From: Anaeromyxobacter dehalogenans 2CP-C
GTDB taxonomy: Bacteria > Myxococcota > Myxococcia > Myxococcales > Anaeromyxobacteraceae
DNA length: 64,000 nucleotides
Direction of reading: 5' to 3'
Assembly: GCF_000013385.1 (NCBI RefSeq)
Contig: NC_007760.1
Span: forward strand, 4,438,001 to 4,502,000
Part shown: positions 1 through 64,000 of the stretch, piece by piece
Layout: each line of letters begins with the position of its first letter
Position numbering within the stretch: position 1 is the stretch's first letter
Notes under the pieces: generated by a model
Databases searched by the model: none
What the model saw: only the letters and a program-made list of their open reading frames with translations
What the model was told of the DNA's origin: nothing
Made by a program: the position numbers and the translations under genes

Positions 1-869
1 TCCGCATCATGTCGCGTCTGACGAATCGGCTACGGCGCGGCGGGATCCAGCCCACCCTCGCCTTGCTCGGCGCGATGACGAAGTACCCGCGATCGTCTAC
101 TCCGTCCCGCCCCCCCACCGATGGCCGCGCATCAGAGAAGAAGTACGGCTTCTTTCAGGACGATCAGGAAGCGGCGCTGCACTCATTCAGCGAACTCGGA
201 ATGGTCGAGCGCGTGCCGGGAATGTTCGTGCGCCACCCTCTCGCGTTTCTCACCGAGGCTGCGGACGACATCTGCTACGTCGTCATGGACCTAGAGGACG
301 CGTTCAAGCTGAAGCTGGTCTCGTTCGACACGGCCAGCGACTGGCTGAAACGTCTCACGGCGGACCCGAAACCGTCCAAGGGTGAGTTCCGCGCCAGCTC
401 AGAGCTGTCTCGTCTTCGAGCCAGCGCCGTCCATTCGATGACGATGGCATGCGCCAAGGTGTTCGAAGACAACCTCGATGGAATTGAGGACGGCACGTTC
501 GACACTCCGCTCATCGCCGCCACGGCGTTCGCGAACGACTACAAGGCGCTCAAGCGGTTCGAGCAGGAGCACGTGTACACGGACGAGCGGGCACTGCAGA
601 TCGAGTACGCGGGATATGAGACGCTCGCCGGACTGCTGACGGCGTTTTGCGACGCAGCGCTGTCAGACAAGGCGACGCGCAGTCAGGAGAAGCTGCTGCG
701 ACTCCTTCCGGAGGACTCATTCGACCGGCCGGACGTGGCTAAGAACGATCGGGCTTCGCTGACGAGGTACCAGCGCGTGCTCGCGATGACGGACTTCGTC
801 TCGGGGATGACGGATTCGTACGCGGTCGAGCTGTACCAGAAGCTTTCCGGCATCAAGCTGCCGGCGTGA
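1..869 (+). CDS. dgt: dGTPase (deoxyguanosinetriphosphate triphosphohydrolase), C-terminal part
   Basis: The open frame runs in from the left edge (codons begin at base 3, reading R-I-M-S-R-L-T-N), so the ATG at base 9 is probably internal and the true start lies outside the window. The visible part matches the C-terminal half of bacterial dGTPases: the FRIxSRL helix, a KYPRSS segment equivalent to the family's KYPW, and the closing MTDFVSGMTDSYAVELY motif. The HD metal-binding residues would lie upstream. The family hydrolyses dGTP (and other dNTPs) to deoxynucleoside plus triphosphate, acting in dNTP pool control and, in some cases, phage defence. Stop TGA at 867-869; IS debris follows directly. 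Family assignment is good; function of this copy cannot be checked without the HD half. Confidence 0.82.
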   Translation, partial: RIMSRLTNRLRRGGIQPTLALLGAMTKYPRSSTPSRPPTDGRASEKKYGFFQDDQEAALHSFSELGMVERVPGMFVRHPLAFLTEAADDICYVVMDLEDAFKLKLVSFDTASDWLKRLTADPKPSKGEFRASSELSRLRASAVHSMTMACAKVFEDNLDGIEDGTFDTPLIAATAFANDYKALKRFEQEHVYTDERALQIEYAGYETLAGLLTAFCDAALSDKATRSQEKLLRLLPEDSFDRPDVAKNDRASLTRYQRVLAMTDFVSGMTDSYAVELYQKLSGIKLPA

Positions 870-907
870 GCGGTGTCATGCTCAACTAGCGCTCGGCGCG
901 ATGGCCA

Positions 908-1279
908 TCATGGCTCCCCCTCGGCCACCACGAAGACCTCGGCCCACGCCCTGATTTCCAGCTGCGAGCGCTTCTCTTCCCACACACCGTCGAGCACGCG
1001 AAGGACCTGTCCCACTTCGTGGCGAGGAAGCAGCTTCGCGACTGCGGCCTCGTACACGACCGCAACTTCGGCACCAGTTCGCGACCGCGCGAGGAAGCCG
1101 TGCTCACCTGCGCCAGCGGTCACTACAAGCTCAGAATCGCCACGTCCATCAGCGAGGGCCGCCCGCTCTCCAACGGACCACCCAGGGGCGCAGCGCGCCC
1201 GAACAGGACACCACTGACAGGCGGCGCCCGGCTTCGCGTCAGCTGGGCGTCCGAGTAGCACATCGGTGAGCTGCGACAC
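908..1279 (-). pseudogene. possible C-terminal remnant of a PD-(D/E)XK nuclease
   Basis: A 123-codon frame with a GTG as its first possible start. Its N-terminal third contains ACQWCPVRARC, a CxxCPxRxxC arrangement typical of the C-terminal Fe-S or zinc cluster of RecB/Cas4-like PD-(D/E)XK nucleases. The remaining 85 residues are not recognised. No nuclease core is visible upstream in this frame. A neighbouring minus-strand frame (1123-1500) contains VTDLYFLAGG and SVDVTHP, which might be decayed nuclease-core strands displaced by a frameshift. The gene sits between the dGTPase and transposon debris. I read it as a decayed fragment, but it may be noncoding; a short real gene of unknown function cannot be excluded. 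Confidence 0.3.
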
Positions 1280-1399
1280 GGATGAGTAACGTCCACTGAA
1301 GTGGTGTACGGGCCGCCGGCCAAGAAGTAGAGGTCGGTGACCAGCGCGTCATCCTTGCGGAAACCGTCGCCAAACGGGATTCCGACAACAAGAGAGACG

Positions 1400-1513
1400 A
1401 TGGCCGCCACGGCCAGCATCGACGCTATCGAATGGCTTGGCAAGCAGGTGGAGGCAGCGCCTGACGGGCTGCGGAAGATGCTCACCGAGATGGTGAACAT
1501 CCTGATGAATGTT
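1400..1513 (+). pseudogene. IS256-family transposase N-terminal fragment
   Basis: From ATG at 1400 the frame reads MAATASIDAIEWLGKQ, then LRKMLTEMVNILMN. This is the N-terminus of IS256/mutator-type transposases, in which LRxM...F/V..LMSAEAD leads to a CGAPYGER motif. Similarity stops after LMN at about codon 38; the continuation (VGARRADCYPCL) is unrelated. No DDE core follows. The breakpoint lies about 20 bp before an array of IS-end-like repeats, suggesting one element was cut by the insertion or excision of another. Confidence 0.55.
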
Positions 1514-1532
1514 GGCGCTCGCCGCGCGGACT

Positions 1533-1577
1533 GTTACCCATGTCTCCGGTCTGACCGTTACCCATGTTGCCGGTTTG
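1533..1577. repeat. two tandem 21-bp repeats, probable end of an IS element
   Basis: Two copies of a 21-bp unit (1533-1553 and 1557-1577, period 24 bp) begin GTTACCCATGT and end CCGGT(C/T)TG; 18 of 21 positions agree. Tandem transposase-binding repeats of this kind at an element end are typical of IS21/IS481-type insertion sequences. No matching transposase or second end is seen in the window, so this is probably a solo remnant. Confidence 0.5.
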
Positions 1578-1630
1578 GACCCGGGCTGAATCGAACTTGC
1601 TTGTATTGCCGTTCCTGTTGCGCTCACGGC

Positions 1631-2482
1631 TCAGCGCATCGTCAAGGGTGTGCTTGCTAGTATTCGCGAAGCACGCTCGACCCGCGGAAGCCTGGCCAAC
1701 ATGGCGCAGACTGCGCTCGACCGATGCACCCGCAAATCGTTGAGGAGCACGGAATTGGACAAGGTGCCGTGCGTGCGCAGGCGATCCCACGCGAGATTGA
1801 ACATCCAGGCCGGGATGGGCTCGGCGCCGCCCGTGCGGCCGCGAGACCGCTCCGTCTCGACGTGGACCTCGACCGGCGTGAGCTCCACGACTCGGTTCTT
1901 GCAAGGTCGCGGTCCGAGCGTCATGAACACGGGAGACCGCTGCACCTCGGCGCGCAGCGCCCGGTAGAGATCCGGCTCGAAGGGCTCCTCGACGCGCTCA
2001 GCGGCCTGCGGTGTCCACCGCTCGACGCGGTCGTCCGACCACAGCGCCTCCGCCCAGTCCCATGCTCGCGCGAGCGGCACGTCCTCACGCACACCATGCA
2101 TCGCGACGGCGGCCTCGAGGTTCGTGGCGAGTCCCCCGGTCAGGTTCGCGGAGCCCACGACAGCCCGTGCGACGACGCGGCTCGAACCGAGGTACAGCTT
2201 GGGGTGGAAAGTCCGGCCGCCTGGATTCAGCACGCGAACATCGAGTCCAAGACCGGCCGCCATCGACAGCGCAGACGGAGTCGTCGTCTGAAACGTCGTC
2301 GTCACGAGGAGCCGCGAGCGCGCATTGCGGGCCCGCAGCGCCTCGAGCTCGTTCTGGAGCAGATGAAGGCCCTTCTCCTGGACGAACGCGACACAGAGGA
2401 ACGCTTCCTCCGCATCGTTCAGCGTCGCCCGGACTGCATGCAGCAGCGACCGGTCGCTCGTGGTCACCGTCTCGACGTTCAT
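1631..2482 (-). CDS. PLD-superfamily (HKD) nuclease-like protein
   Basis: A 283-residue phospholipase D-like protein. The HxK motif is FHPKLYLG (His93, Lys95) followed by VVGSANLTGG (Asn113), the usual order H-x-K...GSANLT of single-HKD proteins that act as dimers. The C-terminal part contains GTLSNSVLLNDLRVHRSSAV, like the tail of restriction-associated PLD proteins. The start is set at ATG 2482 (MNVETVTTSD); an upstream in-frame ATG at 2578 lies inside the HNH gene. It begins 22 bp after the stop of that HNH gene, so the two are probably co-transcribed. Likely a DNA-cleaving or DNA-binding partner of the HNH protein (inference). Its last codons run up against IS debris, so the 3' end could be altered. 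Confidence 0.75.
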   Translation of the reverse strand: MNVETVTTSDRSLLHAVRATLNDAEEAFLCVAFVQEKGLHLLQNELEALRARNARSRLLVTTTFQTTTPSALSMAAGLGLDVRVLNPGGRTFHPKLYLGSSRVVARAVVGSANLTGGLATNLEAAVAMHGVREDVPLARAWDWAEALWSDDRVERWTPQAAERVEEPFEPDLYRALRAEVQRSPVFMTLGPRPCKNRVVELTPVEVHVETERSRGRTGGAEPIPAWMFNLAWDRLRTHGTLSNSVLLNDLRVHRSSAVCAMLARLPRVERASRILASTPLTMR

Positions 2483-2504
2483 GGTCGCGAGTTCGGAGCC
2501 GCGG

Positions 2505-3434
2505 TCACGCGGCCCCCTGCTCGAACACGTTGTCGTTGTGCCAGCGGAGCAGTTCCGCATCCGGCCGATCGGCCACACGAGGCGGCAGCTTGATGGTGCG
2601 CCCCTCCATCGAGTAGTACGCCTTGCCGTTCTCCCACTCCTCTGCGAGTCGGCGGCTCACCACGAACCGATGGTCCGGCGTCACGGTCACGTAGCCGGTG
2701 TCGAACAGCCGGTGGATATCCGCGCGAAGCAGCAGGCCGTTGGCGACGTCGTGCGACCCGTCGGCCCCATACGGCCGGATGTGGGCAGCCTCGAGGACGG
2801 GGAGCGAGTGCTCGCCGCTCACGGCGCAGGCGCCGCCGTAGGCACCGGTCACAGCCACCCGGAACGTTCCCTGGCCGAGACGTGGCCGAACCAGCTGCGG
2901 CTGGCCGAAACGTTCAGCTACCGGCTCGCTCGCGTTCACGACCGCCGCGACCGGAGCCATCCGGGCGGCTCGCTCGCGGCAGGCCTCCCAGATGCGGCGG
3001 CCCTCGCCCTGCTGGAGATCGTATCCGGAACCTGAAACGATGTTTGGCCGCCAGTCGCGAGGCTGTTCGACCCAGTCCCCGTCGGCGAAGAACCACGGGG
3101 TCGCGACCATGATGCAGCCGATCCGATGCGCCGGGCCGCCGGTACCGCGGGCGTAGCGGCCGACCCTCGTCGCCATCGCGTCGAACGTCACTGCCCCGTT
3201 CTTCTCACCGAAGGCATCCCAGGCGAGGCGCGGAGTCGCCGCCTCGTACCGGGCGAAGATGCCGAAGCCGCCGATGGCGTTGTGCGGTGCCTTCAGCTTG
3301 AAGAAGAACGGCGTCCCGGGTGGCGCATTGAACCCGTGGGCAGAGGGCTGCCAGAAGTTCACCTCCTCCAGCGGCTGACGCGCGCGAAGGAACGTGAACC
3401 AGTCATGGTCAGTGGTGGCGATGTAACCGCGCAC
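2505..3434 (-). CDS. HNH endonuclease with N-terminal PUA/EVE-like domain
   Basis: A 309-residue protein. The C-terminal third is an HNH_2-type nuclease: Cys203, then EAAHIRPYG (His218), ANGLLLRADIHRLFD (Asn232, His241). The N-terminal 140 residues carry NFWQPS, PFFFKLKAP and AIGGFGIFARY, which resemble the beta-barrel core of PUA/EVE-like modified-base readers; this similarity is my judgement by eye. The layout reader plus HNH is typical of modification-dependent (type IV-like) restriction enzymes. The gene precedes the PLD nuclease by 22 bp, same strand. Start ATG 3434; no longer start improves the fit. Function as a restriction enzyme is inference; nuclease family is secure. Confidence 0.8.
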   Translation of the reverse strand: MRGYIATTDHDWFTFLRARQPLEEVNFWQPSAHGFNAPPGTPFFFKLKAPHNAIGGFGIFARYEAATPRLAWDAFGEKNGAVTFDAMATRVGRYARGTGGPAHRIGCIMVATPWFFADGDWVEQPRDWRPNIVSGSGYDLQQGEGRRIWEACRERAARMAPVAAVVNASEPVAERFGQPQLVRPRLGQGTFRVAVTGAYGGACAVSGEHSLPVLEAAHIRPYGADGSHDVANGLLLRADIHRLFDTGYVTVTPDHRFVVSRRLAEEWENGKAYYSMEGRTIKLPPRVADRPDAELLRWHNDNVFEQGAA

Positions 3435-3648
3435 GCCCTCAGACTACAGCGTGGCGCTGGCTCGAGTCCGCCTTCCCGCGCCACTGCCGTACCATGCGTG
3501 AGGTACACGGTTCGTTCTGGGACGGTTGGAGCAGGGGCGCCGACAGTCGTCCGCGTTCCCGAGCCATGTGGCTTGACGAGTGCGTCCTCGAAATCTCCTT
3601 CGGTATCTCGTACGCTCAGGCGAAGCGAAGTCGGAGGGGGGGCGGCAG

Positions 3649-4068
3649 ATGGGGAAGTATGGGAATGCGGCGTTGCGCGCGACTGAGCTGGTCTCTAACC
3701 GTACGTGTAGAGCTCCATCGGACGCTTGGAGCATCGCCATCAAGGAGCTCTTTCCGAGCAGCCCGAGCTCTCAGAAGAAGGCATGCCCTAAAGGCGCGTA
3801 TCTCGGGTTGTGCGAGGAAGGGCTCATCCTCGGGGTACCGCGTGGCAGTTACACGCGCAGCGACGATAACAAGCGGTACGCCGTTGATGCCGTCCAACTC
3901 CTGCGACGAGAGCCCGACCTTGCTGATGCTTCGGCGCGCGACAGCGGCGCCACGAATCTCTGGCTGCTCGTCATGCGCGGCAAAAGGAAGACCCCGAACC
4001 ACCAGATGGATGTCGTGCTGTCCCTGTGGAACCACGGCCTGATCGCGGGCAGCCGTACGCCTCGTTGA
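3649..4068 (+). CDS. DUF6979 family protein
   Basis: A 139-residue protein starting MGKYGNAALRATELV. The segments SSQKKACPKGAYLGLCEEGL and NHQMDVVLSLWNHGLI match my recollection of the DUF6979 family, small proteins of unknown function often found in mobile or accessory regions. The start at 3649 is supported by a strong purine-rich ribosome site (tcggagggggggcgg) ending a few bases upstream; an upstream in-frame ATG at 3580 lacks this. It is divergent from the HNH-PLD pair and flanked by about 200-380 bp of non-coding sequence. No catalytic motif recognised. Confidence 0.75.
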   Translation: MGKYGNAALRATELVSNRTCRAPSDAWSIAIKELFPSSPSSQKKACPKGAYLGLCEEGLILGVPRGSYTRSDDNKRYAVDAVQLLRREPDLADASARDSGATNLWLLVMRGKRKTPNHQMDVVLSLWNHGLIAGSRTPR

Positions 4069-4450
4069 CCACCAGCTGAACGCCCGTTAGACGCGACTTC
4101 GCCTTTCTCACGTGTCATCTGCGTGCGAAGTGCTCCCGGCATGGCGACCTCGCCGCGTACTACTCGAGCGCGACGCGTGGCGCTTCGAGCTACGTAAGCA
4201 GGGGCACGCCCCGTCCTAATGGCTCGTATCAGCTCATTTTGCATACGAGCGCCACTGTGCGCGCTGAGAGGCCCCGTCGCGGGAGCGTGGCGGCGCGACC
4301 GCACCCGACGAACGCTGCGGGTCTTGCGGTGTTCGCGCCGCCTTTCGACAAGCGCCTCTTCGCACCGGTGTCGATGACGCCTTCAGGCCGGACCTTCCTT
4401 CGTGCCCCGTGTGCCCCGGAACGACCGAACGCATTCGCGGCCGCCACTGC
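4069..4450. other. intergenic region, no gene recognised
   Basis: Between the DUF6979 gene and the convergent helicase gene. Short frames on both strands have no family-like motifs. It contains AACGCCCGTTAGACGC at 4079-4094, which looks like one half of an integron attC core, but no partner half was found. Nothing else seen. Confidence 0.5.
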
Positions 4451-7400
4451 CTACCCCGCCCGCAGCGTCGCGTACGCCTCGAAGAACGCCGGCGGGATCG
4501 GCGCCTCCAGCTCCCAGGTGATGCTCATGGGTCGGCTCCCCTGGTGCGAGCGGTAGCGGACGGGACCCAGGAACGTGAACTGGTCGTCCACGGTAGGCCG
4601 CGCGAACAGGTAGAACCGCCAGCCCTGCCGGTGCCCGTCGATGTAGGCCTGTCCGGTGGGCGAGCTCTCGCTCGTCGTGCTCTGCGATTGCCAGTGAAAC
4701 AGGGTGGGCGAGATGGCGTAGTCCTCGTACGAGGTCGTGGGCGAGAACCGACCGCTCGTGGACTTGTCGATGGTGACGAAGAAGAGCTGCACCTTCTGGT
4801 CCGTCATCCGGTGCACGCCCTCCATGGAGAAGACGCGCTTCTCGACGGTGGACTTCCCGACGGCGGCGAAGACCTCCTCGCGTGCGTAGGTGCGGTGAAC
4901 GGCGAGCGGCCAGTCTGGCGGGACGTCCGCCACGCGGGACCCGACGGCAACCCGCTCGTCGAGCACGTCGCAGAGCTCAGCGAGCTCCTCGCGAAGCGGT
5001 GCGCTCGAGAGCAGCGGCGCGAGCAGCGCCTCGATCGACGACGCCGCGCCGTTGAAGAGGCGGATCGCGAGCATCAGGAGGCGCCGGCGGGTCCGCTCAT
5101 CGTCGGCGTCTAGCCGCGCCGTCGGCTCGACCGCGAGCCGCCGGTAGAGCCGCAGCCGCTCGGGCTCGTCGATGTGCGCGAGGTTTCCCATCCGCCTGGA
5201 CGTGCGCTCCTCCTCTTCGGACCCCTCCGCCGGCAAGAGCCCGGCGGCGCGGCGCAGGGTCGTCCAGCCTCGGACGCTGCTCGAGTAGACGTCGTCCAGC
5301 TCGCGGCCGGTCGCATCCAGGAACTCGGCGAGCGTGATCCGGGGCCGCTCCCGCGCGAGCGCCTTCAGCTCCTGCGCGAGCCGAGCCTGGCCGCCGCGGA
5401 TGGCTTGCCTCAGGTTGTCGAGCACGATGTCGCGTGCGACGCGCTCGAGCTGGAGATGACATCCGGAGGGCAAGGTCGGGAACCCGCCCTGGACCGCGCG
5501 CTGGAGGTGGCCGCGCGGGATCCCGGTCATGGCGGTGAGCTTGCGATCGAACCGATACTCCGCCCGCTGCTGGCCGATGAAGTCGAGGACGAGCGCCTGC
5601 GTCTTCCCGGGATGCAGCCGCAGCCCGCGCCCGAGCTGCTGCAGGAACAGGGTCGCGCTCTCGGTGGGCCGGAGCAGGAGCAGCGTGTCGACGAACGGCA
5701 GGTCGACGCCCTCGTTGTAGAGGTCGCAGGTGAACAGGAACGCGACCTCGCCGCGCTCGAGCTTGCGCGGAGCCTCGTCGCGCTCATCGGCGTCGGTCGC
5801 GCCGTGGATGACGAGCGACGGGATGCCGGCCTCGGTGAACTTCCGCGCCATGAACTCCGCGTGCGCGACCGAGACACAGAAGCCGAGGCCTCGCGCGGTC
5901 TCGGGGTGGCCGTGGAGCTCCCTCAGCTTCGAGAGCACCAGGCGCGCCCGCTCGTCGTTGCCGGTGTAGACCTTGTCGAGGCCGCCGAGGTCGTACCCGC
6001 CTCGCCGCCACTCCACCCCCTCCAGCGAGACGCCGTCGGCGACGCCGTAGTACTCGAACGGCGCGAGCAGCTGCTTCTCGAGCGCGTGCCACAGCCGGAT
6101 GTCCGCGGCGACGTGGTGATCGAACCAGCCGAGGACGTCGAGCCCGTCGGCGCGCTCGGGGGTCGCGGTGAGTCCGAGCAGGATCTTCGGCGCCACCGCC
6201 TCGAGCAGCCGCCCATACGTCTTCGCGGCGGCGTGGTGGAACTCGTCCACGATGACCGTGTGCCAGTAGTCGCGGCCGAGCGCCGCGGGGAGGTCCTTGC
6301 GGTCGAGGCTCTGGATGGTGGCGAAGAGGTGCTCGTACGACCCCGGCGTCGAACCGCCCTTGAGGAGCTCGCCGAAGCTGTGGTCGCGCAGGACGTTGCG
6401 GAAGGCGTGCAGCGCCTGCTCGAGGATCTCCTCGCGGTGCGCGACGAACAGGAGGCGCGGCCGGACGCCGTCCTTCACCTGGGCCGCGTAGTCGAACGCG
6501 GCGATCATGGTCTTGCCGGTCCCGGTCGCGGCGACGACCAGGTTCTTCCAGCGCCCGTGCTCCTCGCGCTCGACCCGGAGCTTCTCCAGGATGGCCCGCT
6601 GGTACTCGTACGGACGCAGGTCGAAGAAGAATGGCGTCGCGGCCCCGCGCTCCCCTCGCTCCGACGACAGCGCCGCCTGCAGCCTGCGCACCGCGTCCGG
6701 CTGGTCGGGGTGGTACGGCTCGAACTCGCCATCCTCCCACAGCGAGGCGAACGCACCCCGGAACTTCTCGACGATGGCGCGGGACTCGACCTCGCTCGCC
6801 TTCAGGTTCCACTCGATGCCGTCGGACAGCGCCGCGGACGAGACGTTCGCCGAGCCGACGTACACCGAGCTGAACCCGGTCGCTCGATGGAACTGCCACG
6901 CCTTCGCGTGCAGCCGGGTCCGGCGCGCGTCGAACGAGACGCGGACCTCGGCGCCGGGGAGGCGCGCGATCGCGTCCAGCGCCTCCCGGTCGGTCGCGCC
7001 CATGTACGTGGTGGTGAGGACCCTCAGCTTCTTCCCGGCCCGCGCGAACGCCTCGAACGCGCTCCGGAGCCGCCGCCAGCCGTGCCACTTGATGAACGAC
7101 ACCAGCATGTCGACCGCGTCGGCGCTCTCGATCTCGGCGGCGAGCTCCGCGCCGAGGCGGGGCTCGTTCCGGGCGTGGGTGAGGAGCGTCGAGACGCCGA
7201 GGGGAACGGTGGGCCGCGCGGGCGGCGCTGGCGGCGGGTGGATGGCGAGGAGCAGCTCGGGAGGCACCACGAGCGACGTCCCCTCGAGCGCCTCCGAGTC
7301 CACCTTCGTCCTGAGGACGCCCAGCAGCTCGTTCACGAGCTCGGCCTGGCTCGCCGGACCGCCGTCCTTCGGGAGCGCCCGCAGCGTCCGCTCGAGCTCG

Positions 7401-7552
7401 GCCGCGAAGTATCGCGCGAGGCGCTCGTGCGCGGCGGCGGCGTCCAGCGGCTGGCGCACGGAGCGCTCGGAGGCGGCGAGGCCCGCGAGCGCGTCCGTCG
7501 TGGAGGTGCTGAGGAGGAGGTCGTAGACGCCGGCGGGGAGGCGCTTCGTCAT
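4451..7552 (-). CDS. PLD-SF2 helicase-DUF3427 protein
   Basis: A 1033-residue fusion. Domains in order: an N-terminal PLD/HKD domain (about 120-270) with LHAKAWQF (His215, Lys217) and VGSANVSSAAL; an SF2 helicase core with Walker A AATGTGKT (341-348), VDEFHH (435-440), GLTATPER (460-467) and motif VI QQLGRGLR (638-645); and a C-terminal DUF3427 domain (about 780-1030) with FFVTIDKS and YEDYAIS. This PLD-helicase-DUF3427 layout is widespread in bacteria and often found in defence or mobile loci; it probably translocates on DNA or RNA and cleaves with the PLD site (inference). All key residues are intact. No clear ribosome site precedes ATG 7552. Convergent with DUF6979. Confidence 0.88.
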   Translation of the reverse strand: MTKRLPAGVYDLLLSTSTTDALAGLAASERSVRQPLDAAAAHERLARYFAAELERTLRALPKDGGPASQAELVNELLGVLRTKVDSEALEGTSLVVPPELLLAIHPPPAPPARPTVPLGVSTLLTHARNEPRLGAELAAEIESADAVDMLVSFIKWHGWRRLRSAFEAFARAGKKLRVLTTTYMGATDREALDAIARLPGAEVRVSFDARRTRLHAKAWQFHRATGFSSVYVGSANVSSAALSDGIEWNLKASEVESRAIVEKFRGAFASLWEDGEFEPYHPDQPDAVRRLQAALSSERGERGAATPFFFDLRPYEYQRAILEKLRVEREEHGRWKNLVVAATGTGKTMIAAFDYAAQVKDGVRPRLLFVAHREEILEQALHAFRNVLRDHSFGELLKGGSTPGSYEHLFATIQSLDRKDLPAALGRDYWHTVIVDEFHHAAAKTYGRLLEAVAPKILLGLTATPERADGLDVLGWFDHHVAADIRLWHALEKQLLAPFEYYGVADGVSLEGVEWRRGGYDLGGLDKVYTGNDERARLVLSKLRELHGHPETARGLGFCVSVAHAEFMARKFTEAGIPSLVIHGATDADERDEAPRKLERGEVAFLFTCDLYNEGVDLPFVDTLLLLRPTESATLFLQQLGRGLRLHPGKTQALVLDFIGQQRAEYRFDRKLTAMTGIPRGHLQRAVQGGFPTLPSGCHLQLERVARDIVLDNLRQAIRGGQARLAQELKALARERPRITLAEFLDATGRELDDVYSSSVRGWTTLRRAAGLLPAEGSEEEERTSRRMGNLAHIDEPERLRLYRRLAVEPTARLDADDERTRRRLLMLAIRLFNGAASSIEALLAPLLSSAPLREELAELCDVLDERVAVGSRVADVPPDWPLAVHRTYAREEVFAAVGKSTVEKRVFSMEGVHRMTDQKVQLFFVTIDKSTSGRFSPTTSYEDYAISPTLFHWQSQSTTSESSPTGQAYIDGHRQGWRFYLFARPTVDDQFTFLGPVRYRSHQGSRPMSITWELEAPIPPAFFEAYATLRAG

Positions 7553-7668
7553 CGACCGGCGAGGCTAGCACGAACCGTGCGGGGTGGACTCTGGTCCCGC
7601 ACCTTCACCATCGAGGATCCTGCACGTATCCTGTTCAGCCCCGCGAAGCGTGATTAGAAGAGCAACGC

Positions 7669-8385
7669 ATGACTCGCGACGGTCAGCGCCAGGCATTCTT
7701 TCACGGTACCCGCGACCCGCTCCAGACTGGGCAACTCATCCACCCCCGCCGCTCCTTCGATCGCGGTCCTGACGCCAAACCGCAGGCCCTCGTTCTCCTC
7801 AGCCGCGCTCTCGACGACGCCATCTGGGCGGCGGAGCTGGCCGCGGGCGATGGGCCCGGGAGAGTCTATGTCGTCGAGCCGACCGGTCCGGTGGAGTTAG
7901 CAGTTCCGTCCATGGGCCCGGGCGGTCCCGGGCATCCATGGATGTCGTGCTGCTCCCGTGAGCCGTTGCGGGTGGTCGGCGAGGTCACCGGGTGGCCGCT
8001 CTATCACGGCACGCGCGCCGACCTGCGCCGCGGGGATCTGATCGAACCGGGGCGCCTCGCCAACTTCGGAGCGGCGCCGAGAACGGCGAACCACGTCTAC
8101 TTCACCCGCACGCTGGACGCGGCCACCTGGGGCGCGGAGCTGGCCGCCGGCGAGGGACGCGGCCGGATCTATCTCGTCGAACCGACCGGGCCCTTCGAGG
8201 ACGACCCGAACCTGACCAACAAGAAGTTCAGGGGCAATCCGACCAAGTCCTTCCGCTCGCGCAGCCCGCTGCGCGTGACGGGCGAGCTGACGACGTGGCA
8301 AGGGCACACGCCGGAGGCCGTCCAGGCCAGGAAGGATGGGCTGGCGCGGCTCCAGCAACTCGGGGACGTCGTGATCGACGATTAG
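7669..8385 (+). CDS. arr: Arr-type rifampin ADP-ribosyltransferase, tandem double domain
   Basis: A 238-residue protein, roughly twice the usual Arr length (about 140). The second half (109-225) is a canonical Arr domain: LYHGTRADL (His113), NHVYFTRTLD (Tyr144), EPTGPFEDDPNLTNKKF (Asp178/179), then GNPTKSFRSRSPLRVTGEL. These match the His-Tyr-Asp triad described for Arr. The first half (9-108) is a clear duplicate (FFHGTRDPLQ, AIWAAELAAG, VYVVEPTGP, EPLRVVGEV) but has Leu43 where Tyr is expected and lacks the DDPNLTN segment, so it is probably inactive. Arr enzymes inactivate rifamycins by ADP-ribosylation using NAD+. The gene is monocistronic. The second domain is very likely active; the role of the first is unknown. 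Confidence 0.88.
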   Translation: MTRDGQRQAFFHGTRDPLQTGQLIHPRRSFDRGPDAKPQALVLLSRALDDAIWAAELAAGDGPGRVYVVEPTGPVELAVPSMGPGGPGHPWMSCCSREPLRVVGEVTGWPLYHGTRADLRRGDLIEPGRLANFGAAPRTANHVYFTRTLDAATWGAELAAGEGRGRIYLVEPTGPFEDDPNLTNKKFRGNPTKSFRSRSPLRVTGELTTWQGHTPEAVQARKDGLARLQQLGDVVIDD

Positions 8386-8482
8386 AAGACGGCGCGCCGC
8401 CGACTGGCGGCTCCCAGCCGGCGCCGGCGCATCGCCGTAGCGGGCGGAGTTGCGATGCCGTCGTGGCGACCGCACCCGGTCG

Positions 8483-8989
8483 TCAACCCCGCGCACCTCG
8501 CGCCGCGTAGGCGCTCGCGACCGTGCGCCGCCGGAACAGGGCGTTGAAGACGAGCGACGGGATGCAGAAGTGCGTGACGCTCAGGATCCCGGCGACCGCG
8601 GTCAGCATCGCGCCGAGTACGTACCCGAGCGCCATCGCGCCCTCGCGGAACGCGAGCCCGGTCCCGAGGAGCCAGACCGCCGCCAGCCCGCACGCGAACC
8701 GGCGCTGGATCGCGTGGTGCGGCAGCGGTCGGGTGCGGGTGAGGCGCCGGACGAGGTGATTGTAGAGGAGATCGAACGGGTGGAACGGGAGCGCGGCGCC
8801 GAGCGCCGCGATCACGGCGAGCGTCCAGAGCACGGCGGGGGACGCCAGGAGCGTCCCGGTCGCCATGACGAGGGTGCAGAGCACGGGCGACCATCTCATC
8901 CAGGGCCCGATCTCGGTGAGCGCGGCGTCGTCGAGGCCGAGGAAGCCCTGAGCCTCGAGCCGGCGGCGTGTGACGGACAGTGGCTGCAT
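8483..8989 (-). CDS. DUF4395-like integral membrane protein
   Basis: A 168-residue protein with about four hydrophobic helices (near 35-70 and 100-150). RRFACGLAAVWLLGTG and the cysteine-containing SVTHFCIP late in the sequence follow the DUF4395 pattern of a membrane protein of unknown function. The start ATG 8989 is supported by an excellent Shine-Dalgarno (aaggagg) about 7 bases upstream. It lies 84 bp downstream of the NTF2-like gene on the same strand. Family assignment is by pattern only; no function proposed. Confidence 0.6.
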   Translation of the reverse strand: MQPLSVTRRRLEAQGFLGLDDAALTEIGPWMRWSPVLCTLVMATGTLLASPAVLWTLAVIAALGAALPFHPFDLLYNHLVRRLTRTRPLPHHAIQRRFACGLAAVWLLGTGLAFREGAMALGYVLGAMLTAVAGILSVTHFCIPSLVFNALFRRRTVASAYAARGARG

Positions 8990-9073
8990 GGCCTGCCTCC
9001 TTCTTGCGACATCGGGCCGCCCCGCGGGCCCCTCCGGGCGGGCGGGGCGCCGCGAGCGACCGGAGACCCTGGC

Positions 9074-9517
9074 TCAGTGGACCGAGGGCGGTGGGCTGGC
9101 GAACAGGTAGGGGCGCGCGTCCACCCACTGCCACCCGCTCCCGCTCCGCTGCGCGAGCATGACGACGTGCAGCTTCAGCGTGCCCCTGGATCCGCTCGGC
9201 AGCCTGGCGTTCTGGAGCTCGTGGTCGAGATCCAGCAACGCGAGGTCGCCCCCGAGGCGCCGCACCGACTGGATCGAGAACCGCGAGGTCGTGCCCTGGA
9301 GCACGCTCTCGCAGTCGTGGCGGTACGTCGTCTCGACCCCGGACCGGCCGCGCCCGATCTCGCCCATCGGCGAGATCAGCGTCCCGTTCTCGACCCAGCA
9401 GGCGGCGACCTGCTTCGCGTCGAACCGGTTGAACGCTTCGTTGAACTTGCGGAGTGAGGTCTCGAGCGACGGCTCCGCGCTGGTGTCCGGCGTCCCCACT
9501 GCTTGCGTCGATTCCAT
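9074..9517 (-). CDS. SnoaL/NTF2-like (SgcJ/DUF4440-type) protein
   Basis: A 147-residue protein. LRKFNEAFNRFDAKQVAACW and the following ENGTLISPMG, then LALLDLDHEL and GWQWVDARPYLF, follow the cone-shaped alpha/beta barrel of SnoaL-like proteins (nuclear transport factor 2 fold). Members include small isomerases and ligand-binding proteins; the substrate cannot be predicted. Start ATG 9517 is chosen because ggaggcgat precedes it; a longer in-frame start at 9589 adds an arginine-rich stretch with no support. It lies upstream of the DUF4395-like gene and may share its transcript. Confidence 0.65.
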   Translation of the reverse strand: MESTQAVGTPDTSAEPSLETSLRKFNEAFNRFDAKQVAACWVENGTLISPMGEIGRGRSGVETTYRHDCESVLQGTTSRFSIQSVRRLGGDLALLDLDHELQNARLPSGSRGTLKLHVVMLAQRSGSGWQWVDARPYLFASPPPSVH

Positions 9518-9771
9518 GGATCGCCTCCGTGAACGGCGCCGACACGCTGGCGCCGCCCTCCCCGTGATCGAGGGCGGGGGGCAGCGCAATGCCGGCCCGG
9601 GTCGCCAGCGTGGGGCTCAAGCGGCGGTTGACCTCCGACCAGCGTCCCGCCTTCGCGGACGGCGTCCGGCGGGCGATCGCCTGGCGCCTCGGCAGCGAAC
9701 GCGCCCAGCGTCCGCCGCGCACGCCCTCGAACCCCCGCAGGCCGCGCGGGCGCCGGCGAGCCCACGGGATG

Positions 9772-12700
9772 TCACGACCCACTGCCCTCCAGCGCCACGG
9801 GTGCGACCCCGGCGTGCGCCGGCCCCTCCGCCACGTCGCCGCGTCGCGCTCGCTCGGCGGCGCCCTCGCGCCGGAGCTGGGCGGCCCGGCCGCGGCGCGC
9901 GACGAGGAAGTAGAGGACCGGGACGGCGAGCCGCGAGAGCAGCGTCGCCGCCACCTCGCCGGCCATGAGGCTGACGGCGAGGCCCTGGAAGATGGGGTCG
10001 GCGAGCATCACGGCGCTCCCGACGAGCACGGCGGCGGCGGTGAGGAGCATGGGCCGGAACCGCACCACGCCGGCCTCCTCGACGGCGGCGGCGAGCGGCA
10101 TGCCCTCGCGCAGCTTCAGCTCGATGAAGTCCACGAGGATGATGCTGTTGCGCACGATGATGCCGGCGCCGGCGATGAAGCCGATCATGCTGGTCGCGGT
10201 GAAGAACGCGCCGAGCCCGAGGTGCGCGGGCAGGATGCCGATGAGCGAGAGCGGGATGGGGACGAGGATCACCCAGGGCACGGCGAGGCTCTGGAACCAG
10301 CCGACCACCAGGAAGTAGATCACCACGAGCACGACCGCGAAGGCGATGCCGAGATCGCGGAACACCTCCAGCGTGATGTGCCACTCGCCGTCCCACTTGA
10401 TGACTGGCCGCTCGGTCGAGTCGGGGTGGGCGAAGCCGAGGCGCGGCACGACCTCGCCGCCGTTGCCGCGGAGCGCGTCGAGCCTGCGGTTCAGCTGGGC
10501 GAGCGCGTAGACGGGGCTCTCGATCTCGCCGGCGAGATCGCCGAACACGTAGGCGACGGGCATGAGGTTCTCGTGGAAGACGGGCGGGTCCACCCTCCCC
10601 TCCTCCGCGCGGACCAGCTCCGAGAGCGGCACGGGGCCGCCGCGCCCGGGCACGGTGAGCTGGAGCAGGTCGTCCACGCGCGCGCGCTGCGCGGGCGCGA
10701 GCTGGAGCACCACCGGCACCTGCGCGGCGCCGCGCTCGACGTGGAAGCTCCCGAGCGACGCACCGGCGCCGGCGGCGGCGAGCGTCTGGATCACGGCGGC
10801 GGGCGCGACGCCGTGGAGCGCGGCCTTCTCGGCGTCGAGGCGCAGCGTCAGCCGCGGCGACGTCGGCGCGAGCGACGAGTCCACGTCCACCACGCCGCGG
10901 GTCGCGCGGAACGCGGCGAGCACCTCGCCGGCGAGCCGGTCGCGCTCCGCCGCGGACGGGCCGTACACCTCGGCGACGAGCGTGTCGAGCACGGGCGGGC
11001 CGGGCGGGATCTCCACGATCTTGAGCCGGCCGCCGCGCGGCCAGGCGATGGCCTCCAGCGCGGGGCGGAGGCGCGTCGCGACGGCGTGGCTCTGCGCCTT
11101 GCGCTCGCCCTTCGGCACGAGGTTCACCTGCAGGTCCACCTGCTCGGCGCCCTCGCGGAGGAAGCTGTGGCGCACCATGCCGACGAAGGTGAACGGCGCG
11201 GCCACGCCCGAGTGGACCTGGACGTCCTTCACCTCGGGCTCCTCGAGCACGCGGCGCGCCAGCGCCTGGCCGGCGGCGAGCGCCTCCTCGCGCGCGGTGC
11301 CGGCGGGGAGGTCGAGCTGCACCTGCAGCTCGCGCTTGTTGTCGAAGGGCAGCATCTTCACCTGGATGGCCCCGAACGCCACCAGCGACACGGCGCCGGC
11401 GAGGAGCAGCAGCACGAGCGCGAGGAAGGCCCAGCGCGACCAGGCGCGGGTGAGGAGCGTGCCGATGACGCGGCGGTAGAGCCGCGTGGGGAGCGTCTCC
11501 GGCGCGGGCCCGCGGAGCGGCGCGGTCACGGCCCTGGCGCCCTCCGCCTCCTCGCGGAAGACCTTCCGGGCGGCCCACGGGCTGATCACGAACGCGATGG
11601 CGAGCGAGATGAGCATGGCGGCGCTCGCGCCCACGGGGATGGGCCGCATGTACGGGCCGGAGGGGCCGCGCACGAACGCCATGGGCACGATGGCGGCGAT
11701 GACGGCGAACGTGGCGAGGATGGTGGGGTTCCCGACCTCGTCCACCGCGTCCACGACGGTGCGGACGAGGCCGCGCCGGGGGCCGGGCAGGTGCAGGTGC
11801 CGGTGGATGTTCTCGACCACCACGATGGCGTCGTCCACGAGGATGCCGATCGAGAAGATGAGCGCGAACAGCGTGACGCGGTTGAGCGTGTAGCCGAGGA
11901 GGTAGGTGGGCAGCAGCGTCAGCGCGAGCGTCACCGGGATCGCGACCCCCACCACCAGCGCGGAGCGCCAGCCCATGGCGAGCGCGATGAGCGCGACGAC
12001 GGAGAGCGTCGCGAGCAGCAGGTGCTCGATGAGCTCGTTCGACTTCTCCTCCGCGGTGTCGCCGTAGTTGCGGGTGACGGTGGCCTTCACCGGCGCCGGG
12101 ATGAGCCCGCCGCGCAGCGCCGCCACCTTGCGCTCGACGGCCCGCGCCACCTCGGGCGCGTTCGCGCCGGGGCGCTTCGCGAGCGCGATGGAGACGGCCT
12201 GCTCGAATCCCGCCTTTCCCCGCTCCGCCATGAGGACGACGGCGGGCTCGGGCTCGGGGCCGTCGGTCACCCGCGCCACGTCCTCGAGGTAGACGGGCCG
12301 GTCGCCGCGCACCGCCACCACCACGCGCCGCAGGTCTCGCGCGGAGCGCACGAACCCGTCCGCCTCCACCTGGACGCGCGCGCCGGCGTCCACCAGCGCG
12401 CCGGCGGGGAGCTGCCCCTGCGCGGCGGCGAGGGCGGGCTGCAGCTCGGCGATCGACACGCCCAGCGTGCGCAGCCGGTCGGGCTGCGGCTCGACCCGGA
12501 CCACCCGGCGCGCGCCGCCCAGCACGCGGACCTGCGCCGTCTCCGGGACGGCCGCGAGCTCGCGCGCGACCTCCTCGCCGAGGGTGCGGAGCTGCCCGGC
12601 GGGGAGCGGCTCGCCGTGCAGGGTGAGCGTCAGGAACGGGACGTCGTCGATGCCGAGCGCGCGCACCACCGGCGGGAGCGCGCCGGCGGGCAGGAGCTCC

Positions 12701-13077
12701 GGGTGCGCGTGCAGCTCGTGGTGGACCTTCACCAGGCTGGGCTCGAGCGGCTCGTTCACCTTGAAGCGCACGGTGACGAGGGCGGCGGAGGGCATGGAGG
12801 TGGAGTAGAGGTACTCGACGCCGGGGAGCCCCCACAGCCGCCGCTCGAGCGGCGTGGTGAGCTGGCTCTCCACCTCGCGCGCGGTGGCGCCCGGGAACGG
12901 CACCAGCACGTCCACGAGCGGGACCACGATCTGCGGCTCCTCCTCGCGCGGCGTGAGCATCACGGCGGCGACGCCGAGCGCGAGCGACGCGACGACCAGG
13001 AGCGGGGTCAGCTTGCTGTGGAGGAAGGCGCGCGCGAGCCGGCCCGGGAGGCCGAGCCGGGGTCCGGAGGTCGTCAT
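9772..13077 (-). CDS. RND efflux transporter permease
   Basis: A 1101-residue inner-membrane permease of the AcrB/HAE type. The N-terminus (LTPLLVVASLALGVAAVMLT) is TM1; EEEPQIVVPLVDVLVPFPGA and VESQLTTPLE are the typical first porter-loop motif. Two sets of six membrane helices surround two large periplasmic loops; VDDAIVVVENIHRHL (TM4 region) and IVRNSIILVDFIELKLREG (TM10-11 region) are recognisable. It exports substrates using the proton gradient together with an adaptor and an outer-membrane channel. ATG 13077 overlaps the TGA of the adaptor gene (ATGA), showing translational coupling. No outer-membrane factor gene is adjacent. Substrate unknown. Confidence 0.92.
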   Translation of the reverse strand: MTTSGPRLGLPGRLARAFLHSKLTPLLVVASLALGVAAVMLTPREEEPQIVVPLVDVLVPFPGATAREVESQLTTPLERRLWGLPGVEYLYSTSMPSAALVTVRFKVNEPLEPSLVKVHHELHAHPELLPAGALPPVVRALGIDDVPFLTLTLHGEPLPAGQLRTLGEEVARELAAVPETAQVRVLGGARRVVRVEPQPDRLRTLGVSIAELQPALAAAQGQLPAGALVDAGARVQVEADGFVRSARDLRRVVVAVRGDRPVYLEDVARVTDGPEPEPAVVLMAERGKAGFEQAVSIALAKRPGANAPEVARAVERKVAALRGGLIPAPVKATVTRNYGDTAEEKSNELIEHLLLATLSVVALIALAMGWRSALVVGVAIPVTLALTLLPTYLLGYTLNRVTLFALIFSIGILVDDAIVVVENIHRHLHLPGPRRGLVRTVVDAVDEVGNPTILATFAVIAAIVPMAFVRGPSGPYMRPIPVGASAAMLISLAIAFVISPWAARKVFREEAEGARAVTAPLRGPAPETLPTRLYRRVIGTLLTRAWSRWAFLALVLLLLAGAVSLVAFGAIQVKMLPFDNKRELQVQLDLPAGTAREEALAAGQALARRVLEEPEVKDVQVHSGVAAPFTFVGMVRHSFLREGAEQVDLQVNLVPKGERKAQSHAVATRLRPALEAIAWPRGGRLKIVEIPPGPPVLDTLVAEVYGPSAAERDRLAGEVLAAFRATRGVVDVDSSLAPTSPRLTLRLDAEKAALHGVAPAAVIQTLAAAGAGASLGSFHVERGAAQVPVVLQLAPAQRARVDDLLQLTVPGRGGPVPLSELVRAEEGRVDPPVFHENLMPVAYVFGDLAGEIESPVYALAQLNRRLDALRGNGGEVVPRLGFAHPDSTERPVIKWDGEWHITLEVFRDLGIAFAVVLVVIYFLVVGWFQSLAVPWVILVPIPLSLIGILPAHLGLGAFFTATSMIGFIAGAGIIVRNSIILVDFIELKLREGMPLAAAVEEAGVVRFRPMLLTAAAVLVGSAVMLADPIFQGLAVSLMAGEVAATLLSRLAVPVLYFLVARRGRAAQLRREGAAERARRGDVAEGPAHAGVAPVALEGSGS

Positions 13078-14087
13078 GGCGCCACCTCGATCCGCTGCCC
13101 GTCGCGCAGCGCGTCCGGCCGGTCGATCACCGCGTCCTCGGCGGAGAGGCCGGCGCGCACCGGCACGCGATCGCCGGCGCCCTCCCCGAGCGCGAGCCAG
13201 CGGAGCTGCGCCCGCCCGCCGCTCGCGACGAAGACGCCGGTGAGGTCGCCGCGCTCGACGAGCGCGGTGCGCGGGACCCACACGCCACGGCGCGGCGTCG
13301 CGGCGCCGGCCGGGAGCGCGAGGCGCGCGAACGTCCCGCTCGCCAGGCCCGCCCCACGCAGCACGCGGGCGCGCAGCGTCCGCCGGTGCGACAGCGGATC
13401 GCCGCCGCCGGCGAGCGCCGTCACCTGCGCCGCGCCCGCCTCGCCGTTCGCCTCGAAGCGGAGCTCCTGGCCGATGCCGAGCCCGCGCGCCTCGTCCTCG
13501 GAGAGACTCGCGACCACCTCCAGCTCGCTCCCCTCCAGCTCGAGGAGCGGCTGGCCCGGGCCGACCAGATCCCCGGCGTTGACGCGGCGGGCCTGCACGG
13601 TGCCGGCGAACGGGGCGCGGAGCTCGGTGTACCCGAGGGCCGCCCGCGCCGCGGAGACCGCCGCCTCGGCCTGCGCCCGTTGCGCCCGCGCCTGGTCCAG
13701 CTCCATCACCGTCGCCGCGCCCACCGGCGCGAGGTCCGCCATCCGGCGCTCCTGCGCGGACGCGGTCGAGAGCGCGGCCCTCGCGGCGGCGAGCTGCGCG
13801 CGCACGTCGTCGTCGGACAGCCGCACGAGCACGTCGCCGGCGCGGACGCGCGCGCCCTCCTGCACCTCCATCGAGCGGACCGCGGCCGCCATCCGCGTCG
13901 AGACGACGGCCCGGCGCACCGCCGCGAGGCTGCCGGCCACCCAGCGCGTGCCCTCGGCGGGCGAGGCCTTCACGACGCGCACGCGCGCGACGGCCGCGGG
14001 CGTGTTGGGTTCGGCGGGCGCGAGCCCGGGGTCGGCCAGCACCGCGGGAAGGGCCAGGGTCAGGAGGGTCGAGACGAGGCGATGCAT
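13074..14087 (-). CDS. RND efflux periplasmic adaptor (membrane fusion protein)
   Basis: A 337-residue secreted adaptor. A Sec signal peptide (LVSTLLTLALPAVLA, no lipobox Cys) is followed by the biotinyl/lipoyl half (VQEGARVRAGDVLVRL), an alpha-helical hairpin (about 95-150), the second lipoyl half (LRAPFAGTVQARRVNAGDLV), a beta-barrel (RVLRGAGLASGTFARL) and a membrane-proximal domain. It bridges the permease to an outer-membrane channel. First gene of the pair; its TGA overlaps the permease start. Standard length and complete domain order. Confidence 0.9.
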   Translation of the reverse strand: MHRLVSTLLTLALPAVLADPGLAPAEPNTPAAVARVRVVKASPAEGTRWVAGSLAAVRRAVVSTRMAAAVRSMEVQEGARVRAGDVLVRLSDDDVRAQLAAARAALSTASAQERRMADLAPVGAATVMELDQARAQRAQAEAAVSAARAALGYTELRAPFAGTVQARRVNAGDLVGPGQPLLELEGSELEVVASLSEDEARGLGIGQELRFEANGEAGAAQVTALAGGGDPLSHRRTLRARVLRGAGLASGTFARLALPAGAATPRRGVWVPRTALVERGDLTGVFVASGGRAQLRWLALGEGAGDRVPVRAGLSAEDAVIDRPDALRDGQRIEVAP

Positions 14088-14486
14088 GGTTCACTCCTCC
14101 GAGGGCGGCGCCGGCGGCGGGCTGCGGCCGTGCGCGGGCCTCGTGCGTGCCGGGTCGGATTGCAGCGGCCGGACCATCCGCGGCGCGACGCGGAAACGCG
14201 CGTCCTGCAGCGGTCCCAGTGCGACGGCGCCCCGGATCGGGCTCAGGCGAGATCTCGCCGCCGGCGCGAGGCGACGCCGGCGCGACGAGAGTTCGTCCCC
14301 GGCCGCGAGCGGCCGAACCGTGGCGCGCCCGCTCGGGGTCCCGCCGGGCTACGAAGCAGGCGCCAGGGCGACGGTCACGAGGCCGCTTCACGCGCATCGG
14401 GATGTCGGTGAACCAGGTACACTCTGCGCGACCCTTCGAGCCTCCACGGTACGGCATTGGCGATGCACCTTTCGTGAGCAGACCAC
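14088..14486. other. divergent intergenic region, no gene recognised
   Basis: About 400 bp between the RND adaptor gene (leftward) and the nuclease gene (rightward). It must hold both promoters. No convincing -10/-35 pair, operator palindrome or regulator gene could be identified by eye. Confidence 0.5.
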
Positions 14487-15590
14487 ATGGCCGACCCCAT
14501 CTACCTGATCCATGCCGACGGCAGGTCCGTGCGACTCGAGCCTAGCTCCTATGACTCGGAGGACGAGTTCCAGGGACTCCTGGAGCACCATCCTGAACTA
14601 CTCGCGGGTGAGCAGATCGACCGAGACGACGCCCGACGCTGGTTGCTCGTCGGCAGGGAGATCGGCCTCGCGGAGTCGGAAGATGGCGACCAGCGATGGT
14701 TGCTCGACCACCTGTTCGTCGATCAGGACGCGATACCGACACTCGTGGAGGTCAAACGGCAGAGCGACCCAAGGCTGCGACGGGAAGTGGTAGGCCAGGT
14801 GCTGGATTACGCGTCGCACGCGCGCTTCTGGACGACCTCGTTCCTCGAGGCACGATTTCAGGCGACCTGCGCCAAGCTCAAGCGCGACCCGTCGGAGTCG
14901 CTGAAGGAGTTCCTCGCGGCCGGAAACGTCGCGCCCGAAGCATTCTGGCCGAAAGTTCAGGAGCACCTTCGAAGCGGTGACATGCGGCTCATCTTCCTCG
15001 CAGACTCGGTTCCGCGTGAGCTGCAGCAGATCGTCGAGTTCCTGAACGAGGGCATGACCCGCACCGAAGTCCTCGCCATCGAGGTCATCCGATACGCGGG
15101 CCCCGGCTATACGACGCACATTCCACGTGTCTTCGGTCTCACGTCAGAGGCGCTCGAGCTCAAGAGCGGCAGCAAGCCGCCACCGAAGGCCTGGGACGAA
15201 GCCCTCTTCTTCGATGCCGCGAGTTCCCTCCCTGCGGCATCGGTTGCCGCGGTTCGTGCCGTCTACGATGCTGCAAAGGACGCGGGGCACACCGTCCGAT
15301 GGGGTCGCGGAGCGACGACCGGGAGCTTCAACATCGTGCTGCCGTCCCCGTGCGGCCGCGCAATGCTCACGGTGCTCACAGATGGGAAGCTCTGGCTGAA
15401 CATCCTCTGGATGTACGGGAGCCCTCTGGCCGACAAGGCGCAGTCCCTTCTTCGTGGGCTCGCGAAGCGATTGAGCGTCCCTGATCAATTCGCCAAACAG
15501 CCCGGCGTCGATGTCGACACCTGGGGACCGAAAGTCGCGGACGTGATCGAGGCACTCAGGGCCGTCCGTCCCGAGCAGCCCAATCCCTGA
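14487..15590 (+). CDS. PD-(D/E)XK endonuclease, NucS-like
   Basis: A 367-residue protein. The early part has FQGLLEHHPELLAG, then DHLFVDQDAIPTLVEVKRQ with the D...ExK signature of the PD-(D/E)XK fold, followed by VGQVLDYASHARFW where the conserved Q/Y of NucS-like nucleases lies. The downstream 200 residues have no recognised domain. Proteins with this N-terminus (lineage of endonuclease NucS C-terminal domain) are common solitary genes near repair or defence loci. The first ATG fits; upstream spacing agcag is only a weak ribosome site. Convergent with the Lhr-like helicase gene. Substrate unknown. Confidence 0.7.
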   Translation: MADPIYLIHADGRSVRLEPSSYDSEDEFQGLLEHHPELLAGEQIDRDDARRWLLVGREIGLAESEDGDQRWLLDHLFVDQDAIPTLVEVKRQSDPRLRREVVGQVLDYASHARFWTTSFLEARFQATCAKLKRDPSESLKEFLAAGNVAPEAFWPKVQEHLRSGDMRLIFLADSVPRELQQIVEFLNEGMTRTEVLAIEVIRYAGPGYTTHIPRVFGLTSEALELKSGSKPPPKAWDEALFFDAASSLPAASVAAVRAVYDAAKDAGHTVRWGRGATTGSFNIVLPSPCGRAMLTVLTDGKLWLNILWMYGSPLADKAQSLLRGLAKRLSVPDQFAKQPGVDVDTWGPKVADVIEALRAVRPEQPNP

Positions 15591-15603
15591 GGATCTCCGG
15601 CGC

Positions 15604-19844
<4,241 letters not shown>

Positions 19845-20095
19845 GCCGCGGATCTAAGGGGGCCCGGGCGGAGCCGCCGCCGGGCGGTGGACGGGCCCCC
19901 GAGCGAGCGAGGGGCGGACCGGCCGGCTGGCGCCGCCACACGGCCGTGGTGCGGGACGAAGCGCACGTGCCGCGTTCACCCGACGTCCGGGATCAAAGGC
20001 TCCTGTCCGCCCGGCTGCTAGGGTGTCCTTCCACGCGGGCCCGGGCGGCGCCCGCGTGTCGGTCCCCGGCCGTACGATCGGTCCTCGAGGCACGC

Positions 20096-23000
20096 GTGAA
20101 CGTCACCGTCATCGACACGCTGGGCGACTGGGCGGACGCGGTGGCGGCGCTGCCGGCGCCGGGCCCGCTGCCGGCGCGCACGGTCCTCGTCCCCTCGGAG
20201 CGCCACGCGCACGCGCTGCGGCGGGAGCTGGCGCGGACGGGGCGCGACGCGGCGCTCGCGGGCACCCGGTTCCTCGGGCCGCTCACGGCGGCCATCGAGG
20301 TGCTCCAGGCGGCGGGCGTCCCGTTCACGCCGGGCGAGGGCGCCCTCCGTCCCGCCCGGCTCCTCGCGCTCTTCCACGAGGACCTGCCGCTCGAGCACTT
20401 CGACCTCGACCTGCTCCGCACGACGCGCGGCTGGGACGAGGCGTTCGCGGGCGCCATCGGGGACCTCGAGGCGGCGGGCCTCGCTCCGAGGGATCTCCCG
20501 GCCGAGCCGGCCGCCGCGCGCGACCTCGCGCGGCTCTGGTCGCGCGTCGAGGACGGCGCGGGGACGTCCTTCTCCTCCGCCCGGATCTTCCGCGAGGCCG
20601 CGGCCCTGCTCGCCCGCGATGCGGGGGCGTGGCCGTTCCACGGGCCGACGCTCGCGCTCGCCTCGGGGCACGCGGACGCGGTCGAGGCGCGGTTCCTCCG
20701 CGCCATCCCGGGCGTGCGGCTCGCGGTGCAGACGGACAGGCCGGCAGGCGAGCGGCACCTGGAGCGGGTGGAGCGGCTCTTTGGTGCGGAGGCGCGGAGC
20801 GCGCTCGCCGCTCGTGGTTCGACAGGCTCACCACGAGCGGAGGAAGACCGGGACCGCGCGGTCCGGACTCCCGCTCGTGGCTCGACGGGCTCACCACGAG
20901 CGGGAGGACCAGGGTCATCACCAGCGGGGCGAGTGACCGAGCGCGACCTCCTCGCCACCTACCTGCTCGCCGACGCGGCGGTGCTCGCCGATCCGGCGCG
21001 CCCGCGCAGCGGCGGGCCGGACGGGACGGTGGACCTCGAGGAGCACGCGGGCGTGGAGGCGGAGCTGGAGGCGACCGCGCTGTGGGTCGCGCGCCAGGTG
21101 CTCGAGGCGCGGCGGCCGCTCGAGGAGATCGCGGTCCTCGTGCCCGACCAGGATCCGCTGGCGGGGCTCGTGGCCGACCGGCTCGCGCGCCTGCCGTTCG
21201 ACGGTGGGCCGCTCCCGGTGTTCGTCGCGGGCGGCCTGCCGGCGATCTCGACCGCGGCGGGCGCCCGCATCCTCGCGGTCGTGCGCGCGCTCCGCTCGCA
21301 CCTCTCCGCCGAGACGCTGGCGCCGGTGCTGCCCGCGCTCCGGCTCGAGGGCGTCGTGGACGGCGACCGCACGCACCTCACCCACGGCGAGGCGATGGAG
21401 CTCGCGTTCGGCCTGGGGATCGTCGGCGGCAACCCGGCGCACCCGGCCGGCGCGCTCGCCTGGTCGGGCCGGGCCGCGGCCAGGGCGGGCGAGCTGGAGG
21501 CGGCGCTCGCGCAGGTCCACGCGGACGACGACTCCGCGGAGCGGGAGCGCTGGCGGCTCGAGCGCACGCTCGGGAGCCTGCGCGCGATCCGGCCCGCGCT
21601 CGACGCGCTGGTGGGCGTCGCCCGCGCGGTCGTCGAGGGCGCGCCGCTCGCGGCGATCGGGGATGTGCTCGGGGGCTTCCTCACGCGCTGCCTGCTCGCC
21701 CCGGGCGAGGGCGCCGCGCTCCCGGCGCGGCTCGTGGAGGCCCTCGCGCCGGCGTGCGCGGGCAGCCTCGGCAAGGCGCTCTCGGGCGACGACGCGCTCC
21801 AGGTCGTCGAGGACCAGTTGCTCGGCCTCCGCGTGGCGCAGGGGCGGTTCGGCGAGCCCGCCGTGTACGTCGGCACGGTGGCCGGCGCCGCGGGGGTCTC
21901 GTTCGGCGCGGTGCGGATCGTCGGGCTCTGCGAGGGCGTGCTGCCGTCGCAGCCCCGCGAGGATCCGGTCGTGCCGGGGGCGCTCCGCGAGCAGCTCGAG
22001 CGCGGCGCGCCCGACCGCGTGCTCCGGCGCGCCGAGGATCGCGTGGCCGCCCAGGCCCACGCGCTCGTGGCCGCGGTGCGCGGCGCCCGGGACGCGGTCG
22101 CGCTCTCCGCCCCGCGCGTCGATCTCGCCCGCACCGAGCGCGAGCCGGGCGCCATCTTCATCGACGCGGCGGCCGCGCTCGCGCGCCCGCACGCGGCGAC
22201 CGGCGCGCCCGCCGAGGCGGTCCCGGACGGCGCCGCCCTCCGTCGCGACGCGTTCCGGCCGGCGGCGAGCGCCGCCGCGCGCTTCCGCGACGCGCACCCG
22301 ATCTCCGACGCGAGCTGGCTCGACCGCGTCGCCCGCACCGCCCCCGCGCTCCCGCCGGAGTGGACGGGCACGCCGGTGGTGGACCTCGCGCGCCTCGCCG
22401 CGCTCCGCGCGCCCAGCGGCCCGCTCGGCCCCTCAGACGGCATCTTCGACCGCGGCGGCCCGTTCCCGCCGGTCCCGGGCATCGCGCCGGAGCGCCCCAT
22501 CTCCGCCTCCGCGCTCGGTCAGCTCCTGCAGTGCCCGCGCCTGTTCCTCATGCGCCGCATCCTCGGCTGGGACGAGCCCGCCTCGGCGCCCTCGCTCCGC
22601 GAGCTCGACCCGCTCTCGTTCGGGAGCCTGCTCCACCGCGTGGTCGAGCTGTTCTACCGGGAGCACGGGGCGGCGTTCTCGCGCCGCGAGGGCAGGCTCG
22701 CGAGGTGGCTGGAGCTCGCGCGCGGCGTCGCGGACCGCGCGTTCGACGGGCTGCTCTCCGAGTACCCGCTCGTCGGCGAGGGCGTCCGCCTCAAGGAGCG
22801 CGAGCGGCTGCACGACGCGCTCCGCGAGTTCCTGGCCTACGACTGGAAGGGCGGCCCGCGCCGCTTCGTCGGCGTCGAGCTGCCGTTCGGCACCCCCGAG
22901 GCGCCGCTCTCGGTGGAGGCCGACGGCGAGACGCTGCACGTCCATGGCTACATCGACCGCGTGGACGCCGAGGACGGCGTGACGCTGGTGCGCGACCTCA

Positions 23001-23422
23001 AGTCCGGCAAGGCGCACCCGCGCGCCGGGAGCGAGGCCGGTCCCACCGCGCTCCGCGACGTGCAGCTCGGCCTGTACCAGCTCGCGGCGCGGAAGCTCGC
23101 GAGGCGGTGGGGCACGCCCGCGAAGGTCCACGGCGCCTACGCGTACGCGAGCGGCCGGGGCGAGGTCGAGGAGCGCGCGTTCCGCGCGGACGCGGGCGCG
23201 CTCGAGCAGGCGACGGCGGAGTGGCTCGCGACGGCGGCGCACCTCCTCGCCGCGCGGTGGTTCCCGCCGAGCGCCGACGAGGGCGACTGCACCTACTGCC
23301 CGTTCCACGTGGTCTGCGGCAGCGGCGCGGCCCGGCGCGCCCGCGAGGCGCTCGCGGACGTCGAGGACGGGCCGCTCGCGCGCTTCCGCGCGCTGAAGCT
23401 GGACGAGGGGGACGAGGAATGA
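20096..23422 (+). CDS. addB: AddB-like helicase-nuclease subunit (PD-(D/E)XK)
   Basis: A 1108-residue protein. The start is set at GTG 20096 (VNVTVIDTLGDWADAV), matching the family; upstream codons look non-coding. The first two thirds form an inactivated helicase-like region; the C-terminal third begins at LLQCPRLFLMRRILGW, with HRVVELFYREH and VRDLKSGKAHPR (nuclease core near residue 967) and closes with CTYCPFHVVC (near 1064), the Cys cluster typical of AddB/RecB-like nucleases. With AddA it should process double-strand breaks for recombination. Residues about 238-270 are encoded by two palindromic repeats and read RGSTGSPRA twice, an insertion absent from normal family members. TGA overlaps the addA ATG. 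Confidence 0.85.
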   Translation: MNVTVIDTLGDWADAVAALPAPGPLPARTVLVPSERHAHALRRELARTGRDAALAGTRFLGPLTAAIEVLQAAGVPFTPGEGALRPARLLALFHEDLPLEHFDLDLLRTTRGWDEAFAGAIGDLEAAGLAPRDLPAEPAAARDLARLWSRVEDGAGTSFSSARIFREAAALLARDAGAWPFHGPTLALASGHADAVEARFLRAIPGVRLAVQTDRPAGERHLERVERLFGAEARSALAARGSTGSPRAEEDRDRAVRTPARGSTGSPRAGGPGSSPAGRVTERDLLATYLLADAAVLADPARPRSGGPDGTVDLEEHAGVEAELEATALWVARQVLEARRPLEEIAVLVPDQDPLAGLVADRLARLPFDGGPLPVFVAGGLPAISTAAGARILAVVRALRSHLSAETLAPVLPALRLEGVVDGDRTHLTHGEAMELAFGLGIVGGNPAHPAGALAWSGRAAARAGELEAALAQVHADDDSAERERWRLERTLGSLRAIRPALDALVGVARAVVEGAPLAAIGDVLGGFLTRCLLAPGEGAALPARLVEALAPACAGSLGKALSGDDALQVVEDQLLGLRVAQGRFGEPAVYVGTVAGAAGVSFGAVRIVGLCEGVLPSQPREDPVVPGALREQLERGAPDRVLRRAEDRVAAQAHALVAAVRGARDAVALSAPRVDLARTEREPGAIFIDAAAALARPHAATGAPAEAVPDGAALRRDAFRPAASAAARFRDAHPISDASWLDRVARTAPALPPEWTGTPVVDLARLAALRAPSGPLGPSDGIFDRGGPFPPVPGIAPERPISASALGQLLQCPRLFLMRRILGWDEPASAPSLRELDPLSFGSLLHRVVELFYREHGAAFSRREGRLARWLELARGVADRAFDGLLSEYPLVGEGVRLKERERLHDALREFLAYDWKGGPRRFVGVELPFGTPEAPLSVEADGETLHVHGYIDRVDAEDGVTLVRDLKSGKAHPRAGSEAGPTALRDVQLGLYQLAARKLARRWGTPAKVHGAYAYASGRGEVEERAFRADAGALEQATAEWLATAAHLLAARWFPPSADEGDCTYCPFHVVCGSGAARRAREALADVEDGPLARFRALKLDEGDEE
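20808..20840. repeat. dispersed palindromic repeat, GTTCGACAGGCTCAC type (inside addB), copy 1
   Basis: Perfect 10-bp arms CCGCTCGTGG and CCACGAGCGG enclose the 13-base loop TTCGACAGGCTCA. Lies in frame in addB and encodes RGSTGSPRA. Copy 2 follows 29 bp later. Confidence 0.85.
20870..20904. repeat. dispersed palindromic repeat, GTTCGACAGGCTCAC type (inside addB), copy 2
   Basis: Perfect 11-bp arms CCCGCTCGTGG and CCACGAGCGGG enclose CTCGACGGGCTCA, differing from copy 1 at two loop positions. Also in frame. Confidence 0.85.
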
Positions 23423-26400
23423 GCCCGCGGAAGCCCGCACCGGACCAGGCCGACCGGGATCGGGCCATCCACGCCCGCGACGAGAACGTCATCGCCGACG
23501 CCGGCGCCGGGACCGGCAAGACCACCCTGCTCGTGGCGCGGCTGGTGGAGCGCGTCGCGCCCGAGGACGACGGGCCCGCGCTCCCGCTCGGGCGCATCGC
23601 GGCGGTCACGTTCACGCGCAAGGCCGCGGGCGAGCTGCGGCTCCGCATCCGCGAGGCCCTGCTGCGCGCGCTCGCGCGGGCCGACCTCACGGAGCTCCGG
23701 CGGCGGCGGCTCGCCGACGCGCTCTCCGCGCTCGACACGGCGCACGTGGGCACCATCCACTCGTTCGCCGACCGGCTCCTGCGGCTCCGGCCGGTGGAGG
23801 CGCGGCTCTCCCCGTCCTACGACATCGTGGAGGACGACGCGCCGCTCGTGGACGAGGCGTTCGCGGCGTTCCTGCACGCGGTCGAGGCGGGCACGCTCGC
23901 GGACGAGCTCCCCGACCTCGACCCGACGGTCGCTGCGGCGGCGCAGTCGGCGTTCCTCGACGCGCTGCGCGCGGGCGTCCGCGCCGAGCGGCGCGTGCAC
24001 GACCACGGCGTCGTCCCGGGCCTCGATTGCCTCGTCGAGGCCCTGGTGCACACGCGCGACGTCCCGCCGGTCGTCCCGGCCGCGCGGCGGCCCGACCTGG
24101 CGAAGTTCCGCGAGCTGGCGGACGAGCTCCTCGGGTACGCCGCGGGCTCGAGCGGCGACGGCGCGGGCTCGCGGTGGGTCGCCGCCACGCGGCGGCGGAT
24201 CGAGCGGATCCGCGAGGAGGAGGACCCGGTCCTCGTCCTGAAGGAGCTGCTGCGGTGCGCGCCGCACCGGAAGCTCGCGATGAAGGCGGACTTCGCGGAC
24301 GACCGCGCGGGCTGGGCGCTCTACAAGGCGTTCCTCGGCGACGACGGCAAGAAGGCGCTCCGCGAGGGCTCGCTCCGCGAAGACCTGCTGCGCCCGTTCG
24401 CCCGCTGGCTCGCGCGCCGGCTCGTCGCCGCCGCGCCCGCGGTGGTGGCGATGTACGAGCGCGTGAAGGCGCGCCACCGGGCGGTGGACCAGCTCGACCT
24501 GCTGCTCGAGCTGCGCGACCTCCTCCAGCGCGATCGCGCGGTGCGCGCCGAGTACCAGGCGCTGTTCGACCACGTGATGGTGGACGAGTTCCAGGACACC
24601 GATCCGCTCCAGGCCGAGGTGGTCCTGTACCTCTGCGAGCAGGGCGCGGTCGCGTCGGACTGGCGCGACGTCCGCCTCGTGCCGGGCAAGCTCACCATCG
24701 TCGGCGACCCGAAGCAGTCGATCTACCGCTTCCGCCGCGCCGACATCGGCGTGTACGCGGCGGTGCGGGCCATCGTCGAGCGCGGCCCGCACGTGGTCGC
24801 GAAGCTGAAGGCCAACTTCCGCTGCGAGCCGGCGCTGGTCCGGTGGCTGAACGGGACGTTCGACGGCGTGCTCGGGAAGGCCGCCGGGGACGCGCCGGTG
24901 TTCGACCCGGGGGCCGGGACGGTGGCGAACGAGCCGCTGCTCGCGGGCCGGGACGGTGGTGCACCCTGCGCCGTGCAGGTGCTGCCGCTCGCGGCGGAGT
25001 CCGGCAGGAAGCCCGAGCTGCGCGCCACCGAGGCGAAGGCGCTCGCGGCGTGGCTCCGGTGGCTGGTCGAGGGGAAGAAGCGGATCATCGTGGACCCGGC
25101 CACGGGCGCGCCCCGGCCGGCTGGCTATGGCGACGTCGCCGTGCTCGTCACCGCCACCGTCAACCTGCCGCTCCTGTTCCCGGAGCTGGACCGGCTGGGC
25201 GTGCCGTACGCCGCGCGGGGCGGGACGCTGTTCCTCGCGGATCCGCTCCACCAGCAGTTCCTGCTCGGCCTGCGGGCGCTCGCGGATCGCGACGACGGGA
25301 TCGCGCAGGCGGCGCTGCTGCGGCCACCGTTCTTCGCGGTGGACCACGACGACCTCGCCCGGGCCCGCGCCGCCGACCCGGCGTCCACGCACCCGGGCGT
25401 GCTCCGCGCGCGCGCGGCGCAGGAGGTCGTGCGCGAGCTCCGCCGGACCCGGCTGGACCGGCCGCCGGGGGCGACCGCCCGCGACCTGCTGGAGCGGACC
25501 GCGTTCGGCCGCGCGGCCGCGCTCGGACCGAACGGCGCGCAGCGGCTCGAGGCGCTCCGCGAGCTCTGCCTCGTGCTCGAGGCGGTCGCCGCCGAGGGGC
25601 TCGACTACGACGCGGCCACCGCGCGCCTGCGCGCGTGGGTGGACGACGCGGTCCAGCTCGATCCGCCGCGCCCGGTCGGGACCGACGCGGTGCAGATCCT
25701 CACCGTGCACCAGGCGAAGGGCCTCGAGTTCCCGATCGTCGTCCTCTGGGACGGGTGCGCGAACCTGGCCGCCCGCGACGTGCGCGCGCCGTTCGTGGTG
25801 GACCGGACCGGCGAGGCCTGGGCGGTCGCGCTCGACGGGCTCGAGTGGGAGGAGCCGGAGGGCGGCGAGGTGGCCGGCCGCGAGAAGCGCTACCTCGACG
25901 CCGAGCGGCTGCGCCTCGTCTACGTGGCCGCGACCCGCGCGCGCGACCTGCTGGTCCTGCCGGTCGCCGGCGAGCCGGATCCCGAGCGGATCACCGGCCG
26001 GCTCGTGTCCGGCGAGCCGGCGGCGCCGGTGGAGACGCTCGCGCCGTACGCGATCGGCGCGGAGCCGGCCTGGGCCGGCGAGCTCCCCGCCCCCGCGCCG
26101 CGGCCGGCGACCGACGGCTCGGCGCTCGCCGCCGAGGTGAGGACGCCGTGGCGGTCCGCCATCGCCGAGGCCGCGCGGCCGCGCTTCGCGCCCGGCTCGG
26201 TGACCGGCGAGGCGCACGCGCGCACCGAGGCGGCGGAGCGGCCGGGCGAGGCGGGCCCGCCCAGGCCGGAGCGCCAGAGCCGTCACGGCCGCGTGTTCGG
26301 CGACACGGTCCACCTCGCCATCGGCCTCGCGCTGCGTGGCCCGGCGCTCGCGCCCACTGCCGCCGTGGCGCGGGCTGCCGCGGCCACCGGCCTCTCGGAG

Positions 26401-26754
26401 CGGCGGACCGAGGCCGCCGAGGACGTCGTCCGCGCGCTCGCCGCCCTGGAGCGGGCCGGGCTGCGCCGCGCGCCGGGGCCGGAGCTCCAGCTCGAGTACC
26501 CGGTGGCGCACGCGGCGGACGGGAAGCTCGTGCAGGGGTACGTGGACCTCCTCGGCGTCCGCGACGGCCGCGTCGTGGTGGTGGACTTCAAGACCGACGC
26601 GCCGCCCGCCGGCGACGTGCACGCGTCGCACGCGGCCTACGTGGAGCAGGTGCGGGGCTACGCGCGGATCCTGGTCGCCCTCGGCGTGGCGCGGGAGGGC
26701 GCGGTGGACGCGGGCCTCCTGTTCACCGCCGACGGCGGGCTCCGCTGGGTGTAG
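23419..26754 (+). CDS. addA: AddA-like UvrD-type helicase-nuclease
   Basis: A 1111-residue SF1 helicase. Walker A ADAGAGTGKTT (27-36), FTRKAAGELRLRIREAL (motif Ia), VDEFQDTDPLQ (near 390, Walker B), GDPKQSIYRFRRAD (motif III), LTVHQAKGLEFPIVVLW (motif V) and VYVAATRARDLLVL (motif VI) are all intact. The C-terminal domain carries LVQGYVDLLGVRDG and VVVDFKTDAP (near 1050), an intact PD-(D/E)XK nuclease. It is the motor subunit paired with AddB for end resection. ATG 23419 overlaps the addB stop (ATGA), so the two are translationally coupled. The terminal stretch is followed by repeats, not another gene. Confidence 0.92.
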   Translation: MSPRKPAPDQADRDRAIHARDENVIADAGAGTGKTTLLVARLVERVAPEDDGPALPLGRIAAVTFTRKAAGELRLRIREALLRALARADLTELRRRRLADALSALDTAHVGTIHSFADRLLRLRPVEARLSPSYDIVEDDAPLVDEAFAAFLHAVEAGTLADELPDLDPTVAAAAQSAFLDALRAGVRAERRVHDHGVVPGLDCLVEALVHTRDVPPVVPAARRPDLAKFRELADELLGYAAGSSGDGAGSRWVAATRRRIERIREEEDPVLVLKELLRCAPHRKLAMKADFADDRAGWALYKAFLGDDGKKALREGSLREDLLRPFARWLARRLVAAAPAVVAMYERVKARHRAVDQLDLLLELRDLLQRDRAVRAEYQALFDHVMVDEFQDTDPLQAEVVLYLCEQGAVASDWRDVRLVPGKLTIVGDPKQSIYRFRRADIGVYAAVRAIVERGPHVVAKLKANFRCEPALVRWLNGTFDGVLGKAAGDAPVFDPGAGTVANEPLLAGRDGGAPCAVQVLPLAAESGRKPELRATEAKALAAWLRWLVEGKKRIIVDPATGAPRPAGYGDVAVLVTATVNLPLLFPELDRLGVPYAARGGTLFLADPLHQQFLLGLRALADRDDGIAQAALLRPPFFAVDHDDLARARAADPASTHPGVLRARAAQEVVRELRRTRLDRPPGATARDLLERTAFGRAAALGPNGAQRLEALRELCLVLEAVAAEGLDYDAATARLRAWVDDAVQLDPPRPVGTDAVQILTVHQAKGLEFPIVVLWDGCANLAARDVRAPFVVDRTGEAWAVALDGLEWEEPEGGEVAGREKRYLDAERLRLVYVAATRARDLLVLPVAGEPDPERITGRLVSGEPAAPVETLAPYAIGAEPAWAGELPAPAPRPATDGSALAAEVRTPWRSAIAEAARPRFAPGSVTGEAHARTEAAERPGEAGPPRPERQSRHGRVFGDTVHLAIGLALRGPALAPTAAVARAAAATGLSERRTEAAEDVVRALAALERAGLRRAPGPELQLEYPVAHAADGKLVQGYVDLLGVRDGRVVVVDFKTDAPPAGDVHASHAAYVEQVRGYARILVALGVAREGAVDAGLLFTADGGLRWV

Positions 26755-26790
26755 GCGGCGTCCGCCTTTCTCGAGCCTTCGGCTCCGACG

Positions 26791-26886
26791 CCGCTCATCC
26801 CGACCCTTCGACTCCGGCGAGCCTTCGACTCCGGCGAGCCTTCGACTCCGGCGAGCCTTCGGCTCGCCTACGCTCAAGGTGAGCGG
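26791..26886. repeat. dispersed repeat with three tandem 17-bp units, CCCTTCGACTCCGG type
   Basis: Begins CCGCTCATCC and ends CTCAAGGTGAGCGG like the other members of the family, but the inner unit TTCGACTCCGGCGAGCC is repeated three times before the closing GAGCCTTCGGCTCGCC hairpin. Located just after addA, outside any gene. It may also act as a transcription end signal for addBA. Confidence 0.7.
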
Positions 26887-26951
26887 CGCGGCCCCAGCCG
26901 CGCGGCGTCGAGGGACGCTCGAGGTGAGCTCGTCGAGGCCCGGGGCCGCGG

Positions 26952-27242
26952 TCAGTGCAGCGTGTGCTCGTCGTGGGCGAGCTCGGACTCGAGCACCATC
27001 TCGACGAGGTAGCCGTCCACCCGATCCGGCACCTTCTCGACGACCTCGGGCGAGAGCCAGCGCACCACCACCTCGAGCTCGACGCCCTGCCCGCGCACCT
27101 CGACCGGGCGCGCCTTCACGAACCACGGCTCGCCGGGGAGCACCGCCAGCTGGAGCGCGTTGCAGGCGGTGCAGGCGATCTCCCACTCCTTCGGATCGAG
27201 GCGCCCGTCCGGCAGGTACGGCGTCTGCGGGCGTTCGGCCAT
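26952..27242 (-). CDS. hypothetical protein with CxxC motif
   Basis: A 96-residue protein not assigned to a family. It contains IACTACNALQLAVLP (CxxC) and an acidic C-terminal half ending HDEHTLH, suggesting possible metal binding (inference). In-frame starts exist at 27242, 27275 (MPRRPRALRD) and 27287; none has a strong ribosome site and I chose the shortest because codons before it look less protein-like. Divergent from the SEC-C gene. Confidence 0.55.
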   Translation of the reverse strand: MAERPQTPYLPDGRLDPKEWEIACTACNALQLAVLPGEPWFVKARPVEVRGQGVELEVVVRWLSPEVVEKVPDRVDGYLVEMVLESELAHDEHTLH

Positions 27243-27449
27243 GGCGTCGCGGAGGGCGCGAGGGCGGCGGGGCATGCGCTCACCCATACCCCGCGCATCC
27301 GACATCGCCTCCCGCGCGCACGCCCCTTGCTGAGGGACCTCTCCACCGACGGCCCGTGGCTCCGGTTGCGGCCTCGGCGCCGGCGGTGGGTCCACCGCGC
27401 GGACACACGGTCCGCGCGGCGGACCCAACCCGAACCCACGGAGGCCGTC

Positions 27450-27857
27450 ATGACCGACCCGTCGCTGGAAGCGCTCCTCGCCGAGCTCGAACGCTGCGCC
27501 GGCCCCGACGACCCGCGCGCCGTCCACGTCCTGTCTCGCATGCTCGACCGGCTCCTGCGCGCTCCCATCGCGGACTGCGCGCTCTGCGCGTGGCAGGATC
27601 TCGCCCGGCTCGCCGGCGCGATCCGCGCCTCGGGCGGGACCGTCACCGCCGAGCAGCAGGCGGGGATCGACGCGGCCTTCGAGGAGGGGGCGAAGCTGCT
27701 CGTCCCGTTCGATCCCTCCGCCGTCCCCTCCCCCGCCGCGCTGCCATCGCGAGTCGCCCGCGCCCTGCGGCCCGGCCGCAACGACCCGTGCCGGTGCGGC
27801 AGCGGCCGCAAGTACAAGAAGTGCCACCTCGCCGAGGACGAGCGGGCGGCGCGCTGA
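27450..27857 (+). CDS. SEC-C motif protein
   Basis: A 135-residue protein. Its C-terminus RNDPCRCGSGRKYKKCH is a textbook SEC-C zinc-binding motif (CxCx8CH), as at the end of SecA; an N-terminal CALCAW adds another cysteine pair. The remainder is helical with no recognised domain. The ribosome site acggaggc stands 5-12 bases before ATG 27450. Such stand-alone SEC-C proteins are usually of unknown function. The neighbouring gene downstream is more than 200 bp away, so it is probably monocistronic. Confidence 0.82.
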   Translation: MTDPSLEALLAELERCAGPDDPRAVHVLSRMLDRLLRAPIADCALCAWQDLARLAGAIRASGGTVTAEQQAGIDAAFEEGAKLLVPFDPSAVPSPAALPSRVARALRPGRNDPCRCGSGRKYKKCHLAEDERAAR

Positions 27858-28072
27858 CGGGCGTCGTTCACCCTGGGTGACCGGGCGCGCCGCGGACGCC
27901 CGAGCCCGCGGTGTGGGTCCGGCGCGCAGCGTTCGCGCGCGCCCGCGCGGGCCACCCACTGCGCCCCTGGTTTCCCGGTGGTTCGCGACGCACCCGCGGG
28001 GATCATGTGACTGACATCCGCTGCGGCGTGTCTTACTCGTGTTGGCGCTGGGCCACTGGACCGGAGGCATCG

Positions 28073-28717
28073 GTGAACGTTCCCCTCACGCAGCGCTTCA
28101 TCTCCGCCGTGGCGAAGGCACACGAGCTCCACGCGACGCAGGAGCGGCCGGGCTCGGGCGCCCCGTACCTGACGCACCTGCTGGGTGCGGCGGCGAACGT
28201 GCTGCACTTCGGGGGCGACGAGGACCAGGCCATCGCCGCGCTGCTGCACGGGGTTGCAGCGGACGGGGACGCGCGGGCCAAGCTCGAGACCCTCCGCGAG
28301 GCGTTCGGCGCCCGCGTGGCGGACCTGGTGGCGGGCTGTCGCGACGCGTTCGACAGCGCCGAGCCGGGCTGGCGCGCGCGCAAGGAGGCCTACCTCGCGC
28401 GCCTCGCCAGCAAGCCCCGCGACGTGCTGCTGGTGGTGGCGGCCGACAAGCTCGACGACGCGCGCGCCATCGTCACCGACCTGCGCACCCGCGGCTCGGA
28501 GGCCTGGTCGCGCCTGGCGGGCGGCCGCAACGGATCCCTCTGGTACTACGCGGCGCTCGCGGCCACCCTGGCGCGCGCCGGCGTCGGCAGCATCGCGGTC
28601 GCGCTCGAGGCCACGCTCGAGGAGATGGCGAACGCTGCGGTGGACTGCGAGGTGGACGACCGCGTCGCGCTCGCGGAGGAGTTCGGCTGCCTGGCGCTGT
28701 CGTCGATCCAGGCCTGA
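28073..28717 (+). CDS. SpoT-hydrolase-like HD-domain protein with altered HD motif
   Basis: A 214-residue all-helical protein resembling the (p)ppGpp hydrolase domain: PYLTHLLGAAANVL and DEDQAIAALLHGVAADG align with the YLTHPLAVA and AALLHDVVEDT segments of SpoT/MESH-type enzymes, and AADKLDDARAIVTDL matches the later DKLxNxR motif. The HD pair itself reads His-Gly (LLHGVA), so the metal-binding Asp is missing. It may be inactive on (p)ppGpp or have a changed role. Start at GTG 28073 is supported by ccggaggcat just upstream; no ATG fits. No synthetase domain. Confidence 0.72.
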   Translation: MNVPLTQRFISAVAKAHELHATQERPGSGAPYLTHLLGAAANVLHFGGDEDQAIAALLHGVAADGDARAKLETLREAFGARVADLVAGCRDAFDSAEPGWRARKEAYLARLASKPRDVLLVVAADKLDDARAIVTDLRTRGSEAWSRLAGGRNGSLWYYAALAATLARAGVGSIAVALEATLEEMANAAVDCEVDDRVALAEEFGCLALSSIQA

Positions 28718-28911
28718 GCACGCGCGAGCGATCGGGCCTCACCACAGTCGCGCGCGTCCAGCCTGCGTCGCTCCCTCCTCCGGGCCGTCGCGCGGGCCGC
28801 CTGCGACATTCCGTGCTGGTACGCTCGGAGCACCCCGACCGGCCTCCGCTTCGACGCGGAGTGATCCTGCTAACGTTCGCCGCGGCTTCACGCAACGCGA
28901 AGGGGGAGACC

Positions 28912-29448
28912 ATGGCGACGAGGAAGAAGGCCCGGGCCACGCGGAGGGTGTCACGCAGGGCGAAGGTCCCGACCGGCGGATTGCACCCGGTGTTCGGTCC
29001 CATCGCGGACCCGGGCCCGGAGGCGCTGGCCGGCAGCATCGCGGGCCTGCGCGGCCCCTGGGCCGGGGGCTGGCACTTCGGACCGGTGGCGGATCCGGGG
29101 CCTGGCTTCGCGAGCTGGCGCGACTCGCTGTTCGGCCGCATCGACCGCGGGGCGCTGGACGCCGCCGCGCTGAAGCAGATGGCCGACCTGCGGGTGCGCC
29201 GGATCCGCGCTGCGGTGCGGTCCATGGAGGAACAGGTCGAGCTCGCCGAGGAGGAGTTCAAGCTCCTCTCGCGCTTCCCGGAGAAGCTGCAGACGCGCAT
29301 CCCCCCGTTCGATCCGGGCGGCGACCCTCCGCCCGAGCTGCGCCCCATCGACTTCCTCCGGTTCGTCCGGGATCACCAGGTCGCCTCGCTGAAGCAGGCG
29401 ATCGAGTACCTGAACGCGTCGGCGGTCGCGATCGAGGCGAAGCGGTAG
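28912..29448 (+). CDS. hypothetical protein with duplicated FGPxADPGP motif
   Basis: A 178-residue protein not assigned to a family. A basic N-terminus (ATRKKARATRRVSRRAK) is followed by two short related motifs, VFGPIADPGPE and HFGPVADPGPG, about 30 residues apart, and then a helical region (about 80-178). The ribosome site gggggag precedes ATG 28912. A strong hairpin at 29461-29491 follows its stop codon. Confidence 0.6.
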   Translation: MATRKKARATRRVSRRAKVPTGGLHPVFGPIADPGPEALAGSIAGLRGPWAGGWHFGPVADPGPGFASWRDSLFGRIDRGALDAAALKQMADLRVRRIRAAVRSMEEQVELAEEEFKLLSRFPEKLQTRIPPFDPGGDPPPELRPIDFLRFVRDHQVASLKQAIEYLNASAVAIEAKR

Positions 29449-29460
29449 GGCTTCACGGCC

Positions 29461-29491
29461 CGGGGCAGGAGCGCGCGGACCTCCTGCCCCG
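29461..29491 (+). terminator. hairpin, probable terminator
   Basis: An 11-bp perfect stem (CGGGGCAGGAG with CTCCTGCCCCG) and 9-base loop begin 13 bases after the stop of the 28912-29448 gene and end 15 bases before the radical SAM start. No T-run follows, so it could equally hide or expose the downstream ribosome site. Confidence 0.5.
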
Positions 29492-29506
29492 CGCGCGGAG
29501 GCGGCG

Positions 29507-31240
29507 ATGGCGGCCTGCGACGTCGTCCTGGTCGGCTACGAGGACGAGGAGAACCTCGGCCTGCGGTCCCTCGCCGCCTACCTCGCGCAGGCGGGCGTGA
29601 CGGTGGACCTCGCGCCCTACCGCGCGGGCGTCCGCCGGGATCTGCTCGCCTACCTGCGCGCGCGCCGCCCCCGGCTGGTGGGGTTCTCGCTCATCTTCCA
29701 GGGGATGCTCCCGGACTTCGCCGACCTCGTCGCGTACCTGCGCGCGAACGGGGTCGCCGCCCACTTCACCATGGGCGGCCACTTCCCCAGCCTCGCCTGG
29801 GCCCGAACGCTCGCGCTCGTCCCGGGCCTCGACACCGTGGTCCGGCACGAGGGCGAGGTCACGCTGCTCGAGCTGGTCCGCGCGCTGGACCGCCCGGCGC
29901 GGTGGCGCGAGATCCCCGGGCTCGCGTTCCGCGACCGCGGCCTTCCCATCGCGACGCCGCCGCGGCCGCTCGTCCCCGACCTCGACGCGCTGCCCTTCCC
30001 GCTGCGCCGCCGCGAGACGCTCGCGGCACGCGACGTCGGGATCGCCTCCCTCGCGGCGAGCCGCGGCTGCCACTACGACTGCTCCTTCTGCTCGGTCCAG
30101 ACGTTCTACGGCGAGCCGCCGGGTCCGCGACGGCGCACCCGCTCGCCGGGGAACGTGGCGGACGAGATGCAGGTCCTCCACGAGGCGAAGGGCGTGCGGG
30201 TCTTCATCTTCAAGGACGACGACCTCGCCACCCGCGGCCCTCGGGCGCGCGCCTGGATCGAGGCGTTCGCGCGGGAGCTGGAGGCGCGCGGGCTGGGCCG
30301 GCGCATCGCCTGGCGCATCTCCTGCCGCGTGGACGACCTCGACGCGGACCTGCTCCGGCGGCTCCGGGGCGTGGGGCTGACGTGGGTGTACCTCGGCATC
30401 GAGTCGGGCTCGGAGCAGGGCCTGCGCACGTGCAACAAGCGCTTCACGGTGGACGACGTGCGCCGCGGCGTCGCGCTCCTGCGCCGGCTGCGGCTCGCGT
30501 TCGACTACGGCTTCATGCTGCTCGACCCGGACTCCACCTTCGCGTCGGTGCGCGAGAGCGTGGGCTTCCTCGAGGACCTCGGCCGCCGCGGCGACGCCTC
30601 GGTCCACTTCACCAAGATGTTCCCCTACGTCGGGACCGCGATCGCGGCGCGGCTCGCGGCCGAGGGGCGGCTCGCCGGCACCGACGCGGCGCCGGACTAC
30701 GCGTTCCGGGACCCGCGGCTGGACCTGCTCCAGGGGTTCCTGTCGGAGGCGTTCCACGAGCGCAACTTCGGGCCGGACGGCCTGGTGAGCGCGAGCCGCA
30801 TGGCCGCGTTCGACCTCGAGCTCGCGACCCGCTTCGGCGGCGCGGGCGCGGGCACGCGCGCCTACCACGCCGCGCTCCGGCACCTCACCGCCCGCGGGAA
30901 CGCGCTCGCGATCGCAGCGGTCCGGCGCGCCCTCGACGTGCTCGAGGCCCGCTCGGTGGACGGGTGCCTCGCCGCCTGGCCAGGGCTGCTGGAGCTGGCC
31001 CGCGTCGCCCGCGAGGCGGATCTCGACCTCGCGCGCCGCCTGCGCGGGGTCATGGAGGCGAACGGCCACGACGCGCCGCGGCCGCGCCTCCTGCTCAGCG
31101 CGCCCCGCCGCGCGCCTCGCCCGGCCCGGCCGGACCGCCCGGGCTCCCTTGCCCCGCGTCCCCGCGCTTCCCGTGCATCAGCTCGAGCACGGCGCGGTAC
31201 AGGCGCTGGCGCGCGTCGTGGCGCTGGCTGGCGCGGGTGA
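29507..31240 (+). CDS. B12-binding-type radical SAM protein
   Basis: A 577-residue protein. Residues 1-140 resemble a cobalamin-binding Rossmann domain (VGYEDEENLGLRSLAAYL, LVGFSLIFQG, FTMGGHFPS), though a clear DxHxxG motif is missing. Radical SAM domain: RGCHYDCSFCSV with Cys188, Cys192, Cys195, then FIFKDDDLATRG and VYLGIESGSEQGL. Members (e.g. BchE/HpnP-like lineages) carry out methylation or ring formation; substrate unknown. The arginine-rich last 50 codons overlap the convergent MscS gene by 146 bp, so the natural C-terminus may end earlier. Start ATG 29507 with ggaggcggcg upstream. Confidence 0.82.
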   Translation: MAACDVVLVGYEDEENLGLRSLAAYLAQAGVTVDLAPYRAGVRRDLLAYLRARRPRLVGFSLIFQGMLPDFADLVAYLRANGVAAHFTMGGHFPSLAWARTLALVPGLDTVVRHEGEVTLLELVRALDRPARWREIPGLAFRDRGLPIATPPRPLVPDLDALPFPLRRRETLAARDVGIASLAASRGCHYDCSFCSVQTFYGEPPGPRRRTRSPGNVADEMQVLHEAKGVRVFIFKDDDLATRGPRARAWIEAFARELEARGLGRRIAWRISCRVDDLDADLLRRLRGVGLTWVYLGIESGSEQGLRTCNKRFTVDDVRRGVALLRRLRLAFDYGFMLLDPDSTFASVRESVGFLEDLGRRGDASVHFTKMFPYVGTAIAARLAAEGRLAGTDAAPDYAFRDPRLDLLQGFLSEAFHERNFGPDGLVSASRMAAFDLELATRFGGAGAGTRAYHAALRHLTARGNALAIAAVRRALDVLEARSVDGCLAAWPGLLELARVAREADLDLARRLRGVMEANGHDAPRPRLLLSAPRRAPRPARPDRPGSLAPRPRASRASARARRGTGAGARRGAGWRG

Positions 31241-33038
31241 TGTACCGGACCACCACCTCCATGCCGTTCGCGGCGGGCACCACCTGGATGCCGGGCACGG
31301 CCGAGAAGCTCTGCACGGCGTAGCGCGAGGTGGTCTTCCGCCACTCGCCCTCCGCCGCCTTCGCGTTCGCCTCGGTCTCCTTCTCGACCAGGTGCTGCAC
31401 GCCGTCGATGACCGGGTACGGGTCGCGGCCGAGCGGCACGAGCAGCCGCAGCTCGTCCCACATCCACTGGCCGGAGGTGGAGAAGTTGAAGTAGTGGCCC
31501 TCGATGGCGAACGAGTTCACGAACGACACGCGGCGGCCGGTGGGGTGGCCGGCGTCGTTCCAGCTCCCGGTCTCGAGCAGCACGGTGTGGAACAGGCCGA
31601 TCTCCACCACCTCGCCGCCCACGCCCTTGATCTCCACCCAGTCGCCCACGCGGATGCCGTTGCGGCCCATGAGGATGAACCAGCCGAAGAACGCGACGAT
31701 GAAGTCCTTCAGCGCGACGGTGAGGCCGGCGCCGGCGAGGCCGAGGACGGTGGTGGCCTGCCCGGGCGCGCCGAACACGACGAACAGCGCCACGAGCACC
31801 GTCACCACGTTCACGCCGAGGCGCGCGACCGTGCGCACGGTCTCGACCCGCAGCCGCTCCTTCGCGCGCTTGCGGAAGAACCGGTCCACCACCTCGCCCA
31901 GCCCGAACCCGGCCGCCACCACCGCGAGCAAGGCCAGCACGCCCCACAGCAGCCGGTGCAGCGCGGCGCGGGCGTGGCCCTGCACCACCTCGCGCCACTG
32001 GCCGTAGGTGTCGGCGAGCTCGTTCAGGTCCTGCAGGCGCCGCCCGATCGTGGCGAGCCGGCGCTGGTCGTCGCTGAAGCGCTGGAGCGCCTTCACCGCC
32101 TCGGCCTTCGCGGCCCGGTCGGCCGCGGCCGCCTCGCCGGCGGCCACCCGCGCGGCGGACGCCTTCGCGGCCTCGCGCTCCTCGGCCTCGCGCTTCTTGC
32201 GCGCGACGAGGTCGTCGCGCCGCTTCGCGAGCCGCTGCGCGCGATCCTGGACGTCGGCCTGCGCGGCCGCGAGCTGCGCCGCCTTGGCGCGGTGCCAGCT
32301 CCACCCCCGCCAGCGCGAGAGCAGGCTCGGCGCGGTCGCGGGCGCCGCCGCGACCGGCGGCCGCGGCTCCTTCTGCGCGGCGTCGTACACCTCGCGCAGG
32401 CGGCGGATGCGCACCTGCGGATCGCCGCCGGCGCGCTGGAGCTGATCGGTCGCGGAGGCGAGCTCGTTGTTCTCGAGCTCCAGCTCGGCCCGCGCGACCT
32501 CGAGCTGATCCTCCAGCTCGACGCGCTCGCGCTCCGGCGCGGCCTTCACCCTCGCCTCGAGCGCGGCCACCCGCCCCTCGGCCGCGTCCACCGCAGCCTG
32601 CGCCCGGGCCCGCGCGTCGGCGAGCGCCTTCAGCTCCGGCGTCTGCTCGGGCACGCTCTCGGCGGCGTCGCGCATCGCCACCGCGAACGCGAGGTCGATG
32701 GCGTGGTCGGCGAGCCGCTCGGCCTGGCGGGAGAGCTCCTGCTCCTCGGGCGTGCTCGCGAACGCGGAGAGCTGCTTCGCGGTGAGGAGCGGCCGCATGT
32801 CCACGAGCCGGGTGCGCCGGGGGCGCTGGCCGCCGGGCTGCACCTGCCCGCCGCCCTGCCCCCCCGCGCCCGCCTGCCCGGCGCCTGGCGCCGCTGCGGG
32901 GGCCGGCGCGCCCGCCGGAGCCGCGCCGCCCGCGTTCGCATCGGGAGCGCCGCGATCGCGCGTGAGGAAGATCCCGGCGCTGGCGGCGCCGAGGAGCAGC
33001 ACGAGTAGGAGGATCGTCAGCTTTCGCGAGGCGTTCAC
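31095..33038 (-). CDS. MscS-family mechanosensitive channel with long N-terminal coiled coil
   Basis: About 647 residues. A hydrophobic N-terminus (LTILLLVLLLGAASAGIFL) serves as signal or anchor; then a Gly/Pro-rich linker and a long Glu/Lys/Ala-rich coiled-coil region (about 120-330) likely in the periplasm. TM helices follow, then the MscS pore and beta domain: LGLAGAGLTVALKDFIVAFF, VGDWVEIKGVGGEVVEIGLF. It should open under membrane tension to release solutes. GTG 33038 was chosen because it places the hydrophobic segment right at the N-terminus; GTG 33056 and an upstream start at 33098 are alternatives. The 3' end overlaps the convergent radical SAM gene. Confidence 0.83.
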   Translation of the reverse strand: MNASRKLTILLLVLLLGAASAGIFLTRDRGAPDANAGGAAPAGAPAPAAAPGAGQAGAGGQGGGQVQPGGQRPRRTRLVDMRPLLTAKQLSAFASTPEEQELSRQAERLADHAIDLAFAVAMRDAAESVPEQTPELKALADARARAQAAVDAAEGRVAALEARVKAAPERERVELEDQLEVARAELELENNELASATDQLQRAGGDPQVRIRRLREVYDAAQKEPRPPVAAAPATAPSLLSRWRGWSWHRAKAAQLAAAQADVQDRAQRLAKRRDDLVARKKREAEEREAAKASAARVAAGEAAAADRAAKAEAVKALQRFSDDQRRLATIGRRLQDLNELADTYGQWREVVQGHARAALHRLLWGVLALLAVVAAGFGLGEVVDRFFRKRAKERLRVETVRTVARLGVNVVTVLVALFVVFGAPGQATTVLGLAGAGLTVALKDFIVAFFGWFILMGRNGIRVGDWVEIKGVGGEVVEIGLFHTVLLETGSWNDAGHPTGRRVSFVNSFAIEGHYFNFSTSGQWMWDELRLLVPLGRDPYPVIDGVQHLVEKETEANAKAAEGEWRKTTSRYAVQSFSAVPGIQVVPAANGMEVVVRYITRASQRHDARQRLYRAVLELMHGKRGDAGQGSPGGPAGPGEARGGAR

Positions 33039-33240
33039 GGCGCGGCAGCACAGCACGAACTCGGGGCCGCGCCAAGGTGGGCGGGCGTGCGCCCGCATGT
33101 CTGCCGGCCAGGGCCCGGCGCTCGCCGCCTCGCCACGCGGTCACACCCGTCGGAGCGGGCCTGCGCTCCCGGTGGCAGCGCCACGATCGGTGCGCCTACA
33201 CTCACGGCGCAGGCACACCCGGTCTGCCCGGAGGTGAGCC

Positions 33241-34596
33241 ATGGGACGCCGCGCCAGCGCCGCGCTCCTCGTCCTCGCCCTCTCCTCGTTCCCGGTGCGC
33301 GCCGCCGCAGCGACGACCGTCGCGACCATCGTGGGCCCGGACGGCGCCGCGCTCGAGGCGGCAGCGAACGTGGAGCGGATCCGCTTCGGCGAGGCGCAGC
33401 CGATTCGGCTCGCGGTGGGCGACACGCTGGAGGTGGGCGACGAGCTTCGGAGCGCCGGCGGAGCCTTCACGGTCGTCCTGGCGTGCTCGGAGGCCGCGTC
33501 GGTGACGCTGACGGGCGCGTTCCGGGTGGCGATCATGCCGGCGAGCGACGGGCGGACGTGCCTGCTCGACCTGTTCGCGGGGGACGCGTACATGACCGGC
33601 GATCGCTCCACCGGGCTCGGGCTGGGCGACGTGACGGCCGGCGCCGAGCGGACGCAGTACCGCGCGGCGGTCTCGCGCGACGCGGAGGGCGTCCGGACCG
33701 AGCTCGCGGTGTTCGACGGGGAGGTGGCGGTACGACCTGCGGCCGCGGGCGGCGGGTCGGCCCGGGCGCTCCAGGCGGGCGCGGTCCTCTCGATGCAGGG
33801 GGCTCGCCGCGTGGAGACCGCGCTCACCGCGCCTCAGCTCGAGGCCGCCGCCAGGCTGTACGCGGTGGTGGACGCGAGCCGCCTGGCGCAGGGCGTGCGC
33901 CCGACGGTGGTGAAGCAGCTCGAGACGGCGTACCTGTCCGTCCTCCAGCGTCCCGGCGACGCGGACGCGCGGCTGAAGCTCGTGGAGCAGCAGGTGCGCT
34001 TCGCCGCGACCGGCGCGACCAGCCTGCACCAGCTCGACCGGGCGGTGGCGGTCGCGCCGAGGAGCCAGGAGCTGGAGGTCGCGACCCTGGCGCTGAGCGC
34101 CGCGGTGTACCGGCAGCGCGGCGAGGAGACCCGGGCGGCGACGCGCGAGGCGGCGCTGCGCGACCTCGGCGCGCCGGCGGTGGAGCAGGCGCTCCGGGCC
34201 CGCAAGCTCGATCCGAAGGTCGTCCGGCGCCCGGCGCCGCCGGGCGGCGTCCTCGCCGTCCCGGGCGCCCTCGCCACGCTGCAGGTGCACGCCCTGGCCG
34301 AGCCGCCCGCGATCCACGTCCTCGGGGAGACGCGCATCCGGGTCCGCGTGACCACCGGCGACGGCGCGCCGGTGCAGGGCGCCCGCGTGCGCATCGCCGC
34401 GGGCGGCGGCTCGTTCGGCCACGCGGTCCCGGGCGCCGCGGGTGCGGCCGAGGCCGCGGGACGGACCGGCGCGAACGGGATCTTCGTCACGGTCTGGGGC
34501 TGCCGGCAGTGCGCGCCGGCGTACGTGCTCTCGGTGGAGGCGACGCGGGAGGGCTTCGCGCCGGCGCGCGCCGAGGTGACGGTCCGGGTCGAGTAG
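33241..34596 (+). CDS. FecR-like secreted protein
   Basis: A 451-residue exported protein with a Sec signal peptide (ASAALLVLALSSFPVRAAA). The region 55-180 has the FecR-type beta pattern (VGDTLEVGDELRSAGGAFTV, LLDLFAGDAYMTGD, VFDGEVAV), often found in proteins sensing or scaffolding at the periplasm. Middle residues are helical (TPR-like pattern in 190-300), and the C-terminal 100 residues look like an Ig/carboxypeptidase-regulatory beta domain (VRVTTGDGAPVQGARVRIAA). It is followed 21 bp later by the CHASE2 gene, a pairing seen in many myxobacteria and other proteobacteria. Confidence 0.75.
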   Translation: MGRRASAALLVLALSSFPVRAAAATTVATIVGPDGAALEAAANVERIRFGEAQPIRLAVGDTLEVGDELRSAGGAFTVVLACSEAASVTLTGAFRVAIMPASDGRTCLLDLFAGDAYMTGDRSTGLGLGDVTAGAERTQYRAAVSRDAEGVRTELAVFDGEVAVRPAAAGGGSARALQAGAVLSMQGARRVETALTAPQLEAAARLYAVVDASRLAQGVRPTVVKQLETAYLSVLQRPGDADARLKLVEQQVRFAATGATSLHQLDRAVAVAPRSQELEVATLALSAAVYRQRGEETRAATREAALRDLGAPAVEQALRARKLDPKVVRRPAPPGGVLAVPGALATLQVHALAEPPAIHVLGETRIRVRVTTGDGAPVQGARVRIAAGGGSFGHAVPGAAGAAEAAGRTGANGIFVTVWGCRQCAPAYVLSVEATREGFAPARAEVTVRVE

Positions 34597-34617
34597 CGGC
34601 CCGGAGGAGGAGCGGGC

Positions 34618-36060
34618 GTGCCCGGTGAACGACTCGCGGGCGAGGCCCAGGCGGGCGGCGATCACGGCGCGCCGCAGGGCGTGCTCTGGCCGGAGCGCAT
34701 GGAGCGCTGGCGGGAGCGGCTGCTGGAGGCGGCGCTGATCGGCGTCCCGCTCGCGGTGATCCAGTGGGTCGTCGGCCGGCTGAGCGCGCGCGTCACCTCG
34801 CAGCCCTGGCACGTCCTGTGGTTCGTGGTGCCGCTGGCGGTCGCCGCCTGGATCGCGTGGCAGGCGGTGATGCGGCGCCGCAGCTTCCGGCTGCGCGGCC
34901 CCATGCGCGCGTTCCTCGTCTGCTACCTGGCCGTCTTCGCGGTGGCAGGCGCGGCGGACCTGCTGGTCCTGACCCGCACCACGGCGGTCTACGAGCACGA
35001 GCCGCTGCGGCACCGGTTCCTGCCCGCTGGATGGGGCGACTGGCGCTACCGCGTCGCGCGCCGGTACGCAGCCGACCAGGTGCCGCTCGTGATCCTGGTC
35101 GAGCCGGCGCCAGGGCCCGCCACGAGCCGGGGTGCGGAGCGCTTCGAGCTGGCACGGCTGATCGCACGGGCCGAGCAGGCCGGGGCGGCCGGCGTGGCGT
35201 TCGATTTCTACTTCGGGAAGGAGCCCTCGGACGCCGATGCGCTCCTGTGCGCCGCCGTCCAGCGCGCCCGCAGGCCGGTGATCGTCGGCGAACGCACGGT
35301 GAAGGCTCCGCACGTCCACGCCGAAGCGTATGCGCCAGCGCTCGAGTCCTGCTTCCCGCGGAATCGCCGGGGCCACCTGCTCGCGTACCGCGACGCGGAC
35401 GACCTCGTCCGCAGCGTGGGCCTGAGGACGCCGCGCGGCAAGGAGTCGCTCGCGCTCCAGGTGGCGGCGCAACTGGCGGGCCGGCCAGTGGGGCCGGACG
35501 GCGAGCTGATGCAGCTCGTCTTCCCTCGCGACGCCTTCCCAGCCATCACCTCCGAGGATCTCGCGCTCACGGACCTGAAGGACCGCTTGCTGCTCGTCGG
35601 CGAGCGGTCCGCTGCCGAAACCTTCCAGACCCCGTTCGGCCCGCGCTTGGGCGTGGAGCTCCACGCCGCCGCCGTCGGATCGCTGCTCACCGGCGGATGG
35701 ATCCGGCGGCCGCCGCCCTGGTGCGGCGCCCTGATCGTCCTGGTGGCCTGCTACCTGCTTTCCGCGCTCGCCGACGCCGGCGCGTCGATCCGGAAGCTCC
35801 TCGGGGTCGCGGCCGCGGTGACCGCGTTCGTGGTCGCCGGGGCCGTGCTCGCGATGTGGCTGTGGAACGTGTGGCTGGACGTCGCGTATCCGGTGGCGGC
35901 AGTGTGGCCGCTGGTGGCGCTCCTGGCGCTGCTCCGGCGCACGCTCGGGAGCGCGCCGGCGCCTCCGTCATCCGCCGTCAGCGGCGCACCAGCTCCACCC
36001 AGCCCCGCACCGAGCTCACCTGCCAGATCCGCTCGGCGCGCGAGAGGTCGCCCAGCGTGA
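34618..36060 (+). CDS. CHASE2-domain membrane protein without an effector domain
   Basis: A 480-residue protein. TM segments near 35-55, 70-85 and 100-120, then a CHASE2 sensor (about 140-350; AGVAFDFYFGKEPSDADALL, RRPVIVGERT, LKDRLLLVGERSA, TPFGPRLGVELHAAAVGSLL) and three more TM helices (about 365-445). Normally CHASE2 is followed by a kinase, adenylate cyclase or GGDEF domain; here the protein ends with an Ala/Pro/Arg-rich tail. GTG 34618 has ggaggagg upstream. Operon with the FecR-like gene; its tail overlaps the convergent pabC by 83 bp. It may send its signal through the FecR-like partner (inference). Confidence 0.82.
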   Translation: MPGERLAGEAQAGGDHGAPQGVLWPERMERWRERLLEAALIGVPLAVIQWVVGRLSARVTSQPWHVLWFVVPLAVAAWIAWQAVMRRRSFRLRGPMRAFLVCYLAVFAVAGAADLLVLTRTTAVYEHEPLRHRFLPAGWGDWRYRVARRYAADQVPLVILVEPAPGPATSRGAERFELARLIARAEQAGAAGVAFDFYFGKEPSDADALLCAAVQRARRPVIVGERTVKAPHVHAEAYAPALESCFPRNRRGHLLAYRDADDLVRSVGLRTPRGKESLALQVAAQLAGRPVGPDGELMQLVFPRDAFPAITSEDLALTDLKDRLLLVGERSAAETFQTPFGPRLGVELHAAAVGSLLTGGWIRRPPPWCGALIVLVACYLLSALADAGASIRKLLGVAAAVTAFVVAGAVLAMWLWNVWLDVAYPVAAVWPLVALLALLRRTLGSAPAPPSSAVSGAPAPPSPAPSSPARSARRARGRPA

Positions 36061-36589
36061 GCGCCGCCTCCTCGAGCTCGCCGGCCTCGAGGAGGTTCGC
36101 GCGGAAGGTGCCGGCCAAGAGCCCGGCGGACGCTGGCGGGGTGAGCCGCCGCCCGCCGCGCTCCAGCACCAGGTTGCCGGTGCTGGTCTCGGTGAGCTCG
36201 CCGCGCTCGTTCCAGAGGATCACCTCGTCGGCGTCCGGCCGGCTGGCGCGGGCGCGCTCGTACGGCTCCCGGCGCGAGGTCTTGAAGCGGAGGAAGGCGT
36301 CGGCGGAGTCCACCGGGTCGGGGGCCAGCGCGCCGCGGAGCGGCCGCGAGGACGGGAGGGGCAGCGCCTCCACCGCGAGGCGGCCGTCGGCCGCGAGCTC
36401 GAGCCGGACCTTGCGCGCGCCGTCGAGCCCGGCCACCGCGCCCTCGAGCGCCGCCCGGACCGCGGCCGGATCGAAGGGATGGCCGAAGTGCGCCGCGGCG
36501 CCGGCGAGGCGCGCGAGGTGCCGGTCGAGCAGGAACCAGCCGCCCGCCGGCTCCCACCGCAGCGCCTCCAGCAGCAGGAGCCCGCTCAC
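35978..36589 (-). CDS. pabC: 4-amino-4-deoxychorismate lyase-like aminotransferase class IV protein
   Basis: A 203-residue class-IV PLP enzyme starting at GTG 36589, whose GTGA overlaps the pabB stop. It contains the PLP lysine in FLRFKTSRREPYERA (Lys103) and the PLP-phosphate region NERGELTETSTGNLVLERG, plus PPASAGLLAGTFRANLL. It is shorter than E. coli PabC (about 270) and resembles the C-terminal lyase domain of fused PabBC proteins. It should cleave aminodeoxychorismate to p-aminobenzoate and pyruvate for folate synthesis. Translational coupling to pabB supports the role. Confidence 0.88.
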   Translation of the reverse strand: MSGLLLLEALRWEPAGGWFLLDRHLARLAGAAAHFGHPFDPAAVRAALEGAVAGLDGARKVRLELAADGRLAVEALPLPSSRPLRGALAPDPVDSADAFLRFKTSRREPYERARASRPDADEVILWNERGELTETSTGNLVLERGGRRLTPPASAGLLAGTFRANLLEAGELEEAALTLGDLSRAERIWQVSSVRGWVELVRR

Positions 36590-38028
36590 CTCGCCACCTC
36601 GTGCCAGCTCGCGACGGCGCGGATGAGGTTGCGGGCCTTCAGCCCCGCCTCCTCGTGCTCGGCCTCGGGCACCGAGTCGGCCACGATGCCGCCGCCGGCG
36701 TGCAGGTGCACGAGGCCGCCCGCGACGACGATCGTGCGGATGGCGACGTTCAGGTCCGCGGTGCCCTGGAAGCCGAGGTAGCCGATGCTGCCGGTGTACA
36801 CGCCCCGCGCGACCGGCTCCAGCTCGTCCACGATCTCCATGGCGCGGATCTTGGGCGCGCCGGTGATCGAGGCGGCGGGGAACGCGGCGCGCAACAGGTC
36901 GCAGACGCCGCGCCCGGGCGCGAGCCGGCCGCGCACGGTCGCGACGAGGTGGTGGACCGAGGGGTGGCGCTCGATCTCGGGGAACGCGTCCACCCGCACC
37001 GAGCCGGGCGCGCACACGCGCCCGAGGTCGTTCCGCGCCACGTCCACGATCATGGCCAGCTCGGCGCGGTCCTTCGCGCTCGCGAGCAGCGCCGCCCGCA
37101 GGTTCGCGTCCCCCTCCGGCGTCGTACCGCGCGGCGCGGTCCCCTTGATCGGCCGCGTCTCCACGTCCGCGCCGTCCACCCGCAGGAAGCGCTCCGGCGA
37201 GGCGCACGACACCTGCACGTCGTCGAAGCCGAGCCAGGCCGCGAACGGCGCCGGGTTGAGCCGCATGAGGCGGCGGTGGAGCGCCCAGGGATCGCGCCCG
37301 CGCACCGGCGCGAACCAGCGCCCGGTGAAGTTCACCTGGTACGCGTCGCCGGCGGCGACGTGGTCCTGGATGCGCCGCACCGCCGCGAGGTACGCGTCGC
37401 GCGTCAGGTCGCGCGAGAGCGGCTCGTCCGGCGCCGCGTCGTCCGTCGCCGCGTCGTCGGGCGCGGTGCGCCGCCGCGCAGCCTCGAGCACCGCGCGCCG
37501 GACCTCGCCGAGGGGCGCGCGGCCCGGGAGGTCGGGCGAGGCGAGGCAGGCGAGGTACGCCCGGCCCGCGACGCGATCGAGCACGAGCACGCGATCGTAG
37601 AGGCCGAGCACGGCGTCCGGGGCGCCGCTCGCGTCGCGCGCGGCGCGCGGCAGGCGCTCCAGCTCGCGCGCGAGCCCGTAGCCGAGGTAGCCGGCGGCCC
37701 CGCCCACGAACGGCGCGGGCAGGCCGGCGGCCTCGAGCCGGTGCGCCGCGAGCAGCCGCTCCAGCACGTCCAGCGCCTTGCCCTGGAACGTCGCCCGCTC
37801 GCCCGTCCAGCGCCGCAGCTCGACCTGGCCGTCGCGCGCCACCAGCGTCGCGAACGGATCGAAGCAGGCGAACGAGAACCGCCCCAGGCGGCCGTCCACC
37901 GCGCGGCTGTCGAGGAGCACGAGCCCGGGCCTGCGCCGGAGCGCGTCCACGCACCGCTCGAAGCCCTCGACGCCGAGGTCGAGCGCCTCGACCGCCGCCT
38001 GGAAGGTCACCGCGCGCGGGGCGAGCAT
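36586..38028 (-). CDS. pabB: aminodeoxychorismate synthase component I
   Basis: A 480-residue chorismate-utilising enzyme. The N-terminal domain (about 1-150) is followed by the chorismate-binding domain with DLTRDAYLAAVRRIQDHVAA, GDAYQVNFTGRW, ETRPIKGTAPRG and EIERHPSVHHLVATV, ending HAGGGIVADSVPEAEHEE. The PIKGT motif, with the Lys nucleophile, separates PabB from TrpE (PIAGT). It aminates chorismate using ammonia from a glutamine amidotransferase subunit (not seen nearby). First gene of a pabB-pabC pair with 4-bp overlap. Confidence 0.92.
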   Translation of the reverse strand: MLAPRAVTFQAAVEALDLGVEGFERCVDALRRRPGLVLLDSRAVDGRLGRFSFACFDPFATLVARDGQVELRRWTGERATFQGKALDVLERLLAAHRLEAAGLPAPFVGGAAGYLGYGLARELERLPRAARDASGAPDAVLGLYDRVLVLDRVAGRAYLACLASPDLPGRAPLGEVRRAVLEAARRRTAPDDAATDDAAPDEPLSRDLTRDAYLAAVRRIQDHVAAGDAYQVNFTGRWFAPVRGRDPWALHRRLMRLNPAPFAAWLGFDDVQVSCASPERFLRVDGADVETRPIKGTAPRGTTPEGDANLRAALLASAKDRAELAMIVDVARNDLGRVCAPGSVRVDAFPEIERHPSVHHLVATVRGRLAPGRGVCDLLRAAFPAASITGAPKIRAMEIVDELEPVARGVYTGSIGYLGFQGTADLNVAIRTIVVAGGLVHLHAGGGIVADSVPEAEHEEAGLKARNLIRAVASWHEVAR

Positions 38029-38109
38029 CGCGGCGTTCTACGCCGTCCCGAGGCCGGCCCACCAGCCGGGCCCGCACCTGGGACGCGGCCCGCCGGGCGC
38101 GCGGCCGGC

Positions 38110-38391
38110 TCAGGCCGCCGGCGCGCCGAGCACGCGCAGGTAGGACAGCCCGTCCATGCGCTCCACCTCGAAGTAGCCGTGGCGCGCGCCCCACTCCGCC
38201 CACTCGACCGCGGCGCCGCGGACCCACACCACCGATCGATCGGAGCCGCGCAGGAGGCGGCGCTGCTTGCGGCACCAGGCGAGGCGTCCGAGCGGCCCGA
38301 ACACGGGGTCGATCAGCTGCTCGCGCAGCGCCGTCAGGACCGCCTTCAGCGTGCCGCCCTTCGACGCGTCTCGTCCCGGATCCGGAACCAT
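38110..38391 (-). CDS. hypothetical protein
   Basis: A 93-residue protein not assigned to a family. The start at ATG 38391 (MVPDPGRDASKGG) has ggaag 9-13 bases upstream. The middle is basic (LAWCRKQRRLLRG) and the C-terminal half alternates hydrophobic and aromatic residues (WVRGAAVEWAEWGARHGYFEV), possibly a small beta structure. It lies upstream of pabB (82 bp) on the same strand and could be co-transcribed. Confidence 0.5.
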   Translation of the reverse strand: MVPDPGRDASKGGTLKAVLTALREQLIDPVFGPLGRLAWCRKQRRLLRGSDRSVVWVRGAAVEWAEWGARHGYFEVERMDGLSYLRVLGAPAA

Positions 38392-38838
38392 GTCTGGTCG
38401 CTTCCGTGCCGGCGCCGCCGTGGTCGCGCACCCGCCGCGCACCGCGCGCCCTGGGGCGCGCAGCGGCTCGTCGTGGCACGAAGGGTGGCGCGGGTGAGTT
38501 CCGCCGTGTCGTTCACGGCGTCCTGGAGGCCGGCGAGCTGCGCCGGCTGACACCGGTATACCACCGGGAGCGCCCCGGCGCTCGCCGCGCCGGCGGCGGT
38601 CATCTCAGGGCGACGGGTCGACATCTCCCCGTCCTTCGATTACATCCACCGAGAGCCTCCCGCCTCGGGAGGACCAGGGCGCACGGTCCGATCGGCGCCG
38701 CGCCGCCCACTCCCCGACAACCGATTGAAGGTCCGCACACGGACCTCCGCACGGCGAAGGCCCGCAGCGCGCACGCGCGGACAGCGTCCGCGCGCGCTCG
38801 TCCGTCGCCGCGCCGCGCACGCAAGAGAGGCAACGCGC
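38392..38838. other. intergenic region with two leader hairpins
   Basis: About 450 bp without a recognisable gene. In the last 110 bases, in the probable leader of the small Lys/Ala-rich gene, are two perfect hairpins: AGGTCCG-caca-CGGACCT (38729-38746) and CGCGCGGAC-agc-GTCCGCGCG (38774-38794). They may fold in the 5' UTR. No riboswitch consensus was recognised. Confidence 0.45.
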
Positions 38839-39060
38839 ATGAGCTTCAAGGATCTCGAGAAGAGAAACGCCCAGCCTCACGTGGACACGCCGGCCCAGGC
38901 GGAGGCGAGGGCGGCCGCCGCGGCCGACGTGAAGACGAAGGCCGACGCCAAGGCGGCGAAGAACGCCGCGCAGCGCGAGAAGGGCGCGAACGACGCGTCG
39001 AAGGGCGCGGCCGCCGCGCCGCCGGCCAAGGAGACGAAGGCAGCTCCGAAGGCGAAGTGA
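38839..39060 (+). CDS. small Lys/Ala-rich protein
   Basis: A 73-residue, highly charged low-complexity protein starting MSFKDLEKRN and ending PPAKETKAAPKAK. About half the residues are Ala or Lys, similar in composition to histone-H1-like tails, but no DNA-binding motif (e.g. AT-hook) is present. The ribosome site gagagg stands 7-12 bases upstream, and a 11-bp hairpin follows the stop, so it is probably a real single-gene transcript. Possibly a nucleoid or stress protein (inference, weak). Confidence 0.6.
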   Translation: MSFKDLEKRNAQPHVDTPAQAEARAAAAADVKTKADAKAAKNAAQREKGANDASKGAAAAPPAKETKAAPKAK

Positions 39061-39072
39061 AGTAGCGTCCGG

Positions 39073-39101
39073 GGTCGTGGCGGCGCCCGTCCGCCACGAC
39101 C
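39073..39101 (+). terminator. hairpin, probable terminator
   Basis: An 11-bp perfect stem (GGTCGTGGCGG with CCGCCACGACC) and 7-base loop CGCCCGT begin 12 bases after the stop of the Lys/Ala-rich gene. No T-run follows; strong stem alone suggests termination. Confidence 0.5.
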
Positions 39102-39346
39102 GCTCCACCCGCTCCCGCGCGCCGGGCCCCTCGCCTCGCGGTCGAGCCCGACGCTCCGTCCGACCGATTCTCGAGTCGCGTCGTGTCGCCGCATCGTCAC
39201 CTCACCGGAATGGTCGCGCCCCGATCGGCGGCGATCTTCTCCGGAATGCGGCGCCTGTCTCGTGGTTCAACGACATGCGTTCCGGCACTGCGAGCGGAGA
39301 CCTCCCCGCGAGCGGGCGCGCCCACCCTCACCCCACGGGAGCCACC

Positions 39347-39763
39347 ATGGAAGACCACCGTGAAACCGCGCAGCCGAAGGTGCTGCTGGTCGAGGACGAC
39401 GACGACCTGCGCGTCGCCATGGCGGGCTGCCTCGCGGGCGCGGGCTTCGACGTGACGCTGGTCGCGACGGGGGCGGATGCGGTGCGCGCGGCGCTGCGCG
39501 ATCACCCGCAGGTCATGGTCATCGACGTGATGCTGCCGGACTCGGGCGGGCTCGGCGTGGCGGAGGCGCTGCACCGCTACCCGGAGCTGGAGCAGGTGCC
39601 GGTGCTGTTCACCACCGGCCTCGCCGCCCCGGCGGTGAAGGCGCTGCTCGCGCCGGCGCCGGTGCTGTTCAAGCCGTTCGGCCGGCGCCAGCTCGTGAGC
39701 GCGGTGCGGAGCGCGGTGCAGCGGCGGCCGCCGGCCTCCCAGGCGCCGGCGGCCGCGCAGTGA
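39347..39763 (+). CDS. stand-alone response-regulator receiver protein
   Basis: A 138-residue CheY-like protein. Acidic pocket Asp17/Asp18, phospho-acceptor Asp60 (VMVIDVMLPDSGG), conserved Thr90 (VLFTTGL) and Lys109 (LFKPFG) are all present, so it should be phosphorylated by a histidine kinase. No output domain. No kinase gene is adjacent, so its partner is elsewhere. ATG 39347 with cgggagccacc upstream. Confidence 0.88.
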   Translation: MEDHRETAQPKVLLVEDDDDLRVAMAGCLAGAGFDVTLVATGADAVRAALRDHPQVMVIDVMLPDSGGLGVAEALHRYPELEQVPVLFTTGLAAPAVKALLAPAPVLFKPFGRRQLVSAVRSAVQRRPPASQAPAAAQ

Positions 39764-39765
39764 CG

Positions 39766-39785
39766 CCCCGAGCGCCGGCTCGGGG
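39766..39785 (+). terminator. short hairpin after the receiver gene
   Basis: CCCCGAG-cgccgg-CTCGGGG, 7-bp perfect stem 3 bases after the stop codon. No T-run. Confidence 0.4.
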
Positions 39786-39815
39786 GACCGCCCGCGCTTC
39801 GACACACTCCGGGTG

Positions 39816-39867
39816 ACCCTTCGACTCCGGCCGCGCCTACGGCGCGGCCTACGCTCAGGGTGAGCGG
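39816..39867. repeat. dispersed palindromic repeat, CCCTTCGACTCCGG type
   Basis: Same family as 16938-16989: CCCTTCGACTCCGG, an inner hairpin GCCGCGCC-tac-GGCGCGGC, then CTACGCTCAGGGTGAGCGG. It lies between two genes. Confidence 0.7.
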
Positions 39868-39881
39868 ATTCGTTCGATCAT

Positions 39882-39914
39882 CCGCTCGGGGTGAGCCTGT
39901 CGAACCACGAGCGG
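39882..39914. repeat. dispersed palindromic repeat, GTTCGACAGGCTCAC type
   Basis: CCGCTCGGGG / CCACGAGCGG arms (one mismatch) around TGAGCCTGTCGAA, the reverse complement of the loop seen in addB. It follows the other repeat type by 14 bp, just past the 3' end of the penicillin-acylase gene. Confidence 0.7.
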
Positions 39915-39924
39915 ATCGACGTGA

Positions 39925-42768
39925 CTACGGCACGAGCTGGACCACGTCGTGCGTGTCCTTGCCGAGGTCGGACGCGCGGGTGAAGAGCGGGACGGTGTCG
40001 TTGGACAGCCAGAGCGGGAGCAGGTTGAGGTAGTTCCACTCCCCGGGGACCGCGCTCGCGCCGCCGGGCCACACCGACTCGGCCCGCTTCACCGCGCCGC
40101 GCGAGAGCTCGACCACCAGCCGGTTGGACGGGCCGCTCGAGAACATGAACGCGTTCGCGGACGCGGCGCGCGCGCCGTGGGAGGACGCGTCCACCGCGCC
40201 GAAGCCGCCGTCGGTGGGGATGCCGGGAAGCCCGGGGAGCGGCGCCGGGAACGCGCCGAACGCGGGCGGCACGCTGAACGGCCCGCCCATCGGGTGCGCG
40301 AAGACGATCCGGTGGAGCTTGCCCCAGCGCCAGTCGTCGGGGTTCGTCGAGCCGCCGAAGGCCGCGGCGAAGTCCGGGCCGGAGAGGAGCGCCAGCGCGT
40401 CCGCGAGGCTCTTCAGGAGCACGAGGTCGCGCCGGTCGGCCGGGCTCGCGTCCAGGCCGGGCACGGCGAAGAAGTCGATCCCGGACGCGCCCACGCCCTG
40501 CTGCGCGTCGAAGCGGTCGAGCAGGTTGCGGAGCGCGGTCATGGCCTGCTGGCTGGGCGGGAGCGGCATCGCGCCGAGCTTCGAGTCGATGACGTTGCGG
40601 ATCGCCTGGCCGCGCCAGGTCGAGTAGATGGTCGCGGCGACGCTCGCCTGGACCTCGGCCGCCGACGGCGGCGCGCGCTCGCCGGGCGGATCGGCGTCGT
40701 CCCAGCCCTCGGGGATCCCGGTCGGCGTCGAGCCGTCCCAGGCGGCGAGCCGGGCCACCGCGTCCGCGACCGCGGCGTCGGCGCCGAGCGCCGCGAGCGG
40801 CGCCGGCGCGCCCTCGCGCCGCGCGTGCTCCAGCGCCGCGGTGAGGTACGGCACCAGCACCTCCGCGTCGAGCAGCGTCACGTCGGCCTGGATCGACTGC
40901 ATCTGCTCGAACGTCATCTTCCCGGCGGCGAGCACCTCCTTCACGCGGCGCGTGATGCGGCCGGCGCGGAACCCGGCGTCGAAGCCGGGCGCGAGGTAGT
41001 AGATGCCGCCGCCGGGGCGCACCTTGGTGAGCGGCGCGTTCTCGAGCGTCAGGCCGGCGGGGTCGTTGTTCGCGTTGACGGCGAAGCCCGCGGGCGGGTT
41101 CACGATCTGCGGCAGCTCCTCGAGCGGCACCACCTCGTACGGCACCACCTGGAGCGGCTGCGGGTGCTGCACCGGCAGCCACTCGTTGCCGCCGGTGCCG
41201 TCGCGGATGAAGAACGGCGGCAGCCCGTCCACGAGCCCCTGCTGCAGGTCCTCGCGCACCGGCACGGCCGAGTGCGTGAAGTAGGCGATGTTGCCGGCGT
41301 CGTCGGCGTAGCAGAAGTTCTGCGAGCCCACGTCGAAGTGGCGCATGGCCGTCACGAAGTCGTCGATGCCGCGCGCGAGGTCGTAGCCGAGGAACGCGTC
41401 CAGCTCGCGGGTGCCGGAGAAGCCGGTGTACTGCACCGACAGCGCCACGCCGGTGGCCGGGTCGAGCTGGATGATGGGGCCCTGGTTGCGCCGCGGCACG
41501 ACCAGCGTCGCGGCGGGGATGCCGTTCCCGGGCGGCACCGGGACGACGTCGTTCATCACCGCGTCGCCGATCACGTTCGCGAGGTAGGCCTCCGGGTACG
41601 GGATCACCGGCTCGAGCGTCCCCTGGTACACGGTGGCGAGCCCGCTCGGCGAGCTCGGGTCGGGCACCACCTGCTCCTGGTAGACGTCGGTGACGTCGAA
41701 CGGGTCCACGGTCGCGCCCCAGGCCAGGTGGCGGTTGTGCCCGACCACCACCGACGGCACGCCGGCGAAGCTGTTGCCGATGACGTCGAACGGTCCGGCC
41801 TGCAGGTGCACCGGGTAGAAGGTGGAGGGCGCGCCGAGCGCGAGGTGCGGGTCGCTCGCGAGCATGGGGCTGCCGCCGGCGGTGTGCGCGCCCGCGATCA
41901 CCCACTGGTTGGAGCCGTCGCGCTCCTCGCGATCGGTGAGCCGCCGCAGGAACGCGTCGCCCTTCACCCGGCCGAGGAACTCGGCCGCGAGCTCGACGGC
42001 GCGCGGGTGCAGCTTCCCCGCGCTCGTCACGGCGGCCCGGGTCGCCGTCGCGGCGGCGGGCGAGGGCGCGAGCGCGTCCGGCACGGTGGAGGCGGGATCG
42101 AACGGCGCCGCGCGCCACAGGTCCTCGAAGAACAGCTTCGCGCCGTCGAAGCCCAGGGCCGCGCCCGCCTGCTGGTAGGTCGCGAGCGCCACGGTCCGCT
42201 CGACGTCGTCCACGTCGAACGAGAGGCCGAACGCGATGAGCTTCGCGGAGAGCAGCGAGTCCTGCACGGTCCAGGGCTCGAACGTGGTCAGCTCGAGCGC
42301 GGCGTACTCCGGCGGCAGCGGGTGCGTCTCCGCCCACGCGTTCACGCCCTCCGCGTACGCCTCCAGCGCGGCCACCGCCCGCGCCGAGAGGAGCGGCAGG
42401 CTCCGCGCCGCGGCCCGCGCCAGGCCGAACGTGCGCAGCTGCACGTCGCCGGGGAGCGCGCCGGGCCCGAGCAGCTCGGCCAGCCGGCCGGCGGCGCGGC
42501 GGCGGGTGACGTCCATCTGGAACAGGCGATCCTGCGCGTGCACCCAGCCCTGCAGCAGGAACAGGTCGTGCTCGTCGGCGGCGCGGAGGTGCGCGATGCC
42601 GGCCTCGTCGCGCGTGATCGTCGCGGCGCCGTGCAGGCCGGGCAGCCGCTCGGGCGCGGTGCCGCCGCGGGCGGCGGCGGTCGCGGACCCGGCGGGAGAG
42701 GACGGCGACGAGCAGGAGGTGAGCCCTGCGAGGGCAGCGAGGGAGGCGGCGACGAGGGCGGCGCGCAT
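39925..42768 (-). CDS. penicillin acylase-family (Ntn hydrolase) lipoprotein
   Basis: A 947-residue exported enzyme. N-terminal lipoprotein signal with lipobox LTSC (Cys19). Alpha-subunit motifs GIAHLRAADEHDLFLLQGWVHAQDRLFQM are followed by the spacer and then DGSNQWVIAG, where Ser286 would become the N-terminal nucleophile after autocleavage. Downstream beta-chain signs: LASDPHLAL, GHNRHLAWGATV, FCYADDAGNIAY, VNANNDPAG. Family members hydrolyse amide bonds in penicillins, acyl-homoserine lactones or other N-acyl compounds; substrate unknown. The length is at the upper end for the family. ggagcc lies upstream of ATG 42768. Confidence 0.9.
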   Translation of the reverse strand: MRAALVAASLAALAGLTSCSSPSSPAGSATAAARGGTAPERLPGLHGAATITRDEAGIAHLRAADEHDLFLLQGWVHAQDRLFQMDVTRRRAAGRLAELLGPGALPGDVQLRTFGLARAAARSLPLLSARAVAALEAYAEGVNAWAETHPLPPEYAALELTTFEPWTVQDSLLSAKLIAFGLSFDVDDVERTVALATYQQAGAALGFDGAKLFFEDLWRAAPFDPASTVPDALAPSPAAATATRAAVTSAGKLHPRAVELAAEFLGRVKGDAFLRRLTDREERDGSNQWVIAGAHTAGGSPMLASDPHLALGAPSTFYPVHLQAGPFDVIGNSFAGVPSVVVGHNRHLAWGATVDPFDVTDVYQEQVVPDPSSPSGLATVYQGTLEPVIPYPEAYLANVIGDAVMNDVVPVPPGNGIPAATLVVPRRNQGPIIQLDPATGVALSVQYTGFSGTRELDAFLGYDLARGIDDFVTAMRHFDVGSQNFCYADDAGNIAYFTHSAVPVREDLQQGLVDGLPPFFIRDGTGGNEWLPVQHPQPLQVVPYEVVPLEELPQIVNPPAGFAVNANNDPAGLTLENAPLTKVRPGGGIYYLAPGFDAGFRAGRITRRVKEVLAAGKMTFEQMQSIQADVTLLDAEVLVPYLTAALEHARREGAPAPLAALGADAAVADAVARLAAWDGSTPTGIPEGWDDADPPGERAPPSAAEVQASVAATIYSTWRGQAIRNVIDSKLGAMPLPPSQQAMTALRNLLDRFDAQQGVGASGIDFFAVPGLDASPADRRDLVLLKSLADALALLSGPDFAAAFGGSTNPDDWRWGKLHRIVFAHPMGGPFSVPPAFGAFPAPLPGLPGIPTDGGFGAVDASSHGARAASANAFMFSSGPSNRLVVELSRGAVKRAESVWPGGASAVPGEWNYLNLLPLWLSNDTVPLFTRASDLGKDTHDVVQLVP

Positions 42769-43079
42769 ACGGGGCTCCAATGTGGGCCTGCGGGTCCCCC
42801 CGGTGTCGCGCCCGGGCAGTAAACGATCAACGTCGCCACCGGGGACCCCCTCACAAAGCCGGGGCATTCGCGGACATCCGGTGCCTCGGCGGCTCGGCCA
42901 CGCCCCGGAGCCGTTCCCGCCTGCGGGCGAGGTCCTGGGGGCGGCCCCGCAATCACCCGCACCGGCCGTCACGGGAGCGCGCACCGTCCTTCCACTCATC
43001 GAGCGCCCTCGCCGCGGCCCTCGCGCGTGCCCTCGCGGCACGCCTCCGCCCGCGCCGAGGACGGCGACGGGAGGATGCC
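42769..43079. other. divergent intergenic region, nothing recognised
   Basis: Between the penicillin-acylase gene (leftward) and the subtilase gene (rightward). It should contain two promoters; no convincing operator or promoter was found by eye. Confidence 0.45.
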
Positions 43080-46000
43080 ATGACGTCTCCCCTCCGCTGC
43101 GCCGGCGTGATCCTGAAGCTCCGTCCCGGCGCCGCACCGGCCTTCGCCGCCGTGGCGCGGCGCGCGCTCGGCGACGGCCTGGAGCTGCGCCCGCTGTTCC
43201 CGAACGCCGCCGCGTCCCGCGGACTGGGCGCCGCGCCCGCCCAGGCGGAGTGGGCGCTCGCCGCGTTCGAGGGCGAGCCGCGCGAGGTGAACGGCTGGGA
43301 GGAGGCCTACCGCACCGTCGAGCGGCTCGGCCTGGGCGCCGCGGGCGGCGCGGTGGAGTACGCCGAGCCCGATCTCGTGCAGGCGTTCCCGGCCTTCCCG
43401 CCCGGCGAGGCGGGCGCGCTCGCGGCCGGCGCGCGAGGCCGCCGGCGAGGGCGCCGGCGCCACCATCCTGCACGCGGACACCGGCTACTCGGCGCACGGC
43501 ACGACGCCGGCGGCCCTGGCGGAGGCGTACGCCCGCGACTTCGAGGGCGGCGGCGAGCGGAAGGGCGCCCTCGATCCGGGCCTCGACGGCCTGCTGCGTC
43601 AGCCCGGCCACGGCACCGGCACGATCTCGATCCTCGCCGGCAGGCGGATCCCCCAGCTCGCGAACGACTGGCTGGGCGGCGCCCCGGCCGCAGAGGTGAT
43701 CCCGGTGCGGATCGCGAACTCGGTGGTGCTGTTCCGGACCAGCGCCCTGGCGCGCGCGCTCGACTACGCCCTGCGCCCGTACACCGGCGACGACGCGGCG
43801 CACCCGGGCACCGTGCATCGGCCCGTGGACGTGGTGACGCTGTCGATGGGCGGCGTCGCCTCCCGCGCCTGGGCCGAGGCGGTGAACGCCGCCTACGAGG
43901 CGGGCGTGTGCATCGTGGCCGCCGCGGGGAACAACTTCGCGCTCGGGCCGTTCGGCGTGCCCACCCGCTTCATCGTCCACCCGGCGCGCTTCGGGCGCGT
44001 CATCGCGGCTTGCGGGATCATGGCGAACTGGCGGCCCTACTTCGGCCTGCCCACCGGCAAGATGCAGGGCTGCTGGGGACCGCCCGGCAAGATGGCGACC
44101 GCGCTCGCCGCCTTCACGCCCAACATGCCGTGGGCGGAGATGGGCGCGCCGCAGGTCGTGGACATGAACGGCGCGGGGACGTCGTCGGCCACGCCGCAGA
44201 TCGCGGCGGCCGCGGCGCTCTGGATCGCGGCGCACCGGCCCGCGCTCCAGGCGCTGGCCGAGCCCTGGCGGCGGGTGGAGGCGGTCCGCCACGCGCTCTT
44301 CACCAGCGCGGAGCGCCCGTCGGATCCCGAGGTGGCGGAGAAGGTCGGGCGCGGCGTGCTGCAGGCGCGGGCCGCGCTGGCGGTCGCGCCGGTCGCGGAC
44401 CTGCCCATGACCCCGCGCGACACCGCCTCGCTGTCGCTGCTCCGGGTGCTCACCGGCCTGGGCGCGGCGCCCGACGCGCGCCTGGAGATGCTGGCGCTCG
44501 AGGCCACCCAGCTGACGCAGCTCCCGGTGGCGGACGCCACGCCGAATCCGTTCGAGGCGCTGGTGCCGGATCCGGACGCCGCCGCGGCGGGGCTCTCCAC
44601 CGAGCGGCTGCGCCAGGTGGCGGAGGCGCTCCTCGATCACCCCCGCGCCTCGGCGCCGCTGCGCGCGCACCTCTCGCGCGTCCGCCAGGACCTGGGCGGC
44701 GCCCGGCCCGCCCCGCCGCCTGCGCCGCGCCCGCCGGCCGCCGCGATCCCCGCGCCGGCGCCCGGCGCCCCGGCACCGCTCGCGCCCGAGCCGCCGCGCC
44801 CGCTCCACCGGCAGCTCACCGCGTTCGCGTTCGATCCGAGCGTGGCCCAGCGGCTCGACACGCGCGACATCGGCACGGTGACGCTCCGCGTCCCCTGGGA
44901 GCCGCTCGCGCCCGGGCCGGTGGGCGAGTACCTGGAGGTCGTGGACGTCGATCCGACCAGCCAGCGCTTCTACGCGCCGGTGGACCTCGACCACCCGCAC
45001 CTCCTCGCGCAGCAGGGGCTGGCGCCGTCGGAGGGCGCGCCGCAGTTCCACCAGCAGATGGCCTACGCCGTGGCGAGCCTGACCATCGACCGGTTCGAGA
45101 AGGCGCTGGGCCGGAAGGCGCTCTGGTCGCCGCGCGAGCTGCCGGAGCGCCCGCAGGACGACTCCACCTACGTGCCGCGCCTGCGCGTGTACCCGCACGC
45201 GCTCCGCGAGGCGAACGCCTACTACAGCCCGGCGCGCAAGGCGCTCCTGTTCGGCTACTTCCGCGCCTCCGAGGAGGACCCCGGCGATCACCTGCCCGGC
45301 AGCTTCGTGTTCACGGCGCTGTCGCAGGACATCGCCGCGCACGAGACCGCCCACGCGCTCCTCGACGGCATGCACCGTCGGTTCAACCGGCCCACGAACC
45401 TGGACATGCAGGCGTTCCACGAGGCGTTCGCCGACGTGGTGGCGCTGCTCCAGCACTTCACGTTCCCGGAGATCGTGCGCGACCAGGTGGCGCGCACCCG
45501 CGGCGCGCTGCGCACGCAGGCCAACCTGCTCGGCGCCCTGGCCACCGAGTTCGGGCGCGCCATGGGCACGCGCGCGGCGCTGCGCGACTACATCGGGCGC
45601 CGGGACCCGGTCACCGGCGTGTGGGCCCGGCACGTCCCGGATCCGGCCGAGTACGAGCAGGCGCGCGAGCCGCACGCGCGCGGCGCGATCCTGGTCTCGG
45701 CGGTGTTCGACGCGTTCCTCTCCATCTACGAGCGGCGCACCCGCGACCTGGTCCGCATCGCCACGGGCGGCTCGGGGGTGCTGCCGGCCGGCGACCTCCA
45801 GCCGGACCTCGTGAACCGGCTGGCGGAGGAGGCGGCACGCACCGCCGACCAGGTGCTGCGGATGTGCATCCGCGCGCTCGACTACTGCCCGCCGGTGGAC
45901 CTCACCTTCGGCGAGTACCTGCGCGCGCTCGTCACCGCCGACCGCGACCTCGTGCCGGACGACGACCTGGGCTACCGGCTGGCGTTCGTCGAGGCGTTCC

Positions 46001-46653
46001 GGCGGCGCGCCATCTACCCGCGCGACGTGCGCACGCTCTCCGAGGACGCGCTGCTCTGGCGCGGTCCGGTCTCCGAGCGCGGCGTGGGCCCCTCGCCCGC
46101 GCTCGTCGAGGCGTTCGCGGCGCTGCGCCCGCACGCGCGCAGCCACCTCGACGCGAGCTCGCGGGAGGTGCTGTTCCACCGCGCCCGCGCGCTCCGGGCG
46201 ATGCTGCACGAGCGCCTGAAGGCGGTGCTGGCGGCGCAGCCACCCGGCTCGGACGACGCGCTCCTGCTCGGGCTAGACCTCGAGGCGGCGCCCACGTTCC
46301 AGGTGCACTCGGCCCGCTTCGCCGAGCGCATCGGACCCGACGGGCAACACCTGCCGCAGTGCATCGTGGAGCTGCTGCAGCACCGCGACGACGCGCGGAG
46401 CGCGGCGCGGCCGGACCTCGGGCCGGTGCGCTTCGAGGGCGGGGCCACGGTGGTGGTGGCGCTCCGGGAGGGCGACGGCGAGGCCGCGGCGCTCCGCTGG
46501 GTCATCCGCAAGTCGCTGCGCAGCGCCTCGCGCCTGGAGCGCCAGGTCGCGTTCGGCCAGAGCCGCGCCACCGGCTCGGGCTGGGACACCTACTTCGGCG
46601 CGCGCGCCCTGAAGACCGGGGTGGAGCCGTTCGCGGCCATCCACCGCAGCTAG
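43080..46653 (+). pseudogene. subtilase (S8) fused to gluzincin-like metalloprotease, with frameshift
   Basis: Begins ATG 43080 (MTSPLRCAGVILKLRPG), with a propeptide-like region to about 43425. The frame then shifts by one base inside a GGCCGGCGCGCGAGG stretch (43425-43440), where the second frame continues EGAGATILHADTGYSAHG (catalytic Asp), QPGHGTGTISILAG (His), SMGGVASRAW, AAAGNNFALG and NGAGTSSATPQIAAAAAL (Ser): a complete S8 triad. From about 45290 a second protease domain begins, AAHETAHALLDGM (HExxH) and FHEAFADVVALLQHF (third Glu), a gluzincin arrangement. Total about 1190 residues. No signal peptide is evident. It lies 24 bp ahead of the metallo-beta-lactamase-fold gene. The frameshift may be a mutation or a base-call error. 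Confidence 0.72.
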
Positions 46654-46677
46654 CCCGGGGCAGGGAGAGGAGACGCC

Positions 46678-48204
46678 ATGCGAGCGAACCGGAAGGCGAC
46701 GGCGGCGAAGGGCAGCGCGCGCAGGACCGACGGCAGGCACGCGGCGCGCGACGAGGTGGTCGAGCGCCCCGCGCATCGCGGCGGGCGCGAGGGCGGCGCG
46801 CCGCGGGTGCGGGTGCGCATGTACCGGCCCGGCCTGGGCGACTGCTTCCTGCTCACGTTCCAGCCGGACACGGCCGACGAGGCCCACGTGCTCGTGGACA
46901 TCGGCACGGTGGGGCGGGGGGCCGGGGTCCCCATGGAGGAGATCGCGCGGGACGTCGCCGCGGTGACCGGCGGCCGGCTCGCCGCGGTGGTCGCGACGCA
47001 CGAGCACGCCGACCACCTCTCCGGCTTCCCGCTCCTCGCGGACGCCGGCGTCACCGCCGGCGAGGCCTGGGTGGCCTGGACCGAGGATCCCGCCGACCCG
47101 CTGGCGCGGCAGCTCCAGAAGTACCGCGGCGACCTGTTCGCGGCCGCGGCGCAGGCGGCCGCCGCGCTCGACGCCGCGCCGCGCGAGGGGCTGCTGGGCG
47201 TGCTCCGGGCCGGGGTGCGAGACCTCATGGCGTTCAACGGCTTCCTCCCGGGCGCGGCCGGCGCGTCGCTCGGCGCCGCCGCGAAGGGCGGCGGCCTGAA
47301 GAAGACCATCGACGCGATGATGCGCTCGGCGCTCGGGCTCGCGCGGCGGGGCCCGCGGTACCTGTCGCCGGGCGACGTCCTGGAGCCGGCCTGGGCCCCG
47401 GGCGTGCGCGTGTACGTCCTCGGCCCGCCGCGCGACGAGGCCGCCATCCGGCAGCTGGGCGGCCACGGCTCGCCGGACCTGTACGAGCTCGCCGCCGTGC
47501 TGGGCGTGGAGCTGCCGGGCACGCCCGGGGGACCGGCCGCGGGCGGGCCGGTGCAGCCGTTCGACGCGGCGCTCGGGGTGCCGCTCGACCGGGCCGGCGC
47601 CCTCGGCGGCGTGGCGGCGGCGTACGAGGCCGAGCCGTGGCGCCGCATCGACGAGGCGACGCTGGGGGCCGCGGCGGAGCTGGCGCTCCAGCTCGACAAC
47701 GCGACCAACAACACCAGCCTCGTGCTCGCGATCGAGGCCGGCGGCGAGGTGCTGCTGTTCCCCGGCGACGCGCAGCTCGGCAGCTGGCTGAGCTGGCCGG
47801 ACGTGACGTTCGCGGTGGACGAGGGCGGGCGGCGCCGCACCGTGACCGGCGAGGACCTGCTCCGGCGCGTCACGTTCTACAAGGTCGGCCACCACGCCAG
47901 CCACAACGCGACCTCGCGGCCGGGGCTGGAGCTGATGTCCGGCCGCAACCTCACCGCGTTCATCCCGCTCGACGAGGGCGTCGCGCGGCGGCGCGAGTGG
48001 CCCATGCCGGCCCGCACCCTGTTCGCGGCGCTGACGGAGAAGACGCGCGGGCGCGTGCTCAAGTCGGACGGGGACGCCGAGCAGGCTGCGCTGGCGCTGG
48101 CCGGCGTCTCGGTGGAGCGGCTGCACGTGGAGACCACGCTGCCGCTGGAGGCGCCCGCCGGGGCGCGGGAGCGGGCCGCGCCGCGGGCGCGCGCGCACGC
48201 GTGA
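46678..48204 (+). CDS. metallo-beta-lactamase-fold hydrolase
   Basis: A 508-residue protein with the MBL signature THEHADHLSG (His108, His110, Asp112, His113), LVDIGTVG as first strand, NATNNTSLVLAIE and LLFPGDAQLGSWL, and KVGHHASHNATS near the end, as in ComEC-like MBL hydrolases. An insertion of about 200 residues separates the first motif from the later ones. The basic N-terminal 40 residues are low complexity. ATG 46678 with ggagaggag upstream. It follows the subtilase-gluzincin gene by 24 bp and probably forms an operon with it; the joint function is not known to me. May hydrolyse a phosphodiester or ester (inference). Confidence 0.78.
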   Translation: MRANRKATAAKGSARRTDGRHAARDEVVERPAHRGGREGGAPRVRVRMYRPGLGDCFLLTFQPDTADEAHVLVDIGTVGRGAGVPMEEIARDVAAVTGGRLAAVVATHEHADHLSGFPLLADAGVTAGEAWVAWTEDPADPLARQLQKYRGDLFAAAAQAAAALDAAPREGLLGVLRAGVRDLMAFNGFLPGAAGASLGAAAKGGGLKKTIDAMMRSALGLARRGPRYLSPGDVLEPAWAPGVRVYVLGPPRDEAAIRQLGGHGSPDLYELAAVLGVELPGTPGGPAAGGPVQPFDAALGVPLDRAGALGGVAAAYEAEPWRRIDEATLGAAAELALQLDNATNNTSLVLAIEAGGEVLLFPGDAQLGSWLSWPDVTFAVDEGGRRRTVTGEDLLRRVTFYKVGHHASHNATSRPGLELMSGRNLTAFIPLDEGVARRREWPMPARTLFAALTEKTRGRVLKSDGDAEQAALALAGVSVERLHVETTLPLEAPAGARERAAPRARAHA

Positions 48205-48227
48205 GCGGCGCGCGTGCCGGGGTGGGA

Positions 48228-48264
48228 CCCCACGGACCCTTCGGCAGGCTCTGGGTCCGTGGGG
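48228..48264. terminator. bidirectional hairpin, repeat-related
   Basis: 12-bp perfect arms CCCCACGGACCC and GGGTCCGTGGGG around TTCGGCAGGCTCT. The loop is close to the TTCGACAGGCTCA loop of the repeats in addB, so the hairpin may belong to that family. It lies between the convergent MBL and FadL-like genes, right for a shared terminator. Confidence 0.6.
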
Positions 48265-48284
48265 CGGGGCGCAGCCCCGTCGGA

Positions 48285-49517
48285 TCAGAACCGGTGCGCG
48301 AAGCCCACGTCGAGCGTCCACGCCGTGAACGTGGTCTCGTACGCGGCGATCCCCTGCGCGAGGTTCGACCCGGTCTGCTTGCCCTCGGGCGCATAGGTCC
48401 CGCCGACGCTCACCGAGGTGCGGCCGAGCTCGAGGCCCACGCCCGCGGTGACGTGGTGCTCGAGCACCGCCGGGAAGGCCAGGTTCTCGAGCGCGCGGTC
48501 CGCGTTCAGCGGGCTCTTGCCGTAGTCGTAGCCGGCGCGGAGCTTCAGCCAGCTCGCCGCCGCGTACTCGGCGCCCACCTTCAGCACCCACTGGTCCGAC
48601 CAGTCGAGGTCGAGCTGCATGCCGCCGGTGAGCGCCGGGTCGGTCTGGAGGCGCGGCTGGTTCCGGCCGTTCGTCTGCGACCAGCGGATCCACTGCACGT
48701 CGGCGGCGACGGCGAGCCCCGCCACCGGCCGCACGCCGACGCCGAACGTCAGGAGGTCGGGCTGATCGAGCTCGAGCTTCTCGACGCCGGGCCCGACGTT
48801 CGCGGTGGTGCCGGTGGCCGGGTCCACCACGATGGTGTGCGCCGGGACCTCGTACTCGAAGTCCTGGAACCAGCCGCGGCTCTCGTAGGCGAGGCCGGCG
48901 GTGAGCCACTCGACGGGCCGCCAGGCGGCGCCCACGGTGAAGCCGCCGCCGTAGGAGATGGCGCCGTCGCGCGGCTGCAACCCGAGCCCGCCGCCGGCGG
49001 AGTACTCGAGCGTCGCGTACATGATGTTCGCCGTGACGCCGAGCGAGAGCCCGGGCATCACCTCGTACGAGACGCCCGGCGCGAGCCGGAGCTGGGAGTA
49101 GGACGTGTACAGCCGGCCGCCCAGCAGGTCCTGCGGGTAGTCCACGCCGAGGCCGGCGACGCCGTAGCCGCCCAGGCCGAACGTGAGCCGGTCGCCCAGC
49201 GGGACCACCAGGCCGAAGCCCGGGATCAGCGTCGGGCGGCGCGAGGAGGTCTGCTCCTGCCCCGAGGCGGCGCCGACCGCGCGGTAGCGCACGTCCGCGT
49301 CGAGGACGGTGATCCCGAAGTCCACCCGGCCGTCCAGCAGCGACAGGCCCGCCGGGTTGGTGATCACGGTGGCCGCGTCGAGCGGGAGCCCCACCGACGC
49401 GCCGCCCATCGCGCTCTGCACCGGCCCGAAGCCGATCATGCGCATCCCGTTCACCGCCCCTGCCTGCGACGCCCACAGCGCGAGCGCCGCGGCGACGATC
49501 CACCTGTTGCCGGTCAT
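48285..49517 (-). CDS. FadL/OmpP1/TodX-type outer-membrane transport protein
   Basis: A 410-residue protein with a signal peptide (WIVAAALALWASQAGA) and the family's opening MRMIGFGPVQSAMGGASVGL and ITNPAGLSLLDGRVDFGI. The rest is amphipathic beta strands ending in FAHRF, a C-terminal Phe as needed for barrel insertion. It should form a 14-stranded channel carrying hydrophobic molecules such as long-chain fatty acids or aromatics. Start ATG 49517 with agggaga upstream. In its leader are a hairpin (49573-49598) and a GGTCACCGTGACC palindrome. Confidence 0.87.
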   Translation of the reverse strand: MTGNRWIVAAALALWASQAGAVNGMRMIGFGPVQSAMGGASVGLPLDAATVITNPAGLSLLDGRVDFGITVLDADVRYRAVGAASGQEQTSSRRPTLIPGFGLVVPLGDRLTFGLGGYGVAGLGVDYPQDLLGGRLYTSYSQLRLAPGVSYEVMPGLSLGVTANIMYATLEYSAGGGLGLQPRDGAISYGGGFTVGAAWRPVEWLTAGLAYESRGWFQDFEYEVPAHTIVVDPATGTTANVGPGVEKLELDQPDLLTFGVGVRPVAGLAVAADVQWIRWSQTNGRNQPRLQTDPALTGGMQLDLDWSDQWVLKVGAEYAAASWLKLRAGYDYGKSPLNADRALENLAFPAVLEHHVTAGVGLELGRTSVSVGGTYAPEGKQTGSNLAQGIAAYETTFTAWTLDVGFAHRF

Positions 49518-50052
49518 CGTTGACTCTCCCTGGTTGTCGAACCCCGGGGCGCGCCCCTGCGGGGAACGTGCCGACCCTCCTGGCGGGATCGGAGGGTCTG
49601 CACTCCGGGTCACCGTGACCTTGCCCCGGCCCAGCTTCGCCTTCGCGCAGCGTGCGCGTCACGCTCCGTAAATGACCGTCACTCCGCGTCTTTCGGGTCG
49701 GCCGGGACTCTCCGGCTTCCGGGTGACGGCGCCGCGGACCCAGGGTCAACGGGCGAGCCCCCCGAACTCGGGATGGTCCAATGTGCCGAGCGGTCGCCTC
49801 CGCGGAGCGCTGCACCCACCACCCGCCACGGGACGAGGCCGCGCGCGACCTCCCGTGCGCGCACCAGCGCCGGCGGGGGTGCCGACGCGGTGATCGGGGT
49901 CAAGCGGCGGGCGAACGACCTGCCCGCCGCGCGGGCGGACCGCGTCCCTCGGATCGGGGGCGCGCCGATTGCACCGCCCGTCACCTGGACCGTCCGTCCG
50001 AGTTCGTCCGGCGGCGCCGCGGGGCGCGGCGCAGAGGGTGGGAGAACGTCAG
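49518..50052. other. intergenic region with palindromes upstream of the fadL-like gene
   Basis: 535 bp between the fadL-like gene (leftward) and the chemoreceptor (rightward). It contains GACCCTCC-tggcgggatc-GGAGGGTC (49573-49598, 8-bp stem) and GGTCAC-c-GTGACC (49608-49620). No gene recognised; both promoters must be here. Confidence 0.45.
49608..49620. promoter_or_regulatory. candidate operator palindrome upstream of the fadL-like gene
   Basis: Perfect 13-bp inverted repeat GGTCAC-C-GTGACC, about 90 bases upstream of the FadL-like start. Position and symmetry fit a regulator site, but the regulator is not identifiable. Confidence 0.3.
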
Positions 50053-51708
50053 ATGTCCACACTTCGCAACGCGAAGATCGCCACGCGGCTCACGGCGAGC
50101 TTCAGCCTGTACATGATCATCGCGGTCTTCGTGGCGGTCGCGCTGCTCTACGCGCTCGCCCGGGTGACCGATCGCGTCGCGGAGGTCTCGGCCGCCGCGC
50201 TCGACCGCGACGTCCTCGCCCAGCGCGCCGCGCTCGCCACCGGCGACGCCGGCGGGCTGCTCGCGCAGGCGATCGCGGCGCCCGACGACGCGCACCGCGC
50301 GCCGCCGCTCTCGCAGCTCGACCGGCTCCTCGACGACGACGCCGCCGCGGCGCGCACGCTCGCGGCCATGCCGCTCGACGCGGAGGAGCGCGCGCTGGTG
50401 GCCCAGGCGGAGGCGGCCGGCGCCCGGCTGCGCGACGCGGCCGCGCGCGCCCGGCGCACGCTGGGACAGCCGGACGACCCGGTGCGCGCGACCGACCTGC
50501 AGCAGCTGATCTCGGCGCGCGCGGACCTGCAGGGCGCCTGGCAGCGGCTGGCCGGGCTCGAGACCGAGCGCGTGCGGGAGGCCGCCGGGGCCGCCCAGGC
50601 CGACGCCGCCGTGGTGCGGCTCTGGATCTACGCGGGGCTCACGCTCGCGGGCACGCTCGTGATCCTCGCGAGCGTGACGCTCACCCGCAGCATCACCGTC
50701 CCGCTGCGCGCCACGGTGGTCCACGCCGAGCGCATCGCGCGCGGCGACCTGCGCGAGGAGGTCGAGGTGACCGGCCGGGACGAGATCGGCCAGCTCGAGC
50801 AGGCGATGCAGGCCATGACCGAGAAGCTGGCCGAGGTGATCGGCGAGGTGCGCGGCAGCACCGACGCGCTCACCTCCGCGTCGCAGCAGCTCTCCGCCAC
50901 CGCGCAGAACGTCTCGCAGGGCACCGGCGAGCAGGCCGCCTCGGTGGAGGAGACCACCTCCTCGCTCGAGGAGATGAGCGCGTCGATCACCCAGAACGCC
51001 GAGAACAGCCGCCAGACCGAGGCGGTGGCGCTCGAGGGGGCCCGGAACGCGCAGGAGAGCGGCGAGGCGGTGAGGCGCAGCGTGGAGGCGATGCGCACCA
51101 TCGCCGAGAAGATCTCGATCATCGAGGAGATCGCCTACCAGACCAACCTGCTCGCGCTGAACGCGGCCATCGAGGCGGCGCGCGCCGGCGAGCACGGCCG
51201 CGGGTTCGCGGTGGTCGCCACCGAGGTGCGCAAGCTGGCCGAGCGGGCGCAGAAGTCCGCCGGGGAGATCGGCGCGCTGGCCGGCTCGTCGGTGGAGGTC
51301 GCCGAGCGCTCCGGCGCGCTCCTCGCCGAGCTGGTGCCGGCGATCCGCAAGACCTCCGACCTGGTGCAGGAGGTGGCGGCCGCATCGCGCGAGCAGTCCA
51401 CCGGCGTCCGCCAGGTCACGAAGGCCATGGGCGTGGTGGACCAGGTCACGCAGCGGAACGCCTCCGCCGCCGAGGAGCTGTCGTCCACCGCCGAGGAGAT
51501 GTCCTCGCAGGCCGAGGCGCTCCAGCAGCTGGTGGCGTTCTTCCGGGTCCGCGAGGTCCACGCGCCGGCGCGGCCGCGGCCGCCGCTGGCCGCCCCGCGG
51601 CTGCCGCAGCCCTCGCCGGTGGCCGCCGCCGCGCTGGCCCCGAGCGCGCCGGGCCGGGTGAACGGAAGGACCGACGGGGCGCTGGAGAAGGAGTTCAGGC
51701 GCTTCTGA
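50053..51708 (+). CDS. methyl-accepting chemotaxis protein
   Basis: A 551-residue chemoreceptor. TM1 near 18-40 ([17 protein letters not shown]), a periplasmic four-helix-type sensor (about 45-190), TM2 near 195-220 ([16 protein letters not shown]), HAMP, then a signalling domain with [35 protein letters not shown] and [15 protein letters not shown]. The tip is standard for CheA/CheW contact. The protein ends LEKEFRRF without a CheR-binding pentapeptide. ATG 50053 with gggagaacgt upstream. Its 3' end overlaps the convergent PPTase gene by 14 bp. Ligand unknown. Confidence 0.92.
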
Positions 51709-52414
51709 GCGGCTCGGCGGGCGCGTCCGCGGTCACCGCCACCAGCAGGTAGGGCCCGGCCGCCCCGATCCACGCGCGGAGCGCGGCGCGGACCGGGCCC
51801 TCCAGCGCCAGCGCGAACCGGCGCGCGCGCAGCCCGCCCAGCCGCTCCGGCGGGGCGGGCGCGCGGATGGAGAGGCGCACCGCGCGCAGCGGGACGGTGA
51901 GCCCGGTCCCGAGCCACTTCACCACCGCCTCCTTCGCGCCGAACGCGGCGCAGGCGGCGAAGCCGGCCTGGGGCTCGCCCAGCGCCCGCTCGAAGGCGCG
52001 CAGCTCCTCCGGCCAGAACGCCTCGCGGTGGAACGCGCCGTCGAGCGCCTCCACCCGCACCAGGTCGAGCCCCACCGGCGCGTGGAACGCCGCCGCGGCG
52101 GCGACGCCCTCGGTGTGCGTGATGGAGACGTACGCGGGGAGGCGCGCGCCGCGGGCGTCGAGCGCCACCGGCTGGGCCGTCCCGGCCGCCGCGTCGCGCA
52201 GCACCGCCGCGCACGCGCCCGGGTCCCGCAGCAGCCGGTCCACCGCCGCCCGGGCCGCCGTGCGCCCGGCCGCGAACTCGAGGCGTCGCCGCGCGGTGGC
52301 CGCCGGCGGGAGCAGGGCGCGCTCGGCCGCGGGGAGCCTCGCCAGCGCCGCCTCCGCCGCGGCCACCGGGCGGAACGCGATCACCGGCGCGGCGTCCCCC
52401 GCGGCCGCGGTCAT
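51695..52414 (-). CDS. 4'-phosphopantetheinyl transferase
   Basis: A 239-residue Sfp-type PPTase. Motifs: [37 protein letters not shown] (the metal Asp/Glu site) and [14 protein letters not shown] (the WxxKEAxxK equivalent). It transfers phosphopantetheine from CoA to carrier proteins. ATG 52414 overlaps the TGA of the second synthase (ATGA), so it is the last gene of the synthase operon and should serve the ACPs of that system. Corresponds in role to PfaE of polyunsaturated-fatty-acid clusters. Confidence 0.88.
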
Positions 52415-55400
52415 GCGGCGACCTCGACCGCGGCGATGCGCCGGAGCTCCAGCCCGGTCACCTCGAGCAGCTCCTCGCCGTCCTCGCCCGCCACCACGAG
52501 GTCGTAGAACACGCGCGGCGCGTCCTCCGCGGTCCGGCGCGCCTCGACGCGGGCCCGCTCGCCGGCGCGGAGCGCGCGCCCGGCGCGCAGCCGCTCGACG
52601 GCGATGGGCACGCACACCCAGCCCTCGCCGTAGCCCTCCAGGCTGCCGGCCACCTGGAACGCGGCGTCGAGCAGCAGCGGGTCCACGCGGAACGCGGGCG
52701 CCCGCACGCCCGGCACGGCGGCGCGCAGGTCGGCCGGCTCCACCGTTGCCCGCGCCGCGCCGCCCAGCAGCTCCAGCCAGCGCACGCGGCAGAACAGCGG
52801 CCCGAGCTCCACCGGATCGCGCGAGAGCCGGTAGAACGAGCGCGCCCGCACCAGCCCGTCGCTCTCGGGCAGCGCGTGCCGCCGCGCCTCCGGCGTCCCC
52901 GTCTCGAGGCGCACCGCCGCGCGCGCGTGGACGCGCTCGCTCCCGCCGGGCACCGCGACGGGCAGGCTCGAGACGAGCCGCACCCCGAGGACGCCGCCCT
53001 CCCCGGGCTCGACCACCGCGCGCACGTCGAGCGCGGCGCGGGCGAGCGCCACCGGCGCCTCGATGCGGAAGCCGGTCACCTCGGCCACGCGCTCGCCGGG
53101 CCGCGCCAGCGCCGCGGCCTCCGCGAGCAGCTCCAGCGCGAACGCGCCGGGCAGGATGGGCCGGCCGTCCACCCGGTGCTGCGCCAGGAACGGCGCGTCG
53201 GCCCGGAGCCGCGTCCGCGCCACCAGCCCGCCGCCCGGCCGTGGCTCGGCCGCGTCCACCAGCGGCGAGGCGCTGCGGACCAGCGGGACGCCGCCGTCGT
53301 CGAGCAGCGCCACCGGGCGCGCGCCGTCGGCGGAGGCGCCCAGGAACGGCCAGGCGTGCAGCATGCGCTCGGAGACGAGCAGCGTCTCCGGCGCGTCGCC
53401 CGAGCGCAGCTCGGACACGAACCAGTAGCGCCCCTCCTCCGGCGAGATGGAGGTGACGCCCATGGCGTCGAGCCCGGCGGCGATGTCCGGGTTGCCGGCG
53501 GCCCAGCCGATCTCGCGCCAGGCCGGCCAGTCGATGGTGACGCAGTGGACCGGCCGGCCGCGCCGCGCCATCCACGCCGGCAGCAGCGCGGCCATCAGCG
53601 CGTTCGCGCCGGCGTAGTCGGTCTGCCCGCGGTTGCCGAAGCGCGCCACGCCCGAGCCGAACGCCACCACCGCCCGCAGCGGCTCGTCGCGCGTCGCGTC
53701 GAGCAGGTGCAGCAGCCCGGCCACCTTGGAGTCGAGCACCCGCGCCACGTCCGCGGCGGTCTTGCCGGGCACGCTGGCGGACCGCTCCACCATGGCCCCG
53801 TGGCCCAGCACCGTGATGGCGCCGTGCCGCGCGCGCACGTCCGCGACCACCGCCCGCACCGAGGCCGGATCGGTCACGTCGCAGACCGCGTACGCGAGCG
53901 GGAGCCCCTCGCGCCGCGCCCGCTCCAGGTTGCGGTGCAGCTCGCGGTCCCGCGCCAGCGCGTCCATCTCGCGCGCGAAGCGGACGGGCGTCAGCCCGGG
54001 CTCGCCGCGGCGGCGGACGATCTCGCGGCGCCGGAACTCGGCGAACGCGCGGTCGTCCATGGCGAGGTGCGGGAGCGCGGGGTCGGGCAGCGGCGTGCGG
54101 CCCGTGACCACCACCTTCGCCCCGAGCCGCGCGATCGCGCAGGCGCACTCGAACACCACGCCGCGCCCGCCGCCCGAGAACAGCAGCACGTCCCCCGCGC
54201 CGAGGTCGCGCCGCGCCGGCGCGCCGGCCTCGAGCGGCGCCTGGCGCAGCGCCACCACCGTCCGGCGGCCGCCGGCGAAGCCCACCTGCACGCGCTCGTT
54301 GCCGTCCTCCAGCTCGGCGACGAGCGCGCCCGCCAGGGCGGCGGCGTCCACCGCGGGCGGGAAGTCGAGCGCCTTCACGAGCGCCCCGGGCACCTCCTGC
54401 TTCAGCGCCAGCGCGAGGCCGTGCTGGAACGCGCCGGAGGGATCCCCGGCGGGCGCGCCGAGGCCGAGCGTGCCGCCCATGGACGTGACGGCCACGTACG
54501 CGCCGGGCCGCTCCGGGGTGGAGGCGAGGAGCGCGTCGTAGATCCGGCGAACGAGCGCGTAGGAGGCCTCGGCGGCCGCGCGGGCCGCGCCGGCGATCGC
54601 GCCGCCCTCCGCCATCAGGTCGAGCCGCGCGGGCTCGCCGAACGCGGTGAGATCCACGAGCAGCTCGGGCGCGCCGTGCGACGTCACCGCGGCCTCCACC
54701 GCGTCGGGCGTGGCCGCCAGCGCCTCGGCGCCGCGGACCCGCAGCGCCGCCGCGACCGGCCCCGCCGGGCCGCCGGCCGGGCCGACCACGAGCGCCCGCC
54801 GACCGGCGAGCGACCAGCGCGCGGCTCGCGCCGGCAGCGCCGCGGTCACCGCCGCCGGCACCAGGCGGTCGGCGGCGAGGCCGTCGCCGGGCGGGATCAC
54901 CGCGGGACCGGTGGCCGCCGCGGGCGCGGCCGCCTCCTCCAGGATCACGTGGTGGTTCACGCCGGCCATGCCGAACGTGCTCACCGCGGCGCGGCGCGGG
55001 TGGCCGGCGGTGGCGGGCCAGGGGCGCGCCTCGGTCGCGAGCTCCGCCGGGATGGCCTCGAGGTGCAGCTCGGCGTCGAGGTCGCGGGTCGCGTTGGACG
55101 GCGGGAGCACGCGGCGGTGCAGCGCCAGGGAGGCGCGCACCAGCGCGATGAGCCCGGCCGCGCTGGTGGTGTGGCCCACCTGCGACTTCGAGGCGGAGAG
55201 CACGAGCGGGGTCGCGCGCGGCAGGCCGCCGTACACCGCCGCGTAGGTGGCGACCTCGGTGCGGTCGCCGAGCCGGGTGGCGGGGCCGTGCGACTCGAGC
55301 AGGTCCACCGTCTCGGGCCGCACGCGCGCATGCGCGAGCGCGCGGCGCAGCGCGAGCTGCTGGCCGCTGGTGCTGGGCGAGTAGATGGAGAGCCCGCGGC

Positions 55401-57657
55401 CGTCGCTCGAGATCCCGTGGCCGCGGACCACCGCGTAGACGCGGTCGCCGTCGGCCCGGGCGTCGGCGAGGCGCTTCAGCGCCACGGCGCCGGCGCCCTC
55501 CGCCGGCACGAAGCCCTCGGCGTCCACGTGGAACGGCAGGCCGCCGCGCGGCGAGAGCGCGCCGAGCAGGCCGAGCGCCACGTAGTACTCGGGGACCAGG
55601 TTGTAGGCCACGCCGCCGGCCAGCGCGACGTCCACCTCCCCGCGCGCCAGCGCCTCGCAGCCGGCCGCCACCGCCGCCAGCGACGACGCGCAGGCCGCGT
55701 CCACCGTGAGCGGGACGCCGCCCAGCCCGAACGCGGCGGCCACGCGCGCGGTGAGCGCGTAGCCGGAGGTCGCCGCGAGCGCCTGGGGCCAGCGGGCCTC
55801 GCCGCGCGCGTCGAAGACGGCGCGGGCGCGGGCGACCACGCCGGCGATGCAGGCCTCGTCGAGCCCCGCCTCGCGCATGGCGTCCTCGGCGAGCGCGAGC
55901 GTGTTCCCGAACGCGACGCGGGTCTCGACCGCCGCCTCGCGGGCGCGGAGCGAGAGCTGCCCGAACACCGCCTGGCCGCGCAGGCCGCGCGCGCGGGCGG
56001 CCTCCCAGCCCGCGTCGGCGAGCGCCTGCTCGGCCGCGAGCAGCGAGATGGGCACCGCGCCGTCCAGCGCCGCCGCCTCCTCGGGGTCGATCCCGTAGCG
56101 CTCGGGCCGGAACGGCGGCGGCGACACGGTGGCGGCGAGCCGGGTGCGGAACGCGTGCGCCAGCTCGGCGTTCGCGCCCACCAGGGCGTCCACGTCGAAG
56201 CGCGAGCGAGGCAGGTCGAGCACCGGGTCGGCGTGGTCGAGCACGTTGCGCCAGTAGGCGTCCACGTCGTTCGCGCCCGGCACGACCAGCCCCACGCCCA
56301 CGATGGCGTAGCCCTGCTCGTCGCGCCGGCGGCGCGGGCGCGGGGGCGCCGCGGCGGGCCGGGGCGCGCCGGGCGCGGCCAGCACCGCGTGGTAGGCGAC
56401 CGGCTCGGGGCCGCCGTCGCTCACGCCGATGCGGCGCGGCGCGCCGGCCACCTCGGCCGCGGGCCAGGCGCCGCGGTGCAGCGCGAGCGCGGCCTCGACG
56501 AGCGCGACCATCCCGGTCGCGCCCTGGAGGAAGCCGGTGGTGGGCACGCACGAGCGGGTGGGCACGGGGGCCTTTCGCGCGCGGTACGCGGCGGCGAGCC
56601 CGGCCGCCTCGCCGGCGTCGCTGGCGAGGCCGGCGGCGCGCGACACCACCGCGTCCACCTCGGCCGCCCCGATGCCCTCCACCGCGGCGCAGGCCGCCCG
56701 CTCCACGCAGCGCGCCAGCGCGCCCGGGTCGCGGGCGCCCGGCTCGGCGGCGCCGCCGAGCCGCTCCACCAGCGCGTACACCCGCGCGCCGGCGGCGTCG
56801 TCCTCGCGCCGGAGCACCAGCGCGGCCGCGCCCTCCCCCGGCAGCGTGCCCGCCGCCGCCGGGTCGAACGGCCGCGGGACGTCGTCGGCCAGCTCGCCGC
56901 GGTGCGCGAGCGACAGCAGCACCGAGGGCGTCACCAGCGGCGACACCGCGCACACCACCGCGACGTCGCACTCCCCGCGCCGGAGCGCCTCCACCGACTC
57001 GTACAGCGCGGCGAGCGAGGACGCGCTGCCCACGTCCACCGCCGCGTGGCCGCCGCGGAAGTCGAACAGGTTGGCGGCCCGGCCGGCCACGATGCTCGCC
57101 GAGGTGAAGAGCGAGTCGGGCTCGATGGCCGGGCAGGCCAGGTCCACCACGCGATCGAGGATGGCGAGCGCCAGCTCGCGGCGGTCCGGGGCCTCGCGCG
57201 CCAGCGCGTCGCCGATGGGGATGGCGAGGCGGTTGCGGCGGATGCGCCGCATCGGATCGGTCCGCGGATCCGGGCCGAGCGTGGTGGCGGCGATGCGGAT
57301 CTGCCCCCGCTCCACCGGGGCGGCGCCGGGCTTCATGCCGGCGTCGGCGAGCGCCTCGGCCATGGTCTGGAGCGCGAGCTTCTCGGCGAGGTGCAGCCGC
57401 TCCACCTGGAGCGGCGGGACGCGCAGCGCGCGCCAGTCGAGCGGCACGTCGTCGAGCAGCGCCGCGCGCGGCGCCCGCCCGCCCAGCAGCGCGCCCGCCT
57501 CCGGGCCGAACGCCACCGGGTCGAAGCGCGCCGCCGGCACGCGCGCGAACGGCGCCGGCCGCCGCGCCGCGAGCCGCGTCCAGAGCGCGTCCAGGCCGGC
57601 GGCGCCGGCGAGCCGGCACCCCATCCCCACCACCGCGATCCGCGCGCCCTGGCTCAC
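52411..57657 (-). CDS. Pfa-like multidomain synthase 2 (KS0-KS-KR-DH)
   Basis: 1748 residues. Order: (1) ketosynthase-like domain, about 5-425, where the nucleophile motif reads VDVGSASSL, Ser211 replacing Cys, and HGTGT is missing; (2) ketosynthase, about 447-908, with Cys656 (TVDAACASSL), His790 (ESHGPAT) and His829 (KSQVGHT); (3) ketoreductase, about 940-1430, with GGGRGV (1162-1167), Ser1335, Tyr1348 (TDYAGAN) and Asn1352; (4) hot-dog dehydratase, about 1480-1740, with His1494 (QHRVDGRPILPG) and Asp1664 (LLLDAAFQ). GTG 57657 overlaps the first synthase stop (GTGA) and TGA overlaps the PPTase start. It needs the carrier domains of synthase 1. It should extend and partly reduce an acyl chain (inference). 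Confidence 0.9.
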   Translation of the reverse strand: MSQGARIAVVGMGCRLAGAAGLDALWTRLAARRPAPFARVPAARFDPVAFGPEAGALLGGRAPRAALLDDVPLDWRALRVPPLQVERLHLAEKLALQTMAEALADAGMKPGAAPVERGQIRIAATTLGPDPRTDPMRRIRRNRLAIPIGDALAREAPDRRELALAILDRVVDLACPAIEPDSLFTSASIVAGRAANLFDFRGGHAAVDVGSASSLAALYESVEALRRGECDVAVVCAVSPLVTPSVLLSLAHRGELADDVPRPFDPAAAGTLPGEGAAALVLRREDDAAGARVYALVERLGGAAEPGARDPGALARCVERAACAAVEGIGAAEVDAVVSRAAGLASDAGEAAGLAAAYRARKAPVPTRSCVPTTGFLQGATGMVALVEAALALHRGAWPAAEVAGAPRRIGVSDGGPEPVAYHAVLAAPGAPRPAAAPPRPRRRRDEQGYAIVGVGLVVPGANDVDAYWRNVLDHADPVLDLPRSRFDVDALVGANAELAHAFRTRLAATVSPPPFRPERYGIDPEEAAALDGAVPISLLAAEQALADAGWEAARARGLRGQAVFGQLSLRAREAAVETRVAFGNTLALAEDAMREAGLDEACIAGVVARARAVFDARGEARWPQALAATSGYALTARVAAAFGLGGVPLTVDAACASSLAAVAAGCEALARGEVDVALAGGVAYNLVPEYYVALGLLGALSPRGGLPFHVDAEGFVPAEGAGAVALKRLADARADGDRVYAVVRGHGISSDGRGLSIYSPSTSGQQLALRRALAHARVRPETVDLLESHGPATRLGDRTEVATYAAVYGGLPRATPLVLSASKSQVGHTTSAAGLIALVRASLALHRRVLPPSNATRDLDAELHLEAIPAELATEARPWPATAGHPRRAAVSTFGMAGVNHHVILEEAAAPAAATGPAVIPPGDGLAADRLVPAAVTAALPARAARWSLAGRRALVVGPAGGPAGPVAAALRVRGAEALAATPDAVEAAVTSHGAPELLVDLTAFGEPARLDLMAEGGAIAGAARAAAEASYALVRRIYDALLASTPERPGAYVAVTSMGGTLGLGAPAGDPSGAFQHGLALALKQEVPGALVKALDFPPAVDAAALAGALVAELEDGNERVQVGFAGGRRTVVALRQAPLEAGAPARRDLGAGDVLLFSGGGRGVVFECACAIARLGAKVVVTGRTPLPDPALPHLAMDDRAFAEFRRREIVRRRGEPGLTPVRFAREMDALARDRELHRNLERARREGLPLAYAVCDVTDPASVRAVVADVRARHGAITVLGHGAMVERSASVPGKTAADVARVLDSKVAGLLHLLDATRDEPLRAVVAFGSGVARFGNRGQTDYAGANALMAALLPAWMARRGRPVHCVTIDWPAWREIGWAAGNPDIAAGLDAMGVTSISPEEGRYWFVSELRSGDAPETLLVSERMLHAWPFLGASADGARPVALLDDGGVPLVRSASPLVDAAEPRPGGGLVARTRLRADAPFLAQHRVDGRPILPGAFALELLAEAAALARPGERVAEVTGFRIEAPVALARAALDVRAVVEPGEGGVLGVRLVSSLPVAVPGGSERVHARAAVRLETGTPEARRHALPESDGLVRARSFYRLSRDPVELGPLFCRVRWLELLGGAARATVEPADLRAAVPGVRAPAFRVDPLLLDAAFQVAGSLEGYGEGWVCVPIAVERLRAGRALRAGERARVEARRTAEDAPRVFYDLVVAGEDGEELLEVTGLELRRIAAVEVAA

Positions 57658-60600
57658 GCCACGCCCTCGCTGGCGCGGCCGTCGCCGACGCGCCGGCTGT
57701 ACCGCCGCCAGGCGCGCTCGGCGGCCTCGCCGATGGGCCCGGCGGCCGCGGCGGTCGCGACGGGCCGGCCGCACACGCCGCGCAGCTCGGCCACGAGCGC
57801 CTCGCCCGCCACCACGGTCACGTCGGCGCGCCAGAGGCCGCCCTCCGGCGCCACCATCTTCACGTGGAGCTCGAAGGACGCGCCCGGCGCCGGCGGCGCG
57901 TGCACGCGCACCTGCTCCACCGAGCAGACCGCGTGCGGCACCCCGGTCACGCCGAGCCAGGCGAACGAGGCGAGCTCGCCCGCCGCGGCGAGCGCCGCCG
58001 CCAGCCGCTCGACGTCGTCGCCGTCCCCGGCGTCCGCCCCGCCGGCCGCCACCATGAAGCCGTCCGAGCGCGCCCAGGCGAGCACGCCGTCGGCCGCGCC
58101 GAGCACCGGGGCGAGCGCGTCGCGCAGCTCCGGCCCGCTCGCCGCCCGGTCGCGCCGCTCCGGCGCGATGGCGCGCAGGATCTCGGCCGGCGCCGCGGCG
58201 GCCGGCCCGGGCGCGCCCACGCGCACCGTGGCCTCGGCCTCGCTCTCGCCCAGGATGGCGCGCAGCTTCAGCGCGCCGTCGGCGGCGTGCGCCACGTCCA
58301 CCAGCGGCTCGCGCGCGGGGGCCTCCTCGTCCGAGGCGCGCAGCTCGAGGTGCGCGACCTCGCGGACGCCGTCGCCCGCCGCGCCGAGCAGCGCCTCCAG
58401 CAGGCGGCGCGAGGCGGCCACCGCCGGCCCGCGCGCGTCGTTCACCACCGGTGCAGCGGCAACGGGCGCGGCGTGCGGCGTGGGGATGGGGCGGGGGGCG
58501 CCGCCGCCGGGCGGGCGGGGGCCGCCGCCGGGGCCGTCCGGATCCGAGGGCGCGAGCCGGCGGGCGAGCGCGTCGGCCGCCTTGCGGATGGTGTTCGCGT
58601 CGCGGAGCTTGAACCCGGGGTCGGGCGGCAAGCCGAAGCGCTCGCGCGCGGCGGCGAGCACCGCCACCTGCTTCACGGTGTCGATGCCGAGCTCGGCCTC
58701 GAGGTCGAGGTCGGCGTCGAGCATCTCCTCCGGGTAGCCGGTCCGCTTCACCAGCTCCTCCACGATCGCCGCGCGCACCTGCTCGCGGGCGGCCTCGAGC
58801 GACAGGCGCGGCGGGGTGCCGCGGCCGAGCGCGTTCGGGGGCGGCGGCGGGAGCGGCAGCGCGTGCGCGGCCGCGGTCGCCGGGGCCGCCTTCGGGGCCG
58901 GCGCCGCGGGGGCGGCGGTCGCCACGGCGGGCGCGACGCCGCCGCGCCCGGCCTGCACGCGGCCGGCGAGCCACGCGGTCGCCTTCGCGATGGTGTTCGC
59001 GTCGCGGAGCTTGAACGCCGGATCCGGCGGGACGCCGAGGCGCTCGCGCACCGCGGCCAGCACCGCGACCTGCTTCACCGTGTCGATGCCGAGCTCGGCC
59101 TCGAGGTCCAGCTCGGGGTCGAGCATCTCCTCCGGGTAGCCGGTGCGGCGCGCGTACTCGGCGACGAGCGCGCGCCGGACGTCTTCCGCGCCGGCGGGGG
59201 TCGGGGCGGGCGCGGCGGCCACCGGCGCGAGCGCGGGCGCGAGCGCAGCCACGGGCGCGACGACCGGCGCGGGAGCGGCTGCGGCCGCCGCCACCGGGGT
59301 GGGCGGCACCTCGGGGGCCGGCGCGGCGGCCGACGCGGACGCGGCGAGCGCGATCGCCGGCGCCGCGAGCGCCGGGTGCTCCGGCGCGGCCCCGGCGAGC
59401 AGGCCGTCGATGAGGTCGCGGATCCCGCGCAGCAGCGCCACCGCGTAGGCCGGCATCGCCTCCGCGGACGGAGCCGCGCCCGGGCCCTGCGGCACGGGCC
59501 GGATCTCGGGGGTGCTGCGGGACGGGGTGCTCATCGCGGGGTCCTCCTCCAGGACTGCAGCGCCGTGGACGAACAGGCAGGCGAGCGCGCGCTGGAGCTG
59601 CTCGACCTCGCCGACCTTTGGGTGAAGCGTGGCGTGCGCGACGTGCGGGCGATCGCCGAGGATCTGCCCGACGAACGTGGTGAGCGGCCACTTGGGCCCG
59701 CACTCCACGAACACGCGCACGCCGCGCGCGTGGAGCGCCTCGACCGCCGGCCGGAGCCGCACCGGCTCGACGAACTGGCTGGCGAGGTGCTCGGCGAAGC
59801 GCTCCGGCGGGACGCCGGCGAGGCTCCGCCCGGTGACGGTGGAGACGATCTCCACCTCCGGCGCGCGGAACGGGATGGTGCGGAGCAGGCGCAGGTAGCG
59901 CGGCTGCGCCGCGGCGATGAGCTGCGAGTGGTAGCCGTGCGAGACCGCCAGCACGGCGGCCTCGACGCCCTCGTCGGACGCCCGCCGGAGCAGCTCCGGC
60001 ATGGCGCGGCGATCGCAGGAGACGATGCAGGCCCCCGGCCCGTTGTCGGCGGCGAGCGCGGCGTAGCCGGGGAGCCCGGCCGTGAGCCGCGCGGCGCGCT
60101 CGGCGCCGCAGGTGAGCGCGACCATCTTGCCCGGGTCGTCGCCGGTGAGCGCCAGCACCGACAGCGTGCGCTCGCGGACCACCGCGAGCCCGTCCTCGAG
60201 CGACATGGCCCCGGCCGCCACCAGCGCCGCGAGCTCGCCCGCGCTCTGGCCCATGAGCGCCCGCGGCGCGAGGCCGTGACCCGCGAGCAGCCGGTGCAGC
60301 GCCACGTTCACGACGAACACCGCGCAGTGGATGTCCTCGTCGCTCTGCGCGTACGCGTCGGGCCGGTCGGTGAAGAACGAGGGCCGCAGCGGCCGCCCGC
60401 ACAGCGCCTGGTAGGCGCGGTCGGCGGCGTCGAGCGTGCCGCCCAGCGACGGGAACGCGGCGAGCGCGTCGCGCAGCATGTTCGGGTACTGCGGCCCCTG
60501 GCCCGGGAACGTGACCGCCACCTGCGCCGGCGCGCGCGCGTCGGCCGCGTGCACGCCCTGGGCGCGGAGCAGCCCGAGGTCGAGGCCGCCGCGCACCGCG

Positions 60601-63600
60601 CGGGTGAGGTGCGCCGCGCGCGCGGCGAGCGCGGCCGGGTCGGCCGCCACCACCGCGGCCCGGAACGGCGCGCCCGAGGCCGCCCGCCGCGAGGCCCGGA
60701 GCGCCTCGAGGTAGTCCTCGGGGCCCGCGTCGCGGAGCGCGCCCGCGAGCCGCTCCAGCGCCTCGGCGCAGCCGGCCGCGTCCTCGGCGCCGGCGGCGGC
60801 GATGGCGAGCGGCCGCGCCGCGAACGGTGACGCGGCGACCGCTGGGATCGGGGACTTCACGGAAGGAGCACGCGGCGCGACCGGGGCGACGCGGGCCGGC
60901 GCGCCCGGGCGGTACTCCTCCACGAGCGCGTGCACGTTCGTGCCGCCCAGGCCGAAGCCGGAGACGCCGGCCCGCCGGGGCGCGCCGTCCGGCCCGGTCC
61001 AGCGCTCGGCGCGCGTGACGACCTCGACCGGGCCCGCGCCGAAGTCGATGGCCGGGTTGGGCCGCTCGACCTCGAGCGACGGCGGCAGCAGGCCCTCGCG
61101 GACCGCGAGCACCGCCTTCAGCAGCGCCGGGGCGCCGGCCGCGCCGAGCAGGTGGCCGATGTTGGACTTCACCGAGCCGATGCGGAGCGGCCGGGCCCGG
61201 CCGCGCCCGTACGCGCGCACGCACGCCTCGACCTCGGTCCGGTCGCCGAGCGCGGTGCCGGTGCCGTGGCACTCCACGTAATCGACGAGCGCGGGGTCGA
61301 TCCCGCCCGCCTCCAGCGCGCGCCGCATCGCGAGCGCCTCGCCCTCGAGCGACGGCGCGAACACCGACTTGCCCTTGCCGTCGCTGGAGGCGCCCACGGC
61401 GCGCACCAGCGCGTGGACGCGCTGCCCGTCGCGCTCGGCGTCGGCGAGCCGGCGGAGCACCAGGATCCCGGCGCCCTCGCCCGGCACGAACCCGTCGGCG
61501 CGCGCGTCGAACGGCGTGCTCCCGGTGGCGGAGAGCGCGTTGAAGCGGCAGCACCCCACGTAGAACTCGGGCTGCATGTCGGCCCACACGCCGCCCACCA
61601 GCGCCGTGTCGCAGGTGCCGTCGCGGAGCGCCTGCACCGCCGCCTGCAGCGCGGCGAGCGTCGAGGCGCAGGCCGACTCGACGGTGAGCTGCGGGCCGCG
61701 CAGGTCGAAGCGGCGCGCGATCCGCGCGGCCATGACGCTGCCCAGCCAGCCGGGCAGCGCGTCCTCCGAGAGCGGGGGCAGCTCGCGCTCCAGCCGCGCG
61801 CGGGCGGCCTCGAGGAGCGCGCGCGCCTGCGGGCCGGCGAGCCCGGCGGCCGGCGCCGCGGCCTCCACCTCGGCGGCGAGGCGGGCCAGGTGGAAGCGCA
61901 CCTCGGCGAGGAGCTTGCGCCCCTGGCACGCCATGAACCCGAGGAACACGCCGGTGCGGCCGCGATCCCAGGCCCCGCGCTCCAGGCCCGCGTCCGCGAC
62001 GGCCTCCTCGGCCACGCGCAGCGCGAGCAGGTGCGCGGGGTCCACCGCCGCGCGGGCGGCGGGCGGGATGCGCCAGCGCGCGTCCGCCTGCGCGGGCGCG
62101 TCGGTGAAGCCGCCGAGCCGCGTGTAGCTGCGCTCGAGCCGCGCGGCGTCCGGGTGGCAGTAGGTCGATGCGTCCCAGCGGCTGGCGGGGACCTCGCGGA
62201 TCGACGACCGGCCGTCCTGCAGCGCGCGCCAGAACGCCGGGACGTCCTCGGCGCCGGGGAGCGTCGCGCCCAGGCCGATCACCGCCAGCGGCACGGCCTC
62301 GGCCGGCGCGCGCCACGCCGCGACGGAGGCGGGGGCGGAGGCCGACGCGGGCGACGGGGCGGCGAGCACCGCGTGGTAGGCGAGCCCGCCGAGCGACACC
62401 GCGCTCACCGCGGCGCGCGCGGCGTCGCAGCCCGCGCGCGGGCGGAGCGGCGCGGGCGCGCGCGGCACCTCGAACGCGGTCTCCTCGAGGCGGAGGTCCG
62501 GGTGCGGGCGGGAGAACCCGGCCTGCGGCGGGACCACGCCGTGCTCGAGCGCCAGCACCGTGCGCAGCATGCCCACCGCGGCGCTCGCGCCGCGCAGGTG
62601 GCCCACGTGCGCCTTGGCCGAGCCGATGGCCACCGGGCCGGGGACGCCGCGGTACCCCTGCGCCAGCGCGGCGAGCTCGGTGGCGTCGCCGCGCGGGGTG
62701 CCGGTGGCGTGGCACTCCACGAAGCCGACGGAGGCGGGATCGACCGCGCCCTCCTCGTGCGCCCGGCGGATGGCGAGCGCGAGGCCGTCCGGGTGCGGCG
62801 CGAGCGGCGACGCGGCGGCGCCGTCGCAGGCGCCGGCCACGCCGAGCACCACGGCCAGGACGCGATCGCCGTCGCGGAGCGCGTCGTCGAGCCGCTTCGC
62901 GGCGAACATCACCGCGCCCTCGCCCGGCAGCGTCCCGTCGGCGGCGGCGTCGAACGGGCGCGGCCGGTGGGCCGACAGCACGCCCATGCGCGAGAGCGCC
63001 ACCAGCTCGGCCGGCGAGAGCAGCTCGCTCGCGGCGCCGAACAGCGCGCAGTCCACCGTCCCGTCCCGGAGCGCGCGCGCCGCCACGTCCAGCGCGGCGA
63101 GCCCGGAGGCGAAGCCGGCGTCCACCGCCGCGTGCGGGCCGCGCAGGTCGAGCAGCATGCCCACGCGCCCGGCCGCGATGCTGGCCGCCGAGTTCACCAC
63201 CGGCTCCTCGCTGGCCGGCCGCAGGCGCGCCTCCAGCGAGGCGCGCGCCGACGCGAGCGCCGCCTCGGCCGCGGCCGCGGGCACGCCCGCCTCGCCGGCG
63301 CCCTCGCGCACCGCCGCGGCGAGCGCGTCGAGCCGGACGCGGAGCCCGGTGTCCGGCCGCCAGCCGAGGCCGGTCGCGCCGAGCCACACGCCGGTGCGCT
63401 CGCGCGGCAGCGCCTTCACGGCGGCCAGCGCCTGGCGCCCGGCCTCCAGGACCTGGAGCTGCGCGGGGTTCATCGCGTCCGCGTCCGCCGGCGGCATCCG
63501 GAAGGCGCGCCAGTCGGGGCGGAACCCCGTCACCTGCGCCGCGGCCGGGAGCCGGCCGAGCCCGAGCCGCTCCCACTCCCACGCCCCGCCCGCGAGCGGC

Positions 63601-63758
63601 TCGAACGCGTCGCGGCCCGACTGCATGGCGTCCCAGAACGCCTCGACGCTGCCTGCGCCCGGAAGCACACATCCGACGCCGATGAGGGCGATCGGGACCC
63701 TGGGTGTTCCCCGCTGCTCCGAAGTGGTCACGTCGGAGAGGGTGGCGGACAACGTCAC
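57654..63758 (-). CDS. Pfa-like multidomain synthase 1 (KS0-KS-AT-ACP-ACP-DH-like)
   Basis: 2034 residues, starting GTG 63758. Order: (1) KS-like domain, about 20-465, with VDAGFASGL, Phe216 in place of Cys, but His350 and His387 kept; (2) KS, about 490-945, with Cys697 (TVESACAST), His831 (ECHGTGT) and His869; (3) acyltransferase, about 1080-1400, with Ser1172 (GQSAGE) and His1277 (SHGYHS); (4) two carrier domains, 1525-1600 and 1655-1735, each with LGIDTVKQ (Thr1560, Thr1694 where Ser is normal); (5) hot-dog-like dehydratase region, about 1780-2005. Ala/Pro linkers separate the carriers. Closest in layout to PfaA of polyunsaturated fatty-acid synthases, but with one KR missing here and the second half on the next gene. 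No thioesterase or enoyl reductase. Confidence 0.9.
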   Translation of the reverse strand: MTLSATLSDVTTSEQRGTPRVPIALIGVGCVLPGAGSVEAFWDAMQSGRDAFEPLAGGAWEWERLGLGRLPAAAQVTGFRPDWRAFRMPPADADAMNPAQLQVLEAGRQALAAVKALPRERTGVWLGATGLGWRPDTGLRVRLDALAAAVREGAGEAGVPAAAAEAALASARASLEARLRPASEEPVVNSAASIAAGRVGMLLDLRGPHAAVDAGFASGLAALDVAARALRDGTVDCALFGAASELLSPAELVALSRMGVLSAHRPRPFDAAADGTLPGEGAVMFAAKRLDDALRDGDRVLAVVLGVAGACDGAAASPLAPHPDGLALAIRRAHEEGAVDPASVGFVECHATGTPRGDATELAALAQGYRGVPGPVAIGSAKAHVGHLRGASAAVGMLRTVLALEHGVVPPQAGFSRPHPDLRLEETAFEVPRAPAPLRPRAGCDAARAAVSAVSLGGLAYHAVLAAPSPASASAPASVAAWRAPAEAVPLAVIGLGATLPGAEDVPAFWRALQDGRSSIREVPASRWDASTYCHPDAARLERSYTRLGGFTDAPAQADARWRIPPAARAAVDPAHLLALRVAEEAVADAGLERGAWDRGRTGVFLGFMACQGRKLLAEVRFHLARLAAEVEAAAPAAGLAGPQARALLEAARARLERELPPLSEDALPGWLGSVMAARIARRFDLRGPQLTVESACASTLAALQAAVQALRDGTCDTALVGGVWADMQPEFYVGCCRFNALSATGSTPFDARADGFVPGEGAGILVLRRLADAERDGQRVHALVRAVGASSDGKGKSVFAPSLEGEALAMRRALEAGGIDPALVDYVECHGTGTALGDRTEVEACVRAYGRGRARPLRIGSVKSNIGHLLGAAGAPALLKAVLAVREGLLPPSLEVERPNPAIDFGAGPVEVVTRAERWTGPDGAPRRAGVSGFGLGGTNVHALVEEYRPGAPARVAPVAPRAPSVKSPIPAVAASPFAARPLAIAAAGAEDAAGCAEALERLAGALRDAGPEDYLEALRASRRAASGAPFRAAVVAADPAALAARAAHLTRAVRGGLDLGLLRAQGVHAADARAPAQVAVTFPGQGPQYPNMLRDALAAFPSLGGTLDAADRAYQALCGRPLRPSFFTDRPDAYAQSDEDIHCAVFVVNVALHRLLAGHGLAPRALMGQSAGELAALVAAGAMSLEDGLAVVRERTLSVLALTGDDPGKMVALTCGAERAARLTAGLPGYAALAADNGPGACIVSCDRRAMPELLRRASDEGVEAAVLAVSHGYHSQLIAAAQPRYLRLLRTIPFRAPEVEIVSTVTGRSLAGVPPERFAEHLASQFVEPVRLRPAVEALHARGVRVFVECGPKWPLTTFVGQILGDRPHVAHATLHPKVGEVEQLQRALACLFVHGAAVLEEDPAMSTPSRSTPEIRPVPQGPGAAPSAEAMPAYAVALLRGIRDLIDGLLAGAAPEHPALAAPAIALAASASAAAPAPEVPPTPVAAAAAAPAPVVAPVAALAPALAPVAAAPAPTPAGAEDVRRALVAEYARRTGYPEEMLDPELDLEAELGIDTVKQVAVLAAVRERLGVPPDPAFKLRDANTIAKATAWLAGRVQAGRGGVAPAVATAAPAAPAPKAAPATAAAHALPLPPPPPNALGRGTPPRLSLEAAREQVRAAIVEELVKRTGYPEEMLDADLDLEAELGIDTVKQVAVLAAARERFGLPPDPGFKLRDANTIRKAADALARRLAPSDPDGPGGGPRPPGGGAPRPIPTPHAAPVAAAPVVNDARGPAVAASRRLLEALLGAAGDGVREVAHLELRASDEEAPAREPLVDVAHAADGALKLRAILGESEAEATVRVGAPGPAAAAPAEILRAIAPERRDRAASGPELRDALAPVLGAADGVLAWARSDGFMVAAGGADAGDGDDVERLAAALAAAGELASFAWLGVTGVPHAVCSVEQVRVHAPPAPGASFELHVKMVAPEGGLWRADVTVVAGEALVAELRGVCGRPVATAAAAGPIGEAAERAWRRYSRRVGDGRASEGVA

Positions 63759-63835
63759 TTTTCGTCAATAGGGGTGGTGCAATTATCCACGAATTGCGCC
63801 ATGCGCAAACGAATAGGTGAATATTTTGCGCGCGC
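63759..63835 (-). promoter_or_regulatory. AT-rich promoter/operator region of the synthase operon
   Basis: The only clearly AT-rich stretch in the window. It holds two overlapping palindromes: GCAATT-N7-AATTGC (63779-63797) and TTGCGC-cat-GCGCAA (63794-63808). On the minus strand GATAAT (63782-63787) could be a -10 box lying within the first palindrome, with TTTGCG as a weak -35. No Shine-Dalgarno is seen before GTG 63758. Confidence 0.4.
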
Positions 63836-64000
63836 GGCTGCCCGGAAGGCGCGCACGCGCGCACCCGGGTTGCGCCGGCTCCACGCGGTTCGCCGGGTTT
63901 GACAGAGTGTGATACGACCCTGGGTCCGAGCAGACTCCGGGTGCGTTCGCGTTGTAGCCGCCCCATGTTTTCCGCGATGACCCCGTTGACTACGAGACTG
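63836..64000. other. upstream non-coding end of window
   Basis: No gene supported. An ATG at 63965 opens a plus-strand frame (MFSAMTPLTTRL) that runs off the right edge and is too short to judge. Confidence 0.35.

Follow-up and report, generated by a model that had tools for sequence, protein, structure and literature searches.

What could have brought two proteases, a subtilase and a thermolysin-like gluzincin, together with a ComEC-type metallo-beta-lactamase (MBL)-fold hydrolase in one small locus of Anaeromyxobacter dehalogenans 2CP-C? In the window, by which the whole 64,000-nucleotide stretch analysed here is meant (GCF_000013385.1 NC_007760.1:4438001-4502000, with positions counted from its first letter), two genes follow each other on the plus strand, the first coding for a prodomain-like region, a subtilase with its Asp/His/Ser residues and an M4/M36-type gluzincin (HETAH...E), and the second for the MBL. 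We think it fairly probable that the pair represents a horizontally moving, cytoplasmic, protease-triggered immune module of the abortive-infection kind, directed against phage and working as a protease-gated nuclease. What is read from sequence, as the basis of this module, is that its proteins belong to known fold families and have their catalytic residues, that the two genes are paired and co-diverge, and that the pair is mobile and keeps company with defence genes.

A discrete cassette with a frameshifted protease gene

In a genome scan, the best match to the window locus outside the window itself came from Anaeromyxobacter sp. PSR-1. In a sister genome whose FadL neighbour is 95% identical (G001), the same flanks lie only ~103 bp apart, compared with the interval 42933-48286 (plus strand) that separates them in the window, and for this reason the gluzincin-MBL pair can be regarded as a discrete cassette of ~5.35 kb, which is exactly what the sister strain lacks. 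The difference between the two strains reflects either a gain in 2CP-C or a loss in its sister, and the patchy presence of the pair (the gluzincin occurs in three of nine Anaeromyxobacter genomes) favours a gain. The cassette holds just two genes: no sensor gene was seen in the window, no defence gene directly adjoins the cassette, and it contains no LmuB SMC gene, so that the placing of LmuB beside LmuA that marks Lamassu is not found here. Its neighbours, penicillin acylase-like and FadL-like by sequence, are metabolic. The stop codon of the protease gene and the start codon of the MBL gene are 24 bp apart, and the purine-rich GGGAGAGGAG ahead of the latter is a plausible ribosome-binding site.

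Does the first of these genes encode a dual protease in one piece? The sequence-only reading of this locus had described it so, and it was right about the subtilase triad and the gluzincin motifs, both of which are there, but not about their forming one intact gene in this strain. The N-terminal prodomain-like region (43080-43430, plus strand, frame 3) ends in EYAEPDLVQ, with E-P-D kept in 17-18 of 18 homologues; since it has no Pfam match, the term prodomain denotes a putative assignment. The subtilase (S8) domain that follows (43468-44355, plus strand) matches PF00082 Peptidase_S8 (E 3.6e-14; 53.2 bits against a cut-off of 21.8) and thus belongs to S8, in a gene that is frameshifted in the window. 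Its Asp lies in LHADTGY (43468-43488), its His in PGHGTGT (43603-43623) and its Ser in GTSSATP (44176-44196), a triad that is invariant in 18 subtilase homologues. The frame opened by the ATG at 43080 differs from that of the subtilase and gluzincin, which runs to a stop at 46653, and comparison with the PSR-1 copy places a frame-shifting deletion of 101 nt near 43430-43441 (plus strand), just 5' of the catalytic Asp codon. In PSR-1, the gene of which is split over two contigs (L012 and L001), the deletion point is read through in one frame. In the window gene, the downstream frame has no ordinary start codon before GTG 43696, which lies 3' of the catalytic Asp and His. A single intact dual-protease gene in 2CP-C is therefore rejected, and because of the nucleotides missing relative to PSR-1, the subtilase half is probably broken in the window genome; as this half is frameshifted, the module as a whole is probably impaired there. 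The claim that no signal peptide is visible fared better: inspection by eye shows none at the N-terminus, where the window gene product and the PSR-1 copy, MTSPLRCAGVILRLRPG, are almost the same. As an aside, a subtilase related to that of the window is fused to a caspase domain in a Saprospiraceae MAG (L025:8609-11266), a locus in which no gluzincin or MBL of the window's families was found.

The gluzincin domain

Downstream of the subtilase, motifs, alignment and structure match together delineate a thermolysin/fungalysin-like gluzincin domain with an M4/M36 fold (44761-46050, plus strand). It contains HETAH (45340-45354), the distal Glu in HEAFAD (45418-45435) and a His in PHARGAIL (45670-45693), and D190, H194, E195, H198, E221, D225 and H305 are invariant across 42 gluzincin homologues. 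The AlphaFold2 model of the gluzincin protein (pLDDT 84) matches fungalysin with Z 18.0 and thermolysin with Z 15.1 over residues about 17-430 (VIA-align), so that the features of the M4/M36 superfamily, i.e. HExxH, a distal Glu in an NEAxxD-type motif, the transition-state His and the fold, are all present. A Foldseek search of the same model against PDB and viral structures gave no significant match. Standard profiles hardly recognise the family: the gluzincin of the window protein has no Pfam or NCBIfam match, Pfam gives weak matches in five (M4) and two (M36) of the 42 gluzincins (best E 0.0017), and a profile search puts the motif in line with that of thermolysin at an E of only 0.06-0.15. 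According to the model and the alignment, the protein ends in a further domain, helical and then antiparallel beta (46051-46653, plus strand), which is kept across the family. Phage and viral collections yielded few gluzincin relatives (two records in one search and two in another), for which reason a mainly phage gene family was rejected; two IMG/VR viral contigs (L048 and L049) carry relatives near their ends.

The MBL protein and its candidate gate

That an MBL-fold gene begins after the 24-bp gap had been read correctly. Its ORF (46678-48204, plus strand) is intact, and the product, a ComEC-type MBL-fold hydrolase and predicted pro-nuclease, matches PF00753 Lactamase_B (E 2.5e-8) and bears HEHADH (within 46996-47016), GDAQ (47764-47775) and GHHASHN (47887-47907), its active-site residues and metal ligands being intact and invariant across the family. 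The best match of its model is the MBL domain of ComEC (Z 23.3, with 256 of 266 residues aligned, model residues 41-493), relative to which it has insertions, partly disordered (residues 194-205, 262-301 and 315-328), that follow the HxHxDH motif and precede the NNTSLVL strand. Loop 1 (47257-47292, plus strand; residues 194-205, pLDDT under 50) is a candidate gate; loop 2 (47461-47661, plus strand), made up of low-confidence segments within residues 262-328, holds Pro294-Phe295 (47557-47562) as a candidate cleavage or gate motif. Pro294 is conserved in 40 of 40 sequences and Phe295 in 90%, with most neighbouring positions of loop 2 at about 20-30%, and loop 1 has no residue as conserved as these two. 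As the loops are modelled only as disordered, the model offers no more than a candidate loop-gated active site, and the Pro-Phe motif could instead be structural. When PADLOC profiles were run on 40 MBLs, all 40 matched LmuA, 26 RTasMBL and 18 Avs1a; in the window MBL, the similarity to LmuA and Avs1a covers only residues 44-117, a short part near the N-terminus, and the Avs1a equivalog cut-off of 420 bits is not reached by its 30 bits. A divergent branch annotated as 'serine protease' plus 'metallohydrolase' (L033:8869-12041 and L045:6815-9969) keeps the pairing and has an MBL with a shorter loop that lacks the Phe.

Pairing, distribution and genomic company

Is the adjacency of the two genes more than accidental? 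One genome scan produced 25 loci in Pseudomonadota, Bacteroidota, Acidobacteriota, Planctomycetota, Actinomycetota and Anaeromyxobacter, several of them in MAGs whose labels may be wrong, and a plasmid collection produced 70 records, 20 of which were inspected; several Rhizobium/Agrobacterium loci in the sample are close relatives. An MBL gene lies directly downstream, on the same strand, in 41 of the 43 inspected gluzincin loci with room for a next gene (the exceptions being L009 and the truncated L024), an outcome that bears out the conserved adjacency proposed earlier as a check. The divergence of the gluzincin is correlated with that of the MBL (r = 0.90, Mantel p 0.0005, 39 loci), to which shared ancestry contributes. 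As far as sequences can tell, the pair is a horizontally mobile cassette and not an accidental adjacency. Its conserved core we read as gluzincin plus MBL, the subtilase being an optional fusion: on the tree, the fusion needs only two changes, and many of the subtilase-fused loci consist of two genes only. About half of the loci lack the subtilase and still have the MBL, on which ground the subtilase was rejected as the core of the pairing, and the dual protease gives way to the gluzincin as the MBL's partner. The pair of L008, a locus labelled as a Spirosoma MAG, is nearly that of Falsiroseomonas (L010), which makes the bin label doubtful.

What company does the pair keep? By clustering, patatin-like phospholipase genes lie near it in 10 loci (Pfam patatin E 8.5e-18 in L002) and DUF2235 genes in six, some of either kind at a distance, and PLD-like and S1/P1 nuclease genes also adjoin or lie near gluzincin-MBL pairs. 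LmuB-like SMC ATPase genes occur near the pair in L028, L035 and L005, directly upstream in the former two, and a bacterial gasdermin gene (PDLC02986, E 2.2e-16) stands directly upstream of the gluzincin in a single locus, L016. This gasdermin (L016:9065-9913) comes from an Acidobacteriaceae MAG; within 8 kb of it there are another two MBL genes, and a downstream gene of 495 aa shows a lipase-like HSLGSYL motif by eye. CBASS, Hachiman-type DUF1837/helicase genes, DarT/macro and SIR2 are found within a few kb of pairs, although at several loci the vicinity is free of defence genes. Altogether 127 PADLOC families were matched by 110 sampled neighbour proteins, as against 19 by 110 control proteins sampled far away on seven of the same plasmids (E up to 1e-15), a comparison that is coarse because many models describe one gene, families rather than independent proteins being counted. 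With CBASS, Hachiman, gasdermin and LmuB-like genes among the neighbours, the proximity to defence genes that had been anticipated is indeed seen. Large neighbours of about 1,300 aa do not cluster together and were rejected as a common third component. A recurrent protein with apparent transmembrane segments lies at or near the pair in four loci (L020:2161-2865, L022:14187-15422, L030:13807-14712 and L031:13692-14591), with no Pfam or PADLOC match among those scanned, and related putative lipoproteins of no known family adjoin it in two (L008:2354-3751 and L021:13826-15202).

A putative protease-gated nuclease and its rivals

Protease-gated nuclease defence is the best explanation of the pair because its parts match, a catalytically complete protease standing beside a ComEC-type MBL with disordered insertions. 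From these parts we infer cleavage, nuclease activity and a role in defence, which might be connected as follows. Infection or damage would switch on the protease; where the two proteases are fused, as in the window, the prodomain-bearing subtilase may be the upstream initiating protease or, alternatively, a second effector, and at other loci a separate sensor, for example the SMC-like ATPase, may act as the trigger. The gluzincin would then cut the disordered loops of the MBL, by which the active site of this partner would be covered. Thermolysin-like enzymes prefer hydrophobic P1' residues, which makes the conserved Pro-Phe of loop 2 a candidate cut site. Membrane attackers that vary from locus to locus (gasdermin, patatin and other lipases) may be activated by the gluzincin as well. 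Once unlocked, the ComEC-type MBL would degrade DNA, and the cell would die or stop growing before the phage could spread. A bolder version, which we put forward tentatively and consider doubtful, envisages an immune family that crosses phyla and works through a relay of two proteases, in which an autoinhibited cytoplasmic subtilase switches on the fused thermolysin-like protease, and this in turn the ComEC-type pro-nuclease and, at loci that have one, a gasdermin or lipase; if true, bacteria would here have a proteolytic cascade with a logic like that of initiator and executioner proteases.

Could the roles be distributed differently? The killing might be done by the proteases, through degradation of proteins of the host or the phage, with the MBL as a regulator or sensor that restrains them, for example by sensing or removing a nucleic acid or nucleotide signal. 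The catalytic residues are all kept in both protease and MBL, and many loci have two genes only and no other sensor, which speaks for this scheme; however, the family profile of the MBL is that of known immune effector nucleases and the precedent runs from protease to nuclease, and we hold such an exchange of roles to be improbable. It is also rather poorly probable that the membrane-attacking neighbours (patatin, DUF2235, PLD, gasdermin and the transmembrane protein) are the true, gluzincin-activated effectors, with the MBL as an accessory second one: bacterial gasdermins are protease-activated (PMC9079055) and that of L016 sits directly upstream, and patatin-like and DUF2235 genes recur (in 10 and six loci), but such genes vary between loci and many loci, that of the window among them, do without any, in contrast to the MBL, which is hardly ever missing.

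The metabolic neighbours in the window and the several loci with no defence gene nearby would suit a pair that processes proteins or peptides in ordinary metabolism and has no immune role, a reading made very unlikely by the mobility and patchiness of the cassette, its defence-island neighbours elsewhere and the family to which the MBL belongs. DUF2235 and patatin proteins are, as is generally known, also lipase effectors of the T6SS, and one might accordingly picture an interbacterial toxin or T6SS-type effector locus that delivers lipases and proteases to rivals; yet no VgrG, PAAR or secretion gene adjoins the inspected pairs, no signal peptide was seen by eye and the surroundings are those of intracellular defence systems, all of which leaves this alternative with scarcely any probability.

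If protease-gated nuclease defence is the correct reading, proteolytic activation of immune nucleases would extend to a third unrelated protease class, the metallopeptidases, with the subtilases as an optional fourth, and two known protease-triggered routes to death, MBL nuclease and gasdermin, would be joined in one modular family. The result would be a compact two-gene system with an explicit candidate cleavage motif. Because the protease escapes the profiles of Pfam, NCBIfam and PADLOC, a combined gluzincin and MBL profile would be useful for finding such loci.

Comparison with known systems

No system with this exact pair was known to the sequence-only reading, and the literature on gluzincin/patatin/MBL conflict systems likewise does not appear to describe it, apart from one related study whose supplement may hold the clade (Tuck et al., Science 2025, PMC12799240); that same study, however, provides a precedent for protease-activated gated MBL pro-nucleases. 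According to its main text, the ComEC-like MBL nucleases of Hachiman and AVAST are made as proenzymes whose active site is blocked by insertions until a trypsin-like partner protease cuts these, caspases cut gated MBL nucleases in canu loci, and nuclease homologues also occur beside other protease families, which the main text does not name. Bacterial gasdermins, too, are switched on by neighbouring proteases, caspase-like or trypsin-like in the known operons (PMC9079055). L016, with its gasdermin gene immediately before that of the gluzincin, resembles these operons and differs from them in its protease, in one case only. With thermolysin (M4) and fungalysin (M36), the gluzincin shares the fold and the full set of catalytic residues, but it is apparently cytoplasmic, has an extra C-terminal domain and is hardly recognised by Pfam. 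As in Lamassu (LmuA/LmuB), the MBLs match PADLOC LmuA and an LmuB-like SMC ATPase lies near the pair in three loci; in contrast to Lamassu, LmuB is missing from the window and from most loci, and the gluzincin is not in PADLOC.

The Canu (caspase-nuclease) systems, as presented in the main text of the 2025 study, are likewise small loci in which a protease gene of its own precedes that of a gated MBL nuclease; there, however, a caspase with an Ig-like domain takes the place of the gluzincin with or without subtilase, and Gly that of the candidate Pro-Phe in the loop (PMC12799240). With the gated pro-nucleases described there for Hachiman (HamM), AVAST type 1 (Avs1a), Lamassu and DRT, the pair has in common a ComEC-type MBL with disordered insertions, an adjoining protease, co-divergence, horizontal spread and a defence context. 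In contrast to theirs, which is trypsin-like or a caspase, the protease here is thermolysin-like, with or without a subtilase, and is not fused to HamA, Avs or LmuA; the order is protease, then MBL, and the MBL is larger (about 450-540 aa). Because the class of the partner protease differs, the pair is not filed as a member of the gated MBL pairs described in that main text; we read it instead as a variant with a thermolysin-like protease, the closest known mechanism being that of the gated MBL pro-nuclease (PMC12799240).

Follow-up and report, generated by a model that had tools for sequence, protein, structure and literature searches.

A Pfa-related synthase operon of Anaeromyxobacter dehalogenans with KS0-KS pairs and threonine at the phosphopantetheine site of its carrier domains

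Carrier proteins are, as a rule, taken to bear their phosphopantetheine on serine. The tandem ACPs of the Pfa (Type A/B) synthases have this Ser, a KS is followed by a CLF in one protein, and the PfaA-E set includes a FabA-like DH and the PfaD enoyl reductase (ER). The iterative PKSs of enediyne and polyene pathways are of the KS-AT-ACP-KR-DH-PPTase type. The Type R synthase is one protein, KS-MAT-CLF-ACP(3-6)-KR, with a neighbouring PPTase, and its hosts include Acidobacteria and Chloroflexi (Shulse & Allen 2011, PMC3098273); the main text of that paper makes no mention of Anaeromyxobacter.

In the 64,000-nucleotide stretch of DNA from the soil bacterium A. dehalogenans 2CP-C analysed here (the window), three minus-strand ORFs joined by GTGA and ATGA overlaps encode, in this order, KS0-KS-AT-ACP-ACP-X, KS0-KS-KR-DH and a PPTase, where KS0 is a Cys-less KS and X the C-terminal region of protein 1 (Table 1). 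Pfam found two KS, an AT and two PP-binding domains in protein 1, two KS, a KR and PKS_DH_N plus PS-DH in protein 2, and ACPS in the third ORF, where 4PPT_N scored only below its cut-off. The compact three-gene operon proposed in a preliminary description is thus borne out by the ORFs, the overlap letters and the Pfam domains, as are, by Pfam and alignment, the KS0-KS-KR-DH order of protein 2 and the separate PPTase. The order proposed for protein 1 holds as far as the ACPs, but its “DH-like” C-terminus has no Pfam match, and Pfam and hhalign gave this region no identity. Four loci of one related family (f4) have a stand-alone gene of ~308-318 aa where protein 1 has its C-terminal region, a likeness of position. 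The genome contains 10 PF00109 matches, six of them above 45 bits; five of the six lie in proteins 1 and 2, and the other, at 3105816-3106547, adjoins a Ser-type ACP gene.

Table 1. Features of the synthase operon, with positions in the window
Feature	Position	Strand	Evidence
Synthase protein 1, KS0-KS-AT-ACP-ACP-C-terminal region, 2034 aa, GTG start	57654..63758	-	ORF, Pfam
KS0a, condensing-enzyme fold, active Cys replaced by Phe (VDAGFASGL), both His kept	62319..63704	-	alignment
KSa, Cys-His-His intact	60879..62306	-	Pfam, alignment
AT (PF00698), GQSAGE, taken by us as the AT motif	59439..60533	-	Pfam, motif read from sequence
ACP1, Thr codon 59079-59081 at phosphopantetheine-Ser position, ELGIDTVKQ	58947..59195	-	alignment, motif
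ACP2, Thr codon 58677-58679 at phosphopantetheine-Ser position	58557..58805	-	alignment, motif, model
C-terminal region of protein 1, no Pfam match	57657..58508	-	Pfam
Synthase protein 2, KS0-KS-KR-DH, 1748 aa	52411..57657	-	ORF, Pfam
KS0b, active Cys replaced by Ser, both His lost	56338..57648	-	alignment
KSb, Cys-His-His intact	54898..56325	-	Pfam, alignment
KR plus preceding stretch, YAGAN, presumably the KR motif	53458..54867	-	Pfam, sequence
DH (PKS_DH_N + PS-DH), HxxxGxxxxP and DAAFQ, assumed to be DH motifs	52414..53337	-	Pfam, sequence
PPTase, 239 aa, KEA motif, VSITH	51695..52414	-	Pfam, sequence

The operon shares with PfaA-E an iterative type I organisation, tandem ACPs, a KS pair, KR, DH and PPTase. 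Membership of canonical Pfa (Type A/B) is ruled out by the KS order, the lack of a PfaD-type ER and the ACP residue: KS0 precedes KS in both proteins, the genome has no PfaD, and both tandem ACPs have Thr. The DH is a PS-DH in Pfam terms rather than FabA-like, and where PfaC has a DH/isomerase pair, Pfam shows one PKS_DH_N/PS-DH domain and leaves the C-terminal region of protein 1 unassigned. Enediyne and polyene PKSs, compared by domain layout, have the same activities and likewise no ER, but differ from its two KS pairs on two proteins and its tandem Thr-ACPs. With Type R the operon shares a PPTase next door, tandem ACPs, AT and KR; unlike the single KS-AT-CLF protein of Type R, it has two proteins, KS0-KS-AT-ACP2 and KS0-KS-KR-DH, with KS0-KS pairs and only two ACPs.

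We give a probability of roughly 60% to the reading of the operon as an iterative type I synthase of lipids or polyketides, related to Pfa but of a separate class. Each KS0 would form an intramolecular pseudo-heterodimer with the live KS that follows it, much like a KS-CLF pair in which the live site comes second; the AT would load malonyl units, the KR reduce and the DH dehydrate; and the operon's own PPTase would attach 4′-phosphopantetheine to the Thr of both tandem ACPs.

The same two-protein layout was found in one more locus within the genus and in five further Myxococcota loci outside it. Corallococcus-type clusters (L039, L049, L171 and L177) likewise combine KS0-KS pairs with Thr-ACPs; they differ in the three KS0-KS pairs of L039, in a multi-ACP-KR protein and, again in L039, in an AAT-DH protein that bears an acyltransferase domain. 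Single-chain loci have the order KS-AT-KS′-ACP(Thr)n-KR-DH plus a PPTase, matching the published layout of Type R and two of its phyla. Judged by sequence, then, the layout is not unique to Anaeromyxobacter and the single-chain relatives fit Type R, and we infer that the genomes named as Type R hosts, such as Koribacter, Solibacter, Elusimicrobium and Roseiflexus, also have Thr carriers. The P0002 scan of the genome contigs gave no relatives.

Residue alignment confirmed the dead KS first and live KS second that had been described for each protein, and with it the inversion of the order relative to Pfa. Among six loci of this layout (our own, L168, L169, L172, L173 and L186), both His are kept in KS0a in 6/6 and one or both are lost from KS0b in 6/6. 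Matches of KS0b to PfaC covered residues 193-406 for the KS (39.4 bits) and 7-427 for the CLF (37.9 bits). In a KS tree of 98 rows, built without an outgroup and arbitrarily rooted, and in which the four window domains have an odd composition, KS0a, KS0b and the Corallococcus-type KS0s form one group (19 rows, SH-aLRT 94), and their live partners another (19 rows, SH-aLRT 99). With the KS0s in one group and their live KSs in the other, the pair was apparently duplicated as a unit. KS0-KS is a conserved unit, recurring in the five loci of this layout outside the genus. The KSs of Type R-like loci form a group of their own (SH-aLRT 99). In the KS phylogeny that the preliminary description had called for, neither pair fell with the sampled Ser-ACP Pfa KS or CLF rows.

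The AlphaFold2 model of KS0a-KSa (pTM 0.90, mean pLDDT 80.4) resembles the PfaC KS-CLF didomain: 6riw ranked first in Foldseek (TM 0.76/0.78, 978 columns, both domains), while it was absent from the best 50 rows of VIA-align. In the model, a dead and a live KS fold pair within a single chain, as they do in PfaC, but here the live site comes second. KSQ domains are decarboxylating loading domains, and KS0a might be a comparable priming or gatekeeping domain, leaving only KS0b CLF-like. The two His kept in KS0a, next to a Cys replaced by Phe or Tyr, and their loss from KS0b would fit such a role; since the residue at the Cys site is aromatic and not Gln, KS0a groups with KS0b, and the model pairs like KS-CLF, we consider it rather unlikely, although the gatekeeper and CLF readings are not mutually exclusive. 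The absence of Cys from the first KS is not absolute: in L174 the third of the first-position KSs retains it, with Tyr in place of the second His. Among the 77 loci of a KS0 scan, L049 and L050 had a KS lacking the active Cys ahead of a live one, and L048 had a lone KS0.

Alignment to solved ACPs places Thr where the phosphopantetheine Ser is expected in both ACP1 and ACP2. The preliminary description, which has held as to Pfa likeness, inverted order and the lack of a PfaD in the genome and of an ER or named TE among the neighbours scanned, had overlooked this residue. In 42 loci, our own included, Thr occupies the site in 122 of 127 readable carriers and Ser in none (4 unread); the other five have Pro or Gln, so some carriers do decay. 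The eight of these loci not selected by the Thr pattern gave 23 Thr, 3 Pro, 0 Ser and 1 unread, and carriers of the Ser control loci (n = 2) were Ser in 4/4. Thirty-eight stretches matched GIDT, of which four without a synthase domain (L188, L202, L203 and L204) were excluded from the carrier count; on reversed controls, a looser GIDT-type pattern gave 5 matches in one scan and 3 among the matches listed in another. The motif occurs in tandem across Myxococcota, Acidobacteriota and Chloroflexota, and all four Thr codons are used. Strain PSR-1 had no GIDT match, the pieces of protein 1 in its contigs being KS0, KS and AT only.

The carrier domains, which match PF00550, are predicted to have the ACP fold: in the ACP2 model (mean pLDDT 94.5) the second long helix begins at Thr43, and the Foldseek rows listed were mostly ACP structures (TM up to 0.79/0.83, best E 1.3e-3). 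A misaligned ACP is ruled out by this model and by the alignment to solved ACPs, and a single oddity or sequencing error by the 42 loci. Many f4 genomes also have one GIDSVKQ match among the matches listed; in the three genomes read, this match belongs to a Ser carrier, and the frame that encodes it has 514-539 aa. Thr is thus not a mere property of the KQ motif.

Of the 29 loci with room, 27 have a PPTase that is fused to the synthase, lies within ~1 kb of it or forms part of its operon, our own and L036 being included by domain and sequence reading; 12 more loci are cut short. The VSITH of the operon PPTase fits hShxH, the P1b′ motif of PPTases in Shulse & Allen 2011 (PMC3098273). The genome encodes two PPTases, one of them in the synthase operon, and Ser carriers also occur in two other frames (at 1339727 and at 455410), so the operon PPTase might serve another carrier. 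PPTases of Thr- and Ser-synthases did not form two clean groups in a tree from which 18 of 26 Ser-side rows (near-copies, short rows) were excluded. On these data, either the linked PPTases would arm threonine or this would be a synthase family with unarmed carriers; the conserved Thr together with the linked PPTase favours the former.

Were the Thr-ACPs never armed, they would serve as docking or scaffold domains, with the chain on AcpP or another trans carrier. One paper describes 4′-PP attachment to E. coli ACP S36T as impossible and uses this mutant as a dead control (PMC3340395), and another, citing earlier work, states that spinach ACP-I lost function upon change of Ser38 to Thr (PMC9310384). 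Thr is thus no easy substitute for Ser, and the Pro or Gln of some Corallococcus-type carriers points the same way. A site that had lost its function should drift, however, and the 122 Thr against 0 Ser, the tandem GIDT in three phyla with every Thr codon, and the PPTase linkage make unarmed carriers quite improbable. Searches of the open-access literature, outside which most subscription papers lie, turned up no description of Thr as the residue that takes phosphopantetheine.

We regard as slightly better than an even bet the broader proposal that the armed Thr carriers define a large bacterial lipid synthase class in at least three phyla, with phosphopantetheine on Thr and a linked or fused Thr-specialised PPTase. 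If so, carrier proteins would have a second natural chemistry of attachment, through Thr, and Thr-directed PPTases would offer an orthogonal pair for labelling and engineering; if the carriers are unarmed, whole synthases would run without armed carriers of their own. Either outcome would be surprising. The Thr-carrier loci also show the KS-CLF-like pair in reversed order, apparently duplicated as a unit.

In line with the preliminary description, which saw no ER or TE in the window, a scan of the neighbours found no ER and no named thioesterase, and TIGR02814 (PfaD) had no match in the whole genome. Since there is no dedicated ER, double bonds or hydroxyls would stay in the chain, and the product is probably a polyene or hydroxylated chain; no characterised product of this layout turned up, and the release “by an unknown route” of the preliminary description stands, an enzyme encoded elsewhere being our candidate. 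A saturated or hydroxy fatty chain of the ordinary Pfa-like kind, made on unremarkable carriers with a house-keeping enoyl reductase in trans, would suit a genome without PfaD, and other systems provide examples of reductases that act in trans; as it leaves the conserved Thr unexplained, we hold it to be distinctly unlikely. An MBL-fold gene, which could encode a hydrolase, lies at 46678-48204.

The operon lies in bases 4438001-4502000 of the complete 5,013,479-bp genome and consists of three minus-strand ORFs that are joined by GTGA and ATGA overlaps, with Pfam domains in the order KS-KS-AT-ACP-ACP / KS-KS-KR-DH / PPTase. As can be seen from alignment, the catalytic Cys is replaced by Phe in the first KS of protein 1, which retains both His, and by Ser in the first KS of protein 2, from which both His are gone; Cys-His-His is intact in the second KS of both proteins. 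Both the overlapping gene set and the dead-then-live order of KS domains put forward in the preliminary description are thus borne out.

Both operon ACPs contain ELGIDTVKQ; Pfa-type loci of the same set contain LGIDSIKR or close variants. When aligned to solved ACPs, the operon Thr falls on the phosphopantetheine Ser, and in the ACP model (pLDDT 94.5) it opens the second long helix, the fold list being dominated by ACP structures (best E 1.3e-3). Carrier sites in 42 loci comprised 122 Thr, 0 Ser, 4 Pro, 1 Gln and 4 unread (two at contig ends and two at which the alignment breaks off in a decayed first carrier). Because 34 of the loci were picked by a GIDT match, at least one Thr per locus is due to selection in these 34; the 8 loci picked without it yielded 23 Thr and 3 Pro carriers, no Ser carrier and one that was unread. 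In two control loci with GIDSIKR, Ser was present in 4/4 carriers. A single GIDSVKQ Ser carrier occurs in a 514-539 aa frame in loci L215, L216 and L217, and many genomes of family f4 (Myxococcota) have one GIDSVKQ match each, among the matches listed.

PPTase linkage was examined in 41 Thr-type loci, of which 12 end too soon. In 27 of the 29 with room, the PPTase is fused, inside the operon or within ~1 kb; the exceptions are L189 (5.7 kb off) and L185 (none in 3.1 kb). Thr-linked and Ser-linked enzymes (27 and 8 rows) were not cleanly split in a PPTase tree (2 changes). The A. dehalogenans genome has two PPTase (PF01648) matches, the operon's own and one in a 139-aa frame, and five PP-binding matches, namely the two operon ACPs and three of Ser type. 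According to excerpts of the respective papers, E. coli ACP(S36T) is not modifiable by 4'-PP and is non-functional (PMC3340395), S36T has been employed as a site variant (PMC13343975), spinach ACP-I loses function when Ser38 is changed to Thr or Cys (PMC9310384), and chitinimine ACPs have the conserved Ser (2026 survey of hybrid lipid synthases). The Thr carriers may never be armed, but this reading has to account for the conserved Thr and the linked PPTase. Most likely, the two ACPs would be loaded with malonyl units, the chain would be extended by the KS0-KS pairs (KS0 being the Cys-less domain), KR would carry out the reduction and DH the dehydration, and the predicted product would be an unsaturated or hydroxylated chain, with release and any enoyl reduction supplied from elsewhere; putative arming of the carrier Thr by the linked PPTase would be the central step.

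The lack of a visible ER or thioesterase, noted earlier for the window, is supported: PfaD (TIGR02814) had zero matches in the whole genome, and no ER or thioesterase was named among neighbouring ORFs scanned up- and downstream of the operon. The downstream MBL-fold protein could be a candidate hydrolase. A convergent chemoreceptor-like gene also directly follows the PPTase in four f4 loci, and the similarity found falls in the C-terminal half of the window's own protein (24-30% identity, 255-295 columns).

Features around the operon and in related loci
Feature	Position	Remark
Glyoxalase-like gene, WYL-domain regulator, PsiE-family gene		upstream of operon
Chemoreceptor-like gene	window 49969-51708	convergent, directly after operon's PPTase
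FadL/TodX-type outer-membrane transporter gene	window 48285-49613	same strand as operon, two genes downstream
MBL-fold protein, then subtilase-type protein		downstream of FadL/TodX-type gene
Chemoreceptor-like gene	L168 490-2532	f4
Chemoreceptor-like gene	L169 16789-19179	f4
Chemoreceptor-like gene	L172 17593-19425	f4
Chemoreceptor-like gene	L173 17479-19407	f4
AAT acyltransferase domain fused to DH	L039 8422-10557	Corallococcus-type cluster
Acyl-CoA dehydrogenase family gene (Pfam)	L190 2478-4316	immediately upstream of single-chain Thr-ACP synthase
Acyl-CoA dehydrogenase family gene (Pfam)	L193 2844-4556	immediately upstream of single-chain Thr-ACP synthase

A quick maximum-likelihood tree built from 98 KS rows (midpoint root, no outgroup; the four window domains are of odd composition) places both operon KS0s together with the Corallococcus-type KS0s (19 rows; SH-aLRT 94, below the tool's 95 mark) and the live KSs paired with these KS0s in a second group (19 rows; SH-aLRT 99). 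The comparison with Pfa KSs that had been proposed set the Ser-ACP Pfa rows apart from these groups (one change), with a support of only 54. The simplest reading is that the KS0-KS pair would have a single origin, dead domain first, and would then have been duplicated as a unit. In the KS-KS-AT of Acidobacteriota-type relatives, the first KS has Cys-His-His (L051, L191, L205) or Cys-Gln-His (L053), which is consistent with derivation of KS0 from a live KS. The top Foldseek match of the AlphaFold2 model of the protein 1 pair (pTM 0.90, mean pLDDT 80.4) is PfaC KS-CLF (6riw), over both domains (TM 0.76/0.78, rmsd 5.3); 6riw is not among the model's 50 listed VIA-align rows, which are single-domain matches.

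The pair 1 KS0 has a 98% identical counterpart in Anaeromyxobacter sp. PSR-1. Of nine genus genomes sampled (own included), one other has the operon (L036, ~84-97% by domain), one further has protein 1 pieces only (L037, L038) and the remaining six lack a close KS0 match. The layout KS0-KS-AT-ACP(Thr)2 / KS0-KS-KR-DH / PPTase recurs in L168, L169, L172 and L173 (f4), where a separate gene of ~308-318 aa lies between the synthase genes, and also in L186, which belongs to a different Myxococcota family. Carrier sites of G095, an f4 genome, coincide with those of Corallococcus terminator, the genome of L049. Three KS0-KS pairs are present in L039, a Corallococcus-type cluster, and the AAT domain of its AAT-DH fusion is a candidate chain-release domain.

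The strict pattern GGNATHGAYACNRTNAARCAR matched 47/195 Myxococcota genomes, 35 of them with at least two matches on one contig; its reversed control had zero matches in the 195. A looser pattern (any WSN codon at the site, CR at the end; tallied from listed rows) gave 68 sites in 297 Acidobacteriota genomes (phylum of L051): Thr-Q/H 46 (from 19 genomes), Thr-R 3, Ser-R 8, Ser-Q/H 3 (followed by Met in one case) and other residues or stop 8, with 5 matches for the reversed control. The 251 Chloroflexota genomes (phylum of L071) gave 38 sites, namely Thr-Q/H 13 and Ser-R 19 (one with Met in each), Ser-Q/H 1 (with Met) and other 5, and zero reversed matches.

A KS-AT-KS'-ACP(Thr)n-KR-DH + PPTase architecture was found in all three phyla. 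Its second KS (KS') keeps Cys and both His where covered, with motifs like VNAACAS / SHETYTP / GHPM in L175, L179, L181, L187 and L190, whereas the domain at this position of Type R was termed CLF by Shulse & Allen (PMC3098273). In the text available for that 2011 paper, which distinguishes 20 types in 86 genomes, Type R is KS-MAT-CLF-ACP(3-6)-KR + PPTase from Acidobacteria, Elusimicrobia and Chloroflexi, its product being unknown there; the words Anaeromyxobacter, serine and threonine are absent from the main text so available. ORFs similar to the acyl-CoA dehydrogenase family gene of L190 and L193 are present in L175, L179, L181, L185, L187, L189, L192 and L199.
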